From an uncultured Thermoguttaceae bacterium (lineage in GTDB: Bacteria; Planctomycetota; Planctomycetia; Pirellulales; Thermoguttaceae), in contig CALKER010000007.1 of NCBI GenBank assembly GCA_938084835.1, forward strand, positions 124,001 through 188,000: a DNA stretch of 64,000 nt, given 5' to 3'. The notes under the pieces were generated by a model. It was not told the origin of the DNA, did no database searches, and saw nothing but the letters and a program-made list of their open reading frames with translations. A program made the position numbers and the translations under genes. Shown in pieces: positions 1 through 64,000 of the stretch (position 1 is its first letter; every line of letters starts with the position of its first letter).

Positions 1-370
1 AATCCGTCAGCTTATTGGCGATGATCCGCTCGAGGCTGGTTAGCCCTCCTCCTGGCCGCAACATGTTTGCACGATCACGGGGCCCCGGAGGGGATCTCCG
101 GCAAGGCCCGCGGGTAATCCCGCCTTGGTACCTGGTCCTTGGGGGATCGGACCGCTACGCTGCAGAACCATTAAAAAAGTCTCGCCTATTTCCAGGTACT
201 TATAGCCAAAACGATACCGACCGAACTCAATAAAAAATTTTTTGAATAAGGCAATATTAATCTAGAGATAAACGAGACTTATCGAACTATTCGAGTTGGG
301 GGTTACATGTCTTGGGGCCCTAATCCGCCGGAAAATTTTTTTTCTTTTTCCCCCGGAATTTCAGCGGTTA
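1..370. other. Gene-free left edge
   Basis: I see no gene here. The short open frames have no recognisable motif and no plausible ribosome binding site. Positions about 225-300 and 335-355 are AT-rich, with homopolymer A and T runs, unlike the GC-rich repeat array that follows. Confidence 0.4.
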
Positions 371-463
371 CGCAGACCTCCCCGCGGGCGTGGTGGCGAA
401 CCGTTCGTTCGCGCGCGGACCACGAACATGCCGCAGACCTCCCCGCGGGCGTGGTGGCGAACC
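371..463 (+). repeat. Two perfect 32-bp repeats, 61-bp period
   Basis: A 32-bp block at 371-402 recurs without mismatch at 432-463, so the period is exactly 61 bp and the intervening segment is 29 bp. The block contains TCCCCGCGGGCGTGGTGG followed by CGAACC. This loosely follows the type I-E CRISPR repeat plan: TCCCCGCG, a short loop, a G-rich arm and GAACC. I read it as part of the same repeat cluster as 517-666. The I-E likeness is inference. Confidence 0.6.
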
Positions 464-516
464 CCCATCGAATGGCAACTCCCCAGTGGGCGTAACGGCG
501 AACAGCGGAGTGCCGC

Positions 517-666
517 GAGTGTCCAGTGCGCGCGGGGAACTCCCTAAGTAGTCGATTCTGGGCGGGCTAGGGAATCCGAGTGTCCTGTGCGCGCGGGGAA
601 CTCCCCTTTAGTGTTGTACAATCGTACACGTGTACGATGAGTGTCCAGTGCGCGCGGGGAACTCCC
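517..666. CRISPR. Short CRISPR-like array, three repeats
   Basis: Near-identical 28-bp repeats lie at 517-544, 578-605 and 639-666; the middle copy has one substitution. The period is exactly 61 bp, leaving two 33-bp segments unrelated to each other. Each repeat has an imperfect hairpin (GAGTGTCC against GGGGAACTC). Read on the minus strand, its first bases GAGTTCCCCGCGC match the classical type I-E repeat start, and 61 bp is the usual I-E unit length. No cas gene is present in the window, only three copies exist, and the second half of the repeat departs from I-E. It may be a decayed or orphan array, or a plain tandem duplication. Confidence 0.42.
621..638. repeat. Perfect 18-bp palindrome
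   Basis: ATCGTACACGTGTACGAT is a perfect inverted repeat. It fills the right end of the second spacer-like segment of the 61-bp array. It could be an operator-type dimer site, a hairpin, or chance within a spacer. Confidence 0.5.
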
Positions 667-690
667 CAGTGGGCGTAACGGCGAACACCT

Positions 691-1884
691 GTGAGCCAGA
701 CGTAAGGCCGGATTTGGAAGAGTCACCCGCGCAGGCCTAGCAGCGAAGATGGCAAAGCTGGCTACACCGACAGGAATCGCTATCAGGTCACCGAAACAGA
801 GTTTTCCATCGGCAAAAAACTTTGAACCTCACTCCGCACACTCCTGCTGAACTGGTCACCGTCATTCCGGACCCTTAGGGGGCAGTGCGAAAGATCGAGC
901 CATGCCTCGGACGAAGGGGGTACTTTCATCGGGTAATCCTATTGGCGGGAAGTGACCCGTTGTTTTACGAAAGCCCTCCATTTTTTGACCGATTGCGGCT
1001 TCACCGATACTTGGACTAGTAGGGTTTGACCGTGTCGAAGTTGTGGGTCACATCACCCGGAAGAAACTTACCTTCGCCCGGGTGACTGGCCAAAATTGGG
1101 GGTAGAAGTTCTCCCGGGGCGGTGCGAGGCTCCTCGTGCGGAAGCCAATCGCGACCGACCACCGCCGAGCGAAAGTAGACCTCCACCTTTCCTGTAATCT
1201 GGACGATGCCCTTGACCGGCCCAAACCCAAGAGAGGAGCAGTCACTCCGGCGGAAATCCGCGTCTTTCTCCTGGCAAGGCCTGATCTTGGGTCGGCCACT
1301 AGCGCCGGGGAGTTTAGCGCCGGAAGTGGTTCGGGAGGTGTCGAGGCGGTACAAACTTCCCGCGAGGCAAGAGTTCAAGCCGCTGAAATACTTTCGCAAG
1401 ATCACTCCCTCACCCTCAAGATGCTGAGCGTTTGAACTGCCAGACCGGATTCCTTTGGTAGGGCGTTAAAGGCCTAGAAAAATCCACCCGATCCCGATCC
1501 GGCCTTGTTTGGGGGAAGCACTCAAATGGTAGGGACTTAGGTAAAGGGCGCATCCATCCGGCCTAAACTGGGCGGCCCACCCCCAAGCGCCATCGCTAGG
1601 AGCGACAATCCTGGTTATGTTTACTGGTGGCTTAAAGAGCTAGGCCCAAAGTAGGTCTCCGGCTTGAGCCAATCCGCCGAGGACAGTTTGAAATGGGGCA
1701 TACAATTTCATTCCCCGGACCCGGCATATATCATCAGTGCCGCTTAAGCTAAGCGAGATGTCTTAGCAAAAAAGATCCTGATTTTCGGTAGATTGGTTGT
1801 GCGGTGGGGCTAGCCGGCTCCAATTCGGCCGGTACCCCCCAATCTGATGAGTGTTTCCCTACAAAGAAACCTGCAACAGATCCT
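691..1884. other. Gene-free stretch with overlapping weak ORFs
   Basis: Between the repeat array and the deacetylase gene no frame shows a recognisable protein. Overlapping open frames at 1016-1405 (minus) and 1136-1435 (plus) cover a GC-rich patch but have no motif and no ribosome binding site, so I did not call them. The section just before 1804 also lacks a clear promoter. Confidence 0.35.
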
Positions 1885-2637
1885 ATGACGGAGCAAGAGC
1901 TTGGGCAGCAAGTAGACGTGGTGGCGGTTGGTGCCCACCCAGACGATGTGGAAATCGGATGCGGAGGGACTCTTGCCCTGCTTGCCGATCAGGGCTATAA
2001 AGTCGCCATTGTTGACCTCACGAATGGGGAACCCACGCCGGGGTGTCCGCATCCGGAGGTCCGATTGGCCGAAGCTCAGCGGGCCGCGGAAATCCTTGGG
2101 GTGTGCCTCCGACGGACGTTGTCGCTAACAAATCGGCAACTGATGGACAGTTTTGAAGCGCGCCTCGCATTAGCCCAGGAACTTCGGCGGCTGCGGCCAA
2201 CGCTTGTTCTTGGAATCGGAGCGGCCACACCAAACGCCTCGCCGGATCACCTTCAAGCTCGGGAGATCACTTCTGCTGCCGTGTTTTATTCGCGACTGTC
2301 CAAGTGGGAGGAGTATTTCGATGCCTTGCCGCCTCACCACGTAAAGGCCTACTGGCACTATTTTCTGGCTTATTCCAATTTGTCCCCGCCTGCCAAATGG
2401 CCAGTGATCGTGGATATCGGTTCCACACTTGAGCGAAAGCTTGCCGCCATTGCTGCTTACCGAAGTCAATTTTCCGGACAAAAAGCTTCTTTTCTGGAAC
2501 GGGTGCGGATCTTTAACCAACAGCAGGGCTTGGCCGCAGGCTTTCTCGCCGGAGAGGTTCTCTCCCCCACCAGACCTTTAGGAATTCAGGACCTCATGGG
2601 TCTGATTTTCGCCGATTGCCGCAGCCCTCAGCAGTGA
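1885..2637 (+). CDS. bshB1: PIG-L/LmbE deacetylase, BshB1-like
   Basis: This is a zinc-dependent N-acetylglucosaminyl deacetylase of the PIG-L/LmbE family. The closest type is BshB1, which removes the acetyl group from GlcNAc-malate in bacillithiol synthesis. The metal motif AHPDDVEIG lies at residues 17-25 and the third ligand region is SPDHLQARE. The catalytic Asp follows the motif His-Pro. The length of 250 residues fits the BshB1 group. The frame is open from a GTG at 1804, but the extra 27 residues look non-coding; I prefer the ATG at 1885, and neither start has a good ribosome binding site. It stands alone, with no bshA or bshC nearby, so the bacillithiol role rests on family resemblance. 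Confidence 0.85.
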   Translation: MTEQELGQQVDVVAVGAHPDDVEIGCGGTLALLADQGYKVAIVDLTNGEPTPGCPHPEVRLAEAQRAAEILGVCLRRTLSLTNRQLMDSFEARLALAQELRRLRPTLVLGIGAATPNASPDHLQAREITSAAVFYSRLSKWEEYFDALPPHHVKAYWHYFLAYSNLSPPAKWPVIVDIGSTLERKLAAIAAYRSQFSGQKASFLERVRIFNQQQGLAAGFLAGEVLSPTRPLGIQDLMGLIFADCRSPQQ

Positions 2638-4411
<1,774 letters not shown>

Positions 4412-4717
4412 CTGTTGCCTTCGCTTGGAACAGGACACACATGGTCCGTTGCGCCTTTCCAGCAGGACCAGGGATGAAAGGCCGAAGACGTGCCGCTTTA
4501 GTACTCTTGCGGGAAGAGATACGTCGCCCGCCCTTCCCGAGCCGGGGGGCATTTGTCCCAAGGTCAAAAGCGCTTGTTTCCACAGTTTCGGATGGCCAGC
4601 TCCGAAGATGTTCGATCATGAGGGCAACTTTGCCTTAAGCGGCACGCCCTGTGCCCTTGAACGCAAAAGTAATAGCCTTGATAGACATTCGCAATGCTGC
4701 TGGCGGAGGTTTCACCC
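4412..4717. other. Intergenic after enolase
   Basis: No gene or clear terminator hairpin seen. The right end carries the GGAGG ribosome binding site of the next gene at about 4706-4710. Confidence 0.35.
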
Positions 4718-5371
4718 ATGCGCCTAGGATTTTTCCGATTGAGGTGGTCTTTAATCCTCATGGTATTGGCGGGCATATTAACCTTGATGGCCTATCCTCT
4801 GGCCGCAAAAGCCGAGGAGCTTATTTTCCGAGATCGTTTTGAGGGTCGGCTGGACCAAGGATGGTACTGGCTTCGCGAAAACCCAGGGTTCTGGCGACTT
4901 GGCGAGAGGGGCCTCGAAATCCGCCTGGAACCGGGAGTGGCCACCACCGTCAAAAATGCCCTGGTGCGGCAAGCCCCTAACCGCGCCGAGGGAACCTATG
5001 CCATTGAAGTGACTGTCAACAACCTCTCTCCCTTGACCAATCAATACGAACAAGCTGGGATTACTTGGTACGTGGACGGAAAGCCAGTCTTCAAATTGGT
5101 CAAAGAATTAGTCGACGGGGTGGTGTGCATCATTCCGGGGAAAAAGCCGATACCGGATAGACCGGTGCGGTTAAGACTGATCGTCTCCCGCGACCGCTAT
5201 ATTGCGCAGTATCGGCCGGAAGGCGAACCGGAGTTTCTCCTTGCCGCGGAGGGCTCTTTGCCGGCTCCCTCTCAGGACGAAGTTAGCATTCAAGGTTATC
5301 ATGGCCCCACGGATGCGGAACACTGGGTCCGTTTTGAAGATTTCCGCATCCTCCGGATCGACAGTCGTTGA
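4718..5371 (+). CDS. Secreted beta-sandwich protein (DUF1349/ConA-like)
   Basis: A 217-residue exported protein of unproven function. A basic N-terminus (MRLGFFRLRW) and a hydrophobic stretch ending at AAKAEE form a signal peptide of about 31 residues. The mature part looks like the concanavalin-A-like beta sandwich of the DUF1349/GH43 C-terminal type: DRFEGRLDQGWYWLREN near the start, AGITWYVDGKPVFKLV in the middle, and a final strand pattern WVRFEDFRILRID. I infer carbohydrate binding or a structural role from the fold only. The ATG at 4718 follows GGAGG by seven bases, better than an in-frame start at 4694. It is a single gene between enolase and galE. Confidence 0.75.
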   Translation: MRLGFFRLRWSLILMVLAGILTLMAYPLAAKAEELIFRDRFEGRLDQGWYWLRENPGFWRLGERGLEIRLEPGVATTVKNALVRQAPNRAEGTYAIEVTVNNLSPLTNQYEQAGITWYVDGKPVFKLVKELVDGVVCIIPGKKPIPDRPVRLRLIVSRDRYIAQYRPEGEPEFLLAAEGSLPAPSQDEVSIQGYHGPTDAEHWVRFEDFRILRIDSR

Positions 5372-5729
5372 CGCCTTCGGGCGGGCGAAGCTTGCACGGT
5401 GGCCTTACCCGTCAGGGCAAGCTGTGCAGAAAAGCCTGTGGGATATCCTTTCCTTTTGCAAAAAGTCGGCGGCGAAGCGACCCCGGCTGACTGTAAAAAT
5501 AACCCCCTGCAAGGGAAATTCGGGCACCGCTCTCCAGCCAGCCGATCTTTTCGGTCATTTCGAGACGGCTACAGAAAGCCCAACTCGAGTGGCAGCCAGA
5601 GTGCCATTCAGAACGTTAATGCAAAAATGAATCCGGCATTTACGAACCTTAATTTCCCTGGGCGGAGGCCAGGCTTGTTCCGCTCAGACGCATGAGTAGT
5701 TTTTCCGGAAGTTTTCTTGAGGCTGACCC
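5372..5729. other. Intergenic before galE
   Basis: No gene seen. Short open frames here have no supported start. Confidence 0.3.
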
Positions 5730-6731
5730 ATGAATGTTCTTGTGGCAGGTGGAGCCGGTTACATAGGGGCCCATGCCGTGCGTGTTTTGCTTCGAGCCGG
5801 CCATAGGCCCGTGGTGATCGACAATCTCTTTCGCGGGCATCGTGCGGCAATACCCCCGGAAGTCCCCTTCTATCAGGCAGATCTTTTGGACAGAGAGGCA
5901 ATTACTACAATCCTTCGCCAGGAGGCCATCGATTGTGTTATGCACTTTGCGGCACTGGCTTATGTCGGGGAATCGATGGAAAACCCTCTTCGCTATTACG
6001 TCAACAATACGGCAGGAACGATCCGCTTGCTGGAAGCGATGACGGAGGCCGGCACCGCCCGGATGGTCTTTAGCTCCACCTGCGCCACCTATGGGGAGCC
6101 AGCCCAAGTCCCCATTACCGAAGAGACGCCGCAACATCCGATAAACCCCTACGGGCGTTCCAAGCTGTTTGTGGAGCAAATTTTGCAGGACTGTGTGCGG
6201 GCCTACGGGCATTTCGGAGTGGTGTCGCTGCGATATTTTAACGTCGCCGGCTGTGCCGAGGACGGCTCTTGTGGCGAGGATCACACGCCGGAGACCCATC
6301 TGATTCCGCGGCTTCTTCTTGCAGTTTTAGGGCGTATTGAAGCGGTAACCATATTTGGCACAGATTATCCCACGCCGGACGGCACATGCGTCCGAGACTA
6401 CATCCATGTTGATGACTTATGTGAGGCCCACGTACTGGCCATGGAAGCCTGCCGGCCCGGCCAGTTTCGTGCCTATAACCTGGGTATTGGGCGCGGCTAC
6501 TCGGTGTTAGAAGTAGTGGAAGCCGTTCGGCAGGTGACGGGCAGGGATGTGCCCATCCGCATCGGTCCTCGCCGGCCCGGGGACGCGGCCATCCTCTTTG
6601 CCGACGCCGGTAAAATTCAGCGGGAATTGGGCTGGAAACCTAAGTTCACCGCGATCGAGCCGATCGTGGAAACGGCCTGGCACTGGTTCCGGGCCAATCC
6701 CGCTGGGTATCCGAAGAACACTTCATCCTAA
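5730..6731 (+). CDS. galE: UDP-glucose 4-epimerase
   Basis: NAD-dependent epimerase of the extended short-chain dehydrogenase family, interconverting UDP-glucose and UDP-galactose for sugar use and surface polysaccharide. Visible features are the Rossmann motif GGAGYIGAH at residues 7-15, the acidic residue after strand 2 (VVIDNLFRG), the catalytic serine region FSSTCATYG and the Tyr-x3-Lys pair in NPYGRSKLFVEQ. The C-terminal substrate domain includes TPDGTCVRDYIHVDDL and the late motif LGWKPKF. At 333 residues it is of normal length. GAGG precedes the ATG by seven bases. The next gene starts 58 bases on in the same direction, so the two may be co-transcribed. Confidence 0.95.
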   Translation: MNVLVAGGAGYIGAHAVRVLLRAGHRPVVIDNLFRGHRAAIPPEVPFYQADLLDREAITTILRQEAIDCVMHFAALAYVGESMENPLRYYVNNTAGTIRLLEAMTEAGTARMVFSSTCATYGEPAQVPITEETPQHPINPYGRSKLFVEQILQDCVRAYGHFGVVSLRYFNVAGCAEDGSCGEDHTPETHLIPRLLLAVLGRIEAVTIFGTDYPTPDGTCVRDYIHVDDLCEAHVLAMEACRPGQFRAYNLGIGRGYSVLEVVEAVRQVTGRDVPIRIGPRRPGDAAILFADAGKIQRELGWKPKFTAIEPIVETAWHWFRANPAGYPKNTSS

Positions 6732-6789
6732 GTGGAGGGCGGGGCCCAATTTTCCCTAAACCAGCCGGTAGCGCAAAGGATCATCCGGG

Positions 6790-7767
6790 ATGAGTCAACT
6801 GACGGTGGCCGAGGAGCTGTTCTTGTGGGATAACGGTGTGAAACTCCGCCACTCCGGGTTGGCCGTGGACATCCCGCGTCGGCAGGTATTCGGATTTATT
6901 TCCCATGCGCATGCCGACCATATCGCCCGGCACGAGCTTGCCCTTTGTACCCCTGCCACAGCTGCCCTGTACAGATTGCGGTTGGGCAATCGCTCGGTGG
7001 TGCAAGTGCCGTTTGGTCAGCCAGTCGATTTGGAAGGAAGCCGGCTGCAACTTTTCCCGGCGGGGCACTGTTTGGGCTCGGCCATGCTGTGGGTGGAGGC
7101 CGAAGGTCAGTCCCTTCTTTACACCGGCGACTTTCGACTAGGCGAGTCGGCCACAGCCGAGCCGGCCCAGGTGCCCCAGGCTCACGTCCTGATCATGGAA
7201 AGCACCTATGGTTTGCCGCGCTACCGCATGCCCCCACGAGAGGAAGTGGTTGACAAACTTCGCCGCCGAGTTCTTTGGGCCTGCGAAAATGACTTGCTGC
7301 CTGTGATTGTGGCCTACTCCTTGGGAAAAGCCCAGGAAGTGACGGCCCTCCTCAAACCTTTGGGACTTCCACTGTTCGTGCACAAAAGTGTTTACGCTAT
7401 TCATCAGATATACGAGCAGCATGGTGTGGATTTGTGGCCTTACCACCTCGTAGACGATAACGTCCGATCGCCGGCCGTGGTGATTGCACCCCCTGGAAGC
7501 AGGTTCACCCTCCGGCATCCACAGTTGTGGAAAATCGCTGTTACCGGGTGGGCCATCGATCCCGCCACACCGTACCGGTTGGGAGTCCACGAAGCGATCC
7601 CCCTCACCGATCATGCCGATTTTGATGGACTGGTCTCTCTCGTGGAAATGGTAGCGCCCCGAAGAGTTTACTGCTTGCACGGCCCAGAGACTTTTGTGGA
7701 TCATCTCCGCAGCCGCGGATGGGATGCTAGGCCGTTAGGTCGACCCACTCAATATCGACTCTTCTAG
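6790..7767 (+). CDS. MBL-fold exonuclease, DNA-ligase-associated type
   Basis: A 325-residue metallo-beta-lactamase nuclease of the beta-CASP-like group. It most resembles the putative exonuclease found beside ATP-dependent DNA ligases in many bacteria. Metal motifs are HAHADH at about residues 39-44, AGHCLGSA, YTGDFRLG and the late TDHADFDGL. Group-typical stretches are MESTYGLPRYRMP, AYSLGKAQEV, IAPPGSRF and CLHG near the C-terminus. A role in DNA repair or RNA/DNA end trimming is inferred. Unlike the usual context there is no ligase or Lhr helicase nearby; the upstream neighbour is galE. The ATG has AAGGA about ten bases upstream. Confidence 0.85.
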   Translation: MSQLTVAEELFLWDNGVKLRHSGLAVDIPRRQVFGFISHAHADHIARHELALCTPATAALYRLRLGNRSVVQVPFGQPVDLEGSRLQLFPAGHCLGSAMLWVEAEGQSLLYTGDFRLGESATAEPAQVPQAHVLIMESTYGLPRYRMPPREEVVDKLRRRVLWACENDLLPVIVAYSLGKAQEVTALLKPLGLPLFVHKSVYAIHQIYEQHGVDLWPYHLVDDNVRSPAVVIAPPGSRFTLRHPQLWKIAVTGWAIDPATPYRLGVHEAIPLTDHADFDGLVSLVEMVAPRRVYCLHGPETFVDHLRSRGWDARPLGRPTQYRLF

Positions 7768-7996
7768 ATGGCAGCCTCAGCTTTTCGAGCCAGAGCAAGC
7801 TTGGCGGGGAAATACTTCGCCGGGCACTGTTCGCACCCGTCACTCATACCCGGGAGAAACCATTACCCTTTGGTCCCCGACAGATGATGACTTTTCGACT
7901 CACATCCGCAAAATATCCTTACGGATTGTAGCTTTTGCCGAAGTCAACACCCCTTCAGCGACGGGCCCCATTTCGTTCACAGCTGGCCGCCGAAGA

Positions 7997-8731
7997 CTAA
8001 CGAAGGCTATAGTTTTCGGGCAAATACAGGAGGCGACCACACGATCGACAGGTAATAGGTTGTCCTAACATTAGAGAGTTAATGGAGTTAAGCGGTACCT
8101 GTTGATGGCATCCTCCGCAATATTGTCCGTCCACAGGAGCCAACCCATCCTCGGCCTTAGAGCGGACAACTCGCTCATATGTTTCGCGAAAGTCCGGCGG
8201 AAGTTTCTCCTCGTATAGCGCCCTTTCCCGGTTCAGGCCGTCGATTTCCGCCCGAAGCTTTGGTTCTGCGGCGGCTACTTGCTCCCGGGCTTCTTCCAAC
8301 TCGCGGACAGCTTTGGCCACCTCCTGCATGGTTGCGGCGATGTCGGCCTTCAATTGGTCCAACCGCTCCATCTCCTCGAGGATTTCGTCGGTGAGGACAC
8401 TGTTGGCCATTTCATCCGCCTTGATCTGCTCAAGGAGCAGCTGATACTCTTTATTCGATTTGGATTCCATCAGCTGGGCACGGCGTTTTTTGATGCTTTC
8501 CTCCCGAGATTTGAGCGTAAGTTGCTTTTCGTCGATTGAGACCTGCAAGCGTCTGGCTGAACCTTGAAGCTGGGCGAGCTTTTCCTCAGCTTGGCGCAGG
8601 GCGGCTTCCTGCGCCCGCACATGACGCGGACCTTGCCGCAGTCGATCCTCTACATCACGCAATTGGCGAAAAATGCGATGGAGCACTCGCAGTGTCTGAA
8701 GCACATTGGTGTCGAAACTACTCATAGTCAC
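7997..8731 (-). CDS. Coiled-coil zinc-ribbon protein (DUF164/CT398 type)
   Basis: A 244-residue cytoplasmic protein with a long antiparallel coiled coil (about residues 10-185, rich in Glu, Gln, Arg and Leu heptads). A C4 zinc ribbon follows, with CGGCHQQV and then CRSCGRLLYL near the C-terminus. This architecture is the DUF164/CT398 family, known in Chlamydia to contact secretion and transcription proteins but with no settled function in most bacteria. The start is GTG at 8731 with GGGAGG seven bases upstream; an ATG two codons later is possible. It lies downstream of rpoD on the same strand but beyond the rpoD terminator. A dnaG-rpoD-zinc-ribbon neighbourhood is common in bacteria. Confidence 0.88.
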   Translation of the reverse strand: MTMSSFDTNVLQTLRVLHRIFRQLRDVEDRLRQGPRHVRAQEAALRQAEEKLAQLQGSARRLQVSIDEKQLTLKSREESIKKRRAQLMESKSNKEYQLLLEQIKADEMANSVLTDEILEEMERLDQLKADIAATMQEVAKAVRELEEAREQVAAAEPKLRAEIDGLNRERALYEEKLPPDFRETYERVVRSKAEDGLAPVDGQYCGGCHQQVPLNSINSLMLGQPITCRSCGRLLYLPENYSLR

Positions 8732-8911
8732 CGGCTGTCCTCCCGGATGAAATTGCCGAGGCCGAGCAAATGTGATCTTTTGTTCACCGGCTTAACGAAA
8801 ATTGTGCGGCGCCAATAGCGGAAGCTGATTCCTCGCTGGCCATCGAAATCAGGTGTGGCCCCTTGTGCAATTGCGGCCGTTGGCCAGCGGAAATTTTTGC
8901 ATAGGGCGAAA

Positions 8912-8947
8912 AAGAAAAAGGCCGCCCACCCTGCTGGGTCGGCGGCC
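8912..8947 (-). terminator. Rho-independent terminator of rpoD
   Basis: On the minus strand a long GC stem (GGCCGCC with an inner CACCC, against GGGTC and GGCGGCC) is followed directly by TTTTTCTTTTT. It begins 18 bases after the rpoD stop codon, so it ends the dnaG-rpoD transcript. Confidence 0.9.
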
Positions 8948-8965
8948 GGAGACGGCCCGGGCCGG

Positions 8966-10615
8966 CTAACCGGCCATGCGGCGCACAAAACCCTCCAGCT
9001 GCCGCGCCCGAATCGGATGTCGCAGCTTGCGAACAGCTTTGGCCTCGATTTGCCGAACCCGCTCCCGGGTGACATGGAAAATCCGTCCTACCTCTTCCAA
9101 AGTATACGGGTAACCATCAGTCAAACCGTATCGCAGGCGAATAATCTCCCGCTCTCGATGGGTGAGAGTTTTGAGGACCCTGTCAATTTTCTCTCGTAAA
9201 AGCTCTTTATGGGCCTCAGAGTCGGGGCGACCGCCGCGACTGTCTTCCAAAACATCGCTTAAGCATAATTCCTCGTCGTCGCTGATAGGCCGGTCAAGGC
9301 TGGTGGGATGCCGACCTACCCGGAAAATTCGTCGCACATCGTGCTCGCGAAGTCCAGCGTGCTCGGCCAATTCCGAATTATTAGGTTCCCGGCCGAGCTG
9401 ATGCGCCAGCATCCGCATCCGTTGCTTCAGCTTCCCGTAGGCATCGATCATGGTGACGGGGATGCGGATCGTGCGCGCTTGCTCGGCAATGGCCCGGGTA
9501 ATCGCCTGGCGGATCCACCAAGTGGCATAAGTGGAAAATTTGTATCCCCGCCGATATTCGTATTTGTCCACCGCCCTCATCAGGCCGGTGTTACCCTCCT
9601 GTATGAGGTCCAAAAAACTAAGCCCCCGGTTACGGTACTTTTTAGCGATCGAAACCACCAGCCGCAAGTTCCCCGCCGACAGGTCCCTTTTGGCTTCCTC
9701 ATACTCGCGGAGGTACCGTCGGGCCAACTCCAGCCGGAGTCGCAGACTTGTGGGACTTTCCTGGGTGGCTTCCATCAGCTCCCGCAACTGACGCCGAAGG
9801 TCCATTCTTTCCGACGCAAAGGAAGGATTCGGCGGCAAGCTCCGCAGCCGCTGACGAATTTCGTGCATCCGCCGGCACATCTCCTCCATTTGCCGAAACA
9901 GGGCATACACTCGGCGGGTGCGGATGCTCAGTTCCTCCACTAGAATCAAAGCATGGCGGCGCCGACGAAGAAACCGACTGCGAGCCGCGAACTTCTCCGC
10001 CCCTGGAGTACTGCGACGGATTAATCGCCCGAAATCTTCGCGGTTGGCGGCCAGCAACTTCTCAAGTGTTGCCAGATTATGCGGCATTCGCCCTCGAATC
10101 TGCTCTTTGCTCAACTGCTCCGTGAGGCATACTTTAATCATTCGGTCGAAAGGCAAAGCCCCGCGATAAACTTTTGCCAGAAGTCCAACGGTTGCCTTCA
10201 TCGCGAAATAACAGCCGAGCACGGCCCGGCGAAAATGCCGCCGCGACTGCTCGATTCTCTTTGCTAAGGCAATTTCTTGCTCCCGCGTAAGCAACGGGAT
10301 TTGGGACATCTGGGCAAGATAAAGACGAATGGGGTCGCTACTCCAGCGGGCTGGTTCGGCCGGCAGCGCGCTCTCCGAACAAGTGAGCGTTTCTATCTCC
10401 GGAGGAACACGGCCCCCTAACTGCTCACCCTCTAGATCCGGCGCCTCGTTGACAAGCTCGATTTTCTCCTTTTGCAACAGAAGAAGTAGACACTCAAACT
10501 TTTCCGCATTTAATACGTGGTTGGGCAAGAATTCTGCCACTTGATCATAGGTCAGATACCCCTGCGATTTACCCTTTGCCACAAGTGCTTGCAAATCCGT
10601 TTGGCCCAGGTCCAC
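8966..10615 (-). CDS. rpoD: Primary RNA polymerase sigma factor (RpoD/SigA)
   Basis: A 549-residue sigma-70 factor. Residues 1-50 resemble region 1.1 ([14 protein letters not shown]). Region 1.2 is [18 protein letters not shown] non-conserved insert rich in Arg and Leu follows. Region 2 includes the core-binding [20 protein letters not shown] and the promoter-melting [15 protein letters not shown]. Region 4 ends with [20 protein letters not shown], the helix-turn-helix for -35 recognition. The start is GTG at 10615 with AAGGAGG six bases upstream. It lies 101 bases downstream of dnaG, the classic macromolecular-synthesis arrangement, which supports its being the housekeeping factor. A close paralogue lies at 30961-32691. 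Confidence 0.96.
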
Positions 10616-10716
10616 TGCAAACCTCCTTGCTACAGACAGAACCTGTCAATTCCGTCAATGACCTCGCTCTCCTACGGCATGCCCGCCGGCATGCCTCCTC
10701 CGTGGGGGAGGAACTG

Positions 10717-12567
10717 TTAGTCGGATGGCTGTCCCGTAAACCCATCGAGGCTACGCCGCAGGGACACGATGCGTTCAAGAAGGGCTAGTTGCTCACTTTC
10801 CGATAGTTTTTCCGAAGCAAGTCTCTGCGTTACCCGAGGAAGCTCCTGTTCCACGGTACGCATCATAAACGTCTTCACGAACGCCTCCAAAGCCTCCTGC
10901 GGTGCCTCAATCGGTTTACGATGCGCCTCTTCATCCAGCGCCACCAGCAGGGAATGAAGATGCGGATCTTCGAAGTAATTCAAAAGGGCATCCAATGTGA
11001 CCGATTGCCCGGAATCCGTCAAGACCTTCATAGCCGCGTAAATGCGGCGATAAGGCGGGTAAGCGATCGATTCCGGCGGGATGACAGCAAGAGCTGTCCC
11101 CACCAAGCGGGGATGAGCAAGGAGGATTTCCAAAAGCTCCCGCTGCCATGGTTCGGGGATTTCCTCCCGAGGGCTCATTTCCGGCCCTTTTCGCGAAGGC
11201 CGGGTGCGGCGTAATTCAGCCAACCGCTTCCGCAACACCTCCTCGCCAACAGCAAATTCAAACGAGAGCCGCCGAAGTAGAAGGCCTTCGCGAATGCGAT
11301 TCTCTTCTCGGCCCCAGCTCGGTGCTGCTGCCACCACTCGCAGGAGTCGCTCCAAAGCCCAATCGGCCGCCGCCAAGCCGGCAGGGGGTCTTTCCCCCAC
11401 AAACACCCGCCGCGCATGCTCGAAAGCATCCACGGCGGCGGTGGTTAGGATCGCGGACAGTGCTTCCGGCCCAGCCGTCAGTAAGAACTCAGCTGGGTCT
11501 TTCTCTTCCGGTAAAATGGCCACGCGGAGGTCTGCGTCGCCGGCAAGAAAAAGCTCAAGCAATTCGGCGGCACGTTTTCGGCCAGCCTCGTCCCCGTCCA
11601 AAAGCAGGACAACGCTGTGGGTATACCGTCTGAGAAGTCGGAGATGGGCTTCCCCGAATGCCGTGCCTAACACGGCAACGGTTTCCGCAAAACCGTATTG
11701 GTGGGCAAGTATACAGTCTGTATATCCTTCCACTACCAGGGCGCGACCGGCACGATAAATCGCCTGCCACGCCTGGGCCAAACCATAAAGCGTGCGACTT
11801 TTCGAAAAAAGTGGTGTCTCCGGACCATTGAGATATTTCGCCTGAGCACCAAAGGGTATACCGGGTCGGATCCCGTACTGTTCTGGAAGGATTCTTCCCC
11901 CGAAACTGACGGTGCGGAATTGGGCATCATGAATGGGAAAGATGAGCCGGCCACAAAAACGGTCGTACAGCATCCCAGTAGCCGAGCGGGCGACGACCCC
12001 CGCGGCCATTAACTCGGCCGGATCGATTTGCTGCCGCCGTGCCTCGCGGACCAGCCAATCCGGTGTGGGCGGAGAAAACCCCAAGCGAAACCGCTCGATG
12101 CTTTCTGCCGCTAAGCCCCGCTCTTCAAGGTATCTTCGCACCGGCGCGGCCGACGCATGCTCCAGGAGATACTCGTGGTACTTCTCTTCGGCCCACCTGA
12201 GAACTTCCTGAAGCGCCACCTTGGATGGGTGCGGACTTCCCCGCCCGGAGCGACACCCAGAATCCCCCGAGGAATGTATTGGCAGCCCCGCCATTTCTGC
12301 CAGGGTTCGGAATGCCTCCCGGAACTCCAAACCCTCAATCCTCATCAAAAAAGTAAAGATATCACCCCCGATGTTACACACCCAGCATCGGAACGTCTGC
12401 CGCTGCGGGTCTACCTGCAGACTCGGGTGCCGGTCATCGTGCCAAGGGCACAATCCCACCAGCAGCCGCCCTTGTCGCCGAAGCGGGATATAACGCCCCA
12501 CCAGATCGACAATATCGATCGTTTGTTTGATGCGCTCTTTAGTGTGCTGGTAGTCCGGGGATCCCAC
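10717..12567 (-). CDS. dnaG: DNA primase
   Basis: Synthesises RNA primers for the replication fork and partners DnaB helicase. In order: the zinc-binding domain CPWHDDRHPS plus FRCWVCNIGGD, the catalytic core with RFRLGFSP and FPIHDAQFRTVSFGGR, the TOPRIM domain with VVEGYTD and LLLDGDEAGRKRA, and a helical C-terminal helicase-binding region. The frame opens at 12639, but a GTG at 12567 has AGGAGG five bases upstream and begins (V/M)GSPDYQHTKERI, the natural DnaG start, giving 616 residues. The normal length is about 600. It is transcribed with rpoD. Confidence 0.95.
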   Translation of the reverse strand: MGSPDYQHTKERIKQTIDIVDLVGRYIPLRRQGRLLVGLCPWHDDRHPSLQVDPQRQTFRCWVCNIGGDIFTFLMRIEGLEFREAFRTLAEMAGLPIHSSGDSGCRSGRGSPHPSKVALQEVLRWAEEKYHEYLLEHASAAPVRRYLEERGLAAESIERFRLGFSPPTPDWLVREARRQQIDPAELMAAGVVARSATGMLYDRFCGRLIFPIHDAQFRTVSFGGRILPEQYGIRPGIPFGAQAKYLNGPETPLFSKSRTLYGLAQAWQAIYRAGRALVVEGYTDCILAHQYGFAETVAVLGTAFGEAHLRLLRRYTHSVVLLLDGDEAGRKRAAELLELFLAGDADLRVAILPEEKDPAEFLLTAGPEALSAILTTAAVDAFEHARRVFVGERPPAGLAAADWALERLLRVVAAAPSWGREENRIREGLLLRRLSFEFAVGEEVLRKRLAELRRTRPSRKGPEMSPREEIPEPWQRELLEILLAHPRLVGTALAVIPPESIAYPPYRRIYAAMKVLTDSGQSVTLDALLNYFEDPHLHSLLVALDEEAHRKPIEAPQEALEAFVKTFMMRTVEQELPRVTQRLASEKLSESEQLALLERIVSLRRSLDGFTGQPSD

Positions 12568-13355
12568 CGCCGCCTCCTGCACGTGCCCCCTCAATCTTTG
12601 GCCTTTACTCGGACTTAAGGACGACTCTAAACTCCGCACAAGAATGGCCGGGCCCCCGAAAAGGGGGAGAAAGATCCTTTAAACTGCCGATTATAGCCGC
12701 GGTTTTTGAGATAGGTCAATGTCGGGTGAGAACCGGCCACCACGTCTGAGTGCCCAAGGTTTAGCTTACTCCAACTGGTCAAAAGCACCGACCGCATGAA
12801 TTCCCCTCGCACAGCCAAGGCTCAGCCGAAAAACCCTCGTGGCGCATGCTGCGTCCTCGGCTCGCCTTTACACGGGTGCGGTTTAACTCCGTAAGTGAGG
12901 ATCCTAAACCACCCAGAAGACTCGTTCATAAGAGTGCGCAGCTCTGGGCACGTTGATCCTCCGGTTTACCCCGCCGATAATGCTCCCCTCCCAATATGTG
13001 GGGCAAGTCCCGGGGATTTGATAGGGGCTAGCCAAGTCGCCATTGTTCCTCCACTTTTGTGATAGCCGTGAGATTTGCAACCCGGTTCCCCTAGCCAGCT
13101 GCGTGCTTCTTTTGTGCGAAGTGACACTCGCCGCTTGCCTTGCCGTGGCTTTTCCCGTGTCGTAGGCGGCCGACAAGCTGCTTCATCGCGAAGCCGGCTC
13201 GAGGGCGACTTCCCCGATCGACTCGTTCATGCCTCACAACCCCGGTTGCCCAAGGCTTCCTAGCCTCCTCGTGGACGCACGCACATGTCGCCGACTCACC
13301 ACCCCGCTTGAGCCGGGCTTTCCCTTCAGTTCCCTTATTAACTGCTGTGGGATCT
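12568..13355. other. Intergenic between dnaG and ABC operon
   Basis: This spacer lies between the dnaG start and the end of the ABC permease gene. Small open frames on both strands at 13091-13418 have no motif. I see no RNA gene or terminator that I can support. Confidence 0.3.
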
Positions 13356-14183
13356 TTAACTACTGGCACTTCGGTAGCTTTCGATGGCTGCTTGGAATAT
13401 CCGCCGGCAGCACCATAAGGAGCCAGCCGTGGCAGCTAAGGCAAAAAGAGGCAAACCCCATTCCGGCAAAGTCTGTGGATAAAGAGGTCGGATCAAAAGC
13501 CGGGCGGGAACATTCACCACAATGAGTACTGGGATCACGAACGTAAACACAATCCGTAGCGGCAGGCCCAAGGGCCCCCGGTAAATTTCCATGGGGTATC
13601 TTCCGAAGATGGTGAGATAGAACCAAAAGTCATAAAGCGTTTGATTGCGGCCCAACCACACTGTCGTCGCCGCCAACGAAAACATTAACGAATAAAGTAT
13701 CGCGACCCCGCAGACTACGTAGATCACATAAAGCGCAATCGGTATCACACCTGGCACCCAACCGAGCTCGATCAAAGAGAAAATCAACAGAGCCACCCCA
13801 ACCACTAGGTTCCCACCCGTGCTCAGATCTAATCGTTCGAAAGAAACCAGCACCTGACAATCTAGGGGCTTAACCAGCAGAAAGTCGAGCACGCCCGTAC
13901 GAACTCGCTCGCTAAAAAGATCGGCATTGGGCATAAACACCGAGTGAACGATGCTGTTGATGATGAGCCCCGTAGCAAAAAAGACAAAGAACTGGCTTCG
14001 TCCCCAGCCAGTGCCCGCACCAATCGACGGGGTATACTGGAAAACAAGAAGATAAAAGGCAATATTCGCACACACCCAGAGAAGGCTGGCCGCCGTTACG
14101 ATTATGAAATTGGTGCGGAACATGAGTTCCCGCACTAGGCTATTGCGGGCGCATGTCAGGATAACCCTAAAGGCGCGACCCAT
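13356..14183 (-). CDS. ABC-2 type permease (DUF990-like), second subunit
   Basis: A 275-residue integral membrane protein with about six hydrophobic segments, including NFIIVTAASLLWVCANIAFY, LINSIVHSVF and VYVVCGVAILYSLMFSLAA. It matches the ABC-2 permease families paired with the ATPase type at 15354-16427 (the COG4586/COG4587/COG3694 system, related to daunorubicin and polyketide exporters). The substrate is unknown. The frame is open to 14291, but the ATG at 14183 (MGRAFRVIL) has GGGGGAAG about ten bases upstream and gives a typical basic N-terminus. Order on the minus strand is ATPase, permease 1, permease 2. Confidence 0.85.
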   Translation of the reverse strand: MGRAFRVILTCARNSLVRELMFRTNFIIVTAASLLWVCANIAFYLLVFQYTPSIGAGTGWGRSQFFVFFATGLIINSIVHSVFMPNADLFSERVRTGVLDFLLVKPLDCQVLVSFERLDLSTGGNLVVGVALLIFSLIELGWVPGVIPIALYVIYVVCGVAILYSLMFSLAATTVWLGRNQTLYDFWFYLTIFGRYPMEIYRGPLGLPLRIVFTFVIPVLIVVNVPARLLIRPLYPQTLPEWGLPLFALAATAGSLWCCRRIFQAAIESYRSASS

Positions 14184-14280
14184 CTGCAATTTTCTTCCCC
14201 CAACAGTTTTCACAAAAAGCTGTAAATTATGCAGGCAATTACCTCTAGAGATGAGTCCCCCGGCTTCCGGCCGGCTGGAA

Positions 14281-15135
14281 CTATCCACCAAATCCGCTGT
14301 AACGCCTAACGCCTAGGTAAAGCACCACTCGTGCTGTGACAAAGGCCGCCAGCGTCCACAGACCTTGTACTCCCACCCCTAACCATACGGTTTCCGCAGG
14401 CACTTTCCCAAGAAATATCGCCGAAGGATAGTAAGCTAGATATTGAAACGGCAAAAGGGCGACTAGGGACCTAAATGGCTCAGGTAACATATCCAGGGGG
14501 AACATGTGCCCCGAGAAAAAGAAGTTGAGCAGCATAAATACAAACACCAACGAGCTTACCTCCAGAAACCAAAATCCAACAAGTCCGATCGTTGCCTCTA
14601 AATAAAATCCGAGCAAAAATGCCAGAAGAAGCGATAGGATGTACGCCGAAATCACCGAGCCATCAGGCCATCCCTCAAAAAACCCCCGACATAAATAGAA
14701 AATCACAAAAAATGGCCCAAGGGCCATTACATAGTACACCACCTTATGCGCCACCCTGTGAAGAAGTAAAAAACCCAGCAAATCCACCGGCTGGACCAAA
14801 AACTTTTTGACGTTTCCGTCGCGGATGTCGCGCGCTATCCCGCTGGCCAAACTGGGCATGCTGGAGAAAGCTCGGCTAATCATCGTCAACAAATAATAAG
14901 CTACCATCTGACGGTACGAGTAACCCACAATCCTGGCTTGAGTGACACCGCCGACGGCTTCGAAAATCGCTGCCCAGAGGAGGATCTGCGTGACAATCGG
15001 CAAAAACCGCATCAACGCTCCCAAAAAGAATTCTCCCCGATAAACAAGCCGTTCTTGTACACTAAGCTCGAAGATTGTGAGCCACGACTGTACGCGCCGC
15101 CAAAGGTTGTATGCCACACGGCTCGTCTTTTTCAT
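14281..15135 (-). CDS. ABC-2 type permease, first subunit
   Basis: A 284-residue membrane protein with six predicted spanning segments. The N-terminal amphipathic part ends at VYRGEFFLGALMRFLPIVTQ, and the rest contains long hydrophobic stretches such as VVYYVMALGPFFVIFYL and YILSLLLAFLLGFYLEATIG. It is a paralogue of the following permease and probably forms a heterodimer with it. The motif RDIRDGNVKKFLVQPVD between segments is typical of this ABC-2 group, as is the equivalent ERVRTGVLDFLLVKPLD in the partner. Its stop is 97 bases before the partner's start. Confidence 0.87.
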   Translation of the reverse strand: MKKTSRVAYNLWRRVQSWLTIFELSVQERLVYRGEFFLGALMRFLPIVTQILLWAAIFEAVGGVTQARIVGYSYRQMVAYYLLTMISRAFSSMPSLASGIARDIRDGNVKKFLVQPVDLLGFLLLHRVAHKVVYYVMALGPFFVIFYLCRGFFEGWPDGSVISAYILSLLLAFLLGFYLEATIGLVGFWFLEVSSLVFVFMLLNFFFSGHMFPLDMLPEPFRSLVALLPFQYLAYYPSAIFLGKVPAETVWLGVGVQGLWTLAAFVTARVVLYLGVRRYSGFGG

Positions 15136-15353
15136 TGGGGCAGGTTTCGACCAAAGCGGTAATTAATCCTCACGTGGAATTGGCGCTCAAGCTTCCTCGA
15201 AGCTTCTACAGCCCTCCTTTGGTGGGTCCGGGCTACAAATGGCGATCTTTCCGAACGATCGTTCCCTCCAGTTAAATTCCGCCAGCCTGAGATAGACCTT
15301 GGGACCAACCGGTTATGGGAGGACCGGCACAATGCTTTTGCCAAAAAATCCCG

Positions 15354-16427
15354 CTAGGGAGAATTCTCCCTTCCTTTGGCTACCCCGGCGCCGGTTGAGC
15401 TTTGTCGCGGAGAAAGCTCAGCGTGGGAGAAGACCTCGACAATAACTTCCTCCAACGGTGGATCCTCCACGCTGAGATCCTGAACCGCATGACTGTGAAG
15501 GATTCCGGCGATTGCCTCCGTCACTTGAGGTCGAGGGACGCGAATTTTCACCCGCGGCCATTCTGTACTGACCACTTCGCCGAAGCGAGCAAGCTCTCCC
15601 GCCGGCCGACCATCGCTGAGAACTACCGTGACGATTTTATCTCGGCTGAAACGGTGCATGATTCCGCTCAGGGAGCCATCGTAAACAACTTGACCTGCGA
15701 CGATCACGATGACACGTCGACAAAGCGCCGCCACGTCCTTCATGTAATGACTGGTCAGGAGAATGGTTGTGTGGTATTTCTGCTGATACTGCTTCAGGAA
15801 TTGTTGAATGCTGTACTGGGCCACCACATCGAGGCCGATTGTCGGTTCGTCGAGGAAAAGGACTTCCGGACGATGAAGGAGGGCTGCTACCAGCTCGAGC
15901 TTCATTCGTTCCCCCAAAGACAGTTCGCGTACGGGACGATCCAGAAGGTGTCGAACTCCTAGGATCGTTGTGAGCTCGTCGCGGGTTTGTTCGAATTGTC
16001 GCCGCTCGATGCCGTAGATCTGCTGGTGAAGGCGAAAGGAATCGGCCGCCGGTAAATCCCACCACAACTGGTGCTTTTGCCCCATGACCAAGGCAAATCG
16101 TCGCCGATAGGCATTCTCCCGCTTCCAGGGGATGTGCCCCAACACCCGAGCCGTGCCGGCTGTGGGCGTAATAATCCCGCTTAATAGCTTGAGCGTGGTT
16201 GTTTTTCCCGCGCCGTTGGGACCCAAAAAAGCGACGAATTCCCCCCGCTCCACCTGAAGATCGATCCCTCGGACAGCCTCGATGGTCCGATATTCCCGCC
16301 GCATCAGCCCGCGGAGGGAGGCCCAAAGGCCCTCCTGCTTTTGATAAACCCGGTAATGCTTTGTCAAACCTTTTGTCTCGAGGACAATCATACCTGGACT
16401 GCCCGGTTTGTCGTGAGTGGGGCGCAT
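15354..16427 (-). CDS. ABC transporter ATP-binding protein (exporter type)
   Basis: A 357-residue ATPase with Walker A GPNGAGKTT, a Q-loop region VMGQKHQLWWDLP, signature LSLGERMKLEL, Walker B VLFLDEPTIGLD and the H-loop LLTSHYMKD. The extended N-terminus (YRVYQKQEGLWASLRG) and the roughly 100-residue tail after the H-loop are typical of the COG4586 subgroup that pairs with two DUF990-like permeases, which follow here. It most likely powers export; the substrate is unknown. The start could also be the ATG at 16391 (MIVLETKGLTKHY). Upstream lies a tandem 15-bp repeat that may be an operator. Confidence 0.93.
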   Translation of the reverse strand: MRPTHDKPGSPGMIVLETKGLTKHYRVYQKQEGLWASLRGLMRREYRTIEAVRGIDLQVERGEFVAFLGPNGAGKTTTLKLLSGIITPTAGTARVLGHIPWKRENAYRRRFALVMGQKHQLWWDLPAADSFRLHQQIYGIERRQFEQTRDELTTILGVRHLLDRPVRELSLGERMKLELVAALLHRPEVLFLDEPTIGLDVVAQYSIQQFLKQYQQKYHTTILLTSHYMKDVAALCRRVIVIVAGQVVYDGSLSGIMHRFSRDKIVTVVLSDGRPAGELARFGEVVSTEWPRVKIRVPRPQVTEAIAGILHSHAVQDLSVEDPPLEEVIVEVFSHAELSPRQSSTGAGVAKGRENSP

Positions 16428-16573
16428 CTTTTACTGCACAATACAGTGGTGGCCTTAGATGGTCCCAAAGGATCCATCGCTGTGCTTCCGTCAAAAGGCC
16501 CTACGGGAGGAAAAATCCTAGCGTCTTTTCGGGCCATTTCTCCCCAAATCGCAGGAGGAAGGCGCCCCACTGA

Positions 16574-16603
16574 CCTACACATGTTTTTCCTACACATGTT
16601 TTT
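16574..16603. repeat. Tandem 15-bp repeat upstream of ABC operon
   Basis: CCTACACATGTTTTT occurs twice back to back at 16574-16588 and 16589-16603. It lies about 150 bases upstream of the ABC ATPase start, in the promoter-side spacer, and each copy holds the small palindrome ACATGT. It may be a pair of regulator half-sites or a simple slippage duplication. Confidence 0.5.
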
Positions 16604-16671
16604 ACCGATCGGGGAGGGAACAACCCATCGGCACCCAAGGAGTCCTTCAAGGCGGCCCAAAGCCCCAGTCA

Positions 16672-18036
16672 CTATCCACTTGGGGTGGGCGGCGGTTGCC
16701 ATGGATCATAACTTAGTTTGGCTGCCAGAGAAGGGCGGATAAATCGCTGGAGCAGGGGAGGATGCCAAGCAAAATTAACGTAAAGCAAGCTGCCCACCGC
16801 GTGATAACACCCTACCAGCGTAGTTCCATGTGAATCCTCCGCCAGGGTTGCCCGCGGACGAATCGGCCGAAGCTCCCACTCATGGGTACGATATCCGCGT
16901 AGCCGCATCTCCGAAGCAAACAGCCAGCTAGACTCTTTGGTGAAGCACTCGGTGGGAGACGGCTCTTGGGCAGCCCGGCACCATGTGGCCACAGCGGGCA
17001 AAACTCCCACCATGGGATAGGCGTCTCCCTCAGGCCTGCGAATTTCCTGACAGAGGTAGGCTGCCCCTGCCCCTTCAGCATAAACGGGTCGGCCCGATGC
17101 CAAGTGCCGGCGTAAGGCCGCCTTCATACAATGATTGGAGGCCAAGTCGCGGAGAAATCGGCCTAATGCGCCGCACCCAATGTAAACAACATCCGTACCT
17201 TCTGGGAGCGACTCATCATGAAGAGGTGAGAAATCAACAATCTTCACCCCCACGGCTTCTAAACCGTCCAAGGTTTCGCAAAAATAGCGATTAAACGCCT
17301 CGTCATAAGCTAGGGCCACCTGGCGCACCGACGGCCGGCCGTCACCCCAGTCTGGGGCGGTTGCGGCCGAGGTGTCCTCAAACGGCCAAGCATAGGCTTG
17401 GGCCGTCGTCATGATCTGCTGCTTCGACCACCATCGGCAAAATTGTTGTGCCAAGCTGTGCCACCATGCCCGCGGCAAACAGCCAACCTCCAAATGCTGA
17501 AAAAACTGGGAACGAAGCTCGTTCAGCCGAGGCAATCCCCCGAGGACCGGCACACCGTACAGAAGCTCAAGATCCGTGCGCAGGGACCAAAAATGCTTTT
17601 CGCTCTCCACCCGGTCGAGAAAAATCCCGGCCACCTTTTGCGGAAGAACAAGCTCCCGGCATCGATCGAGGCAAGTTGCGTCAACAATGACAAATCGCGG
17701 TAAATTTAGCCACTCACTAAGAAGGTCTAGCCCGCCACGGTCCCCGCCCGGATAGGAATATACCCCTTCCACAATGCCGATATCTGCGGTCCTCATGCCC
17801 CGGAGGAAAAACTCCCGGCACAACTGCGGAGTCATCAGCCAGCTATCGAGGTAACGCAGGCATCGTCCACACACCCCCCGGGCAACAGCGTAACGCGGAT
17901 AAGCACCCCGTCCCACGAATATTTGCGCATGAATGTTTTCGCTGCGGAGGGCGGCCAGAAGCGCAAGGGTGATCCACGGTGGTTCTTCGTGATAACCAAT
18001 CGTCCCAATTCCCAGCCGAGGAAGTTTGATCGACAT
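16672..18036 (-). CDS. CobB/CbiA-like protein without catalytic residues
   Basis: The 454 residues align along their length with cobyrinate a,c-diamide synthase, which amidates the corrin ring using ATP and glutamine. Shared stretches are RYLDSWLMTPQLCREFF, ADIGIVEGVY, GIFLDRVESEKHF, GVPVLGGLPR and, in the second domain, VALAYDEAFNRYF and IVDFSPLHDESLPEGTD. The active sites are gone. The P-loop position (residues 10-21) reads IGTIGYHEEPPW with no GKT. The glutaminase nucleophile loop (317-328) reads PVYAEGAGAAYL where CobB has a Cys, and the expected His near 420 is Asn. It should therefore not work as a synthase. GAGGG precedes the ATG by six bases. No other cobalamin gene is near. Confidence 0.8.
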   Translation of the reverse strand: MSIKLPRLGIGTIGYHEEPPWITLALLAALRSENIHAQIFVGRGAYPRYAVARGVCGRCLRYLDSWLMTPQLCREFFLRGMRTADIGIVEGVYSYPGGDRGGLDLLSEWLNLPRFVIVDATCLDRCRELVLPQKVAGIFLDRVESEKHFWSLRTDLELLYGVPVLGGLPRLNELRSQFFQHLEVGCLPRAWWHSLAQQFCRWWSKQQIMTTAQAYAWPFEDTSAATAPDWGDGRPSVRQVALAYDEAFNRYFCETLDGLEAVGVKIVDFSPLHDESLPEGTDVVYIGCGALGRFLRDLASNHCMKAALRRHLASGRPVYAEGAGAAYLCQEIRRPEGDAYPMVGVLPAVATWCRAAQEPSPTECFTKESSWLFASEMRLRGYRTHEWELRPIRPRATLAEDSHGTTLVGCYHAVGSLLYVNFAWHPPLLQRFIRPSLAAKLSYDPWQPPPTPSG

Positions 18037-18489
18037 GGCTATCCCTCGACCGCCTCAGGAGAGAACACCTTGCCCAAGCCGAGACAACGCGATGGAGTCA
18101 TTCTACCTCCTCCGTGTACATCGGCAAAACCTTCCTCGGTCACTTCGTCCCCTGTGAAAACACTCGGCACCCCCGCAGCTTTGTGGACACAAAAAGTTAC
18201 GTCACCAAAGAAGCCTCTCGGCCGCACATCAGGAAATTTTTCCACCTTTCGCCGAAACAACTTCGAAGCTCTCAACCTCGCGAATCTGTAACGTGAACCC
18301 TTGCCGCCTTAGCAATTTCACGTGAAGTTTACCAATCCCACAACCGCCCGCACGTTTGGGAACACTCCAACGGGTAAGTGGTTAGCCTGCTCAAAAACAG
18401 CGGCTCTCAGGAGCCAAGGAACCAACCGTTTCTCTTCCCAAAAACACAGCGTGGCTGCTTCTGGTTCCTCTTCCCTGGGAGAGACAGGG
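18037..18489. other. Spacer between HtrA and CobB-like gene
   Basis: No certain gene. A 78-codon minus-strand frame at 18039-18275, opening with TTG, ends two bases before the CobB-like ATG. It could be a leader or upstream ORF, but it has no known motif and a weak start. I looked for a cobalamin riboswitch on this strand and did not see its conserved boxes. Confidence 0.35.
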
Positions 18490-20016
18490 CTATTCTCCCC
18501 GCCGCACGAGCATTTCCTTACGTCCGTCGCGGGTTTCCACCACAATGGGAACACCGTCGGCCAGCGAAGAGGAGCGGACGGCCTCGCGAAACTCGCGGAT
18601 ATTGGTCACCGGCTGTCCACCAACCTCCACGATGATCATGCCCTCTCGAAGTCCGGCTTGCGCCGCTGGCCGACCGGGATCCACGTGCACTACCAGGACA
18701 CCTTTTTCCAATTTAAGCCCGAGGCGTCTGGCCGCTTCCGGCGTCAAATCGGTAGCCAACATTCCCCATTCGCGGTTTTGATAGATTTCTGATAATCGGG
18801 GAGTGCCGAAGTCCTCCGGCATGGGTTTTACTACTACCGTGAGCACAATTCGCTTTCCGTTACGAATCACTTCCAACTGCTGCTCGCTGTCGGCAGGGGA
18901 ACGCTCCACAAGCTCCTGTAAGTCTGCTGGAGTGCGAACCGATCGCCCGCCGTAAGCGACGATGATATCCTCGCGACGCAACCCCGCTTTTTCCGCAGGC
19001 GAGTTAGGAAAGATTCGCCCCACAAGCACACCACCTTCGGCACCCAACTCCCGCGCCCGCGACAAAGAGAGTTCAATTAGCTCAATGCCTAAGTACGACC
19101 GTGTGACACGCCCATATTGGATCAACTGTGGTACCACCCATTTGGCCAAATTGATGGGAATGGCGAATCCCACCCCCTGATTCACTCCGCTTCGGGAAAA
19201 GATAGCCGTGTTAATGCCCACCACCTCCCCCTCCAGATTGACCAGTGGGCCACCCGAATTGCCCGGATTAATTGCCGCGTCGGTTTGGAGGAATCGGGCT
19301 CGCTGCACGGCCCCCAAAGTCCGCCCCTTACCGCTGATGATCCCCGCACTGACGCTCTGCTCCAGTTCAAAGGGATGCCCGATGGCGATCACCCAATCAC
19401 CAATCTCCACTTGATCGGAATCCCCCAAGCGCGCTGCCGGAAGAGGGCTTTCCGGCTCGATCCGAATTACAGCTAAATCGGTTTGTTCGTCACTTCGGAC
19501 CTCCGTTGCGCGATACTCCCGGCCGTCGAATAATTGGATAAGCACCTGGTCGCTGTCCTCGACGACGTGTCGGTTGGTGAGAATCACTCCCTCGGGGTGG
19601 ATAATCACTCCCGATCCTAATCCCGGTTGAGGCTGAGGCGGGCTTTCCGGGTTGGGAATAACTTCTCCAAAGGGGAACGGAATTAATCGGTCCCTTCCTA
19701 CGCGATCCGGCCGAGTTATGGTGCGAATCTTCACCACTGTCGGTAACACTTGCTGGGCCGCGAACCGAAACGCCCGCGACAAACTCTTGGCCTGCTCAAT
19801 TGCCTCAGTTATAGCAGCATCGCGGGGTGGAGCTGTGGCGGTCACCGCCGAGAAATCCGGCGCGGGCCAACTGACCGAGGTCTGCTGAGCTGCTACTGAC
19901 GATTTGACAAGCCATGCTGGCCGTGTGCTGCTGACAAGACCGATCGCAACACCGATGCCGATGAGTCCAATCAACCCAAACCATCGCTGCCACGCACGGC
20001 TTCCGGGCTCTATCAT
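18490..20016 (-). CDS. HtrA/DegP-type serine protease
   Basis: A 508-residue membrane-anchored or exported protease for protein quality control in the envelope. The N-terminal segment FGLIGLIGIGVAIGLV (about 13-28) is a signal anchor. The trypsin-like domain has the triad His150 in TNRHVVED, Asp180 in QTDLAVI and Ser254 in NPGNSGGPL. Two PDZ domains follow, the first with SPAEKAGLRREDIIVAYGG and the second with PAAQAGLREGMIIVEVGGQ. A DegP-like layout with all catalytic residues suggests an active enzyme. GGAG lies eight bases before the ATG. It is a single gene on the minus strand, downstream of a very long non-coding stretch. Confidence 0.95.
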   Translation of the reverse strand: MIEPGSRAWQRWFGLIGLIGIGVAIGLVSSTRPAWLVKSSVAAQQTSVSWPAPDFSAVTATAPPRDAAITEAIEQAKSLSRAFRFAAQQVLPTVVKIRTITRPDRVGRDRLIPFPFGEVIPNPESPPQPQPGLGSGVIIHPEGVILTNRHVVEDSDQVLIQLFDGREYRATEVRSDEQTDLAVIRIEPESPLPAARLGDSDQVEIGDWVIAIGHPFELEQSVSAGIISGKGRTLGAVQRARFLQTDAAINPGNSGGPLVNLEGEVVGINTAIFSRSGVNQGVGFAIPINLAKWVVPQLIQYGRVTRSYLGIELIELSLSRARELGAEGGVLVGRIFPNSPAEKAGLRREDIIVAYGGRSVRTPADLQELVERSPADSEQQLEVIRNGKRIVLTVVVKPMPEDFGTPRLSEIYQNREWGMLATDLTPEAARRLGLKLEKGVLVVHVDPGRPAAQAGLREGMIIVEVGGQPVTNIREFREAVRSSSLADGVPIVVETRDGRKEMLVRRGE

Positions 20017-22040
20017 GGTGAAACTCCGCTTGGTTGTCGACTATGCTTTACTCACATCGATTTCCCGCCAATTTCGCCAGCTCTACGATCTACGGCGACT
20101 TTCCTTGGGACCCATCAGAGGCCCGGCCCATACACCCCCTCCGCGGGCCGAGACCCTGACGAAATCCGCAAGGTAGGATGGAAATTCCGCACGGGTTCAA
20201 AAAGCCCACCTCTTTTCCCACCTTTTGGGTTATATGTCCCAGTCCCGAACTTGTTCGAGCCCAGATCTCCCACCGGTTGGCTTTACCTCTTTTCGCTTAA
20301 ACCCCAAGTTCGACCATAGAGTTGCACCGAATTAAGAGGCTCAAAAGTTGGAGGATCGCACTCCTTCATGCGCAGGAATCGCTTTTTCGCCAAATTGTTC
20401 CGGTGATAAGTTGTGTCCTCCGTTAGCCAATCCCCGGGGTTATTTCCACCTAAGGAGAGCGCCCCGTTCAGCAGGAATCCGCTCCGCTCAGGAGAATTAC
20501 CCAGCTCCGTGTTGCCCAAGCCATCGCAAAGGCTAGGACCGTCCGAGTGATCCCTGCGCCCGATTTATCGTTGGCACAGGGATTTCTTTGGTCAATCCAC
20601 AATTGGGCCTTTTTCAAAAGCGGAGAGGACTCCGTCAGTCAAATTTCGCACGGTGCGTGACTTATTCACCTGAATTTTGAGCCTTGCGCCACGCAATCCT
20701 CCGCCCGAGCAGATTGCGGCAGGCCGTGAGCTGCAATGATGGCACTCCGAGGGATAATCACGTTGCTCCAAACCGACTCCGACCCCGGAATTTTCCTCGG
20801 GCCTAGCATTCGCATTATAACAAGAAGGCAGTGCGGAATTCCGAGTTGGGGCTGATGTCGCATGCCGCTTTTGGCACGCAATGAAGCGACCGGGGACCTC
20901 GCGGAACCATCTTGAGAAATTCGCCACCAGCACGAGCTAGCATCATCCACCGCCATTGGCCGAAAGGTCCCCTGAGAGGACCCTTAGCCGAGGTCACAAG
21001 CGCCGAGCATCTGTGGGCAGGATCCCGGGCACTAATGCGGTTCTTAAGAAGATCAAAACAGCCCGAGCCAGGTGCTAAGACCTGTCGGGTTTGTCTTGGG
21101 GCAGTGCGAAACAACCTTACTGCAAATCCCTCTATCTGGTGGTCTGATAGCATTATCTCGGTTTATCTCCGGCTCCAATTTGAGCAGTTAAGCCCGCAAT
21201 CCGGACTTCTCTCTTTCCACCCCGGTTGACCAATCACGAGTATTGTGATAAGCTTTGAGGAAGCTCGACTGCAGAATGATTGAGCTAGACCCGAGCAAGT
21301 GGTTAGTAACGCTACCCTCGAACCTGTTGGCTTGGGCCCGGGCCCTGCTAAATGATTACCACCGGGTCGAGTTTGTCGGGACACCCGTCGCGGGCTGACG
21401 ACGATCGCGTGCGAAAGTGTTCTCGCAGGAAACCTCCGGCAGAACAAGGACATAGTCTCAACTCTTTCGTTGGTCTGTCAGGGTTGCATCTCCGCACTTT
21501 ACCTGTGTTTGCCTTTAGAAGCAGGCGAAAAATTCGTGACTTTTGGCCCACACCTCATGAGTTAAGGACACGGTTCTTCAAACTGAGGGGCATCAGGCGA
21601 AGAATTCATAAACGGGCAGCTCAGGGAGTTTAGTAAGCTGGCGTGGGGTGTTCTGAGAGCGATAGTGCTCCTCCAGAAGACCCTGCCTCGGCTGCGCGTT
21701 CGCCCCGCCGAGGTCGTCGACAGCCTTCTACCGGTAACAAAGCCGGCAAAAAATTTGGTTCACAAAACGCGAGGACGCAGACCGAAATCGGCGTGGTCCG
21801 AAGCTCTGCAGACTGCCGGTGTCTCCCTGTTGAGAACTAACTTGAAAGGAGTTGACATTTAAAAGCCGATTGAAACGGTGCCCCTGATCGTAGCCTCAGA
21901 GAAATGACGATTGGGCTGATAATTAATGTCGCCGAAACCTCTCGAAAATACCACCAAATGTGAACTTCACCCCTGGTGCCCACAGGTTAGGTCGGTAGCC
22001 GCCCGAATATCCTGTTGAAAGGATACCCATCCATCAACAC
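20017..22040. other. 2-kb gene-free region
   Basis: The longest gene-poor stretch in the window. No frame over about 110 codons, no recognisable domain, and no tRNA, tmRNA, SRP or RNase P signature that I could find on either strand. Overlapping small frames at 21643-21862 encode basic, low-complexity peptides. Either this is decayed DNA or it holds a non-coding RNA I do not recognise. Confidence 0.4.
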
Positions 22041-22775
22041 ATGATGTCACTTCCGGATGAGATTCTTCGGTCACTGACGGCCTGCGAACGGCGGATTGGC
22101 TACACGTTCCGCGATAAGGGACTTCTGCGAAGCGCCCTAGCCCACGCCTCTGGGGTGTCCAATCGCTTAGAGTCCAACGAGCGATTGGAATTTCTTGGTG
22201 ACGCCATCTTGGGAGCGGTGGTGTGCGAGATACTGTATCGGCGCTTCCCCAATTTCTTGGAAGGTGACCTCACGCGGATGAAATCGGTGATTGTCAGCCG
22301 GCAAACCTGCGCGCGAATAAGTGAGCAGCTGGGCCTGCAGGAATACATTATTGCCGGCAAGGGGGTAACCAGTGCCCCGGCACTGCCCGGCTCCCTTTTG
22401 GCAGACGTCTTTGAGTCGCTGGTGGGGGCCATTTACTTGGACGGCGGTCTACCGGCCGTCCAGGCCTTTGTGGAGCGGTTTGTGGGCCCCGAAATCGACC
22501 GCCTATCGCAGCAAGATCACCGCGGCGACTATAAATCGGAGCTCCAACTGATTGCCCAACGCGACTTCGGTTTACTGCCCGTTTATGCTTTGCTGGAAGA
22601 ATTGGGCCCTGACCACTGCAAATGGTTTCGGGTGGCAGCCCAGATCGGAGGCCGAATTTTCACCCCCGCCTGGGGTCGCAGCAAAAAGGAAGCGGAGCAA
22701 CGTGCCGCTCACAATGCCCTGCGTGAGCTTGCCGGCGAGCATCCCCCATTTGCTGCCTCGGCACATCCGTCGTAA
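22041..22775 (+). CDS. rnc: Ribonuclease III
   Basis: Cuts double-stranded RNA in rRNA and mRNA processing. The catalytic domain has the signature ERLEFLGDA at residues 47-55, with the metal-binding acids there and in LADVFESLVGAIYLDGG. The C-terminal double-stranded RNA-binding domain includes DYKSELQLIAQRDFG and ends with the motif SKKEAEQRAAHNALREL. At 244 residues it is of normal length. Two ATGs are adjacent at 22041 and 22044; GAAAGGA lies about 18 bases upstream, so the first is a reasonable but unproved choice. It appears to stand alone. Confidence 0.96.
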   Translation: MMSLPDEILRSLTACERRIGYTFRDKGLLRSALAHASGVSNRLESNERLEFLGDAILGAVVCEILYRRFPNFLEGDLTRMKSVIVSRQTCARISEQLGLQEYIIAGKGVTSAPALPGSLLADVFESLVGAIYLDGGLPAVQAFVERFVGPEIDRLSQQDHRGDYKSELQLIAQRDFGLLPVYALLEELGPDHCKWFRVAAQIGGRIFTPAWGRSKKEAEQRAAHNALRELAGEHPPFAASAHPS

Positions 22776-23190
22776 ACGCCTACCAAATTGCCGGGGACGT
22801 CTTCTTCGAATATCAAGCAATGATCCCCGCCGCCTCCCCGAAGACCAAGGCTACGCATATCTTCCCCCGGAAGCGACAGCCTCGCGTCAGCGCCCGGCCA
22901 TGATAGCCTTTTCTTCAGTGGCCAAGCACTCTCCGAATCGTTTCTGTGCTTTGAAACAAGGTGCCGTCTTCTCTTGGCCCGCCAATGCGGTGAAAGATCC
23001 ACCCCACCTCCATTTTGTGCGCTTTTGCCCAGTAAAATAAGAACGCTCCCGAGTCAAGCCAGGCCGGAGGAACGCAGTCCCTCTGCAGCACGAGCCTGGT
23101 CGGCCGTGCTTCCATCAAAATACCGGTACCCCCAAAATGAAGGGGGTTCAATCGCGATTGAAGCTTGCCTTCCTGGAGACCAACTAAGTT
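22776..23190. other. Spacer between rnc and PP-loop gene
   Basis: No gene recognised. The right end holds GGAG about 12 bases before the next ATG. Confidence 0.3.
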
Positions 23191-24264
23191 ATGAGAGAGG
23201 CTTACAGCGGCGGCCAACTGCCGCAGGACATCCCGGCACTGACACCGGCAGGCCATGCACCCCGCATCGCGCCGGTCAAGCGGGCCGTAGCTATGTTCTC
23301 CGGCGGGCTCGATAGTTCACTGGCAATCCGCATGATGCAGCTTCAAGGTTTCGAAGTCTATGCTCTCTTCGTGGAGACCATCTTCGAACGGTGCCATCCG
23401 GGCGTTTATCGCGGCGCCGAAGCTCTGGGCGTGCCGCTGAAGGTCATGCCTCCCAAGGACGATTATTTGGAGGTGCTCCGGCGTCCTCGGTTTGGCTATG
23501 GTCAGGGAGCCAATCCCTGCATTGACTGCCGCATCTACATGTGTCGGTGTGCCAAAGAGCTCATGGAGGAGCTTGGCGCTTGTGTTGTCGTCACGGGCGA
23601 AGTAGTTGGCCAACGACCGATGAGTCAACATCGATGGCAGCAATATCTGGTGGAAAAGCACTCAGGATTGAAAGGGCGCCTTTTGCGACCACTGTCCGCA
23701 AAACTTCTTTCCCCAACAATTCCGGAAGTAGAAGGGCTTGTGGACCGCGACAAACTCTTCGACTTTTCCGGCAGAAATCGCAAGCCTCTGATCAATCTTG
23801 CCCGCCAGTTGGGCATCCAGATCATCCCACAACCTTCCATCGGGTGTCTCCTTACTCACCGCAGCTTTGCCCCGCGAGTGTTCGACCTGCTTCGCTACCG
23901 GCCAACGGCCACTCGATGGGAATTTGAAATCTTGATGGTGGGGCGTCACCTGCGAATTTCCCCGGACACTAAGATTGTTGTCGGCCGAGACGCCCAGGAG
24001 AATGCCGTCCTGGAAGCTGCCTTCCACACGCACCGTCCGCCCGAATGTGCCTACCTTCATCCGGAAAACTTCGCCGGCCCCGACGTCCTCGTCGTTGGAG
24101 TTCTTTCCGAGGAGAACCTCCAATTGGGGCTAGGTTTCATTGCTCGTTACACCAGTAAGCGCAAACTCCCGGCCGTGCCGTTGGTAAGTATCACCCGCGG
24201 TCAGACCAGGGAAATTCGTCAGCTTACCGACGTGAAAGCCCCGGTACAGGGAGTCACCCTGTAA
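23191..24264 (+). CDS. ThiI/MnmA-like PP-loop sulfurtransferase with NFACT-R-like domain
   Basis: A 357-residue ATP-pyrophosphatase. After a roughly 30-residue lead comes the PP-loop MFSGGLDSSLAIRMM, then a Cys-rich element NPCIDCRIYMCRC, then VVTGEVVGQRPMSQH as in MnmA/ThiI-type tRNA thiolation enzymes. The C-terminal third (SIGCLLTHRSFAPRVFDL, GRHLRISPDTKIVVGRDAQEN) resembles the NFACT-R_2 RNA-binding domain found fused to ThiI-like enzymes. Thiolation of a tRNA uridine is therefore the likely role, but the target base is unknown. It lacks the N-terminal ferredoxin-like and THUMP domains of classic ThiI. A tRNA-Ser gene lies about 290 bases downstream in the same direction. Confidence 0.82.
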   Translation: MREAYSGGQLPQDIPALTPAGHAPRIAPVKRAVAMFSGGLDSSLAIRMMQLQGFEVYALFVETIFERCHPGVYRGAEALGVPLKVMPPKDDYLEVLRRPRFGYGQGANPCIDCRIYMCRCAKELMEELGACVVVTGEVVGQRPMSQHRWQQYLVEKHSGLKGRLLRPLSAKLLSPTIPEVEGLVDRDKLFDFSGRNRKPLINLARQLGIQIIPQPSIGCLLTHRSFAPRVFDLLRYRPTATRWEFEILMVGRHLRISPDTKIVVGRDAQENAVLEAAFHTHRPPECAYLHPENFAGPDVLVVGVLSEENLQLGLGFIARYTSKRKLPAVPLVSITRGQTREIRQLTDVKAPVQGVTL

Positions 24265-24308
24265 ACACCCTCAAAGGGCTCACGCCCGGGAAAGTGGGTG
24301 TTCCTTTT
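24264..24308 (+). terminator. Possible terminator after PP-loop gene
   Basis: AACACCC at the stop codon can pair with GGGTGTT 27 bases on. The enclosed GGGC/GCCC can form a second hairpin, and CCTTTTGC follows. The T run is short, so support is modest. Confidence 0.35.
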
Positions 24309-24470
24309 GCTGGCAAGAGCCGCGGGTAACAGGTTGATCTTGCACCGGCTGCAAGAGGTTTCCGCCCCCGCTCAAGGCACCTCCCCGCAGAACTGTTTCG
24401 CTTACCATCATCCCGAGGGGTACTTCCAAATACTTTCCTAATAAGGCAATAGATTTCCCAACGGAGACAG

Positions 24471-24499
24471 TTGACAATCAGGACTAGGAAGCTATTAAA
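24471..24499 (+). promoter_or_regulatory. Sigma-70 promoter for tRNA-Ser
   Basis: A perfect -35 TTGACA at 24471-24476 is followed after 16 bases by TATTAA at 24493-24498 (ATTAAA at 17 bases is the alternative). It lies about 50 bases upstream of the tRNA-Ser gene and on its strand. Confidence 0.6.
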
Positions 24500-24550
24500 T
24501 GTGATAGGATTTACCCAGGCGAATCAGGTCTTCCCCACTTGAAGGGGATC

Positions 24551-24634
24551 GGAGGGTATCCGAATTGGTGAGGAGCCAGACTCGAAATCTGGTGCCGGCT
24601 CTGCCGGTTGCGGGTTCGAGTCCCGCACCCTCCG
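24551..24634 (+). tRNA. tRNA-Ser(CGA)
   Basis: The acceptor GGAGGGT (24551-24557) pairs with ACCCTCC (24627-24633), and the discriminator is G. The anticodon stem CCAGA/TCTGG encloses the loop CTCGAAA, giving anticodon CGA. A long variable arm (GCCGGCTCTGCCGGT region), as required for serine, precedes a normal T-arm with GGGTTCGAGTCCC. CCA is not encoded. It decodes UCG. Confidence 0.97.
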
Positions 24635-25191
24635 CTCAAGCGATTGCAAATCCCTTGCCTGGTCCAATTGCCTCCGAAACCCTCCTTTTCGCGAATCGGC
24701 AAACTTCTCAATCTTTTTCGGCGAAATTCTTTTAGGCGGGCCTCTAAGGCTAGATTCTTATAGCCAGGATTTGGAATGGCCACGCTTATACTCGAGTAAA
24801 GCCCTGGCGCATCGGATTGAGGGCCTGTGAGGTGCCAAGGGATTTCGCCTCAGGTTCCATCTATCGGGTGAATTGATCGAAGCGACGTCTCGAGCGATAT
24901 CCGCCTGGAAGTACCTCCTACCACCTGAAGCAATCCTCCATTTACCAGTGCGTAGTGATTCACTCCTCAAGCTTCTGCTCCGAAGATGGGGGGCGCCTTC
25001 GGGGCCAGAACAACTTTAAATGTAGTACGGACCGCCAGTCTGCCGCATCGCGATCACCGAAAGTGATCTGGTAAGGTTTCCCCGGGAAATGTTATGACTG
25101 GCCGGAAATATCGCGCCACGCCTTCGATGTATAGTGGACACGGAGTTAGCGGAGGGGATCCAAAGCGTAAAGGCCACAGGGCGGTCCGAAA
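24635..25191. other. Spacer between tRNA-Ser and DUF11 gene
   Basis: No gene recognised. A short minus-strand frame at 25016-25225 overlaps the next gene's start and is not supported. Confidence 0.3.
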
Positions 25192-28100
25192 ATGGTGCCG
25201 GAAGCCTCACCAAATGACAACGCACACGTAGCTGGTTCCGACCCGAGCCGGAAGCAATATGTCGAGGGGGTCAGACCCCCCAATCCAAATCTCACTGAAG
25301 CCGAATCACTCAACCACAAGCCGCCGGCAGGGACATCGTCCAGCGAAAAACGGCCCGGAATTTGGCGAATCCTGCAAGAGCCTCCTAGGCAGTTACGCCT
25401 CCTCCGGAAGGTTTGGCTCTTACTTTGGGGGATTTTAGTTTACCTCGCGCGAAATTTTGGCCGGCTTAGCCTCAGAGCCAGATACACCGTGGTGGCCTTA
25501 AGTTTAATCGCGGTTATTGCCGGCTTGCTATGGGCTTATTCCACCTTTTTCCGCGGCGAAATAGGAAACACTGGTAAACTCGCAGAACTGGCTGCTGCCG
25601 ACTGGGACTCAGGGTCGGCAAATAATCCAAGTCCTCAAAGGGCAGAAGGTTTTTCACCACCGAGGGAGGTCGTGGGGGCTGGTGCCGCGAGGGCCACGAC
25701 AGCGGAAACTGGCTCCCCAGGGGAGTGGAGTCAGATGGGCGGCCCGATAACCGCCCCCCCCGCCGGCACGTCAGCTCTCAACCCGCCATTTCCACCGCCA
25801 TTTTCCTCGGAAGGTGAGCCGTCACCCGTCGCTCGGCGCAGTCCGCCGGGCCAGGGGCCCATGGCCCCCGCCGCGGTCACGGGCACCGTATCAAGCCCTC
25901 AGCTAACCGGACTGACTTCTTTTTCGAGCGAACCCGACACTTTTCCACCATTGTCAGGACAATCTCCAGAAGTGGTTAACTCGCAAGTCCTCGCTCCATC
26001 CGGCGGCCCCCACCCACTTCGTGCGGACGCGCAAAAGGCGCTGTCGCCCTGGGGAATCCCCGAGGGGAGTTATTCCACCAACTTACCGCAGGGGAACGAC
26101 AGTGAAAGTGCCACTTCGGCCTTTGCTCCTTTAGACCTTCTCGCTCGACCAGGGACCCCGCAATCCGACGTTCGGGAGCCTCAAGTTCTTTGGCCGCATG
26201 GAAGCTCCGGCCAGGGATTGGAATCCCGTACTAAAGAACCGGCCGAACTTCCCCCACCGAGCGCGAATTCCGTCCCCATAGCGGAAGGAAACCGTCAGGT
26301 TAAACCGGGTGGAATGGAACCCCCCTGGCGCACTCCCGGTTCCACTTGGGGACCACCCAGTGGAGATAGTGCCCGGGCTTCGAACTCGTTCTCACCCCCG
26401 CCGTTCACTGCCCGTGAGGTTGAAACACCCGGGCTAGCAGGCCCGGAGAGAAACCAGCGCTGGCCCGAAGACCAAACCTTCCGGGAAGAAGCACACTCAA
26501 ATCTCTCCACAGGTTCCATTGGCGAAACTGCCAAACCCCTCCATAGAGGCACATCGACAGGAGGCCCGGCTGCACATCTGTGGACTGAAGGGGCTTCGCA
26601 CGAAATCCGCGGTTCCGGAGGAGCTCAAAACGCTGAAGCCGCAACCATGCCCGCCCCCCGTTCCGGGTCGGGACCCACTCTAGCTCTCGGGGAGGAAGCT
26701 CGGAACCCCGTGGGAAGCCAGCCTGAATCACCGTTCTCCGGGGCAGCACGACCTTGGGGACGCGAATTAGCCTCTCCCGGATTAGCTTCTTTACCGTCGG
26801 TTGCAACAGGGCAGCCAGGCGACCCCCGCCTAAGCGGACAGCAGACACCCCGACTTAAGGTAGAGAAGGTCGCGCCCGAGGAGCTCATAGTCGGCAAGTC
26901 CGCAGTGATTTACATCCGCGTGAGTAACATCGGCGAGCTTGCCGCCGAAGAGGTGGAAATTCGCGATTGGTTGCCGCGTGGCACACGATTGATAGCCACA
27001 CGTCCGCAAGCCACTATCGCTGCGGATGGTCGACTTGTGTGGCCCATAGGAACGGTACCGCCCGGTCAGGAGGTCTCGGTCGAATTGGAAGTACTCCCCT
27101 TGGAGGAGGGTGAAAGCGGAAGTGTGGCGGAAGTTCATTTTGCCGCTCCCGCTGGCGCCAGGTTTCGAGTGACCAAGCCGGAGCTTGAGCTCCGAATCCT
27201 TGCGCCAGAGCAGGTGCTTGTGGGTATGCCAGCAGAACTCACCTTGCGTGTGAGCAACCCGGGCTCAGGTCCTGCCTCCCAGGTAGTGGTGGAGGCGCAC
27301 TTGCCGGACGGGTTAACCCATCCGGCTGGGCAGGCGATCATGTACGAGGTGGGACCACTGGCACCAGGTGAAAGCCGGGAATTGCGACTGAGCTTACAAA
27401 GTACCCAACCGGGCAAACAACTGTGCCGGCTTGTGGCCCGCGGGGAACCGAGCCTCCGTGTGGTTACCGAGGTTCCCCTGGAGGTCACCGCTCCGCAACT
27501 TGAGCTGGCTCTCGTCGGCAGCCGGCGACGATATTTGGATCGGCAAGCACCCTTCGAGCTTACGATCACCAACAAGGGCACCGCCCCAGCGCGTCAGGTG
27601 CGTCTAACTGCCATGCTCCCTCAAGGCCTGGAGTTTGTCTCGGCCAACAACAACGGTGCTTTCGATCCGGTCACGCGGCGGGTACGGTGGCTCCTGGAGG
27701 AACTGCCGGTGGGCGAATCGGGGACAGTACGGGTGGTGGTGGTTCCTCGGCAGCTTGGACGATGGGACATCGAGGCCCTGGCCGAGGAAGAACGTGGCAG
27801 CCAAGCCCAAACCTCCCTGGCCATCGATGTGGAGGGAATTGCCGCGCTTCAATTTCATGTTGTAGACAAACAAGATCCGGTGGCTCTTGGCGGGGAATGC
27901 GTTTATGAAATTTACCTTTCCAACGCCGGATCGAAAAAGACGACTTCCGTTCGTGTTTCTGCCACCATCCCCCCGGGACTTCGTGTGTTGTCGGCAGAAG
28001 GCCCGGTTCGCTATGTGGTTGACGCGGGCCGAGTCGCCTTCGAACCCCTTGCCGAGCTCACTCCCAGAACCGAAGTTATCTACCGCCTTACCGTGCAGGC

Positions 28101-28203
28101 CGTGCGACCCGGCGACCAACGCATTCGTGTAGAAGTCACAAGTGATGACATCCGCACTCCCATTGTTAAGGAAGAAAACACGCACGTTTACGCCGAGGAG
28201 TAG
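25192..28203 (+). CDS. Membrane-anchored DUF11-repeat protein
   Basis: A 1003-residue surface-type protein. Residues 1-60 are polar. A hydrophobic zone follows (VWLLLWGILVYLA and, after a basic loop, YTVVALSLIAVIAGLLWAYS), likely one or two membrane segments. Residues about 130-550 are a Pro-, Ser-, Gly- and Thr-rich linker of low complexity. The last 450 residues hold four Ig-like repeats of the DUF11 type, each with the pattern of a strand, then VSNxG or ITNKGxAPA, then LPxGL or IPPGL (for example IRVSNIGELAAEEVEI, LRVSNPGSGPASQVVV, LTITNKGTAPARQVRL). Such proteins are common at planctomycete cell surfaces. The function is probably structural. The TIGR03009 gene follows 170 bases later on the same strand. 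Confidence 0.85.
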   Translation: MVPEASPNDNAHVAGSDPSRKQYVEGVRPPNPNLTEAESLNHKPPAGTSSSEKRPGIWRILQEPPRQLRLLRKVWLLLWGILVYLARNFGRLSLRARYTVVALSLIAVIAGLLWAYSTFFRGEIGNTGKLAELAAADWDSGSANNPSPQRAEGFSPPREVVGAGAARATTAETGSPGEWSQMGGPITAPPAGTSALNPPFPPPFSSEGEPSPVARRSPPGQGPMAPAAVTGTVSSPQLTGLTSFSSEPDTFPPLSGQSPEVVNSQVLAPSGGPHPLRADAQKALSPWGIPEGSYSTNLPQGNDSESATSAFAPLDLLARPGTPQSDVREPQVLWPHGSSGQGLESRTKEPAELPPPSANSVPIAEGNRQVKPGGMEPPWRTPGSTWGPPSGDSARASNSFSPPPFTAREVETPGLAGPERNQRWPEDQTFREEAHSNLSTGSIGETAKPLHRGTSTGGPAAHLWTEGASHEIRGSGGAQNAEAATMPAPRSGSGPTLALGEEARNPVGSQPESPFSGAARPWGRELASPGLASLPSVATGQPGDPRLSGQQTPRLKVEKVAPEELIVGKSAVIYIRVSNIGELAAEEVEIRDWLPRGTRLIATRPQATIAADGRLVWPIGTVPPGQEVSVELEVLPLEEGESGSVAEVHFAAPAGARFRVTKPELELRILAPEQVLVGMPAELTLRVSNPGSGPASQVVVEAHLPDGLTHPAGQAIMYEVGPLAPGESRELRLSLQSTQPGKQLCRLVARGEPSLRVVTEVPLEVTAPQLELALVGSRRRYLDRQAPFELTITNKGTAPARQVRLTAMLPQGLEFVSANNNGAFDPVTRRVRWLLEELPVGESGTVRVVVVPRQLGRWDIEALAEEERGSQAQTSLAIDVEGIAALQFHVVDKQDPVALGGECVYEIYLSNAGSKKTTSVRVSATIPPGLRVLSAEGPVRYVVDAGRVAFEPLAELTPRTEVIYRLTVQAVRPGDQRIRVEVTSDDIRTPIVKEENTHVYAEE

Positions 28204-28373
28204 AAGCCTCGCGGCAGCCCCGGGTGAAAGCCCATTCGGGAAAGTGACCACCTCGCGCACCGTGAAGTAGCTTGGCCTCCGGCCTAAGGACAAACTGTGC
28301 AGCGACAGGCGCGAGGGCCAGTACGCTTTGTCAGCGAACTGTCGTGAATTGCCTCCAGATAAGGAATTAGCAA

Positions 28374-29390
28374 GTGTTCAGGGCATCATTGTGGCAAGAT
28401 ATAAATCTCCGTATACCACGCGGCATAACGCTGTTTTTGGTAGCCTTTGCCACCGTTTTGGCCTTTTGTGGACAATCTCTAGCGCAGGAGGCGCGTAATA
28501 GCGGGGCCGCGGGTTCCGGCTGGGAGTCTCTTTCCTCAACCTACCCACCTGTCAACCATCCGTCGCCCCAAAGAGGGCAAGCTCCCGGGGGCGTGTCCAG
28601 CGGAGTTGGCCCCACGCTACCCAACCCAGGCGGGAGGCCGGGAACTTCACAACTGCTCGGTGCCCCCTTCACGCTTACTCCTGAGGAGGAACGCATCCTC
28701 CATCAAGTGCTGTCGAGATGGGAGGAGGCCACCAGCCGGGTAAAAACTCTCGAGTGCCGTTTCACCCGTTTTCAGTACGATCCGGTGTTCGGCCCACCCA
28801 ATTCGCCGGTCGCTGTTGATCAGGGAGAAATCAAGTATATGGCACCCAATAAGGGACTGTTCCGCGTCTTTCAACCGAAAGATGCCCCCGAACCGCGAGC
28901 CGAGCAATGGATTTGTGACGGACAAGCCATCTACGAGTTCGACTACGCAAAGCGGCAGCTGATCGAGTATCCGCTACCCCCTGAAGCGCGTCAACGACCG
29001 GTCAGCGCCGGGCCGCTTCCGTTTGTCTTCGGCGCCAAAGCAGCCGAACTTCGGGACCGATACTACCTGCGGCTTGTCACCCCGTCTCATGCCCAGGGAC
29101 AAGTCTGGCTGGAGGCCTGGCCCAAATGGCAAAGCGATGCCACCAATTTCCAGCGGGCCACCATGATCATTCTGTGGCAGGATATGACACCTTTTGCGCT
29201 TGAGCTTGTGGACCCCAACGGAAAAAACCGCACGGTATTTCGCTTCCAAGACGTCAAGATCAACGCGAAAAATCTACTCGACCCCCTTGGCTTGTTCGAG
29301 GAAAATTGGGTACGACCGCGCACTCCCCCGGGGTGGACCCGAATCGTTCGAGAATTGCCAGCAGCCGAAACGGCCCAACGCGCCCCCTGA
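28374..29390 (+). CDS. Secreted TIGR03009-family protein
   Basis: A 338-residue exported protein of a family seen in planctomycetes, with a LolA-like fold as the nearest relative. The signal peptide runs to about residue 38 (RGITLFLVAFATVLAFCGQSLAQ). A Gly/Pro-rich linker follows to about 85. The conserved domain begins at VLSRWEEATSRVKTLECRF and includes QGEIKYMAPNKGLFRV, WICDGQAIYEFDYAKRQL, LPFVFGAKAAELRDRYYL and a late FRFQDVKINAKN. It may bind lipid or act in the envelope, but no function is proven. The start is GTG with AAGGA eight bases upstream. It may share a transcript with the DUF11 gene. Confidence 0.85.
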   Translation: MFRASLWQDINLRIPRGITLFLVAFATVLAFCGQSLAQEARNSGAAGSGWESLSSTYPPVNHPSPQRGQAPGGVSSGVGPTLPNPGGRPGTSQLLGAPFTLTPEEERILHQVLSRWEEATSRVKTLECRFTRFQYDPVFGPPNSPVAVDQGEIKYMAPNKGLFRVFQPKDAPEPRAEQWICDGQAIYEFDYAKRQLIEYPLPPEARQRPVSAGPLPFVFGAKAAELRDRYYLRLVTPSHAQGQVWLEAWPKWQSDATNFQRATMIILWQDMTPFALELVDPNGKNRTVFRFQDVKINAKNLLDPLGLFEENWVRPRTPPGWTRIVRELPAAETAQRAP

Positions 29391-30190
<800 letters not shown>

Positions 30191-30224
30191 CTGCAGCCCC
30201 ATGCCCTCCCGTCGCCCCACGCAA

Positions 30225-30262
30225 GGCCGCTCCCGGATTTCCGGGGCGGCCTTGTCGCTTTT
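30225..30262 (+). terminator. Terminator after tRNA-Arg
   Basis: GGCCGCTCCCGG pairs with CCGGGGCGGCC with a small bulge around a three-base loop, followed by TTGTCGCTTTTATT. It is a strong stem with a moderate T tract. Confidence 0.65.
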
Positions 30263-30960
30263 ATTCTGAGGCATCACGCTGTGAAAACCCTCTGAAGGAA
30301 GCCCCCTCGCATCGCACGGTGCTTGACTCGATAGCGTGACGCTCCTTCGCCAATCTCAGGGAGATTTCTACAACGTCAAAATACGTTGTGCCGCTCAAGC
30401 CTCTGGTCTAGCCGACCCCTCCGATCTTACCGCGTCGCTTTCCAATTTCACCGTCGGGGATAACGCTTGCGTCCGATGCTTCCCCCCCAAATCTCCTAGA
30501 TACCATCATATGACGGTATATAACCCCCCTATTACGGCATGGCGGGCTTTTCGAAGACCCACTTGCCGTTAGAAGTTCTTAATCCGGGCCATTGATAAAA
30601 CAGGGAAAATGCAGAAAATACTTTACCTTCACAGTTTTGTAATGCTCAGGAAGCAGGGATAATCTGGGGCAAAAGGCCAAATTATCTGCTCGAGGTAGCC
30701 GGCGCGTGTTGCACGCCGTGTACACTTCGCGTCCGGGGTGTTGCGATCTGCCAGCGCCACCGGCTGCCGCGTTCGAACCGATCTAAGAGGGAAAAACCCT
30801 AACCCTTTGTTCGATAGAGGTTTACGGGACCCACATCGGAATCTAGCAGGAACTGGCATCAAGTGTGCCCTGAACCAAAGTCGCGTCTTTGGGCCGGCAC
30901 GTCCGGTTCCGCCTGGTTACCGCTCGACTATGCGTAATTCCATACTAAGAGGGTTGCACC
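30263..30960. other. Spacer before second sigma-70 gene
   Basis: No gene recognised. AGAGGG at about 30948-30953 is the likely ribosome binding site for the TTG-started sigma gene. Confidence 0.3.
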
Positions 30961-32691
30961 TTGTCCGGCGCTAGCTCCCGCTCCAAAAAGAAATCGGCCA
31001 ACCCACGATTCCCCCAATCAGCCGTCAAACGGAGGGAGGCCAAAAGTACCGCCGGTTTACAGAAGAAAAAGGCCCCCGTCGTGGCCTCCGTACCGGCGCC
31101 CAACAACGGCCGACCGGTGGCCGATAATGGTCAGGCCGAGAAAACAGGACGAAAACGAGCTAAGAGCCCTCTGCCCGGCGGCTTGGACGATAAGCTGTTG
31201 TTTCTCGATGACGATCTTTTGGACGAAATTCAAGGCCCGCGCGAGCTAGAAAATGGCCGGGGCAAGGTGGACGATCCCGTGCGTATCTACCTGATGCAGA
31301 TGGGCGAAATCCCGCTTTTGACTCCCCGGGGGGAGATCGAGGCGGCCAAGCGAATCGAACGGGCTCGACGGCGTTTTCGGCAGGTAGTTCTCGGCACCGA
31401 TTTCATGCTTCAGTCCGCGCTGGCCATGGCCCGAAAAATCCGGGAAGGCTGTCTCCGACTTGATCGTACCATCGAAGTCTCTGTGACAAACATCCGCGAG
31501 AAGCGCCGAGTGATGCAGCTCCTTGGTCCGCACGTGACAACCCTGGAAAAAATGCTGGAGCAAAATCGGCGCGATTTCCGAGTGGCGGTCTCTAAATCCC
31601 AGCCACCTCATGCCCGCCGTGCCGCTTGGTTGAGATTAAATTTGCGACGCCGTCGTGCCGTGCGACTTATTGAAGAATTGGGGCTGCGGACCCAGCGACT
31701 TCAGCCTTATGTAGAACGGCTGCAAGAGCTGGCCGACAAAATGAGCGATCTTCTGCGAAGAATTCGCGAACTTTCGGCGGTCCGTAAGGGGGATCCCACC
31801 TTGCGGTCTTTGCGGGCGCAGCTGCGGGAACTAATGAATCTCACCCTCGAGAGTCCCTGCACACTGCGGCGGCGGATGGAGCGCATCCGCCTCCTTCGGG
31901 AGGAATATGAGGCGGCCAAACGAGTTTTATCGGCTGGCAACCTTCGCTTGGTGGTATCCATTGCCAAGCGTTACCGCAATCGCGGCTTGAGCTTTCTTGA
32001 TCTAATCCAGGAAGGTAACACGGGGCTCATGCGGGCTGTGGACAAATTCGAATATGCCCGAGGATATAAGTTCTCAACCTACGCTACCTGGTGGATTCGT
32101 CAGGCAATAACCCGAGCCATTGCCGACCAAAGCCGCACCATTCGCTTGCCTGTGCACCTGATGGAGACTATGGGCCGGATTCGCGCTGCCGGTCGGTTCC
32201 TCCAACAGCTTGAGGGACGGGAACCCACTCTGGAGGAAACCGCCTCCTTAGCCGGCATCCCCTTCGACGAAGCCCGCAGTGCGATGCAGCTTGCGCGTCA
32301 GCCGCTCTCCCTCGATCAACCCGTGGGCGAGCACGAGGAAAGCTACTTCGGCGAATTCCTCCAGGACTATCGCGAGCATGATCCCCTGGATGAAATGAAT
32401 CGCGAGCTTCTCAAAAAGCGGATCAACGAGGTCCTCAGCGGCCTAACCTATCGAGAGCGGGAAATTCTTCGCCTCCGATACGGACTGGCCGACGGCTATT
32501 CATACACGTTGGAAGAAGTGGGCAAGATCTTTTCTGTTACACGCGAGCGGGTGCGACAAATTGAGGTCAAAGCGGTCCGCAAGTTACAACATCCAATGCG
32601 GGCTCGAAAACTGCTAGGATTCGTCGACCACGCAGAAAAGATCGAGGCCCAATACGCAGCCATCCCTCATCCGCCTTTGCCGCTCGATTAG
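30961..32691 (+). CDS. Second RpoD-like sigma-70 factor
   Basis: A 576-residue primary-type sigma factor paralogous to the rpoD at 8966-10615. It lacks a recognisable region 1.1; instead residues 1-75 are Lys/Arg-, Pro- and Ala-rich. Region 1.2 is [17 protein letters not shown]. The Arg-rich non-conserved insert has the same layout as in the paralogue. Region 2 contains [20 protein letters not shown] and [15 protein letters not shown], and region 4 ends with [20 protein letters not shown]. The near identity in promoter-contacting helices suggests overlapping promoter choice. The start is TTG at 30961, with AGAGGG about seven bases upstream. It is a single gene with its own terminator. Confidence 0.94.
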
Positions 32692-32719
32692 CTGGGCAAC
32701 AGCTCCTGAAAAAGCTCTC

Positions 32720-32754
32720 GCCCGAAAGCCCTTTCGCGGGCACCTAGGTTTTTT
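32720..32754 (+). terminator. Terminator of second sigma-70 gene
   Basis: GCCCGAAAG pairs with CTTTCGCGGGC (two-base bulge), followed after seven bases by TTTTTT. It begins 28 bases past the stop codon. Confidence 0.55.
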
Positions 32755-32827
32755 CGTGCGAAGTCATATGAAGCGCTACTTGCGGGAAAGTGCTGATGCT
32801 ATCCTTTGCGATCTCTGCTCATCTATT

Positions 32828-35359
32828 CTAGAGGGAGAAAAGACCCCCAGCGCCTTGCGCTATTTCATCCACACGATGTCGACATTCCGGACAAAGCAAA
32901 AGATGCCCTAACCATCGCCAGCCACCGGACTCCTCCGGTTGAGGCACCTTACCGCACTCGCAGCATGCCAGATCCGCGGTGGCCCGCTTCTCCCAGGAAC
33001 CTTTGGCCGGCCGACAAACGATCTTTTGATCCTCACACGCTACCTCCACGGCTGAAAATGCTGTCGCCTCGCCCATGCTTAAAGCTTGTCGCAAAAGCAG
33101 AAGCAGTTTTTCTTCCCAAACCCGAGTCAATGACCACGCTCCTTTCCCATCCCGGTCCGCTTCTTCGGCAAGGCGACTTAAAACTTCGTCGTGGATGAAC
33201 ACCGGTTTCCCCATTCGCGCTTTCACTTGGCGGATCGTGCGGTTCCTTAGGCGTTCAGCAAGTTTTTCTAGGGCGTCGACTGTCAATAATTCGAATAGAA
33301 TGACCTCGTCTATAACGGAAACCAACTCGGGCACAACACGGAAGGCAAGCTCCTGCGGCTGTAGCCAGGCAGCTTCCCCGGCAACCGAGTACACCTCCCG
33401 CCATGGCTGGCTTTCCACTGTGTAAACAAAGAAAACTACCGTACCATGAAGGCTTATCAGGCAACCGGCGGAGTCGTGGACGAAGCCCTGCTGCGTCCAA
33501 TCAGCAAGAAATTTGCGGACACCCGGCGAGGCTCGTTCCACATGTTCAAAGGCCACTACCCCGGTTGGACTCCCGTGGAAGCTCCTTGCAAGCTCACTTT
33601 GTGTGGCACGATAGAAGGCTTGAGGCATTTGCCCTAAAAGGCGGACCAAGCTATGAGGATCCGTATAACCGGAAAGATCCAGAACCCTTAGGGACCTCAC
33701 TCCAGGGGTAAGGGCGGAAGCAATCACCCGAAGGGTGTGACTTTTCCCAACGCCGGGAGGACCAATGAAAAGAAACCTTGCCAGGGGAAAGGGACCAGAA
33801 GCGAAATTGCTACCGGCCAAGCGAAGTCGGCGGCAGATGGCGGCCATCGCCGACCGTTGGTTCACCACCTCCCTCAGAAGCGCCTCCTCGATGTGAAGAA
33901 GCTTTTTCTCCTCAAGCTGCGGTAGAAGGCACAAAATCTCACCCGGGCCTATCTTAACTCGCGGGCTCAACACCCCGGCAATCGATTGTGCGGTCACTAA
34001 GGGCACGGAACTTTTCGCGCCCTCACCCTGGGCAACCGCCCCATTGACCTGTGCCCGACGGCGACGGGCGCGCTCCAAGGTACAAGCCTTCTCTATAAGG
34101 GCAATCGCTTTGCCGGGCAAACCCTCCTCAGGGATTAACTTGGCGGCCAGATCCACAGCTGTAGCGCAAGCCTCTCCCGATACCCTCACACCGTACTTTT
34201 TACTCCAAATGCGTCTTCGCGAAAGGACGATCTTCCTAGTCACTCCGATGCCGAGCTCCGGCACAACGAGTAACTCGAAGGTGGCAAGCATAAACGGTGC
34301 GAGGGCATCCAACTTCTCATATTCGCCAGGTGTCACCGTCAGAAGAAGCCGGCACTTGTTATCACTCAGAACTTTGCGGAAGTGGCGGAAAAAGCCCCTC
34401 TTGCCCAAGAAAGCGGCGATAGCCAAAAGTTCGTTTCCCGCCAGGCATAGAATCGAGCGCGCTGTGGACTGGTCTTGCCTCTCTGTCCAATCTACCAGCG
34501 CGCGAGCCATCTGGGCCACTGAGGGCCTCTCCCCGGGCCGGCTCGTCCATGAGGATCCAGAGAGCGCAAGCACACCAACAGGGCCATGACCGGCTTTAGC
34601 GACCCGCTCCAATACCCGGGCCACAACGTGGAGTAACGTCCTTTTGCCCACCCCGCGCAGGCCGACCAAAAGAAGAGAACCCTCTTTCACCTCGGTCAAA
34701 AACCTAGTAAGCCGGGCCACAAGCTTTCGGCGGAATATAAGCCGTTTCGGCACTCCGAGCGAGGGCCACTTTCGAACGAATTCCACAAGGTCAACCGGCA
34801 CGGGTGCAGGGACATTTTTTTCCCCAAAAGGCCCGCGACGCTGGCGAAGCCGGGCGCGAATGCGGGAGATCAATGCCATAAACTGGGCTGCGTGTGGTTG
34901 AACGACTGCTTGAAAAACCGGGGATTCGCCTTCCCTTTTTAAAAGCTGCTGAAGTACGGCTATCAACAAATGGGAACAGGTCACCCGGGGATGGCCGAAC
35001 CGATGTGCAAGCCAAAGTGCTTGTTTGAAAGCTTGGCGGCTGCCCACGGAACGATGGATCCCCTTGGTATCCTCCCGCGACACTTTTGCTTGGGGAAAAT
35101 GCTCTCGAAGCTTATGACGTAAATCCTCGGGATCGAAGCCCACTTTCTTCAAGAGCTCCCGCACAATCCGACCTTCTTCCCGAGCTGCTTCCAACTCCAA
35201 AGCGGAAAGACCAAGGGCCTGCTCAACTGCAAGTACCGGCTCAAGTTTGGTCAACGCCGCAAGAAAATGCTCCGGCTCGATCTTAGAGGCGCCACTCCGG
35301 TTCGCCTCCTTAGCAGCCAAGAGCCAGGCTATTTGCGCCGCTATCGACAGTTGTGGCAT
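32828..35359 (-). CDS. Clp-like pseudo-AAA+ protein with C-terminal zinc ribbon
   Basis: 843 residues laid out like ClpA/ClpC: two Clp_N repeats (about 1-165), two AAA+ modules, and no ClpB middle domain. Walker A sites are GLRGVGKRT (233-241, Arg where Ser/Thr is usual) and GPPGVGKSH (533-541). The hydrolysis residues are missing. Walker B of module 1 reads ILCLAGNE. In module 2 it reads VVAFEHVERA where Clp has a D-E pair. The arginine-finger sites read MLATFELL (for ALERRF) and SVIDEVILF (for NRIDE). Sensor 2 reads GAWSLTR. A zinc ribbon ends the protein (CCEC at 799-802, CPEC at 823-826). It probably binds nucleotide without unfolding protein. It lies 34 bases after the kinase gene and is likely co-transcribed. 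Confidence 0.85.
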   Translation of the reverse strand: MPQLSIAAQIAWLLAAKEANRSGASKIEPEHFLAALTKLEPVLAVEQALGLSALELEAAREEGRIVRELLKKVGFDPEDLRHKLREHFPQAKVSREDTKGIHRSVGSRQAFKQALWLAHRFGHPRVTCSHLLIAVLQQLLKREGESPVFQAVVQPHAAQFMALISRIRARLRQRRGPFGEKNVPAPVPVDLVEFVRKWPSLGVPKRLIFRRKLVARLTRFLTEVKEGSLLLVGLRGVGKRTLLHVVARVLERVAKAGHGPVGVLALSGSSWTSRPGERPSVAQMARALVDWTERQDQSTARSILCLAGNELLAIAAFLGKRGFFRHFRKVLSDNKCRLLLTVTPGEYEKLDALAPFMLATFELLVVPELGIGVTRKIVLSRRRIWSKKYGVRVSGEACATAVDLAAKLIPEEGLPGKAIALIEKACTLERARRRRAQVNGAVAQGEGAKSSVPLVTAQSIAGVLSPRVKIGPGEILCLLPQLEEKKLLHIEEALLREVVNQRSAMAAICRRLRLAGSNFASGPFPLARFLFIGPPGVGKSHTLRVIASALTPGVRSLRVLDLSGYTDPHSLVRLLGQMPQAFYRATQSELARSFHGSPTGVVAFEHVERASPGVRKFLADWTQQGFVHDSAGCLISLHGTVVFFVYTVESQPWREVYSVAGEAAWLQPQELAFRVVPELVSVIDEVILFELLTVDALEKLAERLRNRTIRQVKARMGKPVFIHDEVLSRLAEEADRDGKGAWSLTRVWEEKLLLLLRQALSMGEATAFSAVEVACEDQKIVCRPAKGSWEKRATADLACCECGKVPQPEESGGWRWLGHLLLCPECRHRVDEIAQGAGGLFSL

Positions 35360-35393
35360 AGCCCCGACCCACCCGAGGATCGAAAAATCGTTT

Positions 35394-37568
35394 TTACCGC
35401 GAAGAATGGCTGATCAGTTCCCGACATCTTTTCACATGGGCCAATAGTTCAGAGAGTTGAGCGGCGCGGCATTGGCTTTCCGCTTCGTCCAGCTTACGGA
35501 GGGCGGCCTTCCGATCTCCGCAATACGCAAATAGGCACAGGGCCTGGTTTACCAGGCATCCGACAAGCTCCGACCGCAGCTGCATTTTCCTCGCCAGGTG
35601 ATCGGCGCGGGAAAGCTGCTCGAGCGCCTGAGGGAATTGGCACAAGTCAATGAGGAGAGCAGCCTGGTTAATAAGTGATCGCACAAGAAGCACATGGTCG
35701 CACAACTTCTCTGCGAGGAGTCGCTGCTCCTCGATACGCTCTAAAGCCTGGTTAAGAAGCCCTAGGTTCCGAAGGATCACTCCCTGGCTACCCAGGCAGG
35801 CAAGAAGTAGGGAATTATCCCCAATCTCACGAGAAAGTTTCTCACTTCGCCGAAGAAACCTCATTGCCTCTGGCAGCTTGCCAAGTTTCATCAACGCCAA
35901 GCCATTTTCCATGTAAATTCGCGCACGAAGCTGACGGTCCGGTACCCGTCGGGCCCACACACAGCTTTGGCGGAAAGCCCGACGCGCAAGTTTTTCTTTG
36001 CCCTCCGACCAATAAAGCGATGCCAGAAGACTCCAGGACATGGCGAAGTTATTCCGGTCGCGCGCCAGTCTGAAATAACGCCGTGCCTCCCGCAGGAGGT
36101 GGGCGGCCTCGTGGAAATGGCTCATCTCCGCAAGGATATGAGCTCGATCGGTCAAAGCTCTCGCAAGTCCCTGCGGATCCTTCAGCTGGCGGTAAAATTC
36201 CGCCACTTCGCTGAGCAGCTGATCAGCTTCCCGCAACCGACCGGCCGTCCCCAGGAGAATCGCCCGATTGCCCCGACATGCGGCAACGCCCGAAAGATCT
36301 TCCAGCTCGCGGAAAAGAGTCTCGGCATCGTTAAATTCTCGGTGGGCTTCGGCATAATCTCCACGGCGACTTGCGCCAATCCCTAAGCGAACACGTACCC
36401 AAGCTCGTCGCCGCCGCGCGGTGGCCGAAATTTCCACCTGCGACGGTTTGACCCGAAATTCCTCATAAGCTCTCCCACTCACTCGTCGATAAATTGAGCT
36501 CAAACGAGCCTCCGCCTCAGCAGTTGTGGGACGTCGCTCTCTCTCGCTCGCAAGACAGTCCCTCATAAGATCACACAGTTCCTTGGGCAGCTTCGGCCGC
36601 CATTGGCGGGGATCCGGGCGAGGAGCCAAGCAATGTTGATCTCGCAAGTCAAAAAGGATGTGGGTCCGAAAGGGAGCCCGACCGCAGAATATCTCGTAAA
36701 GCAGAACACCAAAGGCGTAAACATCCGATTCAGGACCGACTTTGCCTTCTTGCCTCCATTGCTCCGGTGCCATATGGGTGGGTGTACCGACGAGCACCGA
36801 TTGCACAGGCTCCCCAGAGCTTTCCCTGTGGACCCCGCCAGGCAATTCAACCCTCGGAGGGGACCAAGCAACCTTGGCCAGCCCCAGGTCGCTGATAAGC
36901 GCGCGTGGTGCTGGCTCTTTTTCCCTCAACATGAGGAGGACGTTGCTCGCCTTCAGATCCCGGTGAAGGATTCCCTGGCTATGAATGTACTCCAAAGCCC
37001 AACACACCTGAATGGCGATATCCAAGCCCTGTGGCAAGGCAAGCCCGTCGGGAAATTTCCGCAGGAACCGGGCCAAACTCCCTCCGTTACAGTACTCAAG
37101 ACAAATAGCAGGCAGATAGTCCGTGGACTCATCGTCGTGGAAATCTCGCGCTTCCACCACATGAGGATGCGCAAGTTGCATCCATGCGCGAACCTCATTA
37201 AGAAGTAACCTCTTAGCCTGCGAATCATTGGCAAATCGGACCAGGATCTCGCGACCGTTGACTTCGTATCCCCTGCATGCCGCGGGAACCTTGATGGCTA
37301 CCTGCCTATGAGTCGCAAGATCCTCCGCCAAGAAGACGACCCCGAACCCGCCATGACCCAGAGGGCGTTGAAGGCGGTAGAACCCGCCAACAATCTTTCC
37401 AGGCCGCCAAGCGGGAAGTTCCAATTCCGCACCCTTCGAGCTCTGCTCCTCGAAACCCTTCTTCGGAGGTCCCGGCGAGGGGCCGTCGTCTTCCCGACAG
37501 TCCCGGAGACTACGGCGCCACGGGGAAAGTTTCGCAAGTGATTCCGCCCACGAACGGAGGCTCCACAT
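35394..37568 (-). CDS. Ser/Thr protein kinase with TPR array
   Basis: A 724-residue Hanks-type kinase. The kinase domain (about 55-340) has the Gly loop GHGGFG (71-76), VAIK (Lys93), the catalytic loop HRDLKASN (Asp204), DLG in place of DFG (Asp227), the activation segment GTPTHMAPEQW and SDVYAFGVLLYEI, so it should be active. The C-terminal half is a run of tetratricopeptide repeats with Ala/Leu/Arg-rich helices (for example GDYAEAHREFNDAETLF and GLARALTDRAHILAEMSHF). No membrane segment is evident, so it is probably cytoplasmic. The start is the ATG at 37568, with GGAGG seven bases upstream, rather than the GTG at 37583. It is followed at once by the Clp-like gene; an ECF sigma gene lies upstream on the same strand. 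Confidence 0.93.
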   Translation of the reverse strand: MWSLRSWAESLAKLSPWRRSLRDCREDDGPSPGPPKKGFEEQSSKGAELELPAWRPGKIVGGFYRLQRPLGHGGFGVVFLAEDLATHRQVAIKVPAACRGYEVNGREILVRFANDSQAKRLLLNEVRAWMQLAHPHVVEARDFHDDESTDYLPAICLEYCNGGSLARFLRKFPDGLALPQGLDIAIQVCWALEYIHSQGILHRDLKASNVLLMLREKEPAPRALISDLGLAKVAWSPPRVELPGGVHRESSGEPVQSVLVGTPTHMAPEQWRQEGKVGPESDVYAFGVLLYEIFCGRAPFRTHILFDLRDQHCLAPRPDPRQWRPKLPKELCDLMRDCLASERERRPTTAEAEARLSSIYRRVSGRAYEEFRVKPSQVEISATARRRRAWVRVRLGIGASRRGDYAEAHREFNDAETLFRELEDLSGVAACRGNRAILLGTAGRLREADQLLSEVAEFYRQLKDPQGLARALTDRAHILAEMSHFHEAAHLLREARRYFRLARDRNNFAMSWSLLASLYWSEGKEKLARRAFRQSCVWARRVPDRQLRARIYMENGLALMKLGKLPEAMRFLRRSEKLSREIGDNSLLLACLGSQGVILRNLGLLNQALERIEEQRLLAEKLCDHVLLVRSLINQAALLIDLCQFPQALEQLSRADHLARKMQLRSELVGCLVNQALCLFAYCGDRKAALRKLDEAESQCRAAQLSELLAHVKRCRELISHSSR

Positions 37569-38238
37569 TGACCGCCCTCCCACAGGAAATTCCCCAAGGC
37601 CGATCCCACCTCGTGGAGAAGCTTCCTAGCCCTGTTGATCCGTCACGGGTCATTCCACTTATGAAATTGCCGCGATCTAAGCTGGCGGAGGCTTCTCGGA
37701 TTAGCTTATAAACCGTGAACCACGCATAATTACGTGATGCCTTTCTTTTCACAAGGACGTTCTTCCTCCTGCGTCCTACCTCCAAAAAGCTTGGCACTGC
37801 TCTTCTTGCCGCGCCGTGCCACTTTTGGCGGGAGCCCTCTAACTAGTGCCCTATTTTTCCCGGAGGCCGCACGTCCCACTTCACATAACGATCCTTTCCC
37901 ACTTTCCGTTTTTCAAAAGACAACCAGGAAAGTCAGTATCGTGAGCAGCTTGTCCGTGATTGTGCCCCGAAGTAATCCCCCAAGTAACATGTGCAACTTT
38001 CCGCTGAAAGTTATGGCAAAGTCTACCACGATCTCGGGGAGGACATTTGACAGCTACTTCCACCGGACGTTCACCAGATCAATGCTTTGTCCGCCCACCC
38101 CCTACCCAGGGCGAAAAGTAAGTTTGTGTCCCCTTTTCCGGCCCAAACTTTTCTGCTATCCTGGCCGCACCATCACCGTTACACAAATCTTGCACCGCCA
38201 AAAGATTTTCGGGAGGCCAAAGTAACCATCTTCGTTTG
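37569..38238. other. Spacer between ECF sigma and kinase genes
   Basis: No gene supported. An unsupported plus-strand open frame at 37734-38225 is poor in recognisable motifs. The length argues that the kinase pair has its own promoter rather than reading through from the sigma gene. Confidence 0.3.
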
Positions 38239-39027
38239 TCAACCACTTCTTTGGCGACGCAGAAAACCGAGAGCGTCCTCATACTCCGCAAGGCAATCCT
38301 CGCGGTTAAAAGCAAAACCTTCTATTTCTTCCTTGAGCATTCTGACAAATGCGCGCTGGGCCGTCACGCCAAAGTTGGCCACCTGCCGCGGCGTAATCCC
38401 AAAGCGATCGGCCAACTCCTTAAGAGTCGGCCGCCTGCTCCCTTCAAGGGCCGGCCCAATTTTCCGCAGCAAAAAAATTTCGAAATGCTTTTGTCGATTG
38501 CGACACGCCCATTCTTGTTGTTGCCGGTGAAGAACCCTTTGGACGAGTTCATTAATCCACACGTTGTGGAAGACCTCACAAGCCTGCTCGTCGCTCTCAG
38601 AAACTTTAAATCCCCCATCTTCCACCGCGTTTTCATTGAGGGACAATCCTTCCTCCAGAGGGATGCTACTCTTTTTCCGCGACTGTCTTTTTACGTCAAC
38701 AATATAGTTTTTGAGCGAAGTGAGCAGAAACCCCCGAAAGCGGCCCCGTTGAGGATCCGCTTTGCCAAAAGCGTCTTTTTCGATGGCCTTTGTAAAAAAG
38801 GCTTGCGTTAGATCCGCGGCATCGGCCTGTTGATAACCCAAACGCCGCAAATAGCAATACACAGGTTTCCAGTATCTTTCAATCAATTTTCCGATCACTT
38901 CCCGCCGAGCTTGGAAGTCATCGGCCTTGAGACCAGCAAGATAAGAACCTGTTTCAGGAAAGTCGGCCCGAAAGGAATCAGAATCCCCAGACCTCCCTTG
39001 GCGACGACGACGGCGAAAATGAATCAT
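38239..39027 (-). CDS. ECF-type RNA polymerase sigma factor
   Basis: A 262-residue ECF sigma factor. Region 2 includes ERYWKPVYCYLRRLGYQQADAADLTQAFF, an ECF pattern with the -10 recognition helix. Region 4 is PTLKELADRFGITPRQVANF, a helix-turn-helix, followed by AQRAFVRMLKEEI. It is longer than most ECF factors (about 190 residues) because the linker between regions 2 and 4 is extended (about 110-185) and a short tail is added. Planctomycete ECF groups with long linkers linked to Ser/Thr kinases are known, and a kinase lies 670 bases downstream. The ATG at 39027 has GGAGGT about seven bases upstream. No anti-sigma gene is seen. Confidence 0.88.
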   Translation of the reverse strand: MIHFRRRRRQGRSGDSDSFRADFPETGSYLAGLKADDFQARREVIGKLIERYWKPVYCYLRRLGYQQADAADLTQAFFTKAIEKDAFGKADPQRGRFRGFLLTSLKNYIVDVKRQSRKKSSIPLEEGLSLNENAVEDGGFKVSESDEQACEVFHNVWINELVQRVLHRQQQEWACRNRQKHFEIFLLRKIGPALEGSRRPTLKELADRFGITPRQVANFGVTAQRAFVRMLKEEIEGFAFNREDCLAEYEDALGFLRRQRSG

Positions 39028-40483
39028 GGCACTACCTCCCCGCCCACGGACCCACAAAGTTTTTGTTTACATAGGATTGAGCACCCTAAACAGGTTCAAG
39101 ACGTTTGGGAGCTGTAAATACTCTGGCCACCCCGGAGCTTCCGAATTGCTCGGCTGGGCGCTCTCCACAGAAAGTCTTGCCCTCATTTTAGACGTGCGAA
39201 CCTGCTAACCCAAAGCCCACCCCCTCGGAGAAAGTGGCACAGCGGAACTTTGCTGTCGGCTGCCCCACGATCCTTTTTTCCAGCGCATGGCCTAAGAATA
39301 GCCAGCTCAAGGCTCGTGTACTCAAACGGAGGAGCGCGAGCTTGTGGCATGGTCGCTTTTTTAAATTTAAGTGGACGTCGCGGGGCGCACTTTAGCTCTG
39401 GATACCCCAAATTCATCAACCCACGCGGGTCGCCGGCTTATTTCTTGAGGGATCAGTGGGGGATCGCCCGGAATTTCTTCACCTCGTCCCGATCTAGTAT
39501 GTTGAACTTCGACCCACGAAGCCCGACCCGATTATGTTTGAAACGAGCTTCCGCTGGCTCTAAGAAACGTTCGAAATTCCGCAGAAGTTCGCCCCGGCGG
39601 CCTAATGTCTCAGCCCGGACGAAAACTCCGGATGGCCCCTTTGAGAACGGCCTTCGCCGGTCGGATTGGCCTTCGCAGAGAAAGTTCGATTTGACTACAC
39701 GTTATGCCGGGAGAGAAATCATGACTATGTCGATTATTTTCTACCTATTTCCCGCCTAAAGTTTTTTGGTTCCTGGCTGAACATCGCTAACAATCGGCCG
39801 AAGCACAGGCAGATTTCCCGACAGTTCCTCGGAAATCACCCGGCACGCTTCGGTGTCACTGCGCCACGCTTCGCCCGTAATTTGACGGCACCGCCCAAGC
39901 CCCTGAACAACTTCCCGCCAACCGGGCGAACTTCCGACAACCACAATCGACCTCCCTGTATTGACCGCAGGCCGAGCACTCCCGGCTCCGCCAACTTCTT
40001 ACTCCCCCGATGCCGAAGCCACACACCATCCCCGCCGACAGAGTCGGCTTCCGCTTTAATCCAGGCTCGTGCAAGCGGGTGCCAGCCTTCTCAGTAGGTG
40101 GCAAGCGCCGGATGATGTGGCGCCTTTGGCTCTCCGATCTCTCAACAACTGCTGGCCCAAAGCGAGGGCTCCAGTTTCCATGAGGAGAAAATGCCGGAAT
40201 TCAGCTCGAGGATGTCATAACCATTGTCGCTTTTTCTGAGAAGCGATCGTCCGGGCGACCAACCCGACGCTGCGACTACTCGAAACCTAGCCCTTCGACC
40301 TCTTACCTTCGGGCGAAAAATGAGACCAAAGACTATGCGAGACAATGACCCAAAAGAATTAGCGCGGAGACACCCCCGCGCCGGCTGTAAAAGCCTCCCA
40401 AAGTCGCATAAAAGTGCCTGGAATCGGCCTAAGCTACCCTCGCAGGAGCCGAAGGCGGAAGAGCCGTTCCATGTAGGCCGCTT
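39028..40483. other. 1.4-kb gene-free region
   Basis: No gene, RNA or terminator that I can support. Frames such as 39250-39759 (+) and 39666-40097 (+) are Arg/Ser/Pro-rich with no motif and no ribosome binding site. Confidence 0.35.
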
Positions 40484-42091
40484 CTACTCACTGGGTGCGA
40501 TGACACCGATGGGCCCACCCCGACTTCCCCACCGAACCCGGGGGCCGTCCACAATAACTGGTTTCCCGTGGCCCACGCGGGTGCCCGTGACGATTATTGG
40601 CCAACGGGCCTCAAGCGACTCAGGGAATTCTTCCTTGAAGTGACAGCCAACTATTTCCCCGCCGCGAAGAATCGCTTGATAATCCCCGTCGCGTAGCTCC
40701 GCGAACTTGTGAATAAAAACACTGTCGACGACTCGAAAGCCCTCCCCCGAACACCACATGCTGCGGCGGTGATTGGCTATGAAGGTACACGAGTCAAACG
40801 TGACATTCCTTAGATTACCGTTAAGCTCGGCCAAAAAATTACCATACGGTCGCCTCCCGTCAGTCCAGGAGCGATCTTCAAAGGTACAGCGGATCCACCG
40901 GGTGGCCAGCGCAGGATTGTCCGAACCGTAGGCATGCACAATGCTTCCGTGGAAAGTGCAGTCCTCAAATACCAGGCCAGGTTTGGCATTCCAAGCGCTC
41001 CAATTGGTGACGCCCCAGAACAGGCAACGGACGAACCGGCTGTAGCCGCCATCACCGGAATCGGCCACCATACCGCAACCGACGTTGTTGATAAATTCGC
41101 ATTCCTCAAAATAGCCGTCACGGCAAATCGATTCTTCGGCCTCGATATCCAAGCCAGCACCGGGCGCCGAAGCAAATGGCCGCCCCCCGTTCAAAGCTCG
41201 ACCGGTGTGATTGAATTTGCATCGGCGAGCAGTCAGTCCTCGCCCACCAATCCAGGACAGGCCCTGGCGCGCATTGTATTCGAAAACACAATCCTCCAGC
41301 TCGTGCGGGGTTGGGGGATCCTCTTCCTTCAGCCCGTACCAGCCAATCATGAGCCCATCAAGTGCATGATGGTGGCTGTGCACGCGTTTGAGGGAGACGT
41401 TTCGGCAATTGACAAAAAACAATCCACAAGCCGCTAACTGCCGACCCGTGTCTCCGAACGCTCCGCCAATGATCAATTCGCCCACATTTCCATCAAGCTC
41501 CACATCCTCTACCGTGACATTCTCGCTTTCAATGATATGCAAAAGGTGACCGACTTGAGCCGCATAGCGAGGGTCGGTAAAAGGCATCGAGGGGGGATCG
41601 AAACGCTCACCTGTGTCTTTATCAAAGGATCCGAATCGCAGACCGGCAGCCACGCGGAGCTTGGCCTTGTTTCCCTGGATGTGAAGAAATTTCACCCCCT
41701 TGACGCGGAAAACCGGCTCGGCTTGATAGTAAGGATATTTCCCCGGCACATGGATTTGCTTACCCACCACATACGTACCAGGAGGAATGACGAGGGTCCC
41801 ACCGCCTGCTTTCTCAATACGTCTTGCCGCCTTTTGGAAGGCTTCAGTGTCATTAGTAACTCCATCACCAACAGCCCCGCAATCAGCCCGCACATCAATT
41901 TGCGGATAGGCCCTGCTGACAGAGGTCGGCGCCCCTTCGTCAGCCGCTGATTCCGCGGCTTCCCGGCATGCCCGCGATTCGAACCCGAAACAGACCACTA
42001 CTATGCTAGCCACTATGCTAGCCACTATGCGCGACAGGGCAGCCGAACGTCTCGACAAAGCCGTTAGGTCTCTATCATCGTCATTGAACAT
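40484..42091 (-). CDS. Secreted right-handed beta-helix protein (pectate-lyase-3-like)
   Basis: A 535-residue exported protein. A signal peptide lies at about residues 20-45 (LSRIVASIVASIVVVCFGF). The helix domain opens with the pectate-lyase-superfamily sequence DVRADCGAVGDGVTNDTEAFQKAARRIEKAGGGTLVIPPGTY. Many short strand repeats follow with the pattern of a hydrophobic stretch, N or D, and Cys/Phe (ESENVTVEDVELDGN, CRNVSLKRVHSHHHALDGLM, LEDCVFEYNARQGLSWIGG). Such folds cut or bind polysaccharide, but I see no diagnostic active site. The start is fixed by AAGGAG seven bases before the ATG. The signal region carries an exact 12-bp duplication in the DNA (42001-42024). Confidence 0.85.
   Translation of the reverse strand: MFNDDDRDLTALSRRSAALSRIVASIVASIVVVCFGFESRACREAAESAADEGAPTSVSRAYPQIDVRADCGAVGDGVTNDTEAFQKAARRIEKAGGGTLVIPPGTYVVGKQIHVPGKYPYYQAEPVFRVKGVKFLHIQGNKAKLRVAAGLRFGSFDKDTGERFDPPSMPFTDPRYAAQVGHLLHIIESENVTVEDVELDGNVGELIIGGAFGDTGRQLAACGLFFVNCRNVSLKRVHSHHHALDGLMIGWYGLKEEDPPTPHELEDCVFEYNARQGLSWIGGRGLTARRCKFNHTGRALNGGRPFASAPGAGLDIEAEESICRDGYFEECEFINNVGCGMVADSGDGGYSRFVRCLFWGVTNWSAWNAKPGLVFEDCTFHGSIVHAYGSDNPALATRWIRCTFEDRSWTDGRRPYGNFLAELNGNLRNVTFDSCTFIANHRRSMWCSGEGFRVVDSVFIHKFAELRDGDYQAILRGGEIVGCHFKEEFPESLEARWPIIVTGTRVGHGKPVIVDGPRVRWGSRGGPIGVIAPSE
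42001..42024. repeat. In-frame 12-bp tandem duplication
   Basis: CTATGCTAGCCA occurs twice in a row. On the minus strand this repeats IVAS in the hydrophobic core of the beta-helix protein's signal peptide, so the reading frame is kept. Confidence 0.7.
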
Positions 42092-42312
42092 AGGGAATCT
42101 CCTTACCGAGACAACAAAATCCTACCACCCACAGGCGCTCCTTCCGCCCAGCTTCACTAGGCGATAAAGGCCAAAAGGCCAAAACCTTTCCAGCGGCTAA
42201 TTGCCGAAAAGTAGCGCGCCAAAACTTCCCAAGCTACGGCGCCGACGAAAAGCTTGGCACCTTTCTGCATCAGGAGTTACACAGCGTTTGTCAACAGTGG
42301 ACGCAAAAGTTT

Positions 42313-42690
42313 TTAAATTGCTTTATTTACGATATCGCTTAACGAAACCACACCAAGCAGGCGGTGCTCCCCAATCACCGGGGCGCGGGAAAGGCCCATA
42401 TTAGCCAAAAGTCGGGCTACATATTTTACGTCCAAATTGGGATTAACTACCACAAGAGGCTTGGCCATGATTTCGTGAACTTTTACCTGTGCAACGTCCA
42501 AACCCTTGGCTACGACTTTATACACGATGTCTCGCTGCGTGACGATCCCGTACGCGTCTTCTTCATTTCGACGTTCCACGATCAACGAGCGGACACCGCG
42601 GGACTTCATGAGAGCCACCGCCTCCGCCACGGTGGCATCGCCGGAAATGCTGACCACGTCGGTTGTCATGATGTCTTTGGCCTTCGGCAT
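42313..42690 (-). CDS. Tandem CBS-domain protein
   Basis: A 125-residue protein made of two CBS motifs: MTTDVVSISGDATVAEAVALM and VHEIMAKPLVVVNPNLDVKYVARLL, each followed by the usual strand-helix (RSLIVE, GIVTQRDIVYKVV; APVIGEHRLLGVVSLSDIV). Stand-alone CBS pairs sense adenine nucleotides and regulate partners. The start has AAGGAG seven bases upstream. The gene is alone, so its partner is unknown. Confidence 0.93.
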   Translation of the reverse strand: MPKAKDIMTTDVVSISGDATVAEAVALMKSRGVRSLIVERRNEEDAYGIVTQRDIVYKVVAKGLDVAQVKVHEIMAKPLVVVNPNLDVKYVARLLANMGLSRAPVIGEHRLLGVVSLSDIVNKAI

Positions 42691-43874
42691 GGGAAAGCTC
42701 CTTATGGTTGGAGAAACCCCCGGACTGCTGACCTTCCGGACCCACCCTCGACTCTGCTCACAACACCTTCAGGTTCAAGGTCTGAAGGCTACTTCATCCC
42801 GGCCACACCGTTTTACTTGAAAAACAAAACCTCGCTTTCCGACTTACGTGGAAGCTCCCGGCTTGTGTCCCGCGAAATCCCGGATCCCCTCCTTCCCATT
42901 ACTCTCTGATTTTTTGTCGCTTGCCGGCCTCTGCGTTGCTTTGGATGGCATTGCCGAGAGGACCATTTAGCGACCGGGCACCCGCAAAAAACAGGTGCCA
43001 ATCCGTGTCGACTTTTCCGTCAGTGAGAGCACGCATCGCTTATTTATTTCCTCGGGAATAGTCTGTTGTCAAGCAACGCTAGAGATCAGGATGTGACTAG
43101 CATCCGGCCGACGAAGATCACCGCGCTGGCCCAGGGGGAACATCCGGGGCTCTCATCCAGGCCAAACCCTCCGAAACCTTTCCTTCAATGTCAAACCCTC
43201 CGAAATGAGCTTACCGGCCACTAAAGCGGATGTCCAATTCCACAGGTCCGATTTAAGGGGCAAAAACAACAAGTAGGTGGTTGTATCGGGTCCGAAGGCA
43301 AAATCCTTCCACCCAGGGCGCAGGGCCACGGATCAGGACCGCTCCCTCCGCCGGCGGGAACCGACGGCAAGTTCGCTCTCGGGACGGCAAAGCCGCAAGA
43401 CGGACCACCATGCATGCAACCAGGGCCTTACCGCCCGAGGAACGATAGCTTAAAGGAAATTGGTGGGGTATTATACCCCCGGTATATTCAGCAACCGCGG
43501 TGAATTCCTCAGGAGTTTCGTTATTAGCCATACCTTTCCAATGGTTGGAAAACTCCGCTGGAGGTTGTGTCCTTCCTGCTGCCGGCCCCCCTTCCCGGGA
43601 CGGCCCCCACACCAACCCGACATTCGGATCAGCCTAATTAGCTGGAAGAATACCGAAAAACCGTTTCCACTGCCGGAAGGTGCTCCCACGCCACGACCAC
43701 CCCAAAAAAACGGTATACGCTTGGGTTAACCGGCGCTCCCTGGGGTCACTTGGCTTTGCTCAATCCGGTAGAATAGGCTAATCAAGCGCCGATAACGCGA
43801 CATGCTGGGGCTAGCACCATGGCATGACCACTACATTTGAGGCGAGTACCTGTTAATTTCTCGAAGTCCGGATC
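42691..43874. other. 1.2-kb gene-free region with direct repeats
   Basis: No gene supported. CAAACCCTCCGAAA occurs twice, at 43163-43176 and 43192-43205, 29 bases apart. Short frames at 43253-43615 (-) and 43460-43729 (+) have no motif. Confidence 0.4.
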
Positions 43875-44996
43875 ATGAGCGAAGCATCCGAACCCTCCCC
43901 CTCCCGCAACTTGCTGATGGCAGGGCTAACTCCTGCCTCGCAAATCCCCGAAAGCGACACGGAAGCTGTCCAGTTCCTCCGTTCCGCCTACGTTAGGCTC
44001 ACCGAAGAAATCGGTCGGGTGATTGTTGGACAATCTGGGGTGATCGAGGAACTTCTCATTGCCCTTTTTGCCAAGGGCCATTGTTTGCTGGAGGGTGTTC
44101 CTGGATTGGCTAAGACGCTAATGATCCGCACCCTGGCCAATTGCCTTTCGCTCCAGTTTAATCGCATTCAGTTTACACCCGATCTGATGCCGGCCGACAT
44201 TACGGGTACGGAACTGATCCAAGAGGATAAGTTGACGGGCACGCGGGAATTACGATTTTTCAAAGGACCGATTTTCACCAACATCCTTCTGGCCGACGAA
44301 ATCAATCGCACCCCGCCGAAGACCCAAGCCGCCCTCCTCGAAGCCATGCAAGAACATCAGGTCACCGTTGCGGGGAAGCGGTACCCGCTGGACGAACCGT
44401 TTTTCGTGCTGGCCACCCAAAATCCGATTGAACAAGAGGGAACCTACCCGCTGCCCGAGGCTCAACTGGATCGCTTCATGTTTAAGTGCTTTATCGATTA
44501 TCCCAGCGAAGACGAGGAGTGGGAGATCGTCTGCCGCACCACCGGGGACGAGGAGCCCCAGGTACAAGCGGTTTTAACTGCCAGCCAAATCGTGCTTTTG
44601 CAACGGATTGTGCGCCGTGTGCCTGTGCCGGAATATGTCGGTCGCTACGCCCTTCGGCTTGTGCGGCTGTCGCGTCCCCATCATCCGGAGGCCCCGGAGT
44701 GGATTCGTCGCTATGTGGCTTGGGGGGCCGGTCCTCGGGGAAGTCAATACCTCATCTTAGGGGCCAAAGCCCGCGCGGTGCTCCACGGTCGCTATCACGT
44801 CCTGCCGGAAGACATCCAGGTGGTAGCCTATCCCGCGCTTAGGCACCGCATATTGACCAATTTCAATGCCGAGGCGGAAGGTATCCGTTCCGATGAGATA
44901 ATCCGCCGGCTCCTTGAGTTTGTCAACGCTTCGGAAGAGAGCAACTGGCTCCGTGGACAACTGGCGAAAATACTTAGACCCACAGCATCTAGCTAA
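43875..44996 (+). CDS. MoxR-family AAA+ ATPase
   Basis: A 373-residue AAA+ chaperone-type ATPase of the MoxR group, acting with DUF58/VWA proteins in maturation of envelope or enzyme complexes. It has the variant Walker A region [11 protein letters not shown], Walker [23 protein letters not shown], sensor 1 [24 protein letters not shown] with the arginine finger, and a C-terminal helical lid. The next gene overlaps its 3' end, so the pair is translationally coupled. Confidence 0.95.
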
Positions 44997-45855
44997 ACTG
45001 GAGGGGCTACCCCTTCGGGCACGGACGGTGGTGGAAGGCTATTTGATTGGCCTTCACCGCAGTCCCTACCGGGGCTTTTCTGTGGAATTTGCCCAGCATC
45101 GGGAGTATTCGCCGGGCGATGATCTGCGATACGTCGATTGGAAGGTCTTTGGCCGCACCGACAAGTTCTATCTGAAACAATTCGAGGAAGAGACAAACCA
45201 AATCTGCTACTTTGTCCTGGACACGAGCGCAAGCATGAGCTACGGCAGTCCCGGTATGCCCATGACCAAGCTTGAGTATGCAAAATGTGCCCTGGCAGCG
45301 CTGGCCTATGTGGCTTTGCTTCAAAACGATGCCGTGGCCCTTGCAGCCTACGACGCTGGGGTTCGCGAGTGGCTTGCTCCCGCCGGCTCTGCCGCTCATT
45401 TGGAAAGATTGTTAGAAATTGTTGACCGCCTCCAACCCGCCCAACAGTCGTCAACAAAGACCGTTTTTCACGAGCTTGCCGAGCGATTCCGCAAACGCGG
45501 ACTGGTGATCATCTTAAGCGATCTGTTTGACAACGTGGACGACCTTCTTTCAGGCTTGAAATACTTCCGCTACCGGCGGCACGATGTGATCGTTTTTCAG
45601 GTTCTCGATCCGGCAGAGGTCGAATTCCCCTTCGGTCAACTGGCGCAATTCTGTGCCCTCGAGGGGACAGCTAAGGTTGTGGTAGATCCCCGAGCCATTC
45701 GACATGCCTACCTGGCCGCTTTGAACAGATTTATTCGCACTGTGGCCTCAGGATGCCGGCTTAGCAAAATCGACCATCAGGTGTTGAGAACCGACCAGTC
45801 CCTAGGAATCGCTTTGGCGGGCTATTTGGCCAGGCGTGCCCAGATCCGGTGGTAA
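44953..45855 (+). CDS. DUF58 (VWA-like) protein paired with MoxR
   Basis: A protein of about 300 residues in the DUF58 family. The family signature lies near residues 30-60: [36 protein letters not shown] (written here from its start through the DxRxVDW element). The VWA-like fold has a metal-site motif DTSASMSYG. MoxR-DUF58 pairs are a standard unit, usually followed by membrane VWA and TPR genes, which are absent here. The start is uncertain: TTG at 44914, or GTG at 44953 with GGAAGAGAG about eleven bases upstream. In either case it overlaps moxR. Confidence 0.9.
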
Positions 45856-46176
45856 ATAGCATCTCAGGCGGCTGCTTTTCTCCCTTACTTGGTGTTTTAA
45901 TGCCCTTACTTGATGTGTTGACACCCACCGCTTAGCCCCCGCGCCAGAAAGATGATCTAAGCCTCCCTCGCAAACGGCATGATCCGGCCGCGTGCCGCCC
46001 TCCGGGGCAGGCAGTACGTTGACAAGAATTTCCCCCAGGAAAGACACCCGTCTTTCCTCCTTTGGGTTCCTATTTCGTGCACAATAGAGTGGAAAAGACT
46101 ACAATTTCCTTCAGTACAGTCTCTTCTCGGCAGAATAAGTGGTCCGGAACTTGATTGCCCTTTTGAGCGGCGGGTC
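45856..46176. other. Spacer with short direct repeat
   Basis: No gene. CCCTTACTTGRTGT occurs twice near 45884-45920 with one difference. It has no clear terminator fold. Confidence 0.35.
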
Positions 46177-46485
46177 CTACTTTTTTACCGCTCGACCAAG
46201 GCGGGCCTCCACACTAGCCACTTTCCCTTCAATTCGTCCCGAGTAGCCTTTGCGATAATCAAGCCGAAGGTAACACTCGATGCGGTCGCAGTCAGTTTGA
46301 AGAACCTCGAAGCATTTCTTCACAAGATCAAGCACTTGCTCTAATTCTCCCTCAACCACCGTCCCCATAGCCTGACACCGATAGTCCAGACCGCTTGCGT
46401 CGATCACCTGAACACACCGGGCCACATACTCACTGAGGCTAACACCTTTATCAAGCGGGTAGATGCTTACTTCGGCTACAACCAT
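46177..46485 (-). CDS. Thiamine-binding DUF77/MTH1187-family protein
   Basis: A 102-residue cytoplasmic protein of the MTH1187/YkoF-like family, a ferredoxin-like fold reported to bind thiamine. It has the family opening VVAEVSIYPLDKGVSLSEYVA, then YRCQAMGTVVEGELEQVLDLV and a Cys-containing helix. AGGAGG lies seven bases before the ATG. It stands alone. I searched upstream for a THI-box riboswitch and did not see its CUGAGA or ACCU boxes. Confidence 0.9.
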   Translation of the reverse strand: MVVAEVSIYPLDKGVSLSEYVARCVQVIDASGLDYRCQAMGTVVEGELEQVLDLVKKCFEVLQTDCDRIECYLRLDYRKGYSGRIEGKVASVEARLGRAVKK

Positions 46486-47565
46486 TGTGCTTCCTCCTGT
46501 TGTCTATTTGAGACCGGCCCAAATATCCGACATTCACCCTTTACTGTCCCAGCCTTTGCAAACCGGCTCCGAGGGCTTAATTGTCAAGAGGGACACCCAA
46601 GCCTCGAGGCAATCCGGCAGGTCCACGGCACAACCTCCTGCCGGTGACATTTCAACCACGTGGTAAGCCGCGCCGTTTCGGCTCGTTGTCCCGCGACCAA
46701 ACTCCCCTGGTGGCCGGGCGAAGCTCGTCCAAAACTCTTCGCGGCACTGGGCTAAACCGAACGGCTTCCCTGCAAACCATGGTCATCGCTCGGCGAGTAA
46801 CAAAGCGGCTTCACCCGAAGAAGTATATCCCCAAGGGTCAACGCCATCGGGGGATGCCGGAAAAAATTTGTCCGCTCCTACCATCAAGGTCGCCACGATC
46901 ACTGTTCGGAGCATCAACGGCAAAAGGGTTAGCTCAACCGATGGATACTTCGCGATATCGTCTCCCCAGTAAAGCGTATTAAAACCTAAGGGAGAGAAAG
47001 CAAAGCGCCCGGCACCACCACTGGGACTTCTGAAGCTGAAGCTCCGACAATATCGCGCCGAAGCAGGCGTGGCTCTTTGCCAGCAATCACCGATATCCCA
47101 CAGGTATGGCGCCTGCGTAGGTCAAGCGGGCCTTGCCCGGGGGCCAGAAACCCGCCAGAGCTGCCGCACCGCTTGGGCCACTTGGCTCGGTAAGCTTGCT
47201 TGCGGAAAACAAATAGGCTCACCCGGGTGGGGAGGCGGTTCGTTTTCGATACCCACTCGTGAAAGCGCCACATTTCGCTAAACTTACGGAAGACCGCGCC
47301 TTGCTCCCAAGAGTGGAGAAGCCACGAGGGAAAGAGGCCTCGAAGTTCTACCCTCTTTAGTGTAAGTGGCGATAAGGAAGCTTGTTTTGCCACGATACAG
47401 CGTTTTAGCACAGGTTTATCTGCTCGGATTTTTCTCTACTGCATTGGGCCGGCCGATTAGAACGTCGCTTTGTCCGAAGAAAGCTCCCTTTGCTTCACCC
47501 AAGCGCACCCCGGAGCGATAATAGTGAAGCCCCTGAGCAGACAACATCTTCAGAGGAGTGAAACG
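46486..47565. other. 1-kb gene-free region
   Basis: No gene supported. A 141-codon minus frame at 46986-47411 has no motif or ribosome binding site. The right end carries GAGGAG, the binding site for the GH28-like gene at 47566. Confidence 0.35.
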
Positions 47566-48945
47566 ATGAGATATTTCCCCATGAAGGAAGGTCTTTACGC
47601 AGGGTGCCTGTGGACTTCCCTAATCCTGAGTTTTTCGTTAATTGCAAAGGCCGGGAGCTGGAATGTCCGCGACTATGGCGCCATTGGCGACGGCAAGACA
47701 CTTGATACCGCAGCCATTCAGGCGGCCCTGGAAACTTGTCACCAAGCAGGCGGGGGTACTGTCATTTTGCCCCCAGGGGATTATCTTTCTGGGATGATTC
47801 ACCTGTACAGTAATACAACTTTGATTCTTGAAAAGGGAGCTATTCTTCGGCAAAGTCGACAGCCGGAAGATTTCCCCAAAGTCCGCCATCTGATCGTAGC
47901 CCGTGGGCAAGAGAACATCACCCTGACCGGCGAAGGAACCATTCTGGGTATCGGCGAGGGCCCACTCGGTCGATTGGCCGACCGCAGTGATGCGATCATG
48001 CCGGCTTTTCGGGCCGGCCTTGTCCTTTTCGAAGACTGCCAAAAGATTACTGTCAGCAAACTGCGCTTCGAACTCAGCGACACCTGGACACTCACCTTCC
48101 GTTTTTGCGAGGATGTGGTAGTCGAAGAAGTCACTATTCGCAACGAGTACTACCACACCAATTCTGATGGAATTGATCCGGTGTCGTCTCGGCGGGTACG
48201 GATTCGCCACTGCGACATTATTGCAGGCGATGACTGCGTGGTGATCAAGACGGCTGACGGCCGGCCGAGCGAGGACATTGAGGTTTCCCACTGCACGCTC
48301 GAGACGATCGCCACGGCTTTGAAACTTGGCACCGAATCGACAGGGGACTTTCGCAATATTGAATTCCGCGATTGCAGCATCCGCCGTACCACGGTGGGGA
48401 TCGGCATCTATATCAAAGATGGGGGCAAAGTGGAAAACGTCCGCTTTCGACGAATTCACATCGAAAACTACCGGCCGGAAGGGCGCAGCACGGTGGAGGG
48501 GGCCATCTTTCCTATTTTCATGGACATCGAGCGCCGCCATGCCGATTCGCCCGTTGGGATAATCCGCAACATTCTGTTGGAAGACATCTCCATCCGCAGC
48601 GGCTTCGGCGTCCTCCTCCAGGGAATGCCGGAGAGTCCCTTACGCGATATCCATATTCGTAACCTTCTTTTCGAGGTCCGCGACTCATGGGATTGGAGCG
48701 GGCGTCGTAAACACATTGGTGGCCGGCGCACTTTGGTTGGGCAACGGGACACGGAATTCGCCCGCTTACCCGCTTGGGTTGTAGTAGCCCACGCCGAGGA
48801 CCTCACGGTCAAGGGGCTGCACCTCATCGCCACCGAGGAAGAATGGAACCGTTTTCCTCGCGAGCCACTCCTCTTGCCCCATGTCATGAGGCCAAAGGTG
48901 GAGGATGTGCAACGCCACATTAGTAAGCCTGAGAGCGAGCACTAG
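47566..48945 (+). CDS. Secreted GH28-like (polygalacturonase-fold) protein
   Basis: A 459-residue exported parallel beta-helix protein. A signal peptide covers about residues 1-28 (LWTSLILSFSLIAKA). The domain opens with the GH28 sequence VRDYGAIGDGKTLDTAAIQAAL and GGGTVILPPG. Of the GH28 catalytic elements, NTD is present as NSDGID and the second acids as GDDCVVIK, but the GHG element reads ATALKLGTES and RIK reads GIYIKDGG. It may therefore hydrolyse an atypical uronide polymer or have altered activity. The ATG at 47566 has GAGGAG eight bases upstream, better than a TTG at 47470. It is a single gene. Confidence 0.85.
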   Translation: MRYFPMKEGLYAGCLWTSLILSFSLIAKAGSWNVRDYGAIGDGKTLDTAAIQAALETCHQAGGGTVILPPGDYLSGMIHLYSNTTLILEKGAILRQSRQPEDFPKVRHLIVARGQENITLTGEGTILGIGEGPLGRLADRSDAIMPAFRAGLVLFEDCQKITVSKLRFELSDTWTLTFRFCEDVVVEEVTIRNEYYHTNSDGIDPVSSRRVRIRHCDIIAGDDCVVIKTADGRPSEDIEVSHCTLETIATALKLGTESTGDFRNIEFRDCSIRRTTVGIGIYIKDGGKVENVRFRRIHIENYRPEGRSTVEGAIFPIFMDIERRHADSPVGIIRNILLEDISIRSGFGVLLQGMPESPLRDIHIRNLLFEVRDSWDWSGRRKHIGGRRTLVGQRDTEFARLPAWVVVAHAEDLTVKGLHLIATEEEWNRFPREPLLLPHVMRPKVEDVQRHISKPESEH

Positions 48946-49354
48946 GTCGGCACCCGACACCCTGCAACGGCGGAGACCCCCTCCACGCTATTGAAGGAGC
49001 AGCGATTGCCAACAACAGCTGGCCTACGCTCGGAAAGCTCTTGCCCAGGCATGCATGCAAACGCCGAAGGCATTTGCCGCCCTTTTTTCGTTGACCAAGG
49101 GCCCACCGTGGTCCCGAGAAAGCCGGATGCTTCAAAAGCCGAGCAACTACGGGCGAAAACGGCAAAATGCCCCCGGAAGCCTCTTTAAAAGCGTCCTCCC
49201 TCGGATAAACGACGAGACATATTAACATATCTCCGCGACTTTTTGCCTGAATAGCTCTTCCGAAAGAACCAGGTTCTTCCCCTCATCCAAGCGATAATGC
49301 GGCGTTTGTTTTCCCGTGAAAGCGCGCGGGAGTCATCGTAAAAGCTCGCTGGAG
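48946..49354. other. Spacer after GH28-like gene
   Basis: No gene recognised and no strong terminator. Convergent with the reductase gene on the minus strand. Confidence 0.3.
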
Positions 49355-49939
49355 TTATTTGGCGGGAAAGTGCCGCTCAATAATCTGACGCACCTCCTCC
49401 AACCAGGCATGCCTTTCCTCGAACGTACTTGTGATGATCGGGCCGAAATTCCGTCGAAAGAAGTGCTTAATGCCGCAGAAACCAAGAACGCAATTTTTCC
49501 ACAGATTCTCTAAAGGGTCACCAAAAAGCTGCATCTCCAGATCAGGGGGTGTGTTGGAGGTGGTAAACACCACAGCCCGCTTGCCGGCCAGGTGTTCAAT
49601 GACCTGCCCGTCCGCGGAAAATTCGTAGGCGACCCCTTGGCAAAACACCCGGTCAATCCATCCTTTGAGGATGGCCGGGGGCATCCCCCACCAATTGGGA
49701 TGAACGATCACCAAGCCCTCGGAAGCTTGCAACTGCCGGCAATGTTGTTCGATCTCAGCCGGCCGCACCGCCCCTTTGGGGATCTGTTCGTGCGGTAATA
49801 TCGGATCAAATTTTTCCTGATAAAGATCGTGGAAAACAACCTCGTGACCGAGCTGGCGAAGCGTTTCGCAGGCAGTCGCTGCAACGGCATGACAAAAGCT
49901 ACCTGGACGCTGATGCCCGATGACTACAAGTACTTTCAT
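49355..49939 (-). CDS. Flavodoxin-fold NAD(P)H dehydrogenase (quinone)
   Basis: A 194-residue flavodoxin-like reductase of the NQO1/MdaB/KefF type. The phosphate-binding start is MKVLVVIGHQRPGSFCHAV, followed by FHDLYQEKFDPI, the conserved SEGLVIVHPNWWGMPPAILKGWIDRVF and a late LGFCGI. It probably reduces quinones with two electrons and protects against oxidants. The ATG at 49939 has GGGAGAG seven bases upstream; an in-frame start at 50089 would add an unlikely 50-residue lead. It is monocistronic. Confidence 0.92.
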   Translation of the reverse strand: MKVLVVIGHQRPGSFCHAVAATACETLRQLGHEVVFHDLYQEKFDPILPHEQIPKGAVRPAEIEQHCRQLQASEGLVIVHPNWWGMPPAILKGWIDRVFCQGVAYEFSADGQVIEHLAGKRAVVFTTSNTPPDLEMQLFGDPLENLWKNCVLGFCGIKHFFRRNFGPIITSTFEERHAWLEEVRQIIERHFPAK

Positions 49940-50317
49940 CGAGTTTCTCTCCCTGTGGACACGAAGTGGCTTCGGATAGACACCAATCTTCGGACACCAT
50001 GGATTGCGTTTGGCCTTGCTGGTTTCCTTCGGCCCAGCAAGGCCGTGCGGATGTCGCTTAGCAGCGACTTGTGGGGAGCCTAACGGCACCTAGCTTGCCG
50101 GCTCGAAGCGAGATATTGAGACCCCGCCCAGAAAACCACAAAGAGCTAAGGCGACCTGTCCACCTTCACCCAGGCAGTGGTGAAGGAGGAAACGCCCGAC
50201 GGAAGCTTCTGCGACCCCGAGGCGCCCCAACGTGTACCCTGTTCCCACAAGGCGAGGCTGCCGGCAGCAGGCCGCGCCACAAGCATAACGGGGAATTGCC
50301 TCGGCCGACACTGCGCT
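49940..50317. other. Spacer between ParA and reductase genes
   Basis: No gene recognised. Short plus-strand frames here are not supported. Confidence 0.3.
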
Positions 50318-51130
50318 TCAACCGTTCTTGCTGGCCGGCAGACCGTAGCAGCTCAGCACCTCCTCGGCCAACTGCCGGTAATCTTGGGCACCGGGAGAAT
50401 CCGGGGCGTACTGCAGAATGGATTTACCGAAGCTTGGGGCCTCCGCCAATCGGACATTGCGGCGGATCCGTGTCTGAAAGATGCGCACCTCGGACCAAGG
50501 GGCTTTCTGGCCTCGCATTTGGCGGAAAAACCGCTCGACATCCTCTCCCACTTCCGCTGCCAAGCGAGTGTTACCGTCGTACATGCAAAGGATTATTCCC
50601 CGAACCCGCAGGCGAGCGTTCAAACGTCGCACCACCAGATCAATGGTTTGCAGCAACTTACTTAGGCCGTGGAGAGCTAGAAAGTGCGGCTGCAAGGTAA
50701 TCAATATCTCCTCCACCGCCGCCAAGGCGTTGAGCGTGAGGATCCCCAACGACGGCGGACAGTCCACCAACAAAAAGTCGAAAACCTCTTTGTCTTCTCG
50801 AAGTTTATCGCGAAGTATCACTTCCCGACCGACCACTCCGGCCAGCTCCACCTCGGCGGCAGCCAAATCTAAGTGCGAAGGAATTAAGAAGAGGTTCTCC
50901 CCCACCTCACGCCGCACCGAAGCCAAGGGCACATCACGGACAAGCACGTCGTAAATCGATGTTGTTTCGGGACGAGGTTCCACCCCCAGGTGAAGAGATG
51001 CATGAGCCTGCGGATCCAAATCGATAAGGCACACACGGTACCCGCGTTCCGCCAGAGCAGCCCCCAAGTTGACTGCCGTGGTGGTTTTGCCAACTCCCCC
51101 CTTTTGATTCAAAATGGCGATTTGCTGCAT
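50318..51130 (-). CDS. ParA/Soj-family ATPase
   Basis: A 270-residue deviant-Walker ATPase used in DNA or cargo partitioning. It has KGGVGKTTTAVNLG near residue 10 with the signature lysine, the acidic loop LIDLDPQAHAS, Walker B FLLVDCPPSLG and the late QTRIRRNVRLAEAPSFG typical of chromosomal Soj. No parB or parS (TGTTNCACGTGAAACA-like) site was seen, so chromosome segregation is inferred. It starts 109 bases after thyX on the same strand. Confidence 0.94.
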   Translation of the reverse strand: MQQIAILNQKGGVGKTTTAVNLGAALAERGYRVCLIDLDPQAHASLHLGVEPRPETTSIYDVLVRDVPLASVRREVGENLFLIPSHLDLAAAEVELAGVVGREVILRDKLREDKEVFDFLLVDCPPSLGILTLNALAAVEEILITLQPHFLALHGLSKLLQTIDLVVRRLNARLRVRGIILCMYDGNTRLAAEVGEDVERFFRQMRGQKAPWSEVRIFQTRIRRNVRLAEAPSFGKSILQYAPDSPGAQDYRQLAEEVLSCYGLPASKNG

Positions 51131-51239
51131 CGTGTCGTGCGCTTCTTCAACACCAACCTTTCACGTCGAACTGTCGCCCCCGAGCCACTTTCACCTCCCG
51201 CACCGACGAAACGGTAGGAGATCACCACCTTCGTTTCTC

Positions 51240-52202
51240 CTAATCCGGCGGCGAGAGTTCGTCCTCCCCACTGGGTGGCAGAGAAATCTGGTCCTGGGGC
51301 GCCGGGCCCTCGTCGCCGACCCACAGCCCTAACCGCCGCAGTTTTTCCCGACATTCGTCGCGCTCACGACATCGAGCTTGCTGGGCCCACTGGGGATGCT
51401 GCGCTTTCCAAAAGTCCTCCTCATGTGCGGGCAACCGACCAGCTTGCGCAAGGTTGCGAATCACCTCTTGATCAAGCCGGGAAAGTGTCACCGCAGCCAG
51501 CCGATAATCTTCAAAGGCTTCCCACACCAAAGGAAAAAGCGGGCGCACAATTTCGTGGCCTATCGTGAGCGCATATTGTCGAATTTCCCACTGCGCCGCC
51601 GGATCCATCCGCAATTCCAAAAAGTGTAGCAGATTGTGCAGGTCAATTTTCCAATAAGCTTCCGTGTAAGTGGCAAGGGGTAAATCTTTTCGCGCTTGCT
51701 CCCGAGCCACCCCGGCTTGGAGCCTTTTTTCATAAACGGATCGGGCCTTCCGGTGGAGGTCTTCCTCCTCCTGCGAAAGCAGTCGGCCCACTTCCGGATC
51801 GAGGTAACCTTGACTCCCCTGCCTATTGGCTGACGATTGCCTGCGCCACCCATCGGGGGGGGTCTTCTGGGCAGCATCAATGGCAATCGAATATCGCGTG
51901 CTGTACTCGTTAACCGACGCTGTCCGGTGCCGGATCCATTGCCGCCAACAATCCATGGGCACGCGAACGAGGAATTTCAGCTCCGCCATTTCAAAGGGCG
52001 TGGTATGCCGGTGACGCATTAAGTAGCGGATTAACGTACGGTCATCGGAGACACTCCGCGTGCCTTGGCCATAACTGACCCTCGCCGCCTGAACAATGGC
52101 CGAATCGTCCCCCATCACATCCACAAGGCACACAAAGCCTTGGTCCAACACCGGGAACTTTTTCCATCGAAGTTGTTCGACAACACCCAAATTGGAGCTC
52201 AT
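51240..52202 (-). CDS. thyX: Flavin-dependent thymidylate synthase
   Basis: Makes dTMP from dUMP with FAD and methylene-tetrahydrofolate. The diagnostic ThyX motif RHRTASVNEYSTRYS is at residues 91-105, with the substrate loops MRHRHTTPFEMAELKF before it and LHNLLHFLELRMDPAAQWEIR after it. At 320 residues it exceeds the 220-250 norm because of a C-terminal extension of about 60 residues and some internal additions. It may share a transcript with parA. Confidence 0.97.
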   Translation of the reverse strand: MSSNLGVVEQLRWKKFPVLDQGFVCLVDVMGDDSAIVQAARVSYGQGTRSVSDDRTLIRYLMRHRHTTPFEMAELKFLVRVPMDCWRQWIRHRTASVNEYSTRYSIAIDAAQKTPPDGWRRQSSANRQGSQGYLDPEVGRLLSQEEEDLHRKARSVYEKRLQAGVAREQARKDLPLATYTEAYWKIDLHNLLHFLELRMDPAAQWEIRQYALTIGHEIVRPLFPLVWEAFEDYRLAAVTLSRLDQEVIRNLAQAGRLPAHEEDFWKAQHPQWAQQARCRERDECREKLRRLGLWVGDEGPAPQDQISLPPSGEDELSPPD

Positions 52203-52703
52203 GCTAACTTCATGCTAAGTAAGCCTAACGATCATGCTTAATGAGCCTGACGCATCTGGGCCTCATGTGCGGTGGCAACGGCCGATACGCCCAAAACCCA
52301 AAACTCCCGATGTCCTCTTAGGCGCGGGCCCTCAGACTTTCTCCGTCTCGCCTGGTTAAAGCCCCTAAAATACTCTGCTTTCCTAGTCTCTACATTTTTC
52401 GCAGGATGACAAAAACCAAAGGTCCGAGAAATATCGTCTTTTTTGTAACCACCCCTGCGGGAAACTCCCTGTCACCCCGGCGCGAACTTGAGCCACCTCG
52501 ATTAACAGATTCCGAGTCCGAAAGGTTTACCCCCGCGTCAATAGATCCGGATCCATCGAGGAAAAGTCATTGTGGAACTAGGACCACGTTCTCGCAAGAC
52601 CGGCTTAATGTCTGGCGTTTAACCCCCTCAATAAGGCAGGATTTTGGCTCCGCGACAGTGCTGTGGGGCTGATACGAGCGGCCAAAGAGGGTGTCTCACC
52701 GGG
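52203..52703. other. Spacer upstream of thyX
   Basis: No gene supported. The plus-strand frame at 52406-52672 has no motif. Confidence 0.3.
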
Positions 52704-52994
52704 TCACGGCTGTGACGGAGATGGGGGCTCAGGCAAAGGTTTTTGCAACAATTCTTCGACTAGTTTCGCCAAATACGAGGGATTATTCGTAGCCACAAGA
52801 TGATCGATTCGGCTTTGGGGCACGCCCAGACCCGCTAAAGCTTGAGCCACCCGACGCCACAGATTCTTCCGTCGGTTGCCCTCCGTCAAATAAAGCTCCG
52901 AAACAAGCTCCTGCAAACGCTGAAGGCGGATAAGGGATTGATGACGGTAATAATCCCGAATCACCCGCTCTTGATACGTGCGCCGTCGAGTCAT
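52704..52994 (-). CDS. Small hypothetical protein
   Basis: A 96-residue protein I do not recognise. The first 40 residues are basic and helical (YQERVIRDYYRHQSLIRLQRLQELV). A second helical part (LWRRVAQALAGLGVPQSRIDHLV) follows, and the tail is Pro-rich (PLPEPPSPSQP). CGAGG lies about eight bases before the ATG. The amphipathic, well-ordered composition argues that it is real. It is soluble, with no signal peptide. Confidence 0.6.
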   Translation of the reverse strand: MTRRRTYQERVIRDYYRHQSLIRLQRLQELVSELYLTEGNRRKNLWRRVAQALAGLGVPQSRIDHLVATNNPSYLAKLVEELLQKPLPEPPSPSQP

Positions 52995-53331
52995 TTATGC
53001 TGCCTCGTGCTTAACAAAAGTTTGCCTCACGGACCGGAAATGCCGGGAATACTCTTAACGGCTCACCAATTCCCAATCGCTTGCCCCTTAAAATTGCTTG
53101 CTCAAGCACTTAGCTTCCCTGGCCCAGCCAATCACCCCGCGAAGCAGGGAAGCACCATCGGTGGGCTGGCAACCTTATACGGACTAAGCTTTCCAGCGTA
53201 TCCCGCTATGTGGGATTATTCTCGGAAAAAACACCGACGATCTTCAGCAGGTATCAAAGAGCCTCTTGGGCTTCTCCATTTAGTAAGTCTATGGAGCGAA
53301 GGACTTCAACCAGATATGAAGGAGGATCCGG
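52995..53331. other. Spacer before biotin ligase gene
   Basis: A divergent intergenic region. No gene seen. AAGGAGG at its right end is the biotin ligase ribosome binding site. Confidence 0.35.
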
Positions 53332-54324
53332 ATGACCACCGGGCATATCCCTCCAGAGAACGGTGTAAGCCCATCGGAAGCTTTCGTGGGCAGAAAGATG
53401 CCGGCAGCCAGCTTTTTCGGCCGGGAAGTTCCCTTGGCGGCCTTCGTGGAGCACTTCGGGCTAATCGACTCGACCAATTCTTATGCCCGTCGATTAATTG
53501 AGGAGCAAACTCCCTCCCTGTCGTGCCAAGTGCCTTATTTGATTATCGCCGATTCCCAGACATCAGGCCGGGGAAGGGAAGGACGAAGGTGGTGGACCGG
53601 CCCGGGAAGCCTGGCCTTCAGCCTTCTGCTTGATGAAACAGCCGTTCCCCTCGGAAAGAGGGGCCAGGCCGACCTGCGTTCTGCCGTCAGATATTTAGGC
53701 TTAGTGGCCGCGCTGGCCCTGCTGCGAAGCCTCCTTCAGCTCATGCCCACCAAATTGGTCCCGTGGTACGCTGCGCCGCGGGGCAAGCACCGGAAGACAA
53801 CCTCACCCCCGCTGCCAGTTCGGGCCGATGCCTCAGGAAATCACGCCTTCCCAACCACAAATAATCTTCAGCATATTGTGGGGTTAAAGTGGCCCAACGA
53901 CCTTTTGGTTAATGGTCGAAAACTGGCGGGGATCCTGGTCGAGCTTGTGGCTCCCAAGTGGGCAATTATCGGCGTTGGTGTCAACACAAATTGCTCATTA
54001 CAGTCGGCACCGGCAGAAATTCGGCAAAGGGCTGTAAGCCTGCTTGATCTGACCGGAACCATCTGCGACCATCGTTGCCTTCTTGCTCTTTGGCTAACTC
54101 ACACGGCAAATCTGTTGACTACAATGGAGACATCACCAACTGTGGTGGCGGAGGAGGCCCACAAGCTGTGCGTCAACACAGGAGAATGGGTCTGCGTGCG
54201 GATTGGGGGCCAAATAGTCTCCGGCCCATGCGAAGGTATTGGGCACGACGGGGCCCTCTTGATTCGACACAATGGCGAGCTTCTCCGAATCTACACGGGC
54301 CATCTTGTGGACGAACCTCACTAG
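53332..54324 (+). CDS. birA: Biotin-[acetyl-CoA carboxylase] ligase
   Basis: Attaches biotin to the carboxyl carrier protein using ATP. Catalytic-domain features are DSTNSYARRL, the nucleotide loop SGRGREGRRWW, the biotin-binding LKWPNDLLVNGRKLAGILVE and IIGVGVNTN, and the small C-terminal barrel (GEWVCVRIGGQIVSGPCEGI). There is no N-terminal DNA-binding domain, so it is a monofunctional ligase. A roughly 40-residue polar insert sits at about 145-185 (KHRKTTSPPLPVRADASGNH). AAGGAGG lies six bases before the ATG. Confidence 0.92.
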   Translation: MTTGHIPPENGVSPSEAFVGRKMPAASFFGREVPLAAFVEHFGLIDSTNSYARRLIEEQTPSLSCQVPYLIIADSQTSGRGREGRRWWTGPGSLAFSLLLDETAVPLGKRGQADLRSAVRYLGLVAALALLRSLLQLMPTKLVPWYAAPRGKHRKTTSPPLPVRADASGNHAFPTTNNLQHIVGLKWPNDLLVNGRKLAGILVELVAPKWAIIGVGVNTNCSLQSAPAEIRQRAVSLLDLTGTICDHRCLLALWLTHTANLLTTMETSPTVVAEEAHKLCVNTGEWVCVRIGGQIVSGPCEGIGHDGALLIRHNGELLRIYTGHLVDEPH

Positions 54325-54653
54325 TCGTCCGGAAGCCTTTGGCGGCTATAGCTCGGACCTGCCGACGTAAGTTCCAACCGAAATTCATTTTTGCAGCTAA
54401 GGCCCCCGTGCCACGAGTCGCCGCAGAGACGCCCCCCGCACTGGCTTTTTTGGCCACTCAGTTAAAGCCGGCATTTCTGGGCTACAGTCGTGGGTTCTCG
54501 CACCTTGGAACGGGGCCACGCATGCGCGCCGCGGATGCTTTGTTCCCGTCCGATCTGCTCGTGAATCCACTGCAGGCCACCCGTGCGCGCGGCGGGTACT
54601 CCGTAGCCTATGCCTGAGGATACTCAGGGAAGATTTCGGGCGTGGGCCCCACC
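54325..54653. other. Spacer between convergent birA and DUF1559 genes
   Basis: No gene recognised and no clean terminator. Confidence 0.3.
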
Positions 54654-55637
54654 TTAATAGCCGCCTAGATTTGTTTCGCCTCCGTCCCTTGTGGACAGGG
54701 CACGATAAATCGTCAAATCGATGGTATTGGAGATAAATCGAACAGTACCATCTCCAAACGCGAAGTTACCACCGCCGGGATGAAAACTCCCGAACGCACC
54801 GTTATTCCCGTTGTAATGGACCCCGGTTCCTGGTGGCGTGTTTAGAGGATTGTCAGTGGTGCGTAACGAGTCGGTATGTCGCACGGCAATCCACCATCTG
54901 TTTACCCCCTGAGCCGTGTGCGACCGGATCACTTCGCCAATGAAGAACGTATTACTTAAACCATCTGTGCACATCGCCGGAGGAAGCGAACGAATATACA
55001 TAAACATGCCCGTATTACCCGCCTTCACCGCTCCGCTGATCCCCTGGCTCGGGCCGATCGAGCCCGAGCACAAGGCGTAGCTGCCCGTGGAGTAAACAGG
55101 CGTACCACTTAGGTAAAGCGGTTCATCCGTCGAGCTCGGGCAGACAAAAATAGCCGGGCGCATGCGGAAAAGCTGGTCATAGTTAGGAATGAGCTGATAC
55201 CAATTCGTCGTGCTTGGTCCAAAACCACAGTTGGCCGGATGAATTGCTCCCAGCTGAAAGCCAATCTGCTGGTAGATCGGCTGCTGCTCGATGTACGGCA
55301 AAATCATTACGAAGCCGCTGGTCCCTTGCCGTTGATAATCTGCTGCATAGTTTGCTGCAGCGGGATTGTTCGAGGTAAGACCGTAATAATCCGAACAGTC
55401 GCTGCCCATTCGTCCCGGCGGGTAAGATTTGATGACATTTTCATAGGAATGCAGCGCAAGTACCAGTTGTTTGAGATTGTTGGTGCACTGAGAACGTCGA
55501 GCCGCTTCGCGCGCCGCCTGAACTGCTGGAAGCAAAAGCGCAATCAGAATTCCAATAATCGCTATCACCACCAAAAGCTCGACCAAGGTAAAAGCCTTGG
55601 TTTGTCCACGGAATAGCTTCACCTGTTCAATTCGCAT
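54654..55637 (-). CDS. DUF1559 prepilin-like protein
   Basis: A 327-residue protein of the family hugely expanded in planctomycetes. The N-terminus has a type IV pilin-like signal: a short basic lead, then FTLVELLVVIAIIGILIALL, with the peptidase site before Phe. The conserved AREAARRSQCTNNLKQL follows. The C-terminal globular part carries the family marks GLSNTFFIGEV and FHPGGGNFAFGDGTVRFI (the DUF1559 H-x-G-G motif). The function is unknown; such proteins may be pseudopilins or surface proteins. GGAGG precedes the ATG. Confidence 0.96.
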   Translation of the reverse strand: MRIEQVKLFRGQTKAFTLVELLVVIAIIGILIALLLPAVQAAREAARRSQCTNNLKQLVLALHSYENVIKSYPPGRMGSDCSDYYGLTSNNPAAANYAADYQRQGTSGFVMILPYIEQQPIYQQIGFQLGAIHPANCGFGPSTTNWYQLIPNYDQLFRMRPAIFVCPSSTDEPLYLSGTPVYSTGSYALCSGSIGPSQGISGAVKAGNTGMFMYIRSLPPAMCTDGLSNTFFIGEVIRSHTAQGVNRWWIAVRHTDSLRTTDNPLNTPPGTGVHYNGNNGAFGSFHPGGGNFAFGDGTVRFISNTIDLTIYRALSTRDGGETNLGGY

Positions 55638-55949
55638 CGCGGCACCTCCATCACTGAGTAAAGTTAACGACTCCCGTCCAACTCATTTGCCGCGGCCATC
55701 ACAAGGCCACCCACCAGCCAGGAAGCCAACCGAAGCGATCCACACAGTGGGGATTTTTGCGAAAAACACGTTGCCAATAAAACGACCGAAGAGGACGAAT
55801 CCCCAACCATCGCTAACCCGCCCGCGTCTTAGTTGGCCCGCCTCTGGCCCTGACCGCGCGCGTACCTCTCGTACTCTTTTTCACTCCTTGGTTGCCCTTC
55901 TCATTGCCCAGCTGCAACAGGCACCGTCCGACACTATCCCCGTTTGGAT
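55638..55949. other. Spacer between lipoprotein and DUF1559 genes
   Basis: No gene. The minus-strand right end carries GGAGG for the DUF1559 gene. Confidence 0.3.
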
Positions 55950-56441
55950 TCACATAATACCGGGATCCTCGGAGCTTGGCTGGATCGCTCCGGGTGGCAA
56001 ATTCTTTAGCGGCCCAGAGATATGGATCTGCAAATTGTCCGTGGGACCATCAATTTGAACGGTAATGCCACTGGTCTCCGGCTTGGCGTACCTTTCATCG
56101 ATGAGGGAGACACTCTCCGTCCCCACCATCGCCCGGATAATCACCGCTACTTTATGCTGACCAACGACACAGCCGTCACCTGGCGTGGCGGTAGTCAAAG
56201 TGAATCGGCCCGTCGTCGGGTCGATCTCGCCCGAGGCCGCTCGAGCACCGGTCGGCACAAACTGAATAAACGCCTGTACCCCTTGCGGGAGATTGAGCGG
56301 TTGACCATCAACAAGCACCATGCCAGAAACTTTCACAATCCTTGGTCCCCCCCCGCCACACCCAATCAAAGAAGAGATGAACAGCAAAACCGCTATCAGA
56401 CCGAAAGTGAGCCGACACCTACTAAGGCGGCCGGAGACCAT
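55950..56441 (-). CDS. Planctomycete-type lipoprotein
   Basis: A 163-residue lipoprotein. The signal peptide ends with the lipobox LIGC at about residues 25-28, and a Gly run follows. The mature part looks like a small beta-sandwich of the carboxypeptidase-regulatory type (VSGMVLVDGQPLNLPQGVQ, GEIDPTTGRFTLTTATPGDG, VGQHKVAVIIRA). Lipoproteins of this kind commonly sit next to DUF1559 genes in planctomycetes, as here. AGGAG lies about seven bases before the ATG. Confidence 0.88.
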   Translation of the reverse strand: MVSGRLSRCRLTFGLIAVLLFISSLIGCGGGGPRIVKVSGMVLVDGQPLNLPQGVQAFIQFVPTGARAASGEIDPTTGRFTLTTATPGDGCVVGQHKVAVIIRAMVGTESVSLIDERYAKPETSGITVQIDGPTDNLQIHISGPLKNLPPGAIQPSSEDPGIM

Positions 56442-58260
56442 AGCTTTTCTCCTACGGTTTTGTGGCTAACGGTAAATTATTCAACGAATTTATTCAGATG
56501 ATTTGCCCTACTCTGAAGCCTCGATCCCACAGAATGCATGATTTCTAATGGTTTGATTGGTATTTGGTACTCCGCAAGTGGCCAACGCGACGTATTGCCA
56601 CCTCTACCAGCTATGAGCGGAACCTACGGCCAATTTCGGTGAGCCAGTGTATTTGCGGCGGTGTAACGGCTTGTGATACGGAGCGGCTCTCAAGCATAAA
56701 CAGCCCGCCCGTCCGAAGCTCTCACCTCCAACCGAGAACACCTGCGGTGGGCTTTTGCAAAGAAGATCCCCTGACTTGATCGCTCCCGGTAAGATTTAAC
56801 CGGGACACCCCTAGGTCGGCAACTCACTTAGATTATAACCGCGACTTCTCTTAACTTACAGCCGAGACCTGCCTCATTTCAAGCAATTTCAACAAATGAC
56901 TCGTCAATTGCAAGTTCGAGTCAAAGCCAAAGCGCTTTTCCAAAGTACTTCTGCGCCGAAGTAGGGGACCTTTCTGAGAGTCCAAGCGCATTCCAACAAG
57001 TGACCGGCAGATCGCCGGAAACCCCACCAGACGGAATAAATCCCGAGAAAAAGTTTTCCGACATTTCCCGATTACAAAACTGAAAAAATCACAGGGCTAA
57101 GATCACGACCTCTTATTTCCGGCAGGACGATCTTGCGCTCTCATACCCTATTACTTGCACGGCGTTTGCCTCGAGACCCCTTCCCTTGGATTGCGATCGA
57201 GGAGTTTCGGGAGGTACGGAGAAGCCAGGTCGATTCCTGAGGCACAAGCCCCACGTTTGGGTCCATCGTTGCTCCTGGCGAAACCACAACGAGAGCCGAC
57301 AGGGGAACCTATCCCACGCTCTTCTGGCTCGCGCCGAGAGGGCCACAGCAGACATCCGCCGCAGACTTCGCCTCGCGCCACGTTACGGTTGGTTTGCTAC
57401 CTTTAGCCAGCGGCAACTTCATCAGGCCCCCTGCGGTAGCCGACCGCGATAACATCGAAGCCCACTGATTTCAGCCAAAAGCCTTCGTCGTCGTCTTCTT
57501 ACGGTAAACAGCACCCGGCGCTCATGACGACACTGTTGAAGTTAAAGAGTACCAATCGCAGCTTTTCCTGACCGCCTCCGTCGGCAAGACGGTTCGAGCG
57601 CCCTGATCTTCACAGGCCGCGCATTCCCAAGCATCATCTGGGGATTTCCAGTACTATCGGAGAGACCGAAGCCCCAGCGGCCGGCGACAACAACCTGCCG
57701 ATGATAACCAATCCTACGGCCCAACGGCCGTCCGAACAAAAGGCGCCGAGGAGCAAAGAGCGCGATACTTGCCGGCCAGGCCGGGTCACGGGGGACACCT
57801 TTCCGCAGCAGTGGAAGGCATGAGTTCAGCCGGAACGACACGCTAACCGTGCTCGGTGCTCACGGGCGAGCCGAGCCACATATTCCCCTTTGGCTCTGAT
57901 CGAAAGCTTTACCAGGTCAGTGGTGGGTCTCAAATTACTAGGCCTACCACCCGCAAGGTTGTCCCTTCTGCAAATCCGGCAGCAATTTCTGGCCCATGGT
58001 TGTGCATCACTGACAAACCTCCCATGCCAAGCCAATCCGGCGGCCCGGTGGACGCGCTTCCCCAATGGTCGCGATTGGCTCATCTCCCCATTGCCGGGGA
58101 CAGCCATGCCGGGGAATCGTCTCTGGAGGCTATCGGTTCCACAGGTTGCTTTCCACAGGGCGAATTAAGCAGGACCAGCGGAGCAGCGGCCCTTCCGCCG
58201 TCGGCTTGAGCATTTCTTTAGCTGTCTCGGCTAACTGTCTAAGTTCGCCAATGGAACCGT
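56442..58260. other. 1.8-kb gene-free region
   Basis: No gene supported. Short overlapping frames between 57100 and 58200 on both strands have no motif. Around 56820-57080 the DNA is AT-richer and repeats variants of AAGTGACC/CAACAAGTGAC. Confidence 0.35.
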
Positions 58261-59628
58261 TTACGCATCAACCGTGGGAAGCGCTGCCAACGCCTCGTCG
58301 ATTTTGTCTTGCGGGTATTCCAAGTCTTCCAGTTCGCCAGCTAAAAACTTGTCGTAAGCACCCAAATCACAAATGCCGTGTCCACTGAGGTTAAACAGGA
58401 TACACTTCTCCTGACCTGTTTCCCGACAACGAATAGCTTCGACCACAGCAGCGCGAATGGCATGGGAAGTCTCAGGTGCCGGGATGATCCCCTCGCTGGT
58501 AGCGAAAAGTTGCGCCGCCTGGAAGCACTCGTTCTGGTGATAGGCAGCTACTTCCACAATTCCCAGCTTTGTGAGGAGGCTAACCAGCGGTGCCATGCCG
58601 TGGTAGCGCAGTCCCCCCGCATGAATCCCCGGTGGCACGAAGTTGTGACCAAGCGTATACATCTTGATCAGTGGTGTCAGCTGACTTGTGTCTCCGAAAT
58701 CATAACGGTATTGGCCCCGACTCAAGGTGGGACACGCCCGAGGTTCTACGGCAATAAATCGAACCTCCTTACCCCGCAACCGATCGGCCACAAAGGGGAA
58801 GGCCAGCCCAGCAAAGTTACTTCCCCCGCCCACACAGCCGATCACCACATCAGGATAGTCCCCTACCAATTCGAACTGCTTTTTTGCTTCCAAACCGATG
58901 ATCGTTTGATGGAGCAAAACGTGATTGAGCACGCTGCCTAACGTGTACTTGGTTTCCGCATCTTTAATAGCCACTTCGATGGCTTCGCTAATGGCGATGC
59001 CCAGACTTCCGGGACAGTCGGGATCTTCCGCGAGGATTTTTCGGCCGGCTTCCGTGCGGTGGGAGGGGCTGGGGAGCACCTCGGCCCCCCACAGTTGCAT
59101 CATCGATTTACGGTAGGGCTTCTGATAAAAGCTCACCTTCACCATAAACACAAGGCATTCAAGACCGAAGAGGGTGCACGCAAAAGCCAATGATGAACCC
59201 CATTGTCCTGCCCCAGTTTCCGTAGCCAGCCGACGTACGCCTTCCACCTTGTTAAAGTAAGCCTGAGCTACGGCCGTATTCGGTTTGTGACTGCCGGGAG
59301 GACTATGGCTTTCGTCTTTGAAGTAGATGCGCGCGGGGGTTCGCAACGCCTTCTCGAGACTCCGTGCCCTCACAAGCGGCGTCGGACGCCATAGCTTGTA
59401 AACTTCGCGCACGGGCTCTGGGATAGCTATCCACCGCTCCGGGCTCATTTCCTGTTCGATTAGGGCCCGGGCAAAAATCGGCTCCAGGTCTCGTGGGCTT
59501 ATCGGCTGCTTGGTGCCGGGATGAAGCACCGGTGGAGGAGGTTCCGGCAAATCCGGCAAAATGTTGTACCAGGCATCCGGCAAATCCTTCTCCGACAACC
59601 CAATGCGGCGAACGGTATCGGCTGTCAC
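58261..59628 (-). CDS. TrpB2-type tryptophan synthase beta chain
   Basis: A 455-residue PLP enzyme of the TrpB2 (TIGR01415-like) group, which joins indole and serine to make tryptophan and often works without TrpA. The PLP lysine is in [14 protein letters not shown]. The phosphate loop is [23 protein letters not shown] and the late [12 protein letters not shown] are typical. An N-terminal extension of about 90 residues ([17 protein letters not shown]) is characteristic of TrpB2. The start is GTG with GGGAGG eight bases upstream. No other trp gene lies nearby. Confidence 0.93.
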
Positions 59629-60823
59629 ACTTTTTTCCTCCCAAGCGCTTTGACTAGTATCGTTGATTAACTCCGACGTGTTAGTGACCCCAGTCGAACG
59701 AACTCCATGATTTCTTGCTTCTGCCGCTTTCGGTCACCCCAAACATTCTGGAGTACCGGCAACCCACTTCCGTTTCTGTCCAGACTTGTTCACGGCGATA
59801 GAAACTGCGGTTAAAGCCGAATTTCTGTCGCTTTAGTTCCCCTGACTTTCTCCTGCCCGCACCACGGCATGGACCACACCTCCACTCTTATAAGCACTCA
59901 TGTGGCGAAAAACCCGAGGCCCGTTTCCCATAACCCCGTCTCGGTAAGCAAATCTTTATGGTGATCATCAGGCTAAAGGGACGCAAGGGGCTGCCCCCAA
60001 CCCTGGTGGGCCACCTAAATGCGACCGCGTGGTACAGCGGCAACCACAAGCTGCCCGCCGACCCTGGCGGGCCATCCGGGCCGGGAGGACCCAGACCTTG
60101 CGGAATCCTCCGCCTTAGAACGTTTTGCGACTTTCGTTTCCGGAACGTAAAATTGGGCACTAAAAAGTGACAAAACTCCAATAAACGGCTTGGGACGATC
60201 CGGAGTGTAGGCCGGAAAACTCAGTTCGCTAATGCCTGTCACCAACGCGGACCTCACAAAACCCAAGGTTAGTTGTTTTAGGAGAGTGCTTAGTGAGCCG
60301 ACCTCCTCGGGCCTAGCACATTAAGCGCTAAACCTCCCCCAAAGCTCACACGAATGTGACGAGGCGAGCGGATTTTCGGTTACCACTTCGCGGGCATTTT
60401 CACGGGGAAAATCCCACCTTTGCCAACCGGTTCACACCCCTTAAACACGGCCGCCGTTCTCCGGAGGGTCAGAGGCCTCGAATCCTGCGGGCGAACCGTC
60501 ATAATTAGGCATCGTTATTCCTGAGTATAAGCTGAGGAAAATTCGCAGTGGCCCACAGACCAATTTCTTTCTTGGTAGGACCGGGTAGGAAAAGTCTCGA
60601 TTTGATGCCCTCCTGCTTTGGAAGCTTTCGGCGAAAAGCCGTCCTTCCTCCACAACCCCGGTCTCGTGGGAACCCGCCAACCCACCGGCCTGACTGTGTT
60701 GAGAAGTGTGCTCGATACTCTAGCTTGCGAAAGAGCGAGTCTAAGAACCCTCCTCCACAAATCCAAAATGACCCATTCTTGCCAGGAGCCGCTTCCCCTC
60801 CGACTCGTCCGCAGTCAGTCGTT
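59629..60823. other. Spacer before M28 peptidase gene
   Basis: No separate gene. A GC-rich imperfect repeat at about 59990-60090 (CCAACCCTGGTGGGCCACC and GCCGACCCTGGCGGGCCATC) is present. The in-frame stretch 60548-60823 upstream of the peptidase is open but reads as Pro/Arg-rich filler. Confidence 0.35.
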
Positions 60824-62377
60824 GTGCCCAGGTTTTTAAGTGCCGGGTTGCAAATCTTTGGCCGTGCCGTAGTGATCCTGTATCTGGTTTGCGCCTTCGC
60901 CTCTTTCCCCCACACCGCTCTGGGGGGTAGCAATTCTAGGGCGATTGACTCGGCCCTAGCATCTATTACGGCTGAAGAGCTTCGGGAAAGTGTGTTTTTC
61001 CTCGCCGATCCTGCTTTCGAGGGGCGTAAGGCAGGAACGCTTGCCGCGCAGAGGGCTGCCCGGTGGTTAGCTGAGCGGTTTCGAACTCTCGGACTGACCC
61101 CGGCGGGTGAAAGTGGTGACTATTTTCAGGCCTTTGGGGACGGAATGCTCAACGTCCTCGGGATCATTCACGGCACTGACCCGATTTTGGCGGAGCAAAT
61201 CATAGTGGTGGGGGCCCACTTTGATCATATCGGTTACCGTCGCAGTCACGACGGGGAAAACGTGGTTGTTCCTGGGGCCGACGATAACGCCACCGGTGTG
61301 GCTGCTGTCCTAGAGCTTGCTGAAGCCTTAATGCTTGTGCCGGTAGCTCGGTCGGTGCTATTTGCCCTCTGGGATGGGGAAGAAAAGGGGTTGTTAGGAA
61401 GCCGGCATTGGGTCAAGAATTCCACCGTGCCACTGAATCGGGTGAAGGTTGCCATCAACTTAGACATGGTCGGCCGACTTCGGGAGGACCGTCTTCATGT
61501 GGTGGGGGCACGAAGCGGTGTGGGGTGGCGACGACTTTTCGCGTTGCAAAATGCCGAGGGACTTCGCCTTATTTTCTCCTGGAACCTCCGCCCCGATTCG
61601 GATCATGTCAGTTTCTATGAGGCGGGGATTCCTTCCGCGATGCTCCACACCGGCCTGCATGAGGATTACCATCGGCCCACCGACACTCCGGACCGCATCG
61701 ACTATGCGGGAATGGAGAGGGTGGTGCGATACGCCCTGCGGGTGATTTACGACCTGGGCAGCCGTCAAACCCTTCCGGCGTTCCGCCCGGAGGCCCACAA
61801 GGAAAAACCGTGGGAAGAGTTGGAAGTTGCCGTCCCTCGATTGGGGATCGAGTGCCGGCAAACCGGGGAAAACGGGAGAGGGTTAAGCGTGCTTCGGGTG
61901 CTCCCCCAATCCCCCGCCGAGAAAGCAGGATTGAAGCCCGGCGATTGCGTGTTAGGAGTCAACGGTCATGAAGTTGTCGCTTTTGAGGAGTTTGCCTGGC
62001 TTGTAGCCTCCGCTCAGGAAAGTGTGGAACTTCTTTTGGAGCACGCTCCAGAACCTGAGCGTCGTGTCGTCCGCGTTCCCCTACGGGGGAAACCGTGGCC
62101 TTTCGGATTGGCCTGCAAGGTCGATCCCGCAGATCCTGGCGTAGCAGTCGTCTTGCAGGTAGTGCCCGGATCGCCTGCAGCAATCGCAGGGATTCAGCCG
62201 GGAGATCGCATCTGGGAGCTCGATGGGCAACGCCTCGGCGAAAATCCGCTCGAAAACCTCGAGGAGCTTGCCGCCCGGTGGCGGGCCGATCTTGCGGCTC
62301 CGGCGATTTCGCTTACCCTGGAACGCGAGGGTCGGGTTCTCCGGGCGACACTGCCCCCGCATCCTTCCCGCAATTAG
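60824..62377 (+). CDS. Secreted M28 metallopeptidase with two PDZ domains
   Basis: An exported zinc aminopeptidase of family M28. The signal peptide is AVVILYLVCAFASFPHTALGG. The dinuclear zinc ligands are visible: His in VVGAHFDHIG, Asp in PGADDNATGVA, Glu-Glu in WDGEEKGLLGS, Asp in NLDMVG and the late His in TGLHEDYHRPTD. A protease-associated segment (EGRKAGTLAAQRAARWLAERF) precedes them. Two PDZ domains end the protein (PAEKAGLKPGDCVLGVNGHE and PAAIAGIQPGDRIWELDGQ), unusual for plain M28 enzymes and likely substrate-binding. The frame is open from 60548; I prefer GTG at 60824 because the signal peptide follows it, though no ribosome binding site is clear. Confidence 0.88.
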   Translation: MPRFLSAGLQIFGRAVVILYLVCAFASFPHTALGGSNSRAIDSALASITAEELRESVFFLADPAFEGRKAGTLAAQRAARWLAERFRTLGLTPAGESGDYFQAFGDGMLNVLGIIHGTDPILAEQIIVVGAHFDHIGYRRSHDGENVVVPGADDNATGVAAVLELAEALMLVPVARSVLFALWDGEEKGLLGSRHWVKNSTVPLNRVKVAINLDMVGRLREDRLHVVGARSGVGWRRLFALQNAEGLRLIFSWNLRPDSDHVSFYEAGIPSAMLHTGLHEDYHRPTDTPDRIDYAGMERVVRYALRVIYDLGSRQTLPAFRPEAHKEKPWEELEVAVPRLGIECRQTGENGRGLSVLRVLPQSPAEKAGLKPGDCVLGVNGHEVVAFEEFAWLVASAQESVELLLEHAPEPERRVVRVPLRGKPWPFGLACKVDPADPGVAVVLQVVPGSPAAIAGIQPGDRIWELDGQRLGENPLENLEELAARWRADLAAPAISLTLEREGRVLRATLPPHPSRN

Positions 62378-62840
62378 TTTGCTGTGCCTACGGGATGAGC
62401 CCACTGAGGTGAGCCAACCGCTTACCTCTGGCAGAGATCACTCCGGATGATCGCTTTGGGCGAGCGCCCACGCCAAGCCCGAACACGCCATCAACTCCCG
62501 CCTTTCGGAAAGCGTCAGCTTGTGGAGAAACTCAAGCCCGCGCCCATTGTACCGGTGGTACGCAGTATTTGCCCCTAAGATTTGGGTGAGCACCACTTTT
62601 ATACCAGCCGGCTGCGGCAAAATAACTTTCGTGAGCAAACTTGTTCTTCGGGTGCGAAACTCTGCGTCTTACGCAGGGTTTGATTTAAGGGCCCGCCTCC
62701 GGACACAGCCCGAGGCCGGCTTTTCGCAGGCCGTGGTTCCCCTTCGATTTGAAAAATAAAAAGTCGTAGTGAATTCCTGGGGGATTCGCGTCCTCCGATC
62801 AGGTTCCCAGTTGATGAAATCCCAAGATAGGAGGCTCCGC
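62378..62840. other. Spacer before methyltransferase gene
   Basis: No gene. AGGAGG at 62829-62834 is the next gene's ribosome binding site. Confidence 0.35.
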
Positions 62841-63587
62841 ATGCGCAAAACAAGGACACACAAGCCCAGGGTAGCTTTGGCAGGCATTACGGCAGTGTTG
62901 ACCGTGATGGTGGGCGCGGTATGTGCCGAAAAACTTGCCGTTTTTGCTCAGCCGCCTGGTCCACCGCGGCGTCTTGGCCCAGCCGGTGGCCCCGCAAGCG
63001 AAAGCTACTATGACAACCCCGTGCAGGCCAAGAGCGAGGACGAGAAGCGAATTCTCGCCGTGCTTGAGGAGCTTGCCCCGCTTCGACGTTATCAAATTGT
63101 CTCTCCCACCGATGGTCGACTCCTGCGACTTCTCACAGAGGCGGTGGGAGCCAAGCGCGTGGTTGAGGTAGGCACCTCCATCGGGTATTCCGGCCTTTGG
63201 TTCTGCCTCGCTCTCCGCACTACAGGTGGTCACCTATACACGCACGAAATTGATCGAGAACGCATCAAACTTGCCAAGGCCAACTTCGAGAAGGCCGGGG
63301 TGTCCGAGCTTGTTACGATCATCGAGGGCGATGCCCACGAAACCGTCCTCCAACACAAAGAGCCTATTGACATCGTCTTCCTGGACGCTGATAAAACTGG
63401 GTACATTGACTATCTGCAAAAATTGTTGCCCTTGGTACGGCCGGGCGGACTCATCATTGCCCATAACATGCGACCGGGATCTGCCGATCCCCGCTTTGTG
63501 GAGGCTATCACCAAAAATCCAGAGCTGGAAACCGCCTTTCTCCTCATGGAAGGGGCCGGAATGAGCGTGACGCTGAAAAAGCGCTAG
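62841..63587 (+). CDS. Class I O-methyltransferase (family 3) with signal peptide
   Basis: A 248-residue SAM-dependent methyltransferase of the caffeoyl-CoA/catechol type. Motifs are VVEVGTSIGYSGLWFC (SAM loop), LYTHEIDRERIKLAKANF, IIEGDAHE and IVFLDADKTGYIDYLQKLLP with the metal-binding acid. An N-terminal hydrophobic stretch (RVALAGITAVLTVMVGAVCAE, then a Pro/Gly linker) looks like a signal peptide or anchor. That is odd for an enzyme needing cytoplasmic SAM and may mean the protein is membrane-tethered. The ATG at 62841 has AGGAGG six bases upstream. Confidence 0.85.
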   Translation: MRKTRTHKPRVALAGITAVLTVMVGAVCAEKLAVFAQPPGPPRRLGPAGGPASESYYDNPVQAKSEDEKRILAVLEELAPLRRYQIVSPTDGRLLRLLTEAVGAKRVVEVGTSIGYSGLWFCLALRTTGGHLYTHEIDRERIKLAKANFEKAGVSELVTIIEGDAHETVLQHKEPIDIVFLDADKTGYIDYLQKLLPLVRPGGLIIAHNMRPGSADPRFVEAITKNPELETAFLLMEGAGMSVTLKKR

Positions 63588-63763
63588 TTCACGGCGTAAA
63601 AAGACCTATTCCGTCGCGCTTTGGTCGCAACGGAGAAAGACCAATAACCGCCTTAAGCCGCAGGATGCGTTTCCCTGCGGCGGTGAGCGCCAGGCATTCC
63701 GCTAGGCCTAAAACATCAGTGTCAACCACCGGCCAGAGTCCGCACACGGCCCAAGCTGGAGGA

Positions 63764-64000
63764 CTAAGCCTCGGGCACAAAACTGAACCCCAAGGCCTGA
63801 GCAAGTTCCTGAACCGGCTCCCACAGATCCCCGTAAACGGTAACCCGGTGCCAACCGTAAATATCCCAATAAGTATACAAACGCTCAAAATCGCCGAGGG
63901 GCTCAACCGCCAGCTTTGTGCGGCATCCGCGTGGATCCCAGGGGTTGTCCACAGCCACACCCCGATGGCAGAGGATCTCACGCCGCGCCGGATGGACCTC
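63764..64000 (-). CDS. C-terminal end of an unidentified protein (partial)
   Basis: The minus frame is open from the window edge to the stop at 63764, giving the last 78 residues; the start lies beyond position 64000. Visible segments are PARREILCHRGVAVDNPWD, GCRTKLAVEPLGDFERL and GWHRVTVYGDLWEPVQELAQ. The ending HRVTVYGD followed by a helix and a short strand loosely recalls the C-terminus of L-fucose/L-arabinose isomerase-fold proteins. That is a weak guess. The frame has no internal stop over the whole edge. Confidence 0.6.
   Translation of the reverse strand, partial: EVHPARREILCHRGVAVDNPWDPRGCRTKLAVEPLGDFERLYTYWDIYGWHRVTVYGDLWEPVQELAQALGFSFVPEA

Follow-up and report, generated by a model that had tools for sequence, protein, structure and literature searches.

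A Ser/Thr kinase gene paired with a gene for a ClpA-like protein poor in motor residues in an uncultured Thermoguttaceae bacterium

The stretch of DNA analyzed here (the window) is 64,000 nucleotides long and comes from an uncultured Thermoguttaceae bacterium. Analysis of open reading frames and Pfam domains showed that a gene for a TPR-bearing Ser/Thr kinase lies directly 5′ of a gene for a ClpA-shaped protein on the same strand (Table 1). The kinase frame starts with GTG at 37583, and an alternative in-frame ATG at 37568 was the start chosen in an earlier note on this DNA. The kinase domain (Pkinase, 144 bits, 5.9e-42) is followed by TPRs (TPR_12, 62 bits, 6.8e-17). The Lys, HRD, DxG and APE elements of a Hanks-type kinase are all present: K98, E129, D209 (in HRDLKxxN), D232 (in D(L)G) and APE at 272. 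Thus, the kinase keeps its catalytic residues, as the earlier note had claimed, and the spacing of 34 bases that it gave was also confirmed (35394 versus 35359, same strand). PMC11032199 examined Planctomycetota species and reports TPR or WD40 arrays in a large share of their kinases. A promoter scan found no consensus promoter, and terminator-like sites occurred at the rate of shuffled sequence.

Table 1 Features of the kinase-Clp locus and of related loci. Positions with an L prefix are those of stretches from other genomes; G002 is a second species of the same genus.
Feature	Position	Strand	Remarks and basis
CBS-domain gene, marker of the shared locus	42313..42690	-	92.8% identical in G002; upstream of the pair, same strand in both genomes
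ECF-type sigma factor gene	38239-39057	-	Upstream of the kinase gene; sigma-2.2 stretch DAAD instead of DAED (by eye)
Ser/Thr protein kinase with C-terminal TPRs	35394..37583	-	729 aa from GTG; Pfam
Gap from kinase stop to Clp start	35360..35393	-	34 bases; ORF coordinates
ClpA-like protein, predicted motor-dead (Clp_N, D1, D2, zinc ribbon)	32828..35359	-	843 aa from ATG; ORF and Pfam
D1 Walker A, degenerate	34640..34663	-	GLRGVGKR, threonine lost; GLAGTGRK in G002; motif comparison
D1 Walker B position	34430..34441	-	AGNE; Asp lost, alignment ambiguous; motif comparison
D1 arginine-finger position	34280..34285	-	RR to AT (RRF to ATF); AL in G002; motif comparison
D2 Walker A, intact	33740..33763	-	GPPGVGKS; also kept in G002; motif comparison
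D2 pore loop	33611..33622	-	GYVG to QAFY; GAKH in G002; motif comparison
D2 Walker B	33542..33547	-	DE to EH; identical change in G002; motif comparison
D2 arginine-finger position	33314..33316	-	R to V (NRxD to SVID); I in G002; motif comparison
D2 sensor-2 position	33134..33136	-	GAR to GAW; GGH in G002; motif comparison
Putative C-terminal C4 zinc ribbon	32882..32965	-	CxxC-20-CxxC, residues 799-826; sequence reading
G002 kinase gene	L040:4850-6999		Frameshift after kinase domain and first TPRs; frame reading
G002 pseudo-Clp gene	L040:7024-9522		832 aa, 34-35% identical to the window protein; directly after the kinase-TPR gene
FHA-Clp, then kinase with FGE-sulfatase domain	L107:3223-5685 and 5673-7385		Distant genus, same phylum
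FHA-Clp, then kinase with FGE-sulfatase domain	L131:3939-6212 and 6125-7888		Same distant genus as L107

The Clp-like protein (hereafter pseudo-Clp) has a Clp_N domain and two AAA+ modules (D1 and D2), which is the architecture of Hsp100/Clp proteins of the ClpA/ClpC type. The Pfam scores for Clp_N (36 bits), AAA_2 (41 bits) and AAA_lid_9 (30 bits) were all above the Pfam cut-offs; an FHA domain was not found by Pfam, and a middle domain is absent, as in ClpA. In the predicted structure, Clp structures were matched over residues 189-787, and the best matches were ClpA/ClpC. Overall, this model is of moderate confidence (pLDDT 71.8, pTM 0.54), and the ribbon is modelled with low confidence. The earlier note had reported the gain of a C4 zinc ribbon, and the CxxC-20-CxxC pattern at the C-terminus agrees with this. 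Its cysteines are kept in G002, and a Pfam search gave no significant match to it, so by that search the ribbon is not a known Pfam domain. Ordinary ClpC and ClpB are also encoded in the genome of the window. The window protein is only about 22% identical to them, and the two pseudo-Clp copies (window and G002) are 22-26% identical to the ClpC and ClpB of their own genomes.

We compared motifs of the two pseudo-Clps with those of six ordinary Clps, namely two database proteins and the ClpC and ClpB of G000 (the genome of the window) and of G001 (a further genome of the genus). Both modules of these six have DE, and RR, KYRG or a near form, GYVG, the sensor-1 Asn, NRxD and GAR are also kept. 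In contrast, besides the changes in Table 1, the window protein has lost the KYRG-type pore loop of D1 and the sensor-1 Asn, so that it has neither of the aromatic pore loops. An IGF-type tripeptide is absent in both copies and the loop region, which we take to be the site of ClpP-docking tripeptides, is shortened. Within the altered D2 Walker B (EHVE), E605, H606 and E608 are identical in both copies. The earlier note had stated that Walker B acids and arginine fingers are lost in both modules. This is correct for D2, for the D1 fingers and for the Asp of the D1 Walker B. The fate of the D1 Walker B Glu is uncertain because two alignments are possible: an ungapped alignment places AG at the position, and a 2-residue insert places NE there (Glu kept, Asp lost). 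Further losses, not listed in that note, are those of sensors 1 and 2, of the pore loops in both modules and of the ClpP-docking loop. The pairing of a kinase with active-site residues and a Clp-like protein poor in motor residues is therefore a real observation.

The genus was represented by three genomes, G000, G001 and G002. The pseudo-Clp gene is present in two of them (G000 and G002) and was not found in G001. In G002, the gene starts 24-33 bases past the preceding frame, with GTG or ATG, and the kinase encoded by that frame aligns with the same catalytic residues as the window kinase. The G002 pseudo-Clp has in common with the window protein the D2 Walker A, the EH change, the remaining losses and the ribbon cysteines. 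Because the same losses are seen in a relative of 35% identity, they are not due to chance. Moreover, both the adjacency and the residue losses recur in a second species, and therefore the window gene is not a single decayed gene. It should be mentioned that the frameshift in the G002 kinase gene may be either a sequencing error or real decay or truncation.

Wider searches gave no further orthologue. In the family (119 genomes, best 8 candidates per genome scored), orthologue-level matches were found only in two genomes. No further orthologue-level match was found in the order (396 genomes) or, by profile search, in the phylum (392 genomes), the best 2 candidates per genome being scored in each case; remote pseudo-Clps ranked below ClpB/ClpC could escape the scoring of the best 2 or best 8 candidates. 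Searches of 5.8 billion proteins returned the window protein alone or together with other AAA+ proteins with partial matches. This absence is weak evidence because the G002 copy was not returned either. A scan of genome contigs yielded a single Vibrio locus, with 25% identity to part of the protein. Thus, the recurrence in related genomes by which the earlier note wished its idea to be judged was seen in another genome of the same genus, and it extends to two of the three genus genomes and two of the 119 family genomes. In the same order, two Clp-like proteins with intact Walker A and B in D2 have a degenerate-looking D1, one with VEN as Walker B (L041:3244-5172, minus strand) and the other with ADRGVGPQ as Walker A (L042:1725-3608, minus strand); judging from sequence, these may be cases of partial motor loss in other Clp relatives.

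Both genomes have the CBS-domain gene upstream of the pair and on its strand, at a distance of about 540 bases in G002 and 4.7 kb in G000. In G000, a gene for a pectate-lyase-like beta-helix protein and the sigma factor gene lie between them. The remaining surroundings are rearranged between the two genomes. In G001, the CBS gene is followed, as the next large frame, by a Sir2-family gene, which is on the opposite strand. The upstream CBS gene in both genomes suggests one ancestral locus, and such a locus, with gain or loss of the pair, probably fits best. A horizontally mobile module is not favoured because the CBS gene precedes the pair, in unchanged orientation, in G000 as well as in G002.

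We then consider how fast the protein changes. Over 811 aligned codons, the identity between the window and G002 pseudo-Clp genes was 0.50, 0.56 and 0.30 at codon positions 1, 2 and 3. Therefore, the protein is under constraint and silent sites are saturated. From the fetched pieces, 23 reciprocal best hits between G000 and G002 were obtained, and 17 orthologue pairs were left after 6 antisense or overlapping frames were dropped. The pseudo-Clp has the lowest identity of the 17 pairs and the kinase is 54% identical; the other 15 pairs range from 47 to 96% (median 82%). ClpC and ClpB are 96% and 92% identical between the two species. By domain, the identity of the pseudo-Clps was 38% in Clp_N, 33% in D1, 38% in the large part of D2, 34% in the D2 lid and 48% in the zinc ribbon. 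The fast divergence suggests a fast-changing client.

The phylum profile search also surfaced ClpA-like proteins without a middle domain. Three of them (in G572, G559 and G585, the latter two of one genus) possess an N-terminal FHA domain by Pfam; by reading, the Walker motifs of both modules are intact, as are the pore loops and the Arg residues. FHA domains bind phosphothreonine. In two of these genomes, G559 and G585, the FHA-Clp gene is directly followed on the same strand by a gene for a Ser/Thr kinase that carries an FGE-sulfatase domain. The earlier note had regarded kinase-adjacent homologues with normal Walker B residues as evidence against its idea. Such Clps do exist as these distant FHA-Clps of another genus, and none is orthologous to the pseudo-Clp. 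In 9 of the 11 genomes matched (best 2 candidates each), G572 included, a pattern search found no kinase motif directly beside the Clp gene in the stretches fetched; in G503, a kinase motif is about 5 kb from the Clp gene. As a control, 20 other Clp-type loci were sampled from 97 other genomes of the order with a match (stretches of 5.5-9.5 kb, Clp positions from the order search), and one of the 20 had a kinase motif, on the opposite strand. In a tree, the pseudo-Clps, two FHA-Clps and three short ClpA-like proteins form one set of seven rows (95/99), and the pseudo-Clps group with FHA-Clps alone at 87/78. This grouping is only a lead because the branches are long.

Two further loci were noted in these stretches. 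The FHA domain is present in L105 as well as in L107 and L131; in L105 (5407-8001, minus strand), two FHA-like stretches precede an intact double AAA+ core in an open frame, and a kinase motif was not found within the stretches fetched. In L119, neighbouring genes for Clp/ClpX-like AAA+ proteins (1805-3004 and 2979-3962), of which one has a degenerate Walker A (GGQGTGRA) and the other is intact, are followed by a kinase-like frame (5195-6070; Pkinase, 36 bits) without a clear HRD motif.

We propose, with a probability of about 0.4, that the pair forms a scaffold or trap under control of the kinase: the Clp protein would hold ATP and would grip clients but not unfold them. The TPRs of the kinase would sense or recruit, and the kinase would phosphorylate the Clp protein or its client. 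With nucleotide in D2, the Clp protein may stay folded or oligomeric. Its Clp_N domain and zinc ribbon may bind clients that are not threaded, and phosphorylation would cause the clients to be released or handed on. In favour of this proposal, the kinase gene adjoins the Clp gene on the same strand in G000 as well as in G002, the kinase residues are kept, and the losses of hydrolysis, pore and ClpP-docking elements are common to both copies while the D2 Walker A, Clp_N and the ribbon cysteines are conserved. The identities by codon position show constraint on the Clp protein, and its predicted structure matches Clp structures. The FHA-Clps with kinases in G559 and G585 provide a second kinase-Clp link. 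In the control, one in 20 loci had a kinase motif, on the opposite strand. Against it, the pair is confined to two of the three genomes of one genus and probably reflects one ancestral event, the G002 kinase frame is broken, the FHA-Clp grouping is weak, D2 (EHVE) might retain some ATPase activity and the confidence of the structural model is moderate. The FHA-Clp link itself is opposed by the lack of FHA in the pseudo-Clp and by G572 and the eight other genomes without an adjacent kinase motif. A narrower form of the proposal is possible rather than probable. In this form, a bacterial Hsp100 would have turned into a signalling protein: under a Ser/Thr kinase, a motorless, ATP-holding Clp would use Clp_N and the zinc ribbon to capture clients, which phosphorylation would set free. 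This protein-capture switch would have arisen from a dead unfoldase, and the motor-active FHA-Clp/kinase pairs would be its distant relatives. The interpretation of the earlier note is thus partly supported.

A subunit without an Arg finger would, by the general principle of AAA+ rings, stall its neighbour. The pseudo-Clp might therefore join housekeeping ClpC or ClpB rings and slow or retarget them under control of the kinase: the Clp fold is retained and both ordinary proteins are present in the same genome. However, its identity to them is only about 22%, a middle domain is absent, and its fast divergence, compared with 96% for ClpC between the species, is not that of a subunit with a fixed interface. 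We consider this reading rather unlikely. It is improbable that D2 is a slow or altered motor that still hydrolyzes ATP through the rearranged Walker B (EHVE). The intact D2 Walker A and the three residues common to both copies would fit such a motor, but in both copies the pore tyrosine and both sensors are lost along with the Arg finger. If the pair were an anti-phage or other conflict system, its sparse distribution (two of three genus genomes) and the fast divergence (lowest identity among the 17 pairs) would be accounted for. According to the part of PMC8195603 used here, inactive NTPases are predicted sensors in conflict systems and one Death-like domain is fused to a Clp-like ATPase; these sensors are a possible parallel to the pseudo-Clp. 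However, the PADLOC matches listed for the pair are confined to the kinase domain or the AAA+ core, the kinase defence systems MADS6 and PD-T4-6 gave no full-length family match (kinase domain only among the matches listed), and the shared locus argues against recent transfer. This explanation, too, has little chance of being correct.

It is very unlikely that the kinase mainly serves the upstream ECF sigma factor and that the Clp-like protein gates this factor. The sigma gene is on the same strand, and PMC8999054 lists regulation by phosphorylation for several ECF groups that include planctomycete members, but about 655 bases separate the sigma and kinase genes, and a sigma-like frame of that size was not seen by eye beside the G002 pair. 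That the Clp-like gene is a decaying pseudogene, as its degenerate motor motifs and the broken G002 kinase frame might indicate, is hardly credible, and we rejected it on the two full-length frames, their 35% identity and the constraint at codon positions 1 and 2.

If the scaffold or trap proposal is true, the Clp fold can be retained for binding alone, under phosphorylation control. Taken with the FHA-Clp/kinase pairs, the window pair suggests that Ser/Thr kinases and Clp machines are linked in this phylum. Many enzyme families include known pseudoenzymes. The earlier note knew of no described system of this make-up, and a kinase-paired, selected, motor-dead Hsp100 was likewise not found among the matches listed from open-licence literature.

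Among known systems, ClpV is a Clp-family member linked to the PpkA-Fha threonine phosphorylation pathway of type VI secretion. This pathway resembles the pair in that a kinase, a phosphothreonine reader and a Clp-family ATPase belong to one system (part of PMC3953482, for PpkA and Fha). It differs because the window pair lacks FHA and its Clp is motor-dead. We rejected type VI secretion: the AAA_2 matches in the 92.7%-complete genome of the window were ClpC, ClpB, the pseudo-Clp and shorter frames, with no ClpV-type match and no extra frame of ClpV size, and ClpV rows branch apart from the pseudo-Clps in the tree. In other genomes of the family (L112, L114 and L115), ClpV-like proteins, so labelled by eye and forming their own tree clade, are preceded by TssG-like frames and may belong to type VI systems. 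The FtsHi pseudo-proteases of chloroplasts are AAA+ protease homologues retained after loss of catalysis, as is proposed for the pseudo-Clp; however, they belong to another AAA+ family, it is the protease site that was lost, and the part of PMC8197885 used here names no kinase partner. The FHA-Clps of G559 and G585 share with the window protein a double AAA+, ClpA-like form without a middle domain and an adjoining Ser/Thr kinase on the same strand, whereas they have an intact motor, FHA instead of Clp_N, the Clp gene first and a kinase with an FGE-sulfatase domain in place of TPRs. The closest likeness in structure is to ClpA/ClpC, which have the same order of Clp_N, D1 and D2 and the same fold. 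In contrast to these, the window protein has lost the elements for hydrolysis, the pore loops and ClpP docking, and has gained a C-terminal zinc ribbon.
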